Part shown: positions 1-28,771 of the stretch, piece by piece
Layout: the number at the start of each line of letters is the position of its first letter
How positions within the stretch are numbered: position 1 is the stretch's first letter
Origin: a virus
DNA: 28,771 nt
Reading direction: 5' to 3' (one strand)
Virus record (IMG/VR): IMGVR_UViG_3300046011_001507
Location: 1-28,771 of that record
Made by a program: the position numbers and the translations under genes
Notes under the pieces: model-generated
What the model was told of the DNA's origin: nothing
What the model saw: the letters and a program-made list of their open reading frames with translations, nothing else
The model's database searches: none

Positions 1-24
1 AGTGTTTTGCTCTAGCTCTTTCAT
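1..24 (-). CDS. possible start of a gene running off the left edge
   Basis: On the minus strand an ATG at 24 opens a frame (MKELEQNT) that is still open at the window edge. It is preceded by an A-rich stretch (AAACTAAAACAGAAACA), the kind of leader seen before other genes here. An in-frame TGA lies 12 codons upstream, so the start cannot be far away. Only eight codons are visible and no function can be given. It would continue the left-arm minus-strand operon after the 55-aa gene. Confidence 0.3.
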
Positions 25-114
25 TGTTTCTGTTTTAGTTTGTTTCCCTATCCACCATCAGCGGACAAGCAAACCTAGTAAAAATAATTAACATCAGAAA
101 GCATCGGTGAAAGA

Positions 115-282
115 TTATTCGATGTCTTCTAATCCGCGTTTGATGCCGTATTGAATAACTTCCATAAGCTCAGTAATAATTTCGCTGGTGTTCTTATCAG
201 GATATTCTTGCTTCTTTTCGACGATAAATCGTTGGATGTTTTCGCAAATCTCGTCTTTAGTATAGTTTCCAAATGCGCTCAT
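115..282 (-). CDS. small hypothetical protein, 55 aa
   Basis: This minus-strand frame runs from ATG at 282 to TAA at 115 and encodes an acidic, charged helical-looking protein (begins MSAFGNYTKDEICENIQRF, ends RGLEDIE). I recognise no family, and there is no signal peptide or membrane segment. It lies 33 bases downstream of the helicase stop in the same direction, preceded by an A/C-rich leader (AAAACCACTAAAAC) as is usual for Bacteroidetes genes, so it is probably co-transcribed with the replication genes. Its frame reads cleanly with ordinary codon use, which is the main support for it being real. Confidence 0.55.
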   Translation of the reverse strand: MSAFGNYTKDEICENIQRFIVEKKQEYPDKNTSEIITELMEVIQYGIKRGLEDIE

Positions 283-315
283 GTTTTAGTGGTTTTTAGT
301 TTTCGTAAGTGTTGG

Positions 316-1698
316 TTAAAAAGCGTCTGTAAGAAAAGAATTATTTGGGGTTAACCCTGAATTATCCGAATCAATGTCGTAGAACTTAGTGGTGCTTCCG
401 ATGAACCCGACGTTAACAGTGCCTACCGCTCCGTCACGATTCTTAGCAATAATCAGTTCAGCTTTACCTGATGTGCTGTTGCCGTTTTCGTCCGCTGTGA
501 TGCCGTAGTATTCGGGGCGGTGTACAAACATCACTATATCCGCATCCTGTTCGATCTGCCCTGATTCCCGAAGGTCGGAAAGTATCGGGCGCTTATCCCC
601 TCCGCGTTTTTCGTTTTCACGGGACAGCTGAGCCAAAGCCAATACGGGGCAGTCGCACGTCTTACTGATCTCTTTCAGTCCACGCGATACGTCCGCTATC
701 TGTTGCTCCCTGACCTTAATGCTAGGGTCGGACTTGACTAATTGAAGGTAGTCCACAATCACCAACATTTCCCCGTGCTTAGCTTTGAACTGTAAAGCCT
801 TTGCCTTCATATCGTCAATGCTGATCGGTGACTGATCGTTAATAAATAGCGGCATTTTGCGTATATGATCACGTGCCTGATCAACGGTTACAATCTCATA
901 CGGTGAAAGGGTTGCCAGTTTGTACCTATACCCATCTATCCCAGATTCCGTTACCACCATCCGCTGCGTTATCTGAGCCTCCGACATTTCGATACTGAAA
1001 AACAGGGTCGGTATTCCTGAGTTCATAGCGAAGTGTTCAGCTAGGGCGGTCTTACCCATCGACGGGCGACCTGCTATAATCACTAGGTTAGCCTTCTGCC
1101 ATCCTCCCGTTATTCTGTTAACCTCTTTTAATCCCGTTTTAATCCCCGTAGGTATGCCTTTGTTCCGTGCGTCCGACCTCCGATCGTACTGTTCCTGATC
1201 GCGTTTTATAGCCTCTGCGATGTGTACGTAGTCCTTCCCTTTCAACCCTGTTTTCAGTACGAAATCGTAAAGACCCTTTACCGATAACCGCACATCCTGA
1301 ACCGTTGCGGAATCCTGAGTGCAACGCTGTATTAACTTCTGTGAATAGTCCGTGACATAACGCATGATGTACTTTTCCATCAGGTATTGACACAGCATAT
1401 CCACGTTAGCGGAGTAGTTGAAGTTTGCCGCCAGTTCGGATATGTATATCACCCCTCCTGCGTCATCCAGATACCCGTCCTGCTTTAACCGCTTCACCGT
1501 CGTAACCATATCAATCGGATTGCCGTCCTTTTTGATTCGGTGGAAAGTTTGCCAGATTAAAGCATTCTTTGGCACATAGAAGGCACTTTCGGTAATTTGT
1601 GGGGCTATGGTATCAAACGCGCCTTGAATCGCTAAAACAGCCCCTAAAATGGTTTTTTCAATTTCCGCGTCTTGCGGTGCTAGTTTGTCCTCGATCAT
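316..1698 (-). CDS. replicative DNA helicase, DnaB family
   Basis: This is a ring helicase that would unwind the phage replication fork. With the start used here it has 460 residues, typical for DnaB. The N-terminal domain (PQDAEIEKTILGAVL, near residues 9-22) is followed by a RecA-fold C-terminal domain: Walker A GRPSMGKT at about 210-217, the catalytic glutamate of SIEM at about 237, Walker B VIVDYLQLV with Asp near 316, and the ALAQLSRE motif at about 355-362. An upstream in-frame ATG at 1722 would add eight residues. I prefer 1698 because it forms an ATGA overlap with the methyltransferase stop and places the conserved PQDAEIE segment near the N-terminus. It sits next to a DUF1376 replication protein, a common pairing in phages that load their own helicase. 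No primase domain is visible. Confidence 0.93.
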   Translation of the reverse strand: MIEDKLAPQDAEIEKTILGAVLAIQGAFDTIAPQITESAFYVPKNALIWQTFHRIKKDGNPIDMVTTVKRLKQDGYLDDAGGVIYISELAANFNYSANVDMLCQYLMEKYIMRYVTDYSQKLIQRCTQDSATVQDVRLSVKGLYDFVLKTGLKGKDYVHIAEAIKRDQEQYDRRSDARNKGIPTGIKTGLKEVNRITGGWQKANLVIIAGRPSMGKTALAEHFAMNSGIPTLFFSIEMSEAQITQRMVVTESGIDGYRYKLATLSPYEIVTVDQARDHIRKMPLFINDQSPISIDDMKAKALQFKAKHGEMLVIVDYLQLVKSDPSIKVREQQIADVSRGLKEISKTCDCPVLALAQLSRENEKRGGDKRPILSDLRESGQIEQDADIVMFVHRPEYYGITADENGNSTSGKAELIIAKNRDGAVGTVNVGFIGSTTKFYDIDSDNSGLTPNNSFLTDAF

Positions 1699-2474
1699 AG
1701 CTTCGTGTGATTTTTTATACATTCAAAAAGATAGTACCCGATAAAAGGGACTATTGCATTGCCTAAACCCGCCAATCTGTCCACCATTTCGGATACCCCA
1801 TCAATATTTCCACAAAGTAGGGGTTCGGCAATAATGTCTTGTCCTTCACTTCCCCATTGTTCGTGTCTAAATACCATTTTTTCAGTGTCCAAGCTAAATT
1901 CGCTCCGAATCTCACGCCACTTTTTCGGGTCTTTAAACCCTTCCACATCAATAAAGGCGTTTCCCATCCCTCTTGAAAACTTACTGTGTGTGTTGGAGTA
2001 GGCAATAATGTATATTCGTTCTCGTCTATGTCGGAATCCAAAGGTTGTAGCTGATAAACATTGCCATTCCGCATCATACCCGATTTCGGAAAGATCGCAT
2101 AAGACTCGTTCAAGTCCTCGAAAAGTAAGGTTTGGGCTGTTTTCAATGATGATGTACTCAGGTCTAACTTGCCCCACAATGCGATACATTTCGCCCCATA
2201 ATCCTGAACGGTGTCCTTTAATTCCTTTGGCTTTTGTGTTTGCCCCCGAAATATCTTGACAAGGAAAACCTCCGCTGATGATGTTAACTTTTCTGGGATT
2301 TGCGAGTGTTCTGATGTCTTCATATTGTTTAGTATTTGGGAATCTATGATTTAAAAGTTTTCTATTCCATTGATTTATTTCGCAATTCCAAAGCGTTGGA
2401 ATACCTGCCCATTCTGCTCCAAGCTCAAAACCTCCAATACCTGAAAATAAACTTCCGTGTGTCATGTCAATCAT
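1695..2474 (-). CDS. DNA (cytosine-5) methyltransferase
   Basis: The product would transfer a methyl group from SAM to C5 of cytosine in phage DNA, most likely to escape host restriction. The family motifs appear in order: motif I FSGIGGFELG (10-19), motif IV GGFPCQDIS with catalytic Cys72, motif VI ENSP (111-114, a variant of ENV), motif VIII RHRRERIYI (149-156) and motif X GLGNAIVP (236-243). At 259 residues it is short, and the target-recognition stretch between motifs VIII and X is only about 80 residues. The target sequence cannot be read from it. Start and stop both form ATGA overlaps with the neighbouring replication genes, so it is translationally coupled. No cognate restriction enzyme is visible. 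Residues 51-237 are overprinted in the +1 frame by a second open reading frame (see 1763-2323). Confidence 0.93.
   Translation of the reverse strand: MIDMTHGSLFSGIGGFELGAEWAGIPTLWNCEINQWNRKLLNHRFPNTKQYEDIRTLANPRKVNIISGGFPCQDISGANTKAKGIKGHRSGLWGEMYRIVGQVRPEYIIIENSPNLTFRGLERVLCDLSEIGYDAEWQCLSATTFGFRHRRERIYIIAYSNTHSKFSRGMGNAFIDVEGFKDPKKWREIRSEFSLDTEKMVFRHEQWGSEGQDIIAEPLLCGNIDGVSEMVDRLAGLGNAIVPFIGYYLFECIKNHTKL
1763..2323 (-). CDS. overprinted ORF nested within the C5-methyltransferase gene, 186 aa
   Basis: A 186-codon frame lies wholly inside the methyltransferase gene, in the +1 frame on the same strand. Unlike an ordinary shadow ORF, its translation looks like a protein family I remember from phages, often found beside or within cytosine methyltransferase genes: SLKTAQTLLFEDL at 59-71, FPKSGMMRNGNVYQLQPL at 78-95, LLPTPT at 106-111 and NPYFVEILMGYPKWWTD at 167-183. 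I do not know its function. Two readings are possible. It may be a real overprinted gene, perhaps a methyltransferase partner. Or its similarity to relatives may merely reflect conservation of the methyltransferase codons, since LLPTPT is read across the codons for the IYIIAYSNT stretch. The ATG at 2323 has no obvious ribosome-binding site. The length of the open frame and the familiar motifs favour a real product. Confidence 0.5.
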   Translation of the reverse strand: MKTSEHSQIPEKLTSSAEVFLVKIFRGQTQKPKELKDTVQDYGAKCIALWGKLDLSTSSLKTAQTLLFEDLNESYAIFPKSGMMRNGNVYQLQPLDSDIDENEYTLLPTPTHTVSFQEGWETPLLMWKGLKTRKSGVRFGANLAWTLKKWYLDTNNGEVKDKTLLPNPYFVEILMGYPKWWTDWRV

Positions 2475-3118
2475 AGCTTCGGTAATTCTTTGGCGGTAAA
2501 TTTGTGTCCGTGTTTATTCATCCATGAAATAAAGTGTTCTGCAAATAACTTATAGGTTTGTTTCGTGTCCATTTTCGCCTCCAATTCAGCAACGTAATTG
2601 CGTAGGCACTTCAAAACAAAATCTCTGTCGCAAGGTAATTTATTATCACGTGCGACCCTCATGGCGTGTTCCATCTGTGTGCTTTCGGAGTATTGCTTTC
2701 CAAATTGTTGGTTTTGTGTTAATTCACCATCAGCATCTTGTGTAGTAGTTGATGTAGTAACTGGATTTACATTTTCATTTTCATTTTCCATATGAGAGGT
2801 CATATGACCTTTTTTAGAATACTGATTTTTGCCAGACATATTATTACGCCTAGATTGTGTAAAGTTCTGACGTTTAATCTTTTCCTCATCCAATCTGACA
2901 TTGTAATACAAACCTTCGGCATCCTGAACGAACTTATGTTTAATGGCTTCCCAAAGATTTTGACCAACTATTTGACCACACATATGAGGGGTCATATGAC
3001 CTCGGTTAAACTGAGCCATTAAAAGTTCAATGTACGCTCCCTTTTCTTCAAAGGACATACCCATAGTACCTCCGATGTAATCATTAGGATAAAATAAGAA
3101 TGCAGGGTCTTTCGCCAT
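2471..3118 (-). CDS. DUF1376-type phage replication protein
   Basis: The first 75 or so residues have the DUF1376 (YdaU-like) pattern: AFLFYPNDY, then GMSFEEKGAYIELLMAQFNRG at about 20-40. Proteins of this family precede helicase or helicase-loader genes in many phages and are thought to act in replication initiation by binding DNA. The middle (about 88-135) is low-complexity linker with ENENENVNP and a Thr run, and the C-terminal 75 residues are charged and helical. The gene is 146 bases from its upstream neighbour and ends with an ATGA overlap into the methyltransferase, followed by DnaB, so it heads a replication operon. Two almost identical palindromic DNA repeats lie in frame inside it, encoding GHMTPHM (40-46) and GHMTSHM (105-111). 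This recalls lambda O, whose gene contains the origin. Confidence 0.78.
   Translation of the reverse strand: MAKDPAFLFYPNDYIGGTMGMSFEEKGAYIELLMAQFNRGHMTPHMCGQIVGQNLWEAIKHKFVQDAEGLYYNVRLDEEKIKRQNFTQSRRNNMSGKNQYSKKGHMTSHMENENENVNPVTTSTTTQDADGELTQNQQFGKQYSESTQMEHAMRVARDNKLPCDRDFVLKCLRNYVAELEAKMDTKQTYKLFAEHFISWMNKHGHKFTAKELPKL
2789..2806. repeat. palindromic repeat copy 1, inside the replication gene
   Basis: CATATGA-GAGG-TCATATG is a perfect 7-bp inverted repeat with a 4-base spacer, followed by ACCT. It matches the copy at 2981-2998 at every base except one in the spacer, and the ACCT after it is shared too. Both copies are in the same reading frame and lie 192 bases apart. Confidence 0.7.
2981..2998. 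repeat. palindromic repeat copy 2, inside the replication gene
   Basis: CATATGA-GGGG-TCATATG is a perfect 7-bp inverted repeat with a 4-base spacer, followed by ACCT. It pairs with the copy at 2789-2806. The symmetry suggests a binding site for a dimeric protein, possibly an iteron; the alternative is that it simply reflects the repeated HMTxHM protein motif. Confidence 0.7.
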
Positions 3119-3264
3119 GACAAAATATCAAGCCTCCGAAGTCGTATTCATTACATCTGAAACGGGCGACAGACACCCATGTAACTCATTACTCCAACGG
3201 AGGCTATTCGTAAAATCTGTTTCATTCTGTCGTACGGGTTTCAGTCCGTGAATTGCAAATATAA
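3119..3264 (-). promoter_or_regulatory. intergenic leader of the replication operon with interleaved inverted repeats
   Basis: These 146 bases hold no convincing gene; the best minus-strand frame is 24 codons. Two inverted repeats interleave: AGCCTCCG (3131-3138) with CGGAGGCT (3198-3205), and CTGAAAC..CGACAG (3157-3172) with CTGTCG..GTTTCAG (3227-3244). In RNA this order would permit either mutually exclusive stems or a pseudoknot. Direct similarity is also seen between 3146-3164 and 3206-3224 (TATTC..A.ATCTG). Next to the start codon, GATATTTTGTC resembles but does not match the host -7 box. It may be an operator, a leader RNA or part of the origin. Confidence 0.45.
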
Positions 3265-3462
3265 CTATTCGGATTGATCGAACAAAGTTTTAGGAAAGTT
3301 TTTTTCGGCTGTCAGATAACGACCAGATACAAGTTCACCAACGTAGGTAAGATGTTCCGCGCGTTTGTACCGAAAGTAGTACATGATGTCGCTGCGTATT
3401 TCATCAACGTGAACGATGTAACCGATCCGTCCGTCTTTGTGGTTAACCTTTAGGTGCTTCAC
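3265..3462 (-). CDS. small hypothetical protein, 65 aa, GTG start
   Basis: A short basic protein (starts MKHLKVNHKDGRIGYIV, ends LFDQSE) that I do not recognise. It begins with GTG at 3462, which overlaps the TGA of the helix-turn-helix gene as GTGA, so translation is probably coupled. No ATG lies nearby in frame upstream. The sequence alternates charged and beta-type residues, suggesting a small compact domain rather than a membrane protein. Its co-occurrence with the helix-turn-helix gene is the only clue to its role. Confidence 0.6.
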   Translation of the reverse strand: MKHLKVNHKDGRIGYIVHVDEIRSDIMYYFRYKRAEHLTYVGELVSGRYLTAEKNFPKTLFDQSE

Positions 3463-3728
3463 TTGATAAAACCAAATTTAACTGCCAGTTCTTTCGCAAC
3501 AAGAATGTCAGACTTATCAATCCAGTACTTCATAATGCGTTTTCCGTTTGGTCTGTTAATCCACTGCTTTCTGATAAATGGATAACCATATTCAAAAAGT
3601 TCCCCGACACGTGAACTTAGCTTTACGTTGCCAGTTTCCTGAGCGAACTGTGACGCGGTGAGCGTCTTTCCTTTTAGTAGCCGTTGCAAAATCATTGCGT
3701 AGGCTTTGTGGTGTTTGTCTTTGTTCAT
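3459..3728 (-). CDS. helix-turn-helix protein, 89 aa
   Basis: The segment LLKGKTLTASQFAQETGNVKLSSRVGELFEYGYPFIRKQW (about 17-56) has the pattern of a winged helix-turn-helix domain found in many small phage proteins: a helix ending in GKTLTA, a second helix with Q..G, a third with SSRVGELFEYGYPI-like residues, then a beta wing ending in NRPNGKRIMKYW. It probably binds DNA. The position just upstream of the replication operon would suit a regulator or a replication accessory factor; the sequence does not decide between them. It overlaps the next gene by GTGA. Confidence 0.65.
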   Translation of the reverse strand: MNKDKHHKAYAMILQRLLKGKTLTASQFAQETGNVKLSSRVGELFEYGYPFIRKQWINRPNGKRIMKYWIDKSDILVAKELAVKFGFIK

Positions 3729-3819
3729 GTTGCTAGAATTAACAGGGCGGGTATTCTCCGATTAGTAAAAGGTCTAGTGTTACAGTTACGCTTCGTGATC
3801 CGCGCGCCCCCTGTTTTGG

Positions 3820-4182
3820 TTAGTCAATCTTTGATTTGAAATGTTCAATGATGCCGTTCATCTTGGCTTTGTAGTAGGAATCGAAATCGTGATGCCCTTC
3901 CGAGTTCTTACTGAATAGCAGGAACATAACGCCGCGTAATCTCTGTGCAGGGCTTTTGCTTTTCTCCCACGTTTCAACTTCCGCCAGTTCCACTTCCTTT
4001 AACACCTTGTTTTGGATCACGTTGTTATCCGTGATCAGAACTTTGCAAAAGGTATTCTGAAAGGCGAACAGGTCGCCAACGTCCGAAGGGCTTAATTCCT
4101 GCGTTGTGAAGCTCAGTTTAACCGATCTATCCTGTAAGGTACGGATACCTTCAAACGTTCCTGATATAATCTTAGAAGCCAT
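3820..4182 (-). CDS. hypothetical protein of the recombination cluster, 120 aa
   Basis: The 120-residue product begins MASKIISGTFEGIRTLQDRSVKLSFTTQEL and is mixed alpha/beta with no membrane segment. The first half looks like a beta-rich domain with an early DVGDLFAFQNTFCKVLI core; the C-terminus is basic and helical. I cannot assign a family. The start overlaps the preceding gene as TAATG, coupling it to the 154-aa gene and to the ERF annealing protein. That linkage suggests an accessory part in recombination or in handling single-stranded DNA. A 91-base gap follows; it holds AACAGGGCG (3741-3749) and an inverted partner at 3805-3815. Confidence 0.7.
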   Translation of the reverse strand: MASKIISGTFEGIRTLQDRSVKLSFTTQELSPSDVGDLFAFQNTFCKVLITDNNVIQNKVLKEVELAEVETWEKSKSPAQRLRGVMFLLFSKNSEGHHDFDSYYKAKMNGIIEHFKSKID

Positions 4183-4646
4183 TATTTGAGCGTTACTTTG
4201 ATGAATGACGTGGATGATTTCTCAGGCGGATAAATAGTAATCGCTTCACCGTCTTCCGTTACCATGTTCAAAGGTGCTTTCAGGGTCTTTAAAAACGCCT
4301 CCCGTTCTTTGCGCTGTTCTGCAAATTCCTGTTCCTGTTGCGCTGCCAGTTGCCACTCAGGGTCGTAACACTTCGTAAAATCGTACTTTACCCCTGTTTC
4401 AGACTTTTCAATCTTTGCCGTAAAAGCCTCAAAGGATTTCTCGTGGTACTTGTTTGCTTCACGCATTACGAATTCCCGTGTGTTCTTTTGCACGTCATCA
4501 ATAGCCTTTTTCATGGCGTTCAATTTCACGTGCAACTCCAAAGGGTTGATCATGCCAGATTCAACGGCTTCGGTAAGTTTGGAGGCGAAAGATTCCGCCT
4601 CCTGTTTGTTGGTTGGGTTTAGATTTAAGAGCGATGTGATTTCCAT
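4182..4646 (-). CDS. hypothetical helical protein of the recombination cluster, 154 aa
   Basis: A strongly charged, mainly helical protein. Residues about 15-75 (EAESFASKLTEAVESGMINPLELHVKLNA.. KKAIDDVQ) and about 95-125 (QQEQEFAEQRKEREAFLKTL) look like coiled coil. A short beta C-terminus (EAITIYPPEKSSTSFIKVTLK) ends it. I know similar unnamed proteins next to ERF or other annealing proteins in Bacteroidetes prophages but no activity for them. It lies three bases after the ERF stop, so it belongs to the same operon. A host-nuclease inhibitor or annealing-protein partner would fit the place, but nothing in the sequence proves it. Confidence 0.7.
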   Translation of the reverse strand: MEITSLLNLNPTNKQEAESFASKLTEAVESGMINPLELHVKLNAMKKAIDDVQKNTREFVMREANKYHEKSFEAFTAKIEKSETGVKYDFTKCYDPEWQLAAQQEQEFAEQRKEREAFLKTLKAPLNMVTEDGEAITIYPPEKSSTSFIKVTLK

Positions 4647-4649
4647 AGG

Positions 4650-5201
4650 TTAGAAAGTGTTGGCAGCCTCCTCTAGCTGTTGTTTGTATTCCTTTTTCAT
4701 TCTGAAAGCGATTGTCAGTTTGTCGAACAAATCGCGTTCACCGCCTTTAATCCGATCCAATGCGTCTTTAAATTGCTTATCAGTTAACCAAGGTTTGCCG
4801 TCGTCTTGCTTTGGCTGTTGTTGCGGTTGCGGTGTTGGCTTACTTGCGTCGTTTCCGTCATCGTCTTCGATTTCCAAAGAAAGCAGCGATGCCAACGTGT
4901 AGCGACGGAAGTAAGTAATTGCCGATCCAGACTGTTGAGCGTTAAGGTTAGCCGGTAGGATGATGTTTGATTCAAGCGTTTCACCTGATTCCGAATCCGC
5001 AATTATCGTGTAAACGCGGTCATTCATGATCGGCTGCGTAACGATCAGTCCGTGCTTTGTGCAGATAGGTTTGATGGCTGAAAGGATAGCAGGTAGCGTT
5101 GCGTACTTTGATTTAAAATGAGGATTCAAAGCGTCCTTTGCGATTGGCGTAAGTTCCTTTTGAACTGCCAGTAGTTTGGTGTAGATGTTTTTGTTTTCCA
5201 T
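4650..5201 (-). CDS. ERF-family single-strand DNA annealing protein
   Basis: ERF proteins anneal complementary single strands and drive phage recombination and genome circularisation. The core is clear: KELTPIAKDALNPHFKSKYATLPAIL at about 15-40, then the hallmark GSAITYFRRYTLASLLSLEIEDDDGND at about 92-118. A Gln/Pro-rich linker (PTPQPQQQPKQDD) follows, then a C-terminal helical segment. Length (183) is normal for the family. A host-like promoter ends four bases before its ATG, making this the first gene of a recombination-replication transcript that continues into the two unknown genes and beyond. No partner exonuclease is visible. Confidence 0.9.
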   Translation of the reverse strand: MENKNIYTKLLAVQKELTPIAKDALNPHFKSKYATLPAILSAIKPICTKHGLIVTQPIMNDRVYTIIADSESGETLESNIILPANLNAQQSGSAITYFRRYTLASLLSLEIEDDDGNDASKPTPQPQQQPKQDDGKPWLTDKQFKDALDRIKGGERDLFDKLTIAFRMKKEYKQQLEEAANTF

Positions 5202-5205
5202 GCTG

Positions 5206-5235
5206 CAAAGTTAAAATAAATTAGTTACGGTGCAA
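5206..5235 (-). promoter_or_regulatory. Bacteroidetes-type promoter for the ERF gene
   Basis: On the minus strand TTG (5235-5233), a 19-base spacer and TAACTTTG (5213-5206) match the Bacteroidetes promoter form, including all six fixed bases of TAnnTTTG. The ERF ATG begins only four bases downstream, so the transcript would have almost no 5' leader. Confidence 0.7.
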
Positions 5236-5248
5236 GGGTTTAATCGGA

Positions 5249-5515
5249 TTATTTTATGTGATCCCAAAGTGATAAATAGGCGTCAATGCCAAAAATTTGT
5301 TTAGTAGCTTCTAAAGTATCTTGCTTCGGGTCTGATTTTAAACCAAGTGAAAAACTTTCACCAAAACAATCAACACGGTTTTTGTCTGCATTTACATAAC
5401 AAAATCCTGCTGTAATTGGGTTGAAGTGTTTAAATCGCGAATGTTCAATTATGCACGGAAAAATAATAACCTCGTTATACTCTTTTAGCCTAACATATTT
5501 TTGTTTTGTGTCCAT
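5249..5515 (-). CDS. small conserved hypothetical protein, 88 aa
   Basis: The frame extends upstream to 5572, but the start at 5515 (MDTKQKYVRLKEYNEVIIFP) is preferred. It falls just after the stop of the upstream gene, and from here the sequence resembles a small Bacteroidetes phage/prophage family with the pattern YVRLK-YNEVIIFP-IIEHS-F-HFNPITAGF. The fold looks beta-rich, and a CFGES-SLGLKSDP segment follows at about 50-62. Its function is unknown to me. It is the last gene before the ERF promoter region, and only about 50 bases separate it from the ERF start. Confidence 0.7.
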   Translation of the reverse strand: MDTKQKYVRLKEYNEVIIFPCIIEHSRFKHFNPITAGFCYVNADKNRVDCFGESFSLGLKSDPKQDTLEATKQIFGIDAYLSLWDHIK

Positions 5516-5519
5516 AGTT

Positions 5520-5768
5520 TTACGTGTATTTCTCAGGGTTTTGATTGAAAGTGAATATTGCGATTTGCTCAAAGGATAGAATCATCTGAGGGGTAAGCCA
5601 TTCTGGGTTAACTCCGTTATTGATACGTCGAACGTTGGCGTTGGTAGCTTCGATTACTCCCGTGTTGCGATCCATGTCGTACACGACCTCTACTTCAGCT
5701 TTGACCGTGAAATCGTCGTTTCCGTGATCTACGTCGAATCCGAGAATGATGGTGAGGGTAGTAATCAT
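5520..5768 (-). CDS. small hypothetical protein, 82 aa
   Basis: The product begins MITTLTIILGFDVDHGNDDF and is acidic and beta-rich at the N-terminus, with a C-terminal part (NPEWLTPQMILSFEQIAIFTFNQ) that looks helical. There is no signal peptide or convincing membrane helix. I do not recognise a family. It follows the 75-aa gene by one base and precedes the 88-aa gene by four, so it is part of a tight early operon of small proteins, which in phages often includes host-takeover factors. Confidence 0.6.
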   Translation of the reverse strand: MITTLTIILGFDVDHGNDDFTVKAEVEVVYDMDRNTGVIEATNANVRRINNGVNPEWLTPQMILSFEQIAIFTFNQNPEKYT

Positions 5769-5769
5769 G

Positions 5770-5997
5770 TTACTTTGTGTGGTAGGTGGGTACTAGGTTT
5801 TTTTTGTAGCATTGAGACCAAAAATCGTGTCCTTGCTCAGAGAATGCCCAATTAAATTGTGCAACAACAGGCATATCAAAGTAAGTGCAATCTGGCAATT
5901 CTTTGTAATTCAAATCAGCACATTTAAACGCCTCTACCATAGCCAGTAGCAGCAGTTCGTCGGGTTCGTAGTCGCGTGGGTGTTTAGGTGTTTTCAT
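5770..5997 (-). CDS. small hypothetical protein, 75 aa
   Basis: A small acidic protein starting MKTPKHPRDYEPDELLLLAMVEAFKCADL, helical at the N-terminus and rich in aromatic residues later (FNWAFSEQGHDFWSQCYKK). Two cysteines do not form a metal-site pattern. I cannot assign a function. Its start overlaps the upstream stop by four bases (ATGA), which supports both the start choice and coupled translation. Confidence 0.6.
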   Translation of the reverse strand: MKTPKHPRDYEPDELLLLAMVEAFKCADLNYKELPDCTYFDMPVVAQFNWAFSEQGHDFWSQCYKKNLVPTYHTK

Positions 5998-6317
5998 TGG
6001 TGTCTGAGTTGGTGGTTTGAATCAATCGTTTCGGGGTCTTTCTTCAGTTCGTTGATGGCATTAATGCAATCGCTGATTCTGTGCATAGCCTTTTCGTAAC
6101 GCTCTCTGAACTCATACTCGTCAATCTCAGCGTAGCCCTGACGTAATGCCTGTTTCGGCACGTCGCTGATCTCGATACGTCCGCTATCAACTACGATAAC
6201 GCAATCGTCCGAAAGTACGCAATAGTAGAACGTGTTGGTCTTATCGCGCGTGAATAGGGGTAGTTTGAACGTCTGCCGTCTTGGCGCGTCGAATGTTAGG
6301 GTGATGGTGTTGCTCAT
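5994..6317 (-). CDS. hypothetical protein, 107 aa
   Basis: The first 60 residues are beta-rich (MSNTITLTFDAPRRQTFKLPLF, then FYYCVLSDDCVIVVDSGRIEI), and the rest is a charged helix (YEFRERYEKAMHRISDCINAINELKK) that may form a coiled coil. I recognise no family. It follows the 154-aa gene by three bases and overlaps the next gene by ATGA. GC content is higher here than in the gene before it, so the two may have different origins. Confidence 0.65.
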   Translation of the reverse strand: MSNTITLTFDAPRRQTFKLPLFTRDKTNTFYYCVLSDDCVIVVDSGRIEISDVPKQALRQGYAEIDEYEFRERYEKAMHRISDCINAINELKKDPETIDSNHQLRHQ

Positions 6318-6320
6318 ACG

Positions 6321-6785
6321 TTATGCTTTTAATTTATTGTTAACTAATTCAATTAGGCATTCGATAAGTGATTCATGGATTGACTTAATATCCAGATCAT
6401 TGATTATAGATTGAACGCGGTCATTAATCAATCCTTTGTTATCAATTACGCATTCTTTCAAAAGTTTAGCTCCAATTCCGTCTTGTGAATCCCATGCGTT
6501 TTTAGTTCTGAAAATAGCATGAGAAAATTCACCTTTACTAAGTATTTTTTTTACATGACCTTCAATCAACTCTTTTGTATTGCAACCAAGTATTTTGTCG
6601 CATTCGTTTTCAAGCATATAGTAAACAGCATTCGATATTACTCTGTCGTGATTACTCATGCGTTTAGAAGGTTCAATGTTTTTAATTTCTTCGCGTATTA
6701 CAGAGCGGTATTCTTCAATAACGATGTTCTTAATTTCATCCTCAGATAAATAAGACTTTAATACGTCAATTTCTTCTTTTTTCAT
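6321..6785 (-). CDS. hypothetical helical protein, 154 aa, AT-rich gene
   Basis: A helical, Lys/Glu/Ile-rich protein (MKKEEIDVLKSYLSEDEIKNIVIEEY at the N-terminus, LIECLIELVNNKLKA at the C-terminus). I do not recognise it. The gene is visibly more AT-rich than its neighbours and uses many AAA, AAT and ATT codons, a sign of recent acquisition or of mosaic exchange. A central piece (FRTKNAWDSQDGIGAKLLKE) may be the conserved core. The start overlaps the upstream 49-aa gene as ATGA. Confidence 0.65.
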   Translation of the reverse strand: MKKEEIDVLKSYLSEDEIKNIVIEEYRSVIREEIKNIEPSKRMSNHDRVISNAVYYMLENECDKILGCNTKELIEGHVKKILSKGEFSHAIFRTKNAWDSQDGIGAKLLKECVIDNKGLINDRVQSIINDLDIKSIHESLIECLIELVNNKLKA

Positions 6786-6931
6786 AGCTGTGCTGTGTTA
6801 ACGGGGAAGTCCTGATGATACTTGAATGGTCTGGTCGGGTGTACGGTGTGGCTGATGTTCAGCTTCTTCACCTTGTACGTATTGCGCGGTTGCGGCTTGG
6901 GCGGAAAGAAAAGGTTTAATAGTGATTTCAT
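6782..6931 (-). CDS. very small basic hypothetical protein, 49 aa
   Basis: The frame runs from ATG at 6931 to TGA at 6782 and overlaps the following ATG as ATGA, the coupling used all through this operon. The product is basic and Pro-rich (MKSLLNLFFPPKPQPRNTYK, then VKKLNISHTVHPTRPFKYHQ). A short hydrophobic N-terminus (LLNLFF) is too brief for a membrane helix. The function is unknown. The ATGA junction is the main evidence that it is real. Confidence 0.5.
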   Translation of the reverse strand: MKSLLNLFFPPKPQPRNTYKVKKLNISHTVHPTRPFKYHQDFPVNTAQL

Positions 6932-6995
6932 GTTACGTTGTTTACCTCAGCCGTTACTGGGTACTAGGATTCCCCCGACAACGACCAAGTTGTGG

Positions 6996-7184
6996 TTATT
7001 TTACGATAAACTTTTTAGCAAGAGAGATAGGGTAATTAAAAACACCAATTTCGTTACCACTAACAAAGTTTATAATAACATCTCTTTTAGCAGTAAATCC
7101 GATTACTGTACCCGCAAGTACGCTCGGGGAATCGCTCCAGTAAAGTTGGCTTCCGATTTTGAGTGAGTGGGCTGAAGTTTTCAT
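6996..7184 (-). CDS. small hypothetical protein, 62 aa, first gene of the left operon
   Basis: This short protein (MKTSAHSLKIGSQLYWSD at the N-terminus, ISLAKKFIVK at the C-terminus) looks like a small beta domain; KIGSQLYW and VLAGTVIGF are its recognisable strands. I know no family. It is the first frame downstream of the minus-strand promoter in the divergent region, with a 37-base leader that is A-rich (ACAAACTAAAACAACGACCAAA) just before the ATG. That position makes it a likely early-expressed protein. The opposite strand also has a 114-codon frame here, which I take as a shadow. Confidence 0.5.
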   Translation of the reverse strand: MKTSAHSLKIGSQLYWSDSPSVLAGTVIGFTAKRDVIINFVSGNEIGVFNYPISLAKKFIVK

Positions 7185-7221
7185 TTTGGTCGTTGTTTTA
7201 GTTTGTTATTGTTTGATGTTG

Positions 7222-7251
7222 TAAAGGTAGATAATTTTATTTAACGTACAA
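7222..7251 (-). promoter_or_regulatory. leftward promoter of the divergent control region
   Basis: Minus-strand TTG (7251-7249), a 19-base A/T-rich spacer and TACCTTTA (7229-7222) match the Bacteroidetes TTG-N19-TAnnTTTG form with one mismatch (final A for G). It points into the 62-aa gene and the whole left arm. Confidence 0.55.
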
Positions 7252-7266
7252 CACCCAACACAACTA

Positions 7267-7324
7267 TTTTCGGTAAAATTATTTAAGTGCCTGATTTTCA
7301 ACCTAATTATTTTTAGCCGAAATT
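7267..7324. promoter_or_regulatory. imperfect inverted repeat between the divergent promoters, possible operator
   Basis: The arm TTTTCGGTAAAATTATTT at 7267-7284 is roughly the reverse complement of 7306-7324 (ATTATTTTTAGCCGAAATT), with TTTCGG/CCGAAA at the outer ends and A/T tracts inside. The right arm runs into the rightward -33 box. A repressor or activator bound here could set the balance between the two arms; that is inference. Confidence 0.4.
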
Positions 7325-7354
7325 TGGAACGTAATGAAATACAACCAAACTTTG
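7323..7354 (+). promoter_or_regulatory. rightward promoter of the divergent control region
   Basis: TTTG (7323-7326), a 20-base spacer and AAACTTTG (7347-7354) match the Bacteroidetes promoter form with one mismatch (A for the first T of TAnnTTTG). The ATG of the first rightward gene is at 7360, five bases on, so this transcript would also be nearly leaderless. Confidence 0.55.
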
Positions 7355-7359
7355 CGCCC

Positions 7360-7593
7360 ATGAGTAAGGTAAAAACAAATAAAGCAGGGCGACCACGTAC
7401 CACAAGCCCTACATCGCAATACGGCTTCCAGTTCATGAAAGTCGGCAAATCTATCATTATCGACAAACCAGAACGGTCTATCTCTCCGCTCCTGTCATAC
7501 ATCAAAGGAAAATACGAAGGGTGGGCGTTCTCCGTTACTGGAATCGACGAAAACAAGTGCAAAGTGACGTGTATCGCAAGACCGAAAGCATGA
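7360..7593 (+). CDS. small hypothetical protein, 77 aa, first rightward gene
   Basis: The frame is open back to a TTG at 7324, but that codon falls in the -33 box. The ATG at 7360, just after the -7 box, is the likely start (MSKVKTNKAGRPRTTSPTSQ). The N-terminus is basic with AGRPR, like an AT-hook, so DNA binding is possible. The remainder (YGFQFMKVGKSIIIDKPE..AFSVTGIDENKCKVTCIARPKA) looks like a small beta domain. The family is unknown to me. It overlaps the next gene by ATGA. Confidence 0.6.
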   Translation: MSKVKTNKAGRPRTTSPTSQYGFQFMKVGKSIIIDKPERSISPLLSYIKGKYEGWAFSVTGIDENKCKVTCIARPKA

Positions 7594-7976
7594 AAGCAAG
7601 TGAACCGAGAATCGGGAATTGGGTAAAAGTTCCGACAACGGACGGTAGTGATGTGTTCACGCAGATTGAGCCGTCCAATTTTTGCCATGATTGCAACGCA
7701 GGAATATCTATTGAATCGTATTGTCCCATCCCTCTCACCGAAGAATGGCTTGTGAAGTTTGGGTTTGAGTTTTTTTGCAAATTACAAGACACGACGGCAT
7801 ATTGTATCGGTAAATTGAATAATTTCATTATCGTTCCCACATCAGGAAAATGGGAAATTAGGTACAGAGTTGACGAAAGATTTAGCAGATATTTATCAAT
7901 AGAATTCGTTCACCAACTTCAGAACCTTTACCAAGTTCTTACGGGCGAAGAGTTGACCCTAAAAGAGAAACCGTGA
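7590..7976 (+). CDS. conserved Bacteroidetes phage protein of unknown function, 128 aa
   Basis: The start at 7590 (MKASEPRIGNWVKV) makes an ATGA overlap and matches a family I know well from Bacteroidetes phages and prophages: an N-terminal small beta barrel beginning MKA-E-RIGNWV, a middle PIPLTEEWLVKFGFE at about 47-61, a beta-rich IGKLNNFII stretch, and a C-terminal EFVHQLQNLYQVLTGEELTLK helix at about 106-126. All elements are present, so the protein is complete. No biochemical role is known to me. The frame extends upstream to 7521, but that part lacks the family pattern. Confidence 0.8.
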   Translation: MKASEPRIGNWVKVPTTDGSDVFTQIEPSNFCHDCNAGISIESYCPIPLTEEWLVKFGFEFFCKLQDTTAYCIGKLNNFIIVPTSGKWEIRYRVDERFSRYLSIEFVHQLQNLYQVLTGEELTLKEKP

Positions 7977-8483
7977 GTGAGCCGCAACGAAACGATACAA
8001 CGCCTTTACACCGACGCGAAAATACGCGACGCAGCGAGGTATCTGGCAGGGGCAGAGTGGCACGACGTACTATCAGAAGCCATAACACGTATCTGTGAAC
8101 TACCCGATGAAAGATTCAACGCCATCACATCTATCAACAACTTCGCATTTATCACCATGCGAAACATCGTCGTTGACATTCAACGTAAGCGCCTCGATAC
8201 GGTACGAATATCAGAAGACTATACCGAAACAGAACACGACTATCAACCCGACGTACTACTCGATACCTTCAAACAGTATTGCTACAAAACAGCCAACCAA
8301 CACCCTTTGGAATCAGTTCGGCTTATGGCAGATGTGGTGTATCACTACCTCACATACACACCTACAAAGCGACGATCCACGCGGGATTTTTCAGCGCAGA
8401 CCAAAATAGACTATTCCACGATTTGTAATTACATCAGAGAAATACGCAAGAGATATGAAGATAGCGTTGATAATGGACGGTGA
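7977..8483 (+). CDS. sigma-70-like (ECF-type) transcription factor of phage origin
   Basis: Residues about 25-75 have the look of sigma region 2: AEWHDVLSEAITRICELPD, then FAFITMRNIVVDIQRKR, comparable with the DLVQE..R....A.N...D..R.R pattern of ECF sigma factors. Residues about 135-160 (STRDFSAQTKIDYSTICNYIREIRKRY) form a helix-turn-helix like region 4. At 168 residues it is ECF-sized. The start is GTG at 7977, right after the previous TGA. It precedes the late-strand genes and could direct RNA polymerase to phage promoters. The sequence is divergent, so it may instead be a sigma-related regulator. It overlaps the first glycosyltransferase by 29 bases. Confidence 0.6.
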   Translation: MSRNETIQRLYTDAKIRDAARYLAGAEWHDVLSEAITRICELPDERFNAITSINNFAFITMRNIVVDIQRKRLDTVRISEDYTETEHDYQPDVLLDTFKQYCYKTANQHPLESVRLMADVVYHYLTYTPTKRRSTRDFSAQTKIDYSTICNYIREIRKRYEDSVDNGR

Positions 8484-9630
8484 ACGTGAAGACGGACGGG
8501 CAAAGCCTCAGCACGGCATGGACTGGTATCGTTTGCTGATGCCTTACTTCGGTGTGGAGGGTCATGAGGTTACGGCTGTGTCACGGTCTGAGTTCGACAT
8601 TAACCCTTTGGATGCGGACGTGTATGTTATCAACCGTTCCCGTGAGTTGTTCCGTGCGGAGCGTGTGAAGAAAGAAGGTAAGAAGCTGATCGTTGATATT
8701 GATGATTACTGGGTTTTGCCTACGTGGCATAAGTTGCACCTGAAAAACCTAGAGCATGAGTTGGAGTACGGTTTGAAACACGGAGCGCCTGAACAGTTGA
8801 TCACAGAGCGTCGTAAACTGATCGCCATTGAACGCAACGCGGCTAGCAATACGATTGCCTCAATGCGCCTTGCGGATGCCGTAACGACAACGAATGAGCA
8901 ATTAGCAGAGCGGTGTTTGAAGTACAATAAAAACGTTCATATTGTCCGCAACAGCATCCATCCGCAGTTTTCACAATATAGCCTGAAAAAGCAGCGATCA
9001 AACCGTTTGAGGTTCGGGTGGTTAGGTGGTAGCTTTCACCTTCGGGATGTTGCGTTAATGCACGATGGGATCATGAAGTTGTACCGCGATTCTGAGGAAA
9101 GGGGTCGATTTCAATTCCTTTCATCATACGGGGCGAATTTTGAGTACATGGAGATCGAAAAGATCATGACGGCTAACTATGCAGCGGTGTCACCTGAGTA
9201 TCGGGAGTTGTTGCGGTCAAACTTCCGCGTCGCTGAACACATGGGATTGCATGAGAACTACCGTAGACTGTGGAGTGTACCCGTTCATGAGTTCGGTACA
9301 ATGTATGAGAATCTTGACGTGGCGTTGATTCCGTTGGTTCACGGGGAATTTAATTCATGCAAGTCTGAGTTAAAGCTAGTGGAAGCGGGAATGACGGGAA
9401 CGGCTACTATTGTGTCGGACGTGTTGCCTTACAGTAAGTGGTTAAAGCATGGGAAGAACTGTTTAACGACAGAGGGCGTGAACAATTGGTACAGCGCATT
9501 TAAGATGTGCCTGAATAATCCTAGCCTAGTGGAAGACATTCGCGACGGGTTAGCGGAAACAGTGGACAAGCATTTCAACAATGCCGATCAGGCGAAAGTA
9601 ATCGAAAACATAATTGAATCATGGAAATAG
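8455..9630 (+). CDS. glycosyltransferase, GT-B fold (GT4-like)
   Basis: The 391-residue length and layout fit a two-domain GT-B enzyme that transfers sugar from a nucleotide-sugar donor. The N-terminus starts with a Rossmann strand (MKIALIMDG), a KLIVDIDDYW segment follows near 81-90, and the donor-binding region lies at about 285-325: LDVALIPLVHGEFNSCKSELKLVEAGMTGTATIVSD. The SELKLVEAG core corresponds to the E..L.E.G pattern of GT4 proteins. It is the first and only GT-B member of the cassette; the rest look GT-A. It begins inside the sigma-like gene and ends overlapping the next gene by ten bases. Donor and acceptor are unknown. Confidence 0.82.
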   Translation: MKIALIMDGEREDGRAKPQHGMDWYRLLMPYFGVEGHEVTAVSRSEFDINPLDADVYVINRSRELFRAERVKKEGKKLIVDIDDYWVLPTWHKLHLKNLEHELEYGLKHGAPEQLITERRKLIAIERNAASNTIASMRLADAVTTTNEQLAERCLKYNKNVHIVRNSIHPQFSQYSLKKQRSNRLRFGWLGGSFHLRDVALMHDGIMKLYRDSEERGRFQFLSSYGANFEYMEIEKIMTANYAAVSPEYRELLRSNFRVAEHMGLHENYRRLWSVPVHEFGTMYENLDVALIPLVHGEFNSCKSELKLVEAGMTGTATIVSDVLPYSKWLKHGKNCLTTEGVNNWYSAFKMCLNNPSLVEDIRDGLAETVDKHFNNADQAKVIENIIESWK

Positions 9631-10277
9631 GTGTAGGCATAACCACAACGGACAAGCGCCCGAAGCACCGCGAATACTGGCAGAAGCTGATCGCGGAAAC
9701 ATCGCTTTTTGACGGCATGAAAATACATTTCGTTCACAATGCGGAAAGTGTTGCGGAGGGTAAAAACAAATGCCTGAAAGCGTTACAGGACTGTGATCAC
9801 ATCTTTCTGTTTGACGAAGACACCTTCCCCATTCAAAGCGGATGGGCGGAGTGGTTTATATTCCATTCAAAGACATCAGGCAACCAACATTTCAGCTACC
9901 TTCGGGAAGTGCATCAGATTCGACTGGTAACTACGGTGGGAGATATTGGCGTGTACAACAACTCTGCGGGGTGCATGATGTACATCACAAAAGAGGGATT
10001 GGAGAAGGTAGGCGCGTTCGATACGAAGTACAGCAAGTACGGATTTGAACACGTGAACTATTCGGAGCGGTGTAAACGTGCGGGAATCAGCGGAGCGCGT
10101 AACGTCTGCCCTATTGGCGCGGATGAGTACATTTATTCGTTGGACATGGACGCGTGGAAAGAGTTTGACTTTGTGCATTATTCGACGCTGACACCGCAGG
10201 AAATGGAGGAGGCTGTAAAGCAGAATTGGGAAGTATTCAAGAATGATCAAGAACCTGTTATTTATTTGCCACTATGA
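9621..10277 (+). CDS. glycosyltransferase, GT-A fold (GT2-like)
   Basis: The product begins with a short beta strand (MEIGVGITTTDKRPKHREYW) and has FLFDEDTFP at about 61-69, the acidic metal/nucleotide-sugar site of GT-A enzymes. A second typical block follows: NNSAGCMMYITKEGLEKVGAFDTKYSKYGFEHVNYSERCKRAG at about 112-155, which resembles the acceptor-side G..F.......E..D...R..... pattern of family 2. At 218 residues it is a single catalytic domain without a membrane anchor, so it would act in the cytoplasm. It is coupled to both neighbours by short overlaps. Confidence 0.78.
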   Translation: MEIGVGITTTDKRPKHREYWQKLIAETSLFDGMKIHFVHNAESVAEGKNKCLKALQDCDHIFLFDEDTFPIQSGWAEWFIFHSKTSGNQHFSYLREVHQIRLVTTVGDIGVYNNSAGCMMYITKEGLEKVGAFDTKYSKYGFEHVNYSERCKRAGISGARNVCPIGADEYIYSLDMDAWKEFDFVHYSTLTPQEMEEAVKQNWEVFKNDQEPVIYLPL

Positions 10278-10966
10278 ACATCTTAGTAAAATATGCCTCG
10301 CGTTCTCGTCCTGAGAACTTTGAAAGAGGGTTGAAGTCGATCATATTCTATTACGACGACTACATTAGTAATGTTTATGTCTTAGTGTCATTGGATAGCG
10401 ACGATCCCAAGTTGAAAGAATATGAGGAGATCATTTCCAAATACAATGAAACCTATAAGATAAACGCGTTTATAGGCGAATCAAAAAACAAAGTAGATGC
10501 TATTAACCGTAATATATTTAATATTGAATACGAATGGGACGTGTTGGTTAATATGTCGGATGATATGGTATTAGTAGAAGATTGGGATTCAATCATTGCG
10601 GCTAATATTGAACCCTGCAAATTCCTGCACTTCAACGACGGCAACCATAACGAGTACCTCTGTACCATGTCCGTCATGCACCGCGATTACTACAACTTAG
10701 ACGGCTACATTTACAACCCTGCATACAAATCCCTTTACTGCGATCAGGAAGCAACAGAGGTAGCACACATTCGCGGACTGCGTAAGTACGTACCCGTGCA
10801 AATATGTAAGCACCTGCACCCTGAGTGGGGCTATTCACCGCTCGATCAGTTGTACGTAGCGAACAACAAATACGCCACCGAAGACCTGACCACGATCCGC
10901 TCCCGTCGTATTACCATGTACGGCATTGAGAATCGCGTTAACAGTTATCTATACAAGTCAATATGA
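10274..10966 (+). CDS. glycosyltransferase-like protein, GT-A fold, tandem paralogue 1
   Basis: The N-terminus MNILVKYASRSRPENFERGL and the acidic motif LVNMSDDMVLVEDWD at about 90-104 mark a GT-A type domain. The block HFNDG.. ..TMSVMHRDYYNLDGYIYNP (about 119-150) and HLHPEWGYSPLDQLYVANN (about 180-198) are repeated almost motif for motif in the next gene, so the two arose by duplication. Both start and stop use ATGA overlaps. Codon use changes inside the gene: up to about 10615 it is AT-rich, after that C/G-ending codons dominate, as if two sources had been joined by recombination. Substrate unknown. Confidence 0.75.
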   Translation: MNILVKYASRSRPENFERGLKSIIFYYDDYISNVYVLVSLDSDDPKLKEYEEIISKYNETYKINAFIGESKNKVDAINRNIFNIEYEWDVLVNMSDDMVLVEDWDSIIAANIEPCKFLHFNDGNHNEYLCTMSVMHRDYYNLDGYIYNPAYKSLYCDQEATEVAHIRGLRKYVPVQICKHLHPEWGYSPLDQLYVANNKYATEDLTTIRSRRITMYGIENRVNSYLYKSI

Positions 10967-11847
10967 AGATACTGATTAAATACGCGACCCGTCAACGACC
11001 TGACAAGTTCATTGAGGCGCTGAACAATATAAAGCGGACAATAGGTTACGCGGATTACTTCGTATTGGTATCAGCAGATACTACTGACGGTAGCATGGAC
11101 GACGGACTGATAGCACAGGCGTACCGAATCATTCCGAATATGCTGATCTGCAAAGGTGACAATCAGAGCAAGATTCAAGCCATTAACGCTGACATGGATA
11201 AAGCGCCAACAGATTGGCAGATGCTAGTCAACATGAGCGACGATATGTATTTCACCGTTAACGGGTGGGGTGATCGTATGATTGAACAGATCAAATGGAC
11301 GTTCGGAGATACAACCGACTTCTTTGCACACTTCAACGACGGTTATGTACATGAGCGCCTTACCACGATGTCAATAATCGGGCGCGACTATTACAACCGC
11401 GACGGGTATATTTACTTTCCTGAGTACCGTTCTTTCAGTTGCGACGCAGAGGCTATGTTAGTAGCCATCATGCGCGGACGTTACCATTACTTTCCTGAGA
11501 TTTACTTTAATCATATACACCCTGCAAATGTCAGAATACCCTCCGATCAGCTCTACCGCAATAATGCACGACACTCTAGCCACGACGAGGCTCTTTATTT
11601 TCAGCGAAGACGAAATCTCTTCTATGAAAGTAGCCCCGCGTGTGTGCCTTTTGATCCCTACAATAGAGGGGAGGGAGACCTACCTGATGCGCCTTATTCG
11701 TTCACTAAGGTTTCAGATGAAGAAGTACAACGGGGAAGTAGTGGCACTGATATTAAAGGACAATCGGGAGATGACAATCGGGGCGAAACGAAACAAACTG
11801 ATGGACTGGGCTTTGATGACGAAAGCTACCCATCGGGCATTTATTGA
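10963..11847 (+). CDS. glycosyltransferase-like protein, GT-A fold, tandem paralogue 2, with run-on C-terminus
   Basis: It shares with the preceding gene YATRQRPDKF, LVNMSDDMYF (88-97), HFNDGYVHERLTTMS, RDYYNRDGYIYFPEY and HIHP.....SDQLYRNN (about 186-202). The match ends near residue 222 (FQRRRNLFYESS). The last 70 or so residues are Gly/Asp/Ser-rich, have no counterpart in the paralogue and are read across the start of the next glycosyltransferase in another frame. The ancestral stop was probably the TGA of an ATGA junction at 11624-11627, which now lies in the third frame. A stop loss or small indel upstream is the simplest explanation. Catalytic residues are intact, so the enzyme may still work. 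Confidence 0.72.
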   Translation: MKILIKYATRQRPDKFIEALNNIKRTIGYADYFVLVSADTTDGSMDDGLIAQAYRIIPNMLICKGDNQSKIQAINADMDKAPTDWQMLVNMSDDMYFTVNGWGDRMIEQIKWTFGDTTDFFAHFNDGYVHERLTTMSIIGRDYYNRDGYIYFPEYRSFSCDAEAMLVAIMRGRYHYFPEIYFNHIHPANVRIPSDQLYRNNARHSSHDEALYFQRRRNLFYESSPACVPFDPYNRGEGDLPDAPYSFTKVSDEEVQRGSSGTDIKGQSGDDNRGETKQTDGLGFDDESYPSGIY

Positions 11848-12217
11848 TGATGACGATACGGTAACGCCTGACTATATCGACCTGAACATTGAGGGAGCGC
11901 GTCAGGGCTTTGACTGTAATTCATTGCGTGGCATCTATTCGGTTAACGGTGTTGTTGATCCGCGTAAGCACATCTTCATTCATTCGCTTAAATATACCCA
12001 TTGGTATGAGGATAGTCAGTATTACTACCGCAACCCAAACCATTTGAACTGGGTGAATATTGACAAGGTTAAGCACGTGAGATTCGTTGATCAGAACTTC
12101 GGAGAGGATGGCAAGTGGTCAGAGGAGATAGCGCGGCAAAATCTTTTACAATCTGAATATCATATTGATAAGCCATTTTACAATTATTTGTTTCGGACGA
12201 AGGTGAATGGAATCTAA
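11624..12217 (+). CDS. glycosyltransferase, GT-A fold (GT2-like)
   Basis: The true start is most likely ATG 11624 (MKVAPRVCLLIPTIEGRETYL), which gives a classic family 2 opening; the frame is open back to 11528, but that part is read across the previous gene and shows no conserved pattern. The acidic site FIDDDDTVTPDYI lies at about 73-85, and a later GEDGKWSEEIARQN at about 165-178 resembles the acceptor-side ED...... motif. Length is 197 residues. It overlaps the run-on tail of the preceding gene by 224 bases. From about 12130 the DNA becomes AT-rich up to the end of the next small gene. Confidence 0.78.
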   Translation: MKVAPRVCLLIPTIEGRETYLMRLIRSLRFQMKKYNGEVVALILKDNREMTIGAKRNKLMDWALMTKATHRAFIDDDDTVTPDYIDLNIEGARQGFDCNSLRGIYSVNGVVDPRKHIFIHSLKYTHWYEDSQYYYRNPNHLNWVNIDKVKHVRFVDQNFGEDGKWSEEIARQNLLQSEYHIDKPFYNYLFRTKVNGI

Positions 12218-12236
12218 ATTTAATTAACTTAGCGGC

Positions 12237-12401
12237 ATGAAAACATTCAGAAAAATACTGGCAGCTATCATTTTAACTATAATGACATTGGGTATATTAA
12301 CGATATTTTATGTTACTATTGGGTGGGTAGGTATTTTATCAATGTTATTCATTTGCGGAAGTTTATTGGCTTTTGCATGGGCAATTGATGAACTATTATA
12401 A
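12237..12401 (+). CDS. small membrane protein with two predicted helices, 54 aa
   Basis: The frame from ATG 12237 to TAA 12401 encodes a hydrophobic protein: KILAAIILTIMTLGILTIFYVTI (about 6-28) and GILSMLFICGSLLAFAWAI (about 32-50) are two membrane-spanning segments joined by a very short turn, with a basic N-terminus (MKTFRK). It starts 20 bases after the preceding glycosyltransferase and ends three bases before the next one. The size would suit a holin-like or lipid-carrier accessory protein, but neither is shown. The DNA is far more AT-rich than the cassette around it. Confidence 0.55.
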   Translation: MKTFRKILAAIILTIMTLGILTIFYVTIGWVGILSMLFICGSLLAFAWAIDELL

Positions 12402-12404
12402 CCT

Positions 12405-13121
12405 ATGAAATACGTAAGCTACGTAATATACAAAGACGATCCCAAGTTGTTCAACTGGTATCTTCGGGGTTTGTACTTCAACGCTCGTTTGATTGAAATC
12501 ATGCTGCCTGATTGGTGTATGCACGTAAGGGCGGAACATTACGAACACGATTACATCTTTGACCTTCATGCAACGCTTACTCATGTTGACGTATTGCCAT
12601 TATACACAGATCAGCGTTGCGAAAGAATGCTAGAGCGGTTTAACGTTGCGCCTGAATCAGCAACACACGTCCTTTGCCGCGACGCTGACAGCGCGATAAC
12701 ATGGCGCGAAGTCAAAGAGATACGCAAGTGGGAAGAATCAGGCAAAGACTGGCACGGCATCAACGACAATCCTGCACACTCTATCCCAATGATGGGAGGC
12801 TTGATCGGATTTAAGCCCGAAGCATACCGCAAACTCAATCTGACACCGTCGGGAGATTTCAGTAAACACGGCTCAGATCAGGACTGGATAATGAAAAACA
12901 TCTATCCACACGCGAAATATTCCTTCTATCATTCCGTACTGACCAACCGCGAACCGCAACCCGACACCGATCCGCGATGGGAATCAGACCTAGTGCAGCG
13001 TTATATCGGCTCAGCGGGCGTAATTGAAATGGAAATGGTGAGATTTTTGAGCCGATACCAACAACCGCATCACACCGAATTTGAGAAGCGACACCCGAAT
13101 ATCTTCTACTGGCATCTATGA
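12405..13121 (+). CDS. glycosyltransferase-like protein, GT-A fold, with RDADS motif
   Basis: The acidic site VLCRDADSAITWREV (89-103) is the DxD-type motif, followed by KDWHGINDNPAHSIPMMGGLIGFKP at about 113-137. This pairing, RDADS....R...I..W..S....H...D...HS.P...G..G, is known to me from capsule- and LPS-associated transferases in bacteria. A further HGSDQDWIMKNIYP at about 158-171 is typical of the C-terminal part. Length is 238 residues, with no membrane anchor. It overlaps the next gene by ATGA. Acceptor and sugar are unknown. Confidence 0.75.
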   Translation: MKYVSYVIYKDDPKLFNWYLRGLYFNARLIEIMLPDWCMHVRAEHYEHDYIFDLHATLTHVDVLPLYTDQRCERMLERFNVAPESATHVLCRDADSAITWREVKEIRKWEESGKDWHGINDNPAHSIPMMGGLIGFKPEAYRKLNLTPSGDFSKHGSDQDWIMKNIYPHAKYSFYHSVLTNREPQPDTDPRWESDLVQRYIGSAGVIEMEMVRFLSRYQQPHHTEFEKRHPNIFYWHL

Positions 13122-13816
13122 AAGGCTACATAGTTCTATCACACGACGATAACCATACCTATTCGCAGTTCCGACCAATCACCGAATGGTGTTGGCAGCA
13201 GATAGGTTGGCAGCCTATTACCTTAGTGCCACCCGATAACATCGGCATCCGTTCCGCTTCATACGCTCAGATCATGCGCCTATGGGGGTGGAGGCAGGTC
13301 GTACACTTTGACCCGAAAGGCATCGTAATGACGGGCGACATTGACATGATACCGTTATCCGACTATTGGCATCCGAAAGCCGACGAAGTGACGATATACG
13401 GGCATGACCTGACAGGACGGGGACACGTTCCGATTTGTTACATCGCCATGAGTGCGGAGAAATGGGCAGAGATCGTACACCCCACAATCGGTAAGGCGAT
13501 ACAAACCCTCCCGAAGTTACACTCAGACAAATGGGAAGAATGGTGGCAGGTTGATCAGGACTACATTACAGAGCGCTTACAGACGTATGGGTATGACCGT
13601 TGCACCTTTGTTGATCGTGGCACAGAACGTACAGGAATGCCTCTAGGGCGTGTGGATCGTTACAACTGGAACAACCCCGTCACTTGTAAGATTGACAGCC
13701 ACCTCTTACGCCCTTTAACGGATGGCAATAACTTTGAGCGCGTGTACAACTTAATCGAATCAACCTTTGGAACGTCCGCATCGTGGATGAAAGACTATTA
13801 TAACCGAATCAAATGA
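13118..13816 (+). CDS. glycosyltransferase-like protein, GT-A fold, with GDID motif
   Basis: MKGYIVLSHDDNHTYSQFRPI opens the protein. GIVMTGDIDMIPLSDYW at about 68-84 contains the DxD site (Asp74, Asp76) in the setting seen in nucleotide-diphospho-sugar transferases related to family 8. A later WWQVDQDYITERLQTYG at about 141-157 resembles the conserved D...... block that follows it. The 232-residue product has no signal peptide. It is linked by ATGA overlaps at both ends, so it is made with the preceding transferase and the following methyltransferase. Confidence 0.72.
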   Translation: MKGYIVLSHDDNHTYSQFRPITEWCWQQIGWQPITLVPPDNIGIRSASYAQIMRLWGWRQVVHFDPKGIVMTGDIDMIPLSDYWHPKADEVTIYGHDLTGRGHVPICYIAMSAEKWAEIVHPTIGKAIQTLPKLHSDKWEEWWQVDQDYITERLQTYGYDRCTFVDRGTERTGMPLGRVDRYNWNNPVTCKIDSHLLRPLTDGNNFERVYNLIESTFGTSASWMKDYYNRIK

Positions 13817-14316
13817 AGCACTTATTCAGATACGACAACAACTGGAACAGCTACCGCCCGTTCCTCTATCAAGCCCTCGAAATGACAAAGACGGGGCTAG
13901 TCTTAGAGTATGGCATGGGTGACGGTAGCACGAAACTACTGCACGACTATTGCAAGTCTAAAAAACGGTTGCTGCATTCCTTTGAATCTAATCAGGAATG
14001 GGCAGACAAGTTTAAGCACCTCAGAACCAATCAGCATTGGATCAGCTTTGTAACCGATTGGAACATGGCATTTGATAAGTCTGCAACGGTGGTATTAATT
14101 GACCACGCATCAGGCGAAAGACGTAAAGAGGACGTGAAGAAATACGCCCAGACCGACGCCATCCTGATCGTACATGACACCGAACCCGCAGCGGATCACG
14201 GATATCAGATGCGGCAATACTTCGACCTTTACAAGTACCGCAAGGACTACGCAACTAACGGGGCATGGGCTACCGCATTGTCAAACAAGTACGACGTAAC
14301 AACATTTGAAGCATGA
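13813..14316 (+). CDS. SAM-dependent methyltransferase, class I
   Basis: The motif TGLVLEYGMGDGSTKLLHDY at about 27-46 is the SAM-binding E.G.G.GST loop, and SFESNQEWADKF at about 56-67 gives the acidic residue at the end of strand 2. VVLIDHASGERRKEDVKKYA (about 93-112) and AILIVHDTEP (about 116-125) supply the later strands with Asp and His residues. No DNA- or RNA-methyltransferase signature is seen. Being the last member of the cassette suggests that it methylates a sugar or another product of the transferases; that is inference. At 167 residues it is a minimal catalytic domain. Confidence 0.7.
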   Translation: MKHLFRYDNNWNSYRPFLYQALEMTKTGLVLEYGMGDGSTKLLHDYCKSKKRLLHSFESNQEWADKFKHLRTNQHWISFVTDWNMAFDKSATVVLIDHASGERRKEDVKKYAQTDAILIVHDTEPAADHGYQMRQYFDLYKYRKDYATNGAWATALSNKYDVTTFEA

Positions 14317-14633
14317 TTGAAATAATCATTTTCTCCGCTGCATTCGGGTACATCTTTGCAGAAGCCTCAAAGATTCCGCAGAACTTCGCCCAATGGCTAC
14401 TGTCCAAAGGCTACCACACATACGACTGGAAGATGTACAACATGGGATTCAAGAATCCGAAACCGTACAGCCTCAAACCTTTCACATGCGGTCTGTGCCT
14501 TTCTTTCTGGACAGGCTTTGTTTCTTCATTAATTTATTCTAACTTTAACCTCCCTGAATCACTAGGCGTGGGATTCACAGCCTCCCTGATCGCGGTACTA
14601 ATTAAATCAGTAGATGACCGTCTTAACCGATAA
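14313..14633 (+). CDS. membrane protein with CGLC motif, 106 aa
   Basis: Hydrophobic segments lie at about 3-17 (EIIIFSAAFGYIFAE), 60-77 (LCLSFWTGFVSSLIYSNF) and 82-98 (SLGVGFTASLIAVLIKS). The middle contains PFTCGLCLSFW, a Cys-x-x-Cys at the membrane edge, a pattern I have seen in unnamed phage and bacterial membrane proteins. It is ATGA-coupled to the methyltransferase and overlaps the next gene by 20 bases. It could help anchor the products of the cassette or act at lysis; the sequence does not settle this. Confidence 0.65.
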   Translation: MIEIIIFSAAFGYIFAEASKIPQNFAQWLLSKGYHTYDWKMYNMGFKNPKPYSLKPFTCGLCLSFWTGFVSSLIYSNFNLPESLGVGFTASLIAVLIKSVDDRLNR

Positions 14634-14850
14634 CGACTACAACGACCTCAGACCGTACCTCGAAGTGATCCGAAAGTATCGGACAACAGGCACGGAAGTA
14701 TCACGGCAACCCCGTAACATCATGGCACGTATAATGCTAGAAAGATATGGGGAAGTAGTTAACCTATCATGCGGAGGGTGCATATCCCGTATGTATTCAC
14801 TAATGAACGACTTTTTAGACCAATATGAAAAGCAAGTGCTGCAACGCTGA
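14614..14850 (+). CDS. small hypothetical protein, 78 aa
   Basis: The product (MTVLTDNDYNDLRPYLEVIRKY.., ending FLDQYEKQVLQR) is helical and contains CGGC at about 53-56 without a second metal ligand pair nearby. The middle (NIMARIMLERYG) looks like a packed helix. I know comparable short proteins just upstream of terminase genes in Bacteroidetes phages but no function. It overlaps the zinc-ribbon-like gene that follows by 26 bases and the membrane protein before it by 20. Confidence 0.6.
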   Translation: MTVLTDNDYNDLRPYLEVIRKYRTTGTEVSRQPRNIMARIMLERYGEVVNLSCGGCISRMYSLMNDFLDQYEKQVLQR

Positions 14851-14965
14851 AATAATCCCGATGGCAATACAACTGCCAGAGCCAAAGGAATTCAACCCAA
14901 AAGGACACCCGATGAAGTTTATCAACGTGTGCGAAAAATGTAATAAAGAACAGCATGGAAGCTAA
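14825..14965 (+). CDS. zinc-ribbon-like microprotein, 46 aa
   Basis: The frame from ATG 14825 to TAA 14965 encodes MKSKCCNAEI at the N-terminus and FINVCEKCNKEQHGS at the C-terminus. The Cys-Cys and Cys-x-x-Cys pairs about 30 residues apart form a zinc-ribbon pattern common in tiny phage proteins. It overlaps the preceding gene by 26 bases and the terminase small subunit by 11, in a different frame from each. It may bind nucleic acid or a host protein; nothing further can be said. Confidence 0.6.
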   Translation: MKSKCCNAEIIPMAIQLPEPKEFNPKGHPMKFINVCEKCNKEQHGS

Positions 14966-15425
14966 CGAAGGACGCGACGAAAAGGGAAGGTTCACGGAAA
15001 AGAACCTGTGGAGCATTGCTCGTAAACGGGTAGGGCAGCCTAAAAAGTACCCAACACCCGAAGAACTGGCGTTTACAGCCCTTGAATACTTCGATTGGTG
15101 TGCAGCCACTAAAAACAAAATAACGATGGCAGGGCTGCGTGTTTACGTCAATTTTAGCCGTCAGGATTGGCTCAATTATAAGACTAACTATCCCGATTAC
15201 TTTGACACCATGAATACTATTGAATTGCTTTTAGAGGCTGAATGGGAGGCTAAGTTAGGATGGGCAGGATCAACACAGGGCGCTATCTTCTGGCTGAAAA
15301 ACAAAGCACAGTGGCGTGACGAAACAACACAGCACCAAACACTAACCAATGTCACAGCGTCTTTCGGTAACACTTTACAATCCGCACAGCAACCAACAGA
15401 AGATACATCAGGCGATAAACAATGA
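14955..15425 (+). CDS. terminase small subunit (phage DNA-packaging protein)
   Basis: The product would recognise the packaging site and present DNA to the large subunit. The 156-residue sequence shows KKYPTPEELAFTALEYFDWC (about 29-48), ITMAGLRVYVNFSRQDWLNYK (about 56-76), YFDTMNTIELLLEAEWEAKL (about 81-100) and STQGAIFWLKNKAQWRDE (about 105-122). This is the order found in the Bacteroidetes/Firmicutes small-terminase family with a helix-turn-helix N-terminal part. The last 25 codons overlap the large subunit gene in another frame. Position directly upstream of TerL supports the call. Confidence 0.82.
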   Translation: MEANEGRDEKGRFTEKNLWSIARKRVGQPKKYPTPEELAFTALEYFDWCAATKNKITMAGLRVYVNFSRQDWLNYKTNYPDYFDTMNTIELLLEAEWEAKLGWAGSTQGAIFWLKNKAQWRDETTQHQTLTNVTASFGNTLQSAQQPTEDTSGDKQ

Positions 15426-16551
15426 TCCCTGCAAGTATTACGTTCTGAACATTGGTCGCCAGTTTGGTAAAACGATGTTGGCGATGAACCAACTGTTTTA
15501 TTGGATGTTCAATCATGACGGGTGCAAGTGTGCATGGGTTTCTCCTGTGTATAAGCAGAGTAAGAAGGTATTTGAGGAAATGGTTCAGGCGTTTGCCGAT
15601 TACGGCATAATGCAGACCAACGCAACGGAACTGACTATAAAGATCGGGAAGTCTTCTTTGCAGTTCTTTAGCGCGGAACGTTACGACAATATCCGAGGCT
15701 TTACCTTCGATTACCTAGTGTGTGATGAGTTCGCGTTTATGGACGAGGAAGCGTGGACGGAGGTACTACGGGCTACGGTGTTAGTAAAGGGAAAGAAAGT
15801 CCTATTGATCAGTACGCCAAAGGGTAAAAACCACTTTTACACCCTTTACAATCTTAACGGGGTGAACGCTCAGTACAAGTCTTTCACCATGACTTCGTAT
15901 GACAACCCGTTAATCAATCCGCAAGAAATAAACGACGCACGTGCTACCTTACCCGATCACGTATTTAGGCAGGAATACTTAGCGGAGTTCATAGATGGCG
16001 GCTCGGGTATCTTTACGCCTGTTTACAGCAACGTCACGGGAGGGGTTAAATATTACGCAGGTGTGGACTTGGGAAGGGCAGACGATTACTCTGTGCTGTC
16101 TATATTCAACGAAAAAGGCAATCAGGTATTTATAGACCGATGGAGGCATGACACGTGGCACAACATCACATCTAAGATTGCAAAGAAGATCGACGAATAC
16201 AACGCGATAACACTAGTGGAAGTCAACAGTATAGGTGACGCGATACTCGAACAGATACGCGGCAAGGTGGCAAAGCCCCGAAACATTAACCCGTTTGTAA
16301 CAAACGCTAAGAGCAAGAATGACGCTATTGAATCTTTGGCGGTAGGTACTCAGCAGTCTGAGGCTACCTTCCTGCCCGTTGACTGGCTACAAAAGGAGTT
16401 CGACGTGTTTACGTTTGAATACAACGCCAAAAGCAGAACGGTAAAGTACGGAGCGCCATACGGTTTCCACGATGACGGCATCATGGCTACGGCTATTGCA
16501 TGGCATTCGTTAAAGAATCCGATTGTTCAGGCTGTTAGCGTTCACTTTTAA
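15349..16551 (+). CDS. terminase large subunit
   Basis: This is the packaging motor: an ATPase that translocates DNA and a nuclease that cuts it. Walker A GRQFGKT is at 36-42, Walker B DYLVCDEF at 121-128 with Asp126-Glu127, and the coupling motif LLISTPKGK at 152-160. The RNase-H-like nuclease follows: GVDLGRADDYSV with Asp240, VEVNSIGDAI with Glu291, and HDDGIMATA with Asp375/376. Length (400) is somewhat short but complete. The start at 15349 lies 77 bases inside the small subunit gene. It is kept because LYNPHSNQQKIHQAI at 9-23 is a typical TerL N-terminus. Confidence 0.95.
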   Translation: MSQRLSVTLYNPHSNQQKIHQAINNDPCKYYVLNIGRQFGKTMLAMNQLFYWMFNHDGCKCAWVSPVYKQSKKVFEEMVQAFADYGIMQTNATELTIKIGKSSLQFFSAERYDNIRGFTFDYLVCDEFAFMDEEAWTEVLRATVLVKGKKVLLISTPKGKNHFYTLYNLNGVNAQYKSFTMTSYDNPLINPQEINDARATLPDHVFRQEYLAEFIDGGSGIFTPVYSNVTGGVKYYAGVDLGRADDYSVLSIFNEKGNQVFIDRWRHDTWHNITSKIAKKIDEYNAITLVEVNSIGDAILEQIRGKVAKPRNINPFVTNAKSKNDAIESLAVGTQQSEATFLPVDWLQKEFDVFTFEYNAKSRTVKYGAPYGFHDDGIMATAIAWHSLKNPIVQAVSVHF

Positions 16552-16566
16552 TTTCTTTTATATTTG
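16535..16566 (+). promoter_or_regulatory. Bacteroidetes-type promoter downstream of TerL
   Basis: TTAG (16535-16538, one mismatch to TTTG), a 20-base spacer and TATATTTG (16559-16566) match the host promoter form, including all six fixed bases of TAnnTTTG. The next ATG is four bases downstream. This would start a separate transcript for the tail module. Confidence 0.6.
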
Positions 16567-16570
16567 TCAC

Positions 16571-16780
16571 ATGAAACGAAAACACAGAATAATAATTGAG
16601 GTAGAATCCGACTACGGGGCTTCATGGGGATCAGGTGACGAAGGCATTGACAATGCACTAAAGTTGTATTGTGAGAAAATAAAGCAGGAACTATCCGACC
16701 CGCGAAGTAAGACGTATATGCACTTCATGGCTACGGCATCAATAAGCTGTGTAAACGTTTATCTGGATAGTAAATCTTAA
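16571..16780 (+). CDS. small hypothetical protein, 69 aa
   Basis: The frame is open back to 16523, but the ATG at 16571 (MKRKHRIIIEVESDYGASWG) lies right after the promoter box and gives a compact product. It has a beta-type N-terminus, a helix (GIDNALKLYCEKIKQELS) and a C-terminus with HFMATASISCVNVYLDS. I recognise no family. It stands alone between a promoter and the next start element, so it may be expressed at its own level. No signal peptide is seen. Confidence 0.6.
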   Translation: MKRKHRIIIEVESDYGASWGSGDEGIDNALKLYCEKIKQELSDPRSKTYMHFMATASISCVNVYLDSKS

Positions 16781-16800
16781 TCCACGAAACCCCTTTTCTC

Positions 16801-16816
16801 CGTCTTTACGGGTATG
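16801..16816 (+). promoter_or_regulatory. shared late start element, copy 1
   Basis: CGTCTTTACGGGTATG ends in the start codon of the tail-chaperone gene. The form CGTCTTTA-NN-GGTATG recurs before two other late genes. It is not the TAnnTTTG host box. Confidence 0.5.
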
Positions 16817-17479
16817 GATTGGAGTAACGTGAAAGCCCGACAGATGCCTGAGATCATGGCGCTGTTGGACATGGACACTACCGACGCGGTGGACTTGCTA
16901 GACCGCGACATTAACCTGATCAGCATTATCACGGGTCAATCATTGGATGCCGTTAGTGCTATGTCAGGGGCTGAATTCGCACAGCTACGAACAAAGGCAT
17001 ACGAACTACTCAGCACAGAGCCGAAATCCGCATATAACCCGCGTATTAAGCTAGGGAAGCACACATTCTACTTTCATCCTAACGTATCGGACACATCTGT
17101 AAACGAATTGGCTGAACTTCACCTTCTGAACGTAACGAAAGATAACTACTGGTCAAAAGTGCCTCAGATCATTGCGGTATTCGCTCAGGAACGCAAATGG
17201 TTTAAGAGATGGCGTAAGTCATTGACCTACTCGGAAAAGGTCGAACTATTCAAAGACCTACCTGCTGACACCGCGAACGGCATCACGCTTTTTTTTTGCA
17301 AGGTATCTCCGATATTAGAAAGGGCTATTTTAAACTCTTTGGACAACCGAATCAAGGAGAATCTGAACAGTTTGAATCAAACGCTAAACGAACTGCGTTC
17401 GAGAAGTGGGGATGGTACAAAGTCATCTACGAACTCACGGACGGGGACATCACAAAGGAAAAAGAATACTTCGAAATGA
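16814..17479 (+). CDS. tail assembly chaperone, zero-frame product (gpG-like)
   Basis: The 221-residue zero-frame product begins MDWSNVKARQMPEIMALLDM, with TTDAVDLLDRDINLISIITGQSLDAVSAM at about 22-50. This is the layout of a Bacteroidetes phage family in which a helical domain (D....LI.IIT....D.V...S..E) precedes a small beta section and a second helical domain; I take it as the counterpart of lambda gpG. At codons 159-161 the message contains nine T residues. Past that point the zero frame gives 60 residues ending in a Ser/Thr/Lys-rich tail, while the -1 frame carries a conserved-looking domain. The element CGTCTTTACGGGTATG covers its start codon. Confidence 0.65.
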   Translation: MDWSNVKARQMPEIMALLDMDTTDAVDLLDRDINLISIITGQSLDAVSAMSGAEFAQLRTKAYELLSTEPKSAYNPRIKLGKHTFYFHPNVSDTSVNELAELHLLNVTKDNYWSKVPQIIAVFAQERKWFKRWRKSLTYSEKVELFKDLPADTANGITLFFCKVSPILERAILNSLDNRIKENLNSLNQTLNELRSRSGDGTKSSTNSRTGTSQRKKNTSK

Positions 17480-17577
17480 AGGTTGTAGCCTTTTACAACC
17501 GCCTCGCAATGATGGCGGATATACAGGCGGAACATAAAGAACAGATCGAACAACTGAAACAGCATCATGCTAGGTAA
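16814..17577 (+). CDS. tail assembly chaperone, predicted -1 frameshift fusion (gpGT-like)
   Basis: If ribosomes slip back one base at T_TTT_TTT (17290-17296), the first 161 codons continue into the -1 frame at TTG CAA GGT, giving a fusion of about 254 residues. The added 93 residues include AFEKWGWYKVIYELTDGDITK at about 194-214 of the fusion. KWGWY...Y.L..GDI.K is the recurring core of this protein family in Bacteroidetes phages, whereas the zero-frame tail has no such pattern. No in-frame ATG opens the -1 frame, only the TTG within the T run, so an independent gene is unlikely. Lambda makes gpG/gpGT in this way; a natural base deletion or a sequencing error in the T run would look the same. 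Confidence 0.6.
17290..17296 (+). promoter_or_regulatory. -1 ribosomal frameshift slippery site
   Basis: T_TTT_TTT is a perfect X_XXY_YYZ heptamer in the zero frame (CTT TTT TTT TGC), inside a run of nine T (17289-17297). It sits at the junction between the two chaperone frames. Confidence 0.6.
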
Positions 17578-18145
17578 AGAAACAGACGAATACGTTACGG
17601 ACTACCTGACCCAATGGGCTACGGGGTTAAGTCAGCGCATCCGTCAGAACCTAGTTAGTAAAGATCAGTGGTTTGATCAGTCAACGTTGGCACAGAGTAT
17701 TATCGTTATGCCTGTTGAAGTTATTCCAGACGGGTATAAGGTGACAATACAGATGCCTGACTACGCTCAGTTCGTTGATCAGGGGCGAGGTAAGACAAAG
17801 ACGGGATCGCGTTCATTGGGTAGCACTGTGCAGCGTAAGTTGGCAGGGTCGAGCGGGTGGATAGCACGCAGGGCAATACCACCACCGATGCAGATCATGG
17901 TGAAGCGTAAGAACTCAAAGGGCGAAACAAAGACATATGTAAAGCGGTTTAAGAACGTCAACGAAGCGAACCGATCCCTTTCCTTTGCTATCAGCCGTTC
18001 GATTCACAAGTACGGGTATAAGTCAAAAGGTCACGGGTTCTATTCGGAGATATTCAACGAAGACGAATTGCAGGATTTGTCGATAGCCTTAGCGCCAGTG
18101 ATCGGTGAGGCTGTGGATGTAACAATATTGGAGGACATTGAATAA
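17567..18145 (+). CDS. putative tail-completion protein (HK97 gp10-like)
   Basis: The middle of this 192-residue protein has the feature that suggests the call: VTIQMPDYAQFVDQGRGKTKTGSRS at about 57-81, comparable with the YA.YVE.G motif of HK97 gp10-type proteins that cap the tail tube or join it to the head. A basic, glycine-rich stretch follows, then RRAIPPPMQIMVKRK and a helical segment. The C-terminus is acidic (VIGEAVDVTILEDIE). It starts 11 bases inside the chaperone -1 frame and ends with a TAATG overlap into the next tail gene. A minor tail or neck protein of another type is possible. Confidence 0.5.
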   Translation: MLGKETDEYVTDYLTQWATGLSQRIRQNLVSKDQWFDQSTLAQSIIVMPVEVIPDGYKVTIQMPDYAQFVDQGRGKTKTGSRSLGSTVQRKLAGSSGWIARRAIPPPMQIMVKRKNSKGETKTYVKRFKNVNEANRSLSFAISRSIHKYGYKSKGHGFYSEIFNEDELQDLSIALAPVIGEAVDVTILEDIE

Positions 18146-19395
18146 TGGCAATAGTAGTAAAGCAAGCCCCTGAGTTATGGTCGCCTGTATATAATCCGCT
18201 TGTATGGGTGTTGGATTCGTCCAATGCGGGGCAGAGTAATTTCCGCTACGTTGCGGATGTTTACGTTAGCGGTGTTGCAGGTCATTTACGCATGGTATGT
18301 AACCCTGATCCCGATTATAACGAAGGCGTATTTGATTTCGGGCGTATCGTTGAGAATTATCTTGGTATCTTAAATCAGTCCAATGATAACTTCGACATCA
18401 GCAAATCGGTTAACGGTTTCGGAGTTGCGGCTAATTCAATGGTTCCCTACGAGATTAAGTTCGGGGAGCAATACGGAGCGCTAGGTTCGATTACTACTTA
18501 CTCCGCGTTAACTGTTACGGGTACTAAGTACGCATTCAACGGGGCGTACAATACTACTGACTTCCTAGATTATACAGGGTATATTGCTATTGAGGATACG
18601 AATACGTTTCTAAATGAAATGACATCGCCTCAGTATTACGCGTTTTCAAATACTTTTGAAGATCGGTTTCTGCATTACATCACACAGACATCGGGGGCGG
18701 TTTACTTTGCTCAGATTAAGACATACGATGAAAATTATAATACGATTCAAACGGCATTAATTGAAAACCCGTATCAGAATCCTTTCTATTACCAATACCG
18801 TCAGTACTTTTCATGCGGTGCGCGTTCACTTAATAACGCAACGCTTTATTCAGGATCACAGCCGTTGATTGATAATTCAGTGTCAGGGTATGACGTAACG
18901 CTAACGGACTACTTCGGCAATGCGACATCAACGACATTTACGTTTAATAACGACACAGAATGCTATGGAGGTCGCACACCTATCACGCTGCATTTCCTGA
19001 CTACAAAAGGCGCTTTTGATTCATTGCCGTTTACGATGGTCAACCGTTACAAGACCAAGAAAACAACAGACACGTATAAGCGCAAACTAGGCACACACGC
19101 AAATAACTCCTATACTTACACGAAATCAGACGCGGGAACGATTGTACACGATACGCGCGTACAGGCACGATATGAATTACAGTCGGATTGGATAAGCCTA
19201 GATGATAGCTTACTGTTTCAGCGTATGATTGAAAGTCCTGTTGTGTTTTTAGATTTAGGCACAACATTACTGCGTGGCACGATCACATCACCTACTGAAA
19301 TGGAGTTGAAAGCAACTCAGTACGGAGATATTGAACTGCATAATGTGAAGGTTGTATTTGAATTGGCACAGGAATACCACAGACAGCGCGGATGA
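18145..19395 (+). CDS. tail-tip/baseplate protein, Bacteroidetes phage family, 416 aa
   Basis: The N-terminus MAIVVKQAPELWSPVYNPLVWVLDSSNAGQ and the block NFRYVADVYVSG...MVCNPDP.YNEGVFDFGRIVENYL (about 32-75) match a family I know from Bacteroidetes siphophages, where it precedes a large tail-tip protein. The first 80 residues look like a beta domain of the distal-tail type. The rest is long and beta-rich, with many aromatic residues, fitting a receptor-binding or baseplate part. No signal peptide is present. It overlaps the 908-aa gene by ATGA, which argues for a joint structure. The exact tail position is inference. Confidence 0.65.
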   Translation: MAIVVKQAPELWSPVYNPLVWVLDSSNAGQSNFRYVADVYVSGVAGHLRMVCNPDPDYNEGVFDFGRIVENYLGILNQSNDNFDISKSVNGFGVAANSMVPYEIKFGEQYGALGSITTYSALTVTGTKYAFNGAYNTTDFLDYTGYIAIEDTNTFLNEMTSPQYYAFSNTFEDRFLHYITQTSGAVYFAQIKTYDENYNTIQTALIENPYQNPFYYQYRQYFSCGARSLNNATLYSGSQPLIDNSVSGYDVTLTDYFGNATSTTFTFNNDTECYGGRTPITLHFLTTKGAFDSLPFTMVNRYKTKKTTDTYKRKLGTHANNSYTYTKSDAGTIVHDTRVQARYELQSDWISLDDSLLFQRMIESPVVFLDLGTTLLRGTITSPTEMELKATQYGDIELHNVKVVFELAQEYHRQRG

Positions 19396-22118
19396 GGACT
19401 GAACTATACATTAACGGCATACGTGTCGACGTAAAGAAAGAGGTCGGTATCAGCCTTACATTAGCGATTGCGGACATTAAAAACCCCGACAAACGCAATG
19501 CAGGGTTCAGCCGTACCGTGGAGATTCCTGCCAATGGAACGGCAAACAAGGTATTCTCACACGCTTTCGACTTTACCGAGATACAGAACACCTCTGCGAT
19601 AAACTTTAACCCTGACTACAATCCGAACCTGAAAGCAACTGCCGTTGTTATGGTGGATTCAGTGGAACAGTTTAGAGGGTACTTGCGGATGCGTGGTATC
19701 AAACGCGAGAATCAGGATTTAGGAAAGATCACTTACATATGTGAACTGTTCGGTGATTTGGGTAACATCATCACGAATCTAGGTAACGCACTGCTATCTG
19801 ATTTGGACGTGTCGGAATACGATCACGTGTACAACAGAACGAACCAAAAGGCTACATGGACAACCATTAACCCGTCGGGAGGGTATTATTACCCGATGAT
19901 TCAGTACGGTGATAACGACGGGGTGAACTGGGATGTGAATCACTTCTATCCTGCGTTGTATGAGAAAGTGATATTTGATAAGGTTGTGGAGTATGCAGGG
20001 TATGAGTATGAATCGCCTTTCATCAGCGGTTCACGGTTCGGGTCTTTTGTAGTTCCGTTCACGGGTACGGCTTTCTTATTAGATCAGGCATCGGCTGCAA
20101 GTAGGTTGTTTAATTCGCGTATCAGTTCGGCTTTTTCAGCATTGGATCAATCCACGTGGTCAAGTATCGCAGAGCCTTTTCCGTATGACACTGAACTATC
20201 TGATCCTGATGGGCAGTACAACCCTGCCACCTACACGTTCACGTGCGTAAGTGCAGGATATTACGAATTCAAAGTATCTGGTTCATTTAATTGGTCAGCG
20301 GTTGGCGGTAGCTTCTCAGGGGTGGCAGCGTCGTATTTAGTCGTTACAGTTAAACAACAGCGAGGAGCAACAATATCTTATTTAACACAACAGTTAATTC
20401 CAAATCAGGTAGCATCATTATCAGCTGGCAACAATTCATCAGCGGTAACATTCACACATACAACACCAACGACACTATGCAATGCAGGTGATACGGTTTG
20501 GGTGGACTTAGCGCCCGTGTTTATCAGCAACGGTTCGCCCGTTGGCTGGCAGTACGCACAGTTCAATCTCAGTTCGTCTAACTTCTTTAACTCAGTCAGT
20601 AACGCTTCTATTGTCGAAGGTGCAACAGTTCCAATGAACTCCGCGCTGCCTAATGACATTAAGATGTCGGACTACTTCATGAGCGTTATCAAGGACTTTA
20701 ACCTGATGATCGAGCCTGACCGCACGAATCCTCAGAAGGTTTATATTGATACCGCTACGGACTTTTACGGGTCAGGTCAGAATCGTGATTGGTCGCATAA
20801 GTTGGACGTGTCAAAGCCTGTGGAACTTGTTCCTATGGGTGGATTGGACGCTAAGCGGTATGTGTTGCAGTGGAAAGATTCGGACGATTACTTTAATAAG
20901 AAGTACCGAGAAACATGGGCAGAAGGTTACGGGATGAAAAAGCATGACGTAACGAATGACTTCGTGATGAATGAAAACATTTACACGTCTGTATTCTCTT
21001 CTACTCCAATGGTATCGGATTCGACTACTGATCGCATCTATCCGCATATCTACACGCTAGAAAACGGTAATATCCGCAAGCGCATTAAGAGCGGTATGCG
21101 TCGTTTAATTGCTACGGGTGCGGTTGCTACAACATATCAGTGGAACTATATCACAGCGTCCACAACTTACTCGGAAACGACCTACCCTCAGTCAGGTCAT
21201 TTGGATTCGGTATCATTGCCTACGTTTGATCTGAACTTTACCAACCCGCGTGAGATTTATTACACGGCTACCAACTACACAGACGGCAACCTGTGGAATC
21301 GTTACCACCGCAAGTACATCGAGGAAATCACAGACCGAAACAGTAAGATGTTGACGGGGTACTTTTACCTCACACCTTTGGACATCTTGCGGTTGTCATT
21401 CCGTGATCAGTATTTTATTCACGGGCAGTATTACAGGCTGTTAAAGATTCAGGATTATAACACGGAACAGAACAAGGTAACGAAGTGCGAATTCGTACTT
21501 ATCAAGAATCGAGAAGTATTTACCGCTTCTACCTATTCTCTGTTATCGTACCTGAACAACACGAACGGGAACGTGGACGTTGTTCCTCGCGGTGACGGTG
21601 GTAATAGCGGAGCAAATAACGCGTTTGTCGGTGAACGCATACAGATTAACGGAGGTATTGGTAACGCGGTGTTCGGGTACAATATCTCACTAGGCTCTGA
21701 GGCTTCCCGTAACTTTGTGGCGGCATCTTCGGGTGTTGTTATCGAGCCTGACGTTATCGGGGCGGTGGTTATCCGATCAGATGATGTTACGGTGACACGG
21801 AGCGGGGAGGTATGGATAGACGGGAACAAGTACACATTCGGATCGCGTAACGTTTACTTTATTACAGCGAATGCTACGATAACCGAGGCAGGAACGTACT
21901 ACTGTTCAGGATTGTTGACGCTTACATTAAATAGCACGGTGTTAACGGTGAATGATCGTATTCAGGTATTCAACATGACTGGCAGTACGGTAACTGTTGC
22001 AGGGGGTGGATTGAATATCGTTTACTCTAATAATAACTCAGTAGCAACATTTAACCTGAATCATAAGTATGAATCATTGACCTTAACTTACACGGGGTCG
22101 CAATACATTGTAACGTAA
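19392..22118 (+). CDS. large tail-tip (tail-lysin/hub-like) protein with adhesin-like C-terminus, 908 aa
   Basis: The start MRTELYINGIRVDVKKEVGISLTLAIADIKNPDKRNAGFSRTVEIPANGTANKVF (1-54) is the signature of a Bacteroidetes phage tail protein: YI.G...D......I.L......I..P..R.....SKTV.IP...N..VF. The body from about 130 to 700 is long and beta-rich, with YWG/YYP-type aromatic repeats. After residue 720 a glycine/asparagine-rich linker (NGNVDVVPRGDGGNSGANN) leads to a beta-helix-like tail (GIGNAVFGYNISLGSEASRNF.., ...TLTYTGSQYIVT), suggesting an exposed fibre. I see no peptidase or lysozyme motif. It ends with TAATG into the fibre gene. Confidence 0.68.
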   Translation: MRTELYINGIRVDVKKEVGISLTLAIADIKNPDKRNAGFSRTVEIPANGTANKVFSHAFDFTEIQNTSAINFNPDYNPNLKATAVVMVDSVEQFRGYLRMRGIKRENQDLGKITYICELFGDLGNIITNLGNALLSDLDVSEYDHVYNRTNQKATWTTINPSGGYYYPMIQYGDNDGVNWDVNHFYPALYEKVIFDKVVEYAGYEYESPFISGSRFGSFVVPFTGTAFLLDQASAASRLFNSRISSAFSALDQSTWSSIAEPFPYDTELSDPDGQYNPATYTFTCVSAGYYEFKVSGSFNWSAVGGSFSGVAASYLVVTVKQQRGATISYLTQQLIPNQVASLSAGNNSSAVTFTHTTPTTLCNAGDTVWVDLAPVFISNGSPVGWQYAQFNLSSSNFFNSVSNASIVEGATVPMNSALPNDIKMSDYFMSVIKDFNLMIEPDRTNPQKVYIDTATDFYGSGQNRDWSHKLDVSKPVELVPMGGLDAKRYVLQWKDSDDYFNKKYRETWAEGYGMKKHDVTNDFVMNENIYTSVFSSTPMVSDSTTDRIYPHIYTLENGNIRKRIKSGMRRLIATGAVATTYQWNYITASTTYSETTYPQSGHLDSVSLPTFDLNFTNPREIYYTATNYTDGNLWNRYHRKYIEEITDRNSKMLTGYFYLTPLDILRLSFRDQYFIHGQYYRLLKIQDYNTEQNKVTKCEFVLIKNREVFTASTYSLLSYLNNTNGNVDVVPRGDGGNSGANNAFVGERIQINGGIGNAVFGYNISLGSEASRNFVAASSGVVIEPDVIGAVVIRSDDVTVTRSGEVWIDGNKYTFGSRNVYFITANATITEAGTYYCSGLLTLTLNSTVLTVNDRIQVFNMTGSTVTVAGGGLNIVYSNNNSVATFNLNHKYESLTLTYTGSQYIVT

Positions 22119-22762
22119 TGACATTTCTAACATCAGTAGGCGGTGGTGGCGGTGCTTCATGGGGAAGTATCGGAGGGTCAATCAGCAGTCAGTCTGATTT
22201 GCAGACGCTATTGAATGGCAAAGCCAACACATCGCACACGCACGCCCAATCCGAAGTAACGGGGCTTGTATCTGATTTAGCAGGTAAAGCAGACGCTATA
22301 CATACGCATAGTCAATATGCTGATAAGTGGACGTACACCACACTCGGAAGCAATAGCACCGTTAGTACGACTGCGTTTGCTAACGTATCTGGAATGTCGT
22401 TTTCCGCGTTGGCAAATACAAAGTATCTGGTTACGTTGAATGGGGCGTATCAAACCGCAGCAACGACAACGGGCATTAGTTTGGCGTTGGATATTCCGAC
22501 GGGGGCGACCATCATAGGACAGAATGTCGTAAGCACATCAGCAAGCGCGTTAGGTGGTACGGAGCAACTAGCAGACGCAACAACAACGGGTGCAAGTACG
22601 GGCGTTCGTGCTATCAACACTAATACACCAATTCATTCGTTCTGGATTGTTTCGGTAGGTGGCACAGCAGGAACTATTCAGTTAATGCAACGGTCAGAGA
22701 TTGCAGCGTCTAATACAGTATTACAGGCAACATTAACCGTAATGGGTTACAGAACAGTATAA
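22118..22762 (+). CDS. short tail fibre protein
   Basis: The N-terminal part is glycine/serine-rich (SVGGGGGASWGSIGGSISSQSDLQTLLNGKA) and then repeats a motif ending in His-rich pairs: GKANTSHTHAQSEVTGL and GKADAIHTHSQYADKW. This GKA...HTH pattern is common in trimeric phage fibres, where histidines bind metal along the axis. Residues 80-214 form a beta-rich, Thr/Ala-heavy head domain that would carry the receptor contact. At 214 residues it is small. It starts with a TAATG overlap and lies one base before the tape measure gene, so it is part of the tail-tip set. Confidence 0.75.
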   Translation: MTFLTSVGGGGGASWGSIGGSISSQSDLQTLLNGKANTSHTHAQSEVTGLVSDLAGKADAIHTHSQYADKWTYTTLGSNSTVSTTAFANVSGMSFSALANTKYLVTLNGAYQTAATTTGISLALDIPTGATIIGQNVVSTSASALGGTEQLADATTTGASTGVRAINTNTPIHSFWIVSVGGTAGTIQLMQRSEIAASNTVLQATLTVMGYRTV

Positions 22763-22763
22763 C

Positions 22764-24446
22764 ATGGCACAGCTTAATTTAGATGTCGTAATCAATACCG
22801 CAAACGCGGCAAACTCAGTCGGGGAGATTCGTAAGCAGTTGAAAGAACTGAAAACCGCGATGTTAACCGTCGGGGAAGATACGCCCGAATTCGAGAAACT
22901 GGCAGCGGCAGCGGCACGGCTGAAAGACCGCGTAGAAGAGGCGAACGAGAAGATCAACGCCCTAAATCCTGATCAGTTCAAAGGGTTGCAGCAAATGGCA
23001 ACGGGCGCGGCTACGGGCGTTCAGTTGGTAACATCTTCAATGGCTTTGCTAGGTATCGAATCCGAAGACGCACAGAAGGCTATGATGCGCGTTCAGGCGG
23101 CTATGGCTTTTGCTCAGGCGATCAATGACGTTGACAAGCTAAAGAAAGGATTTAAGGCGTTCAATGATACCGTAAAGGCGAACCCGATTATTGCCGTAGC
23201 ATCCGCGTTGGTAGCGTTGAGCGTTGCGGTGTATAAGGTGTATCAGGCGCAACAAGACGCTAACTCAGAACTGGCAAAAGCAACACGGGAATATGAAAAG
23301 CAAAAGGAAGCGACAGCGACACTATCGCGTGAATACGATCGTCAAATTGAACTACTCACAGCGCAGGGAGCAAGTACAGAACAAATTATTGCTGTTAAGC
23401 GCAAACTGATAGAGGCACAAATCGCAGAGGCTCAATCTTCACTACGGGTAAGTATGTTGAAGGTCGAGGAGGTGAAAAATAACGATTCACTTTGGGAATC
23501 TTTGCTCCGTGTTGCGGACGTTGTTAACGGTACGAATCAGGCAGAGGCGGCAATCGCTGTTAATAAGAAAGAACGCGCACAGGAAGCCGTTGATCAGATT
23601 AAAGAGCAGCAGGAGGCGCTGAAAGACTTACAGAATCAGTTAAAGGTTCTGGACATCGAAGAAGAAAAGTCAGCGCAGAAGAAAAGCGAGGACTCAAAGA
23701 AAGCGTATCAGGAACGCAAGGCACAACGTGAACAGGAAGCAGCGGATAACGAAGCAGCATGGGCGCGTGAACTTGAATTGATGGCTGAGCAGAAAGAAGC
23801 AGCCGATCAAGACGAAGCAGATAGAGCCGAACGGGAAGAAGCGTCACAGCGCAGACGGATGAAGTTGTATCTGGATGATCGCAATGAAAAATTAAAACGC
23901 CAGAAAGAAAAGGACGACGCGGAGAAAGCATCAGCGGAGAAAGCTAAGAAGTTAGACGAAATGCGTTACAGCCTTGCGATTGATTCGGCAAAGCAGACAT
24001 TGGAGGCTATTTCCTCGCTGATGAAAAACAACGCGAAAGCACAGAAGGCTATATCGGCATCATTAACGTTAATAGACACCTATGTAGCCGCTCAAAAGGC
24101 GTATGCTTCACAGATGTCCGTTCCGTCACTTGATGCGCCTATACGCGCTGCAATTGCGGCAGGTGTTGCCGTTGCTTCGGGTCTGGCACGTGTCGCTGCA
24201 ATCCTACGTGTTGACACTTCGGGCGGTTCTGTAACGGCTACGGCATCGGGAGGCGGTGGTGGCGGTTCGTTGGATTTCAGTACACAGCCGAACGTCGGAA
24301 CGTCAACACAGCCTTCAACCTTACTCAATGAGCAAGGGCAGGTTATCAATCAGAACAACGATATGCGCCCGATGTATGTCAGCGTTCAGGAAATCAACGA
24401 TACGAACACGAATGTAAGGACGGCTGAGGAAAGAAGCAGGTATTAA
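22764..24446 (+). CDS. tail tape measure protein
   Basis: The 560-residue protein sets tail length. It is Ala/Lys/Glu/Gln-rich and almost wholly helical, with coiled coils at about 10-70, 185-330 and 330-410 (EEEKSAQKKSEDSKKAYQER and similar). A hydrophobic stretch ANPIIAVASALVALSVAVY lies at about 139-157 and another AAIAAGVAVASGLARVAAIL at about 463-482, as in other tape measures. A glycine-rich linker (SGGGGGGSLDF) and a C-terminal VSVQEINDTNTNVRTAEERS complete it. By the usual 0.15 nm per residue the tail would be about 80 nm, so the protein is short but not unusual. It follows the fibre instead of preceding it. Confidence 0.8.
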   Translation: MAQLNLDVVINTANAANSVGEIRKQLKELKTAMLTVGEDTPEFEKLAAAAARLKDRVEEANEKINALNPDQFKGLQQMATGAATGVQLVTSSMALLGIESEDAQKAMMRVQAAMAFAQAINDVDKLKKGFKAFNDTVKANPIIAVASALVALSVAVYKVYQAQQDANSELAKATREYEKQKEATATLSREYDRQIELLTAQGASTEQIIAVKRKLIEAQIAEAQSSLRVSMLKVEEVKNNDSLWESLLRVADVVNGTNQAEAAIAVNKKERAQEAVDQIKEQQEALKDLQNQLKVLDIEEEKSAQKKSEDSKKAYQERKAQREQEAADNEAAWARELELMAEQKEAADQDEADRAEREEASQRRRMKLYLDDRNEKLKRQKEKDDAEKASAEKAKKLDEMRYSLAIDSAKQTLEAISSLMKNNAKAQKAISASLTLIDTYVAAQKAYASQMSVPSLDAPIRAAIAAGVAVASGLARVAAILRVDTSGGSVTATASGGGGGGSLDFSTQPNVGTSTQPSTLLNEQGQVINQNNDMRPMYVSVQEINDTNTNVRTAEERSRY

Positions 24447-24449
24447 AAA

Positions 24450-24471
24450 ACCGCACCATTTCTGATGCGGT
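24450..24471 (-). terminator. intrinsic terminator hairpin, best read on the minus strand
   Basis: ACCGCA (24450-24455) pairs with TGCGGT (24466-24471) across a ten-base loop. The stem is flanked by AAAAAA on its left, so the minus-strand RNA ends in a U6 tract (24444-24449 side) as in a textbook terminator; the plus-strand RNA has only CATCCTTCC after the stem. It lies directly after the tape measure stop. The remaining bases to 24568 hold no gene that I can see. Confidence 0.55.
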
Positions 24472-24555
24472 CATCCTTCCTACTGTTGCGTGGAACTCCC
24501 ATCACCAACGCAAACACGGTCAAAGGTACACAAAATCCACAAATCACAAAATCCG

Positions 24556-24571
24556 TGTCTTTATTTGCATG
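24556..24571 (+). promoter_or_regulatory. shared late start element, divergent copy
   Basis: TGTCTTTATTTGCATG covers the start codon of the protease gene and keeps the GTCTTTA core at the same distance from the ATG as in the three good copies. It also half-matches the host -7 box (TTTATTTG). Confidence 0.35.
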
Positions 24572-25180
24572 GAAGGTAATCTGCCAGTGTATCGGCTTAC
24601 GATCACAGACAAAGAAACGGACGCGGAGGAAATTTTCACGGCATTAGTAGACAGCCCCGCCATTGAATCAAACTTTGTGGCGTTCAAAGAATCGCAGCCG
24701 ATTAAGTTTGAAGTGACCGATTCAGACCGTCGTATTATCACAGGGGCGGTAATGATCCCTGACTTTAAGATTTACAGACGTGACGAAAAGCGCGGGGAAC
24801 ATTACGTTTACTTCACCAAAGAAGATATTGAATTGTTCGTGCGTGACTGGGCAAAAGGCAACCGTTACAACTCAGTTAACGAAATGCACGAACGCTCACA
24901 ACAGCCCGACGGAATATACCTTATTGAATCCATTATCGTTGATTCACAGCGTGGCACACAAGCGCCCGTTGCGTTGAAGCAGCAATACGCTGACGGAACG
25001 TGGTTGCATTCTTACTATGTTGAATCTGACGAACTGTGGGCAAAGGTAAAGTCAGGGGAGTACAAAGGGTTCAGTATGGAGATGATGGTTGACTACATAT
25101 TCGCCTCACATAAGCCTCAGACGGATCACGTCGCGGAACTGATCGAAACATTGGATAGTATCATTAAATCAACAAAATAA
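24569..25180 (+). CDS. prohead protease (XkdF-like)
   Basis: The pattern matches the XkdF-type serine protease that processes the head: GAVMIPDFKIYRRDEKRGEHYVYFTKEDIELFVRDWA at about 59-95, NSVNEMHERSQQPDGIYLIESIIVD at about 101-125, and GTWLHSYYVESDELWAKVKSGEYKGFSMEMM at about 147-177. The His of NEMHE and the Ser of GFSME are the likely catalytic residues. At 203 residues it is full-length for the family. It is followed by a scaffold-like protein and the major capsid protein, the usual order of this head module. The gene starts behind a 122-base non-coding gap. Confidence 0.85.
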   Translation: MEGNLPVYRLTITDKETDAEEIFTALVDSPAIESNFVAFKESQPIKFEVTDSDRRIITGAVMIPDFKIYRRDEKRGEHYVYFTKEDIELFVRDWAKGNRYNSVNEMHERSQQPDGIYLIESIIVDSQRGTQAPVALKQQYADGTWLHSYYVESDELWAKVKSGEYKGFSMEMMVDYIFASHKPQTDHVAELIETLDSIIKSTK

Positions 25181-25188
25181 TCACACAA

Positions 25189-25204
25189 CGTCTTTAAAGG
25201 TATG
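25189..25204 (+). promoter_or_regulatory. shared late start element, copy 2
   Basis: CGTCTTTAAAGGTATG ends in the start codon of the scaffold-like gene. It differs from the copies at 16801 and 27509 only in the two bases after CGTCTTTA. Confidence 0.5.
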
Positions 25205-25840
25205 GAAATCACAAAAGAGAAAATCCAGACGTTTGCGGCAAAGCTGAAAGAAGCTTTTGCAACATTCGGAGAAAAGCAAAAGTTCATGGACGCGAAACTC
25301 GCGGACGGAACAATGGTAAGCATCGAAGGGGAAGCACTCGCACAGGGTGTACCCGTTATGGTTATGACCGAAGCAGGTGAAGCGCCACTTCCTGACGGGG
25401 AGTACACACTAGAAGACGGTACAGTGTTCACCGTAGCAGGTGGCACGGTAGCGGAGGTAAAAGCGCCCGCAGCGACTACTGAACAGGAAATGGGTCAGGA
25501 TGCAACAGCGGCAGCACCCGCAGCAACAACCGCTCCAAACCCTTCACAGATAATCGAGCGCATTGAGAAGGAAATGATCTTCGAGAAGGTAGCGGAAATC
25601 GAAGCACTGAAAACACAGGTTGCTGATCTCGTTACAAAGTTCGCAGCAATCGAACAGGAAAATGCGGAACTGAAAGCGGACAAAGCGAAGTTTTCAGCGA
25701 CAATCGAAAAACTCAATCAGGCGGTAACAGAACTCGGTGAAGCACCGCAAGAGCCTGTAAAGTTTGAAAAAGAAACCCCGAAGGTTAAGACTTTCGAGGA
25801 AGAAGTAATCGAACACAGAAAAAGAGCATTCAATCACTAA
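25202..25840 (+). CDS. capsid scaffolding-like protein
   Basis: The 212-residue product is acidic and low in aromatic residues. Residues 1-25 form a helix (ITKEKIQTFAAKLKEAFATFG), and 27-85 a small beta domain with repeated DG turns (LADGTMVSIEG, LPDGEYTLEDGTVFTVAGG). An Ala/Thr/Pro linker follows (ATAAAPAATTAPNP at about 101-114), then a long coiled coil at about 118-180 (EKVAEIEALKTQVADLVTKF) and a basic end (IEHRKRAFNH). Scaffolds between protease and capsid genes often look like this. It could also be a capsid-associated decoration protein. The start element CGTCTTTAAAGGTATG covers its ATG. Confidence 0.7.
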   Translation: MEITKEKIQTFAAKLKEAFATFGEKQKFMDAKLADGTMVSIEGEALAQGVPVMVMTEAGEAPLPDGEYTLEDGTVFTVAGGTVAEVKAPAATTEQEMGQDATAAAPAATTAPNPSQIIERIEKEMIFEKVAEIEALKTQVADLVTKFAAIEQENAELKADKAKFSATIEKLNQAVTELGEAPQEPVKFEKETPKVKTFEEEVIEHRKRAFNH

Positions 25841-25862
25841 CAAACACAAACAACAATAAACA

Positions 25863-26855
25863 ATGGCAAGTTTCACAGTATCATCATTGTCTAACTACAC
25901 CGTAGAGGGTCGTTCGGACATTAAACGTAAGATCGTTTTCGGTGCGGTATCTATTCCGCTTGTAACCGTTTACGAAGGTATCAAGTATTCGGAGAAGATT
26001 CCGTACATGACTTCTGACCCTGTATTTCAGGCGCTCAGTGGTTGTTCGGCTCAAAACTCATCTGGCGACGGTGGTACTTTCGCAGATATTACGCTGACAG
26101 TTGACACATTCGGAATTGAAAACGAATGGTGTTTTGATACCCTTCGCACTAAGTTTACTCAGAAGTATCTTCGTGCAGGTGCTAACATGGATGAAAACGC
26201 TGCAACGTCTGAATTCATGAACACCGTAATGGAAGACAAAGACGCACGCGTTACGAAGAAATTCGAGATCGCAATGTGGCAGTCTTCTAAGACACAGGGC
26301 GGATCAAACACAGACTATAAGCAGTTCAACGGTCTTTTGCAGTCACTCGAAACTGCGGGCGGATATGTGAATTCACAGACAGTAGCGGGAACCTCTCACA
26401 CGTCTATCACTACTTCAAACGTGATCACGATCTTCAATAACGTATGGTTGGCAACGCCTTCTGACCTGCGTCGTCAGACAGACACAGTAACCGTATGCGG
26501 TGAGGACACTTTCGATAAATTGGTTATCGCATTGACGAACGCGAATATGTTCCACTACAAATACGACGGTTCTACACCGCGTTATGAGCTGCAAATGCCG
26601 GGAACAGGTCAGCGTATCGTTGGCGTACCGGGATTGAACGCAGACAACAACAGCGCACTTCCTGCGATGTTCAAAAACCGAATCCTGACTTTCAACAAAG
26701 CACAGGCGTATTTGGGAACTGACCTTGTATCGGACATCAACGATTCAATGGTGTGGTATGAGAAGAAGGACAAGAAATTGTACTCGACTGAAACATACCG
26801 CTTCACTACTGGATGGATGTTCCCTGATCAGGTGGTATCATTCGCAACAGCGTAG
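25863..26855 (+). CDS. major capsid protein
   Basis: The 330-residue product lies just downstream of the protease and scaffold, the position of the HK97-type capsid protein. The N-terminus MASFTVSSLSNYTVEGRSDIKRKIVFGAVSIPLVTVYEGIK (1-41) and the block LTVDTFGIENEWCFDTLRTKFTQKYLRAGANMDE (about 78-111) resemble a Bacteroidetes phage capsid family I have seen. The C-terminus has LFT-type strand residues (VWYEKKDKKLYSTETYRFTTGWMFPDQVVSFATA). A leader of ACAACAATAAACA before the ATG is the A-rich kind used by strongly expressed Bacteroidetes genes. A hairpin follows the stop. I do not see a protease cleavage motif with confidence. Confidence 0.82.
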   Translation: MASFTVSSLSNYTVEGRSDIKRKIVFGAVSIPLVTVYEGIKYSEKIPYMTSDPVFQALSGCSAQNSSGDGGTFADITLTVDTFGIENEWCFDTLRTKFTQKYLRAGANMDENAATSEFMNTVMEDKDARVTKKFEIAMWQSSKTQGGSNTDYKQFNGLLQSLETAGGYVNSQTVAGTSHTSITTSNVITIFNNVWLATPSDLRRQTDTVTVCGEDTFDKLVIALTNANMFHYKYDGSTPRYELQMPGTGQRIVGVPGLNADNNSALPAMFKNRILTFNKAQAYLGTDLVSDINDSMVWYEKKDKKLYSTETYRFTTGWMFPDQVVSFATA

Positions 26856-26872
26856 TAAACAGAATGTATAAC

Positions 26873-26896
26873 GGGGAGGTGTGACGCCTCCCCTTT
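26873..26896 (+). terminator. hairpin after the capsid gene, possible terminator
   Basis: GGGGAGG (26873-26879) pairs with CCTCCCC (26887-26893) around the loop TGTGACG, followed by only TTT. The strong stem may terminate part of the transcripts or protect the capsid message; the U tract is short. Confidence 0.55.
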
Positions 26897-26910
26897 AACA
26901 CAATAAAACA

Positions 26911-27426
26911 ATGCCTTGTTCAAACAGCATTTTAAATTCATTCACGATTGACTGTAACGACAGCAATGGTGGCGTGGCACAGATTAAGGTTCGTGCATTT
27001 GATGCGACCCTTGTATCTGCGGGGCTTGCTACTGTAACGTCTGGTCAGATCACCTTTGCGGGTAACGGTCTGACAGATTGGTACGCTTTCGATTGCGCAC
27101 AGGAAACATCGGTGGCGACTTCCGACGGTGCTACGGATCGTGCAGCAGGTACTTCGGTACATACGCAGACGATCACGTACATCAACAACAAATTGAAAGT
27201 AGCTTTCCGCAATTCACTGAATAATATGCACGGTATGTTAGTTCATGTTGCGGTAAAGGATAACAACGGCAACGCGTGGTTATTCGGTTACGAGCGCGGG
27301 TTGATTGTATCGGCTTCAAGTTCTGCAACGGGTACGGCTTTCAATGAGCGTAACGGTTACAGCGTAACATTTACAGGACGTGAGAAAGACACGATTCTGA
27401 ATATCACGAATTACGATAATCTCTAG
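26911..27426 (+). CDS. virion structural protein, probable tail tube
   Basis: The 171-residue product opens MPCSNSILNSFTIDCNDSNGGVAQIKVRAFD and is mostly beta-strand, with NGNAWLFGYERGLIVSASSSATGTAFNERNGYSVTFTGREKDTIL at about 120-163. GG.....VRA at the start and G.A..E.NGY.VTF.G.E..... near the end is a pattern I have met in Bacteroidetes phage proteins thought to be tail tubes. It shares the leader ACAATAAAACA with the capsid gene, as would suit two abundant structural proteins. A minor head protein is the alternative. It is followed by a strong terminator. Confidence 0.6.
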   Translation: MPCSNSILNSFTIDCNDSNGGVAQIKVRAFDATLVSAGLATVTSGQITFAGNGLTDWYAFDCAQETSVATSDGATDRAAGTSVHTQTITYINNKLKVAFRNSLNNMHGMLVHVAVKDNNGNAWLFGYERGLIVSASSSATGTAFNERNGYSVTFTGREKDTILNITNYDNL

Positions 27427-27459
27427 GTTAGGTTAAGTGTAGTTTTGTTTCTAAGGATT

Positions 27460-27489
27460 CCCGACCCCGTAAGGTCGGGTTTTCTTTTT
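27460..27489 (+). terminator. intrinsic terminator after the tail-tube-like gene
   Basis: CCCGACC (27460-27466) pairs with GGTCGGG (27473-27479) around CCGTAA, followed by TTTTCTTTTT. This is the clearest plus-strand terminator in the window and closes the capsid/tail-tube transcript. Confidence 0.85.
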
Positions 27490-27508
27490 CCACAACACGC
27501 CATTTTCA

Positions 27509-27524
27509 CGTCTTTACAGGTATG
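27509..27524 (+). promoter_or_regulatory. shared late start element, copy 3
   Basis: CGTCTTTACAGGTATG ends in the start codon of the gene after the terminator. Its location, 20 bases past a strong terminator, means that a new transcript must begin close by, which supports a promoter role for the element. Confidence 0.5.
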
Positions 27525-27902
27525 CTGAACATCACGCGCAATGCTACTACACGGGTCGCGGTAACGCTGAAAGAAAAACAGACGTTATCAAGTCCGTACT
27601 GGCTGTGGCGCTTTGTCAATGACGCTACAAACATTGAAGCCGTTCAGATCATTACCGAAGTAGCCAACAACTACAAAGACCGTTCTAACCTGTTCGACAT
27701 TGAGGAGGGGGGATTTACCACATTAACGCTACCCTCTGGAATCTATACGTACTACGTGTATGAGCAGTCGAGCAGCAACAACACCGACTACCGACTGGCA
27801 ACGACATTGTGCGAAACGGGTCAGATGAAGGTAACGGGAACAGATACGCATCAGTACACATCACCGCAAGTAACCGTAGAATATAAATGGACAAGCCAAT
27901 AG
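27522..27902 (+). CDS. small virion-associated protein, 126 aa
   Basis: The product (MLNITRNATTRVAVTLKEKQTLSSPYWLWRFVND..., ending VTVEYKWTSQ) has the beta-sandwich look of a family I know from Bacteroidetes phage head-tail regions: V.VTL.E...L..P.YL..F.N, D.SNLFDI, and LPSGIYTYYVYEQSS at about 70-84. I know of no proven role; head-tail connection or a capsid decoration are possible. It is 126 residues long and starts at ATG 27522 inside the shared start element, just behind a strong terminator. It overlaps the portal start by 16 bases. Confidence 0.62.
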   Translation: MLNITRNATTRVAVTLKEKQTLSSPYWLWRFVNDATNIEAVQIITEVANNYKDRSNLFDIEEGGFTTLTLPSGIYTYYVYEQSSSNNTDYRLATTLCETGQMKVTGTDTHQYTSPQVTVEYKWTSQ

Positions 27903-28771
27903 ACAGGAAGATCAGTTCACACTTTGTGCAGTTTGAAAACCGCAAAGTGCCGAAGTTTCTGGAGGTGAAGGATCAGGAGTGGATCACCTACGGGGAGAAT
28001 AACGACTATCCGTACTACCTTGAAACGCTGTATATGCGTTCGTCTATTCATAACGCTATTATCAATAGCAAGGTTCGTTATATTGTTGGCGGTGGTTTGG
28101 GTTACGATCCTACGGGAATCCACAGCATTGAACAAAAGGCACTAGCGAATAAAATCTTACAACAGCCGTTTTCAGATGTTGATTTGAACGGAACATACAA
28201 CCGAATTGCTTTGGACTATATGAAGTTCGGAGCGTATGCGGTTTTGGTGCAGTGGGGTAAAAGCAAACGCGGAGCAACGCTGAAATATATCGACGTTAAG
28301 AACATCCGCACCAATGCAGACCGTTCTAAGTTTTACTACACGTCGAAATGGTGGATTCAGGACGCAAAAGGCAACAGAAAGAAAAACCCAAAGCCAACAG
28401 AGGCTGAAGACTTTCAGACATTCGCGGCATACGATCCGAAGAACAGAAAAGGCAATCAGGTTTACTATTACACGCCATACGCTCCCGAAAGTTACATTTA
28501 CGGAGTGCCTGATTACATTGGCGCTGTTACGTGGATAGAAAACGACATCCGCTACACTGACTTTCAGTTCAAAAATATTTCCGCGTCTTTCTCACCTGCA
28601 AAGATCGTTAACGTGATTGGTGAACTGCCAACACCTGAGCAACAGGAGGAAATGGTGGACGGCATTAAGAAGAATTTCATCGGAGAAAACGGTGAGCGCC
28701 TTGTGGTGAACTTTGCCCCGTCGAAAGAATTGGGAATGTTCGCAGAGGACAGCCTTGTTTCCGATCAGTCG
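27887..28771 (+). CDS. portal protein, N-terminal part (runs off the window)
   Basis: The frame from ATG 27887 stays open to the end of the window (295 codons). It has portal features: an N-terminal helical part with YGENNDYPYYLETLYMRSSIHNAIINSKVRYIVGGGLGYD at about 36-75, the ALDYMKFGAYAVLVQWG segment near 108-124, and SYIYGVPDYIGAVTWIENDIRYTDFQFKNISASFSP at about 205-240. This is close to the Bacteroidetes siphophage portals that I know, in which VPDYIGAV..IE.D precedes a run of aromatic residues. It would form the twelve-fold ring at the head vertex through which TerL packages DNA. It overlaps the preceding gene by 16 bases. Confidence 0.85.
   Translation, partial: MDKPIDRKISSHFVQFENRKVPKFLEVKDQEWITYGENNDYPYYLETLYMRSSIHNAIINSKVRYIVGGGLGYDPTGIHSIEQKALANKILQQPFSDVDLNGTYNRIALDYMKFGAYAVLVQWGKSKRGATLKYIDVKNIRTNADRSKFYYTSKWWIQDAKGNRKKNPKPTEAEDFQTFAAYDPKNRKGNQVYYYTPYAPESYIYGVPDYIGAVTWIENDIRYTDFQFKNISASFSPAKIVNVIGELPTPEQQEEMVDGIKKNFIGENGERLVVNFAPSKELGMFAEDSLVSDQS

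Follow-up and report, generated by a model that had tools for sequence, protein, structure and literature searches.

Does the open reading frame nested in the +1 frame of a phage C5-cytosine methyltransferase gene encode a second protein, or is it merely a by-product of strong codon constraint on the methyltransferase? The question is raised by a viral genome record, IMG/VR IMGVR_UViG_3300046011_001507, whose entire stretch of 28,771 nucleotides (hereafter the window) was analysed and which carries DnaB, primosomal, terminase and tape-measure genes, as well as a glycosyltransferase-like gene at 8455-9630 (phrog_7162, 6e-42). The original prediction described a 186-codon frame whose four peptides were taken to mark, in that order, a phage protein family accompanying C5-methyltransferases, noted that the methyltransferase frame is intact too, and left the choice between a true overprinted gene, maybe a methyltransferase partner, and a codon by-product. 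We confirmed that this observation is correct. The ORF starts with ATG, lies +1 to the intact methyltransferase ORF, and contains the four peptides at residues 59-71, 78-92, 106-111 and 167-183. The methyltransferase (alpha) matches Pfam PF00145 with an E value of 6.9e-36, although only over profile positions 2-176 of 324, and has the PCQ, ENS and motif VIII arginine signatures. The +1 ORF (beta) has no family in Pfam or NCBIfam but matches phrog_1008 (E 1.1e-13), as do all 25 members of our beta alignment, so the family that had been invoked does exist. What had been missed is that the methyltransferase frame has no motif IX, while the +1 frame does. The features of the locus are collected in the table below.

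Table. Features of the alpha and beta frames, in coordinates of the window
Positions	Strand	Feature	Evidence
1695..2474	-	alpha: C5-cytosine methyltransferase ORF, 259 aa, motifs I-VIII and X	Pfam match; AF2 model confident for residues 1-194 and 243-258; Foldseek match to the HhaI catalytic domain
1763..2323	-	beta: nested +1-frame gene, 186 aa, phrog_1008 family	profile match; open frame beyond synonymous shuffles; dual-frame constraint
2321..2323	-	probable beta start codon ATG	conserved in L015, L016 and L141 with an A/T-rich leader
2427..2456	-	alpha motif I (GSLFSGIGGF)	motif location
2247..2273	-	alpha motif IV with the catalytic cysteine (GGFPCQDIS)	motif location
2127..2150	-	alpha motif VI (IIENSPNL)	motif location
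1998..2042	-	alpha motif VIII region (FGFRHRRERIYIIAY)	motif location
1716..1775	-	alpha motif X (LAGLGNAIVPFIGYYLFECI)	motif location; confident helix in the AF2 model
1764..1892	-	alpha residues 195-237, predicted disordered, the stretch where a small domain would be	pLDDT below 50; beta-type substitution pattern across the VIII-IX region of relatives
2111..2149	-	beta conserved N-module part 1 (SLKTAQTLLFEDL)	beta alignment; motif location
2048..2092	-	beta conserved N-module part 2 (FPKSGMMRNGNVYQL), opposite alpha GYDAEWQ	beta alignment; motif location
1991..2008	-	beta LLPTPT element, repeated in longer relatives; start of the inferred target-recognition region	beta alignment; motif location
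1775..1825	-	beta motif IX (NPYFVEILMGYPKWWTD), absent from alpha	beta alignment; frame comparison among relatives; alignment to HhaI through L199

We first examined whether the +1 frame stays open in homologues more than expected by chance, a comparison that had been named in advance as able to overturn the idea. To avoid choosing the sample for beta, we fetched relatives (designated below by L numbers) with the alpha protein only. In all 28 loci with a recognisable alpha, the +1 frame was open for 100-292 codons, longer than in synonymous-codon shuffles of the same gene (P at most 0.038 each, mostly 0 of 500), and the +2 frame showed no such excess. For the window, whose stop-free stretch is 195 codons, 0 of 5000 shuffles reached this length. 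A second, profile-based alpha scan gave 80 more loci, of which 76 had P at most 0.05. A beta profile matched in +1 in 80 of these 80 loci and in 31 of 31 of the first set, although the second scan used the peptides GYDAEWQ and GGFPCQD, the first of which lies opposite the beta motif SGMMRNG. In sharp contrast, the profile matched in 0 of 27 loci of the ordinary single-chain Dcm family.

We next sought to examine whether the beta protein itself is under selection, for which synonymous-site conservation had been put forward as a test. Similarity in +1 between distant relatives exceeds what the alpha proteins and codon usage give, with a median z of 3.9 against 1.8 in +2. Between the window and L015, alpha is 81% and beta 78% identical. 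Four-fold degenerate sites are 0.744 identical inside the overlap and 0.373 outside, in the same direction in every listed pair. Over 751 pairs of 90 sequences the values are 0.539 against 0.321; since loci and pairs are not phylogenetically independent and pairs share sequences, pooled p-values are only indicative. The window alone gives p = 8.9e-5, 1.0e-4 and 0.015 against L015, L016 and L141, respectively. A comparison with synonymous rates of flanking genes between the window and L015 or L016 yielded nothing, as only the overlapping pair is shared there.

To see which frame codes for which part, we split the gene by landmarks in 25 pairs and compared substitution rates at the three alpha codon positions. 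Before beta, substitutions fall in alpha third positions (.20/.14/.51), whereas in the core overlap both frames are constrained (.22/.14/.33). Between motif VIII and motif IX the free position becomes alpha position 1 (.42/.25/.25), which is the third position of beta codons, and beta-frame identity (.64) exceeds that of alpha (.49). After beta, the alpha pattern returns (.26/.14/.54). So alpha is the main frame for motifs I-VIII and X, and beta for the region between. Together with the shuffles, these results meet the criteria of a genuine overlapping gene pair.

What, then, does beta supply? C5-methyltransferases need motif IX just before motif X, and alpha has the latter only, while beta ends in motif IX. 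Three natural arrangements show what this element is. In the window and most loci, IX is in beta and X in alpha; in L168 and the actinophages L007, L008 and L012, both are in beta; in L199, L205, L094 and L096, both are in alpha and beta stops before them. Of 138 loci, 118 had IX in beta with X in alpha, and none had IX in both frames. In L199, the alpha frame carries LNPDWVEWLMGYPISW directly before motif X and reads ERLNPDWVEWLMGYPISWTDGGSRMQRLMALGNSVVP, which HMMER aligns to HhaI 270-318, the segment running into GNSVV; Pfam then matches nearly full length, positions 2-322 of 324. Through L199, the beta motif IX corresponds to HhaI 270-290. This HhaI alignment is a weak second domain of about 6 bits, whose weight rests on its position next to motif X. 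Likewise, phrog_116 matches alpha cores and beta tails in one profile. A direct profile search of the PDB with beta returned, among methyltransferases, only a chance-level hit to plant DRM (E = 1), and a phmmer search with an actinophage beta found nothing relevant.

The structural predictions are consistent with this division. The alpha model matches the HhaI catalytic domain over about 170 residues, and with its disordered VIII-X stretch alpha lacks a small domain. Beta alone is poorly predicted (mean pLDDT 49, too poor for a fold search), its motif IX helix being the best part, which fits an obligate partner but proves nothing; no model of the alpha-beta complex was obtained. Regarding the start of beta, in-frame ATGs preceded by ribosome-site-like sequence occur in 41 of 83 loci against about 13.5 expected under synonymous shuffling. 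No Shine-Dalgarno is visible in the A/T-rich leader of the window's own beta ATG, which is usual for Bacteroidota.

Taken together, we conclude with high confidence that the locus is best read as one split, obligately two-subunit C5-cytosine methyltransferase from two overlapping frames, in which alpha is the catalytic large domain with the motif X helix, and beta, started at an internal ATG, supplies the target-recognition region, motif IX, and an N-terminal module of its own overprinted on the alpha core. In this view, the two would assemble into one enzyme that protects the phage DNA. Our analysis demonstrates that beta is under protein-level selection, that motif IX is missing from alpha and present in beta, and that beta is the main coding frame between motifs VIII and IX; we infer that beta is translated by internal initiation, that the pair assembles, that both are needed for methylation and that beta sets sequence specificity; there are no expression, proteomic or activity data. 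We could not assign a role to the beta N-module opposite the catalytic core, but it is kept even when motifs IX and X are in alpha, so it is probably part of target recognition or assembly. The original interpretation of a true overprinted gene that may be a methyltransferase partner is thus strongly supported, with two corrections: the partner family is not a free-standing one, every member examined overlapping a C5-methyltransferase in +1, and a nested second subunit, which had been suggested to be new biology, is not wholly so, M.EcoHK31I having the same division of motifs.

The other readings fare much worse. That the open frame is a by-product of the methyltransferase protein and codon usage is very unlikely. 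Some +1 similarity is indeed automatic, because conserved beta motifs lie opposite conserved alpha motifs (GFPCQDIS, GYDAEW, IIAYSNT), and the +2 frame also shows a small excess in similarity; yet shuffles that keep the alpha protein and codon usage reproduce neither the open frame nor its similarity, third positions are twice as conserved inside the overlap, alpha is the less conserved frame in the VIII-IX region, and the Dcm controls show nothing. We regard this reading as refuted by the shuffles and the codon-position test.

A programmed ribosomal frameshift after motif VIII, making one fused enzyme with no separate beta start, is unlikely as well. It draws on L168 and the actinophages, where the alpha frame ends after motif VIII while motifs IX and X lie in +1, so that a single shift would make a complete enzyme. 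However, the beta frame is open and constrained well upstream of motif VIII, with the recurrent ATGs described above, and in the window's arrangement one shift cannot give a complete enzyme; two opposite shifts would be needed. Equally unlikely is that beta is translated and selected for a separate function, such as a regulator or counter-defence protein, with alpha a complete enzyme alone. The retention of the beta N-module in L199, L205 and L094 does indicate that beta does more than carry motif IX, but motif IX is never present twice, the window alpha lacks motif IX and a small domain, and no beta without alpha was found.

Among described systems, M.EcoHK31I has motifs I-VIII and X in the larger subunit and only motif IX in the smaller one (PMC3404938), and the window shares this split. 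Its small subunit, of about 176 aa, is read from another frame inside the large one, both being needed in vitro (Lee et al. 1995), and M.EaeI is also a two-polypeptide C5-methyltransferase of this kind. The nested position of beta inside alpha is found here too. The window differs in being a phage orphan enzyme with no restriction gene recognised next to it, in belonging to a series in which motifs move between frames, and in the likely home of the recognition domain, which selection places mainly in beta, whereas the larger subunit of M.EcoHK31I is assigned it, itself a prediction (PMC3404938). Sequence homology to M.EcoHK31I was not tested; an E. coli search with DNA found other members, not M.EcoHK31I. 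In M.AquI, motifs I-VIII are in one polypeptide and IX and X in the other (PMC3404938), as in L168, L007, L008 and L012, but in the window motif X stays in alpha and beta is nested deep inside alpha in another frame. HhaI, HaeIII and Dcm carry all motifs in one frame, and alpha matches their catalytic domain. phrog_1008 is the beta family itself, and its annotation as DNA methyltransferase is by association, the catalytic motifs being in the other frame of the same DNA. Literature searches found no description of this family; a hidden HNH gene in an actinophage methylase insert (PMC11855218) is a different thing.

We then asked how widespread the pair is and whether beta ever stands alone. Records include Bacteroides, Porphyromonas, Vibrio, Acinetobacter, Microcystis, Mycobacterium and Streptomyces phages, plasmids of Nostoc, Leptospira and Bacteroides, and Klebsiella, Salmonella, Xanthomonas and E. 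coli phages or prophages, where the match to the beta family is more distant. In 369 gammaproteobacterial genomes, 13 matched phrog_1008. Standalone relatives, whose absence had been listed beforehand among the signs against a real gene, were not found among 44 viral loci retrieved with the beta profile, 8 genome loci or 12 gammaproteobacterial genome loci; those examined overlap a C5-methyltransferase in +1, and L106 appears to be a false hit. What is new here is the breadth, covering well over a hundred genes in phages and prophages of Bacteroidota, Proteobacteria, Actinobacteria, Cyanobacteria and Spirochaetes, the exchange of motifs IX and X between frames, and the lack of any standalone beta found. 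It is about as likely as not that a large class of phage and prophage C5-methyltransferases across several phyla are obligate two-frame heterodimers, whose target-recognition domain was moved into an overlapping frame, whose beta has not escaped because the two chains assemble from the same message, and whose motifs IX and X have been passed back and forth. If true, this would be among the largest conserved families of nested overlapping genes in tailed phages, and present annotation shows half of each enzyme.

Long same-strand overlapping genes in bacteria and their phages are rarely proven and are generally dropped by annotation, while here the same pair recurs in hosts of several phyla, with an interpretable division of labour and natural frame swaps that act as controls. 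Since records mostly list alpha alone, half of the enzyme, probably the half that sets specificity, is missing, and cloning alpha alone could give an inactive protein. Members in Klebsiella, Salmonella, E. coli and Mycobacterium phages or prophages make the pair directly testable. In L007, L008 and L012, annotators split the loci into two overlapping 'DNA methylase' genes, the second being the beta frame with its start called too late to include the conserved N-module. In Microcystis phage Mwe-JY08 (L003:392-652), the deposited gene is a fragment of the beta frame and the alpha methyltransferase is not annotated at all.

In L017:1534-1956, a near relative of the window, both frames are interrupted (alpha stops at 1956, beta at 1870), possibly a decayed copy or a sequence error, and an E. 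coli prophage copy of the methyltransferase (L233:2374-3135, E. coli PCP07014) is annotated as a pseudogene with an internal stop. In L093:2174-2899, one open frame begins as alpha (to GGFPCQDLSIAN) and continues as beta, either an indel or assembly error or a natural frame fusion, whereas the near relatives L095 and L097 keep the two frames apart. The beta frames of L041 and L030 carry several WPTPTA-type repeats opposite repeated residues in alpha, and the copy number differs between relatives and may reflect modular target recognition. In Klebsiella phage vB_KpnS_ZX4 (L238:1577-2923), the beta frame runs on without a stop into the annotated endonuclease VII gene (2480-2926, same frame), so beta may be fused to that nuclease.
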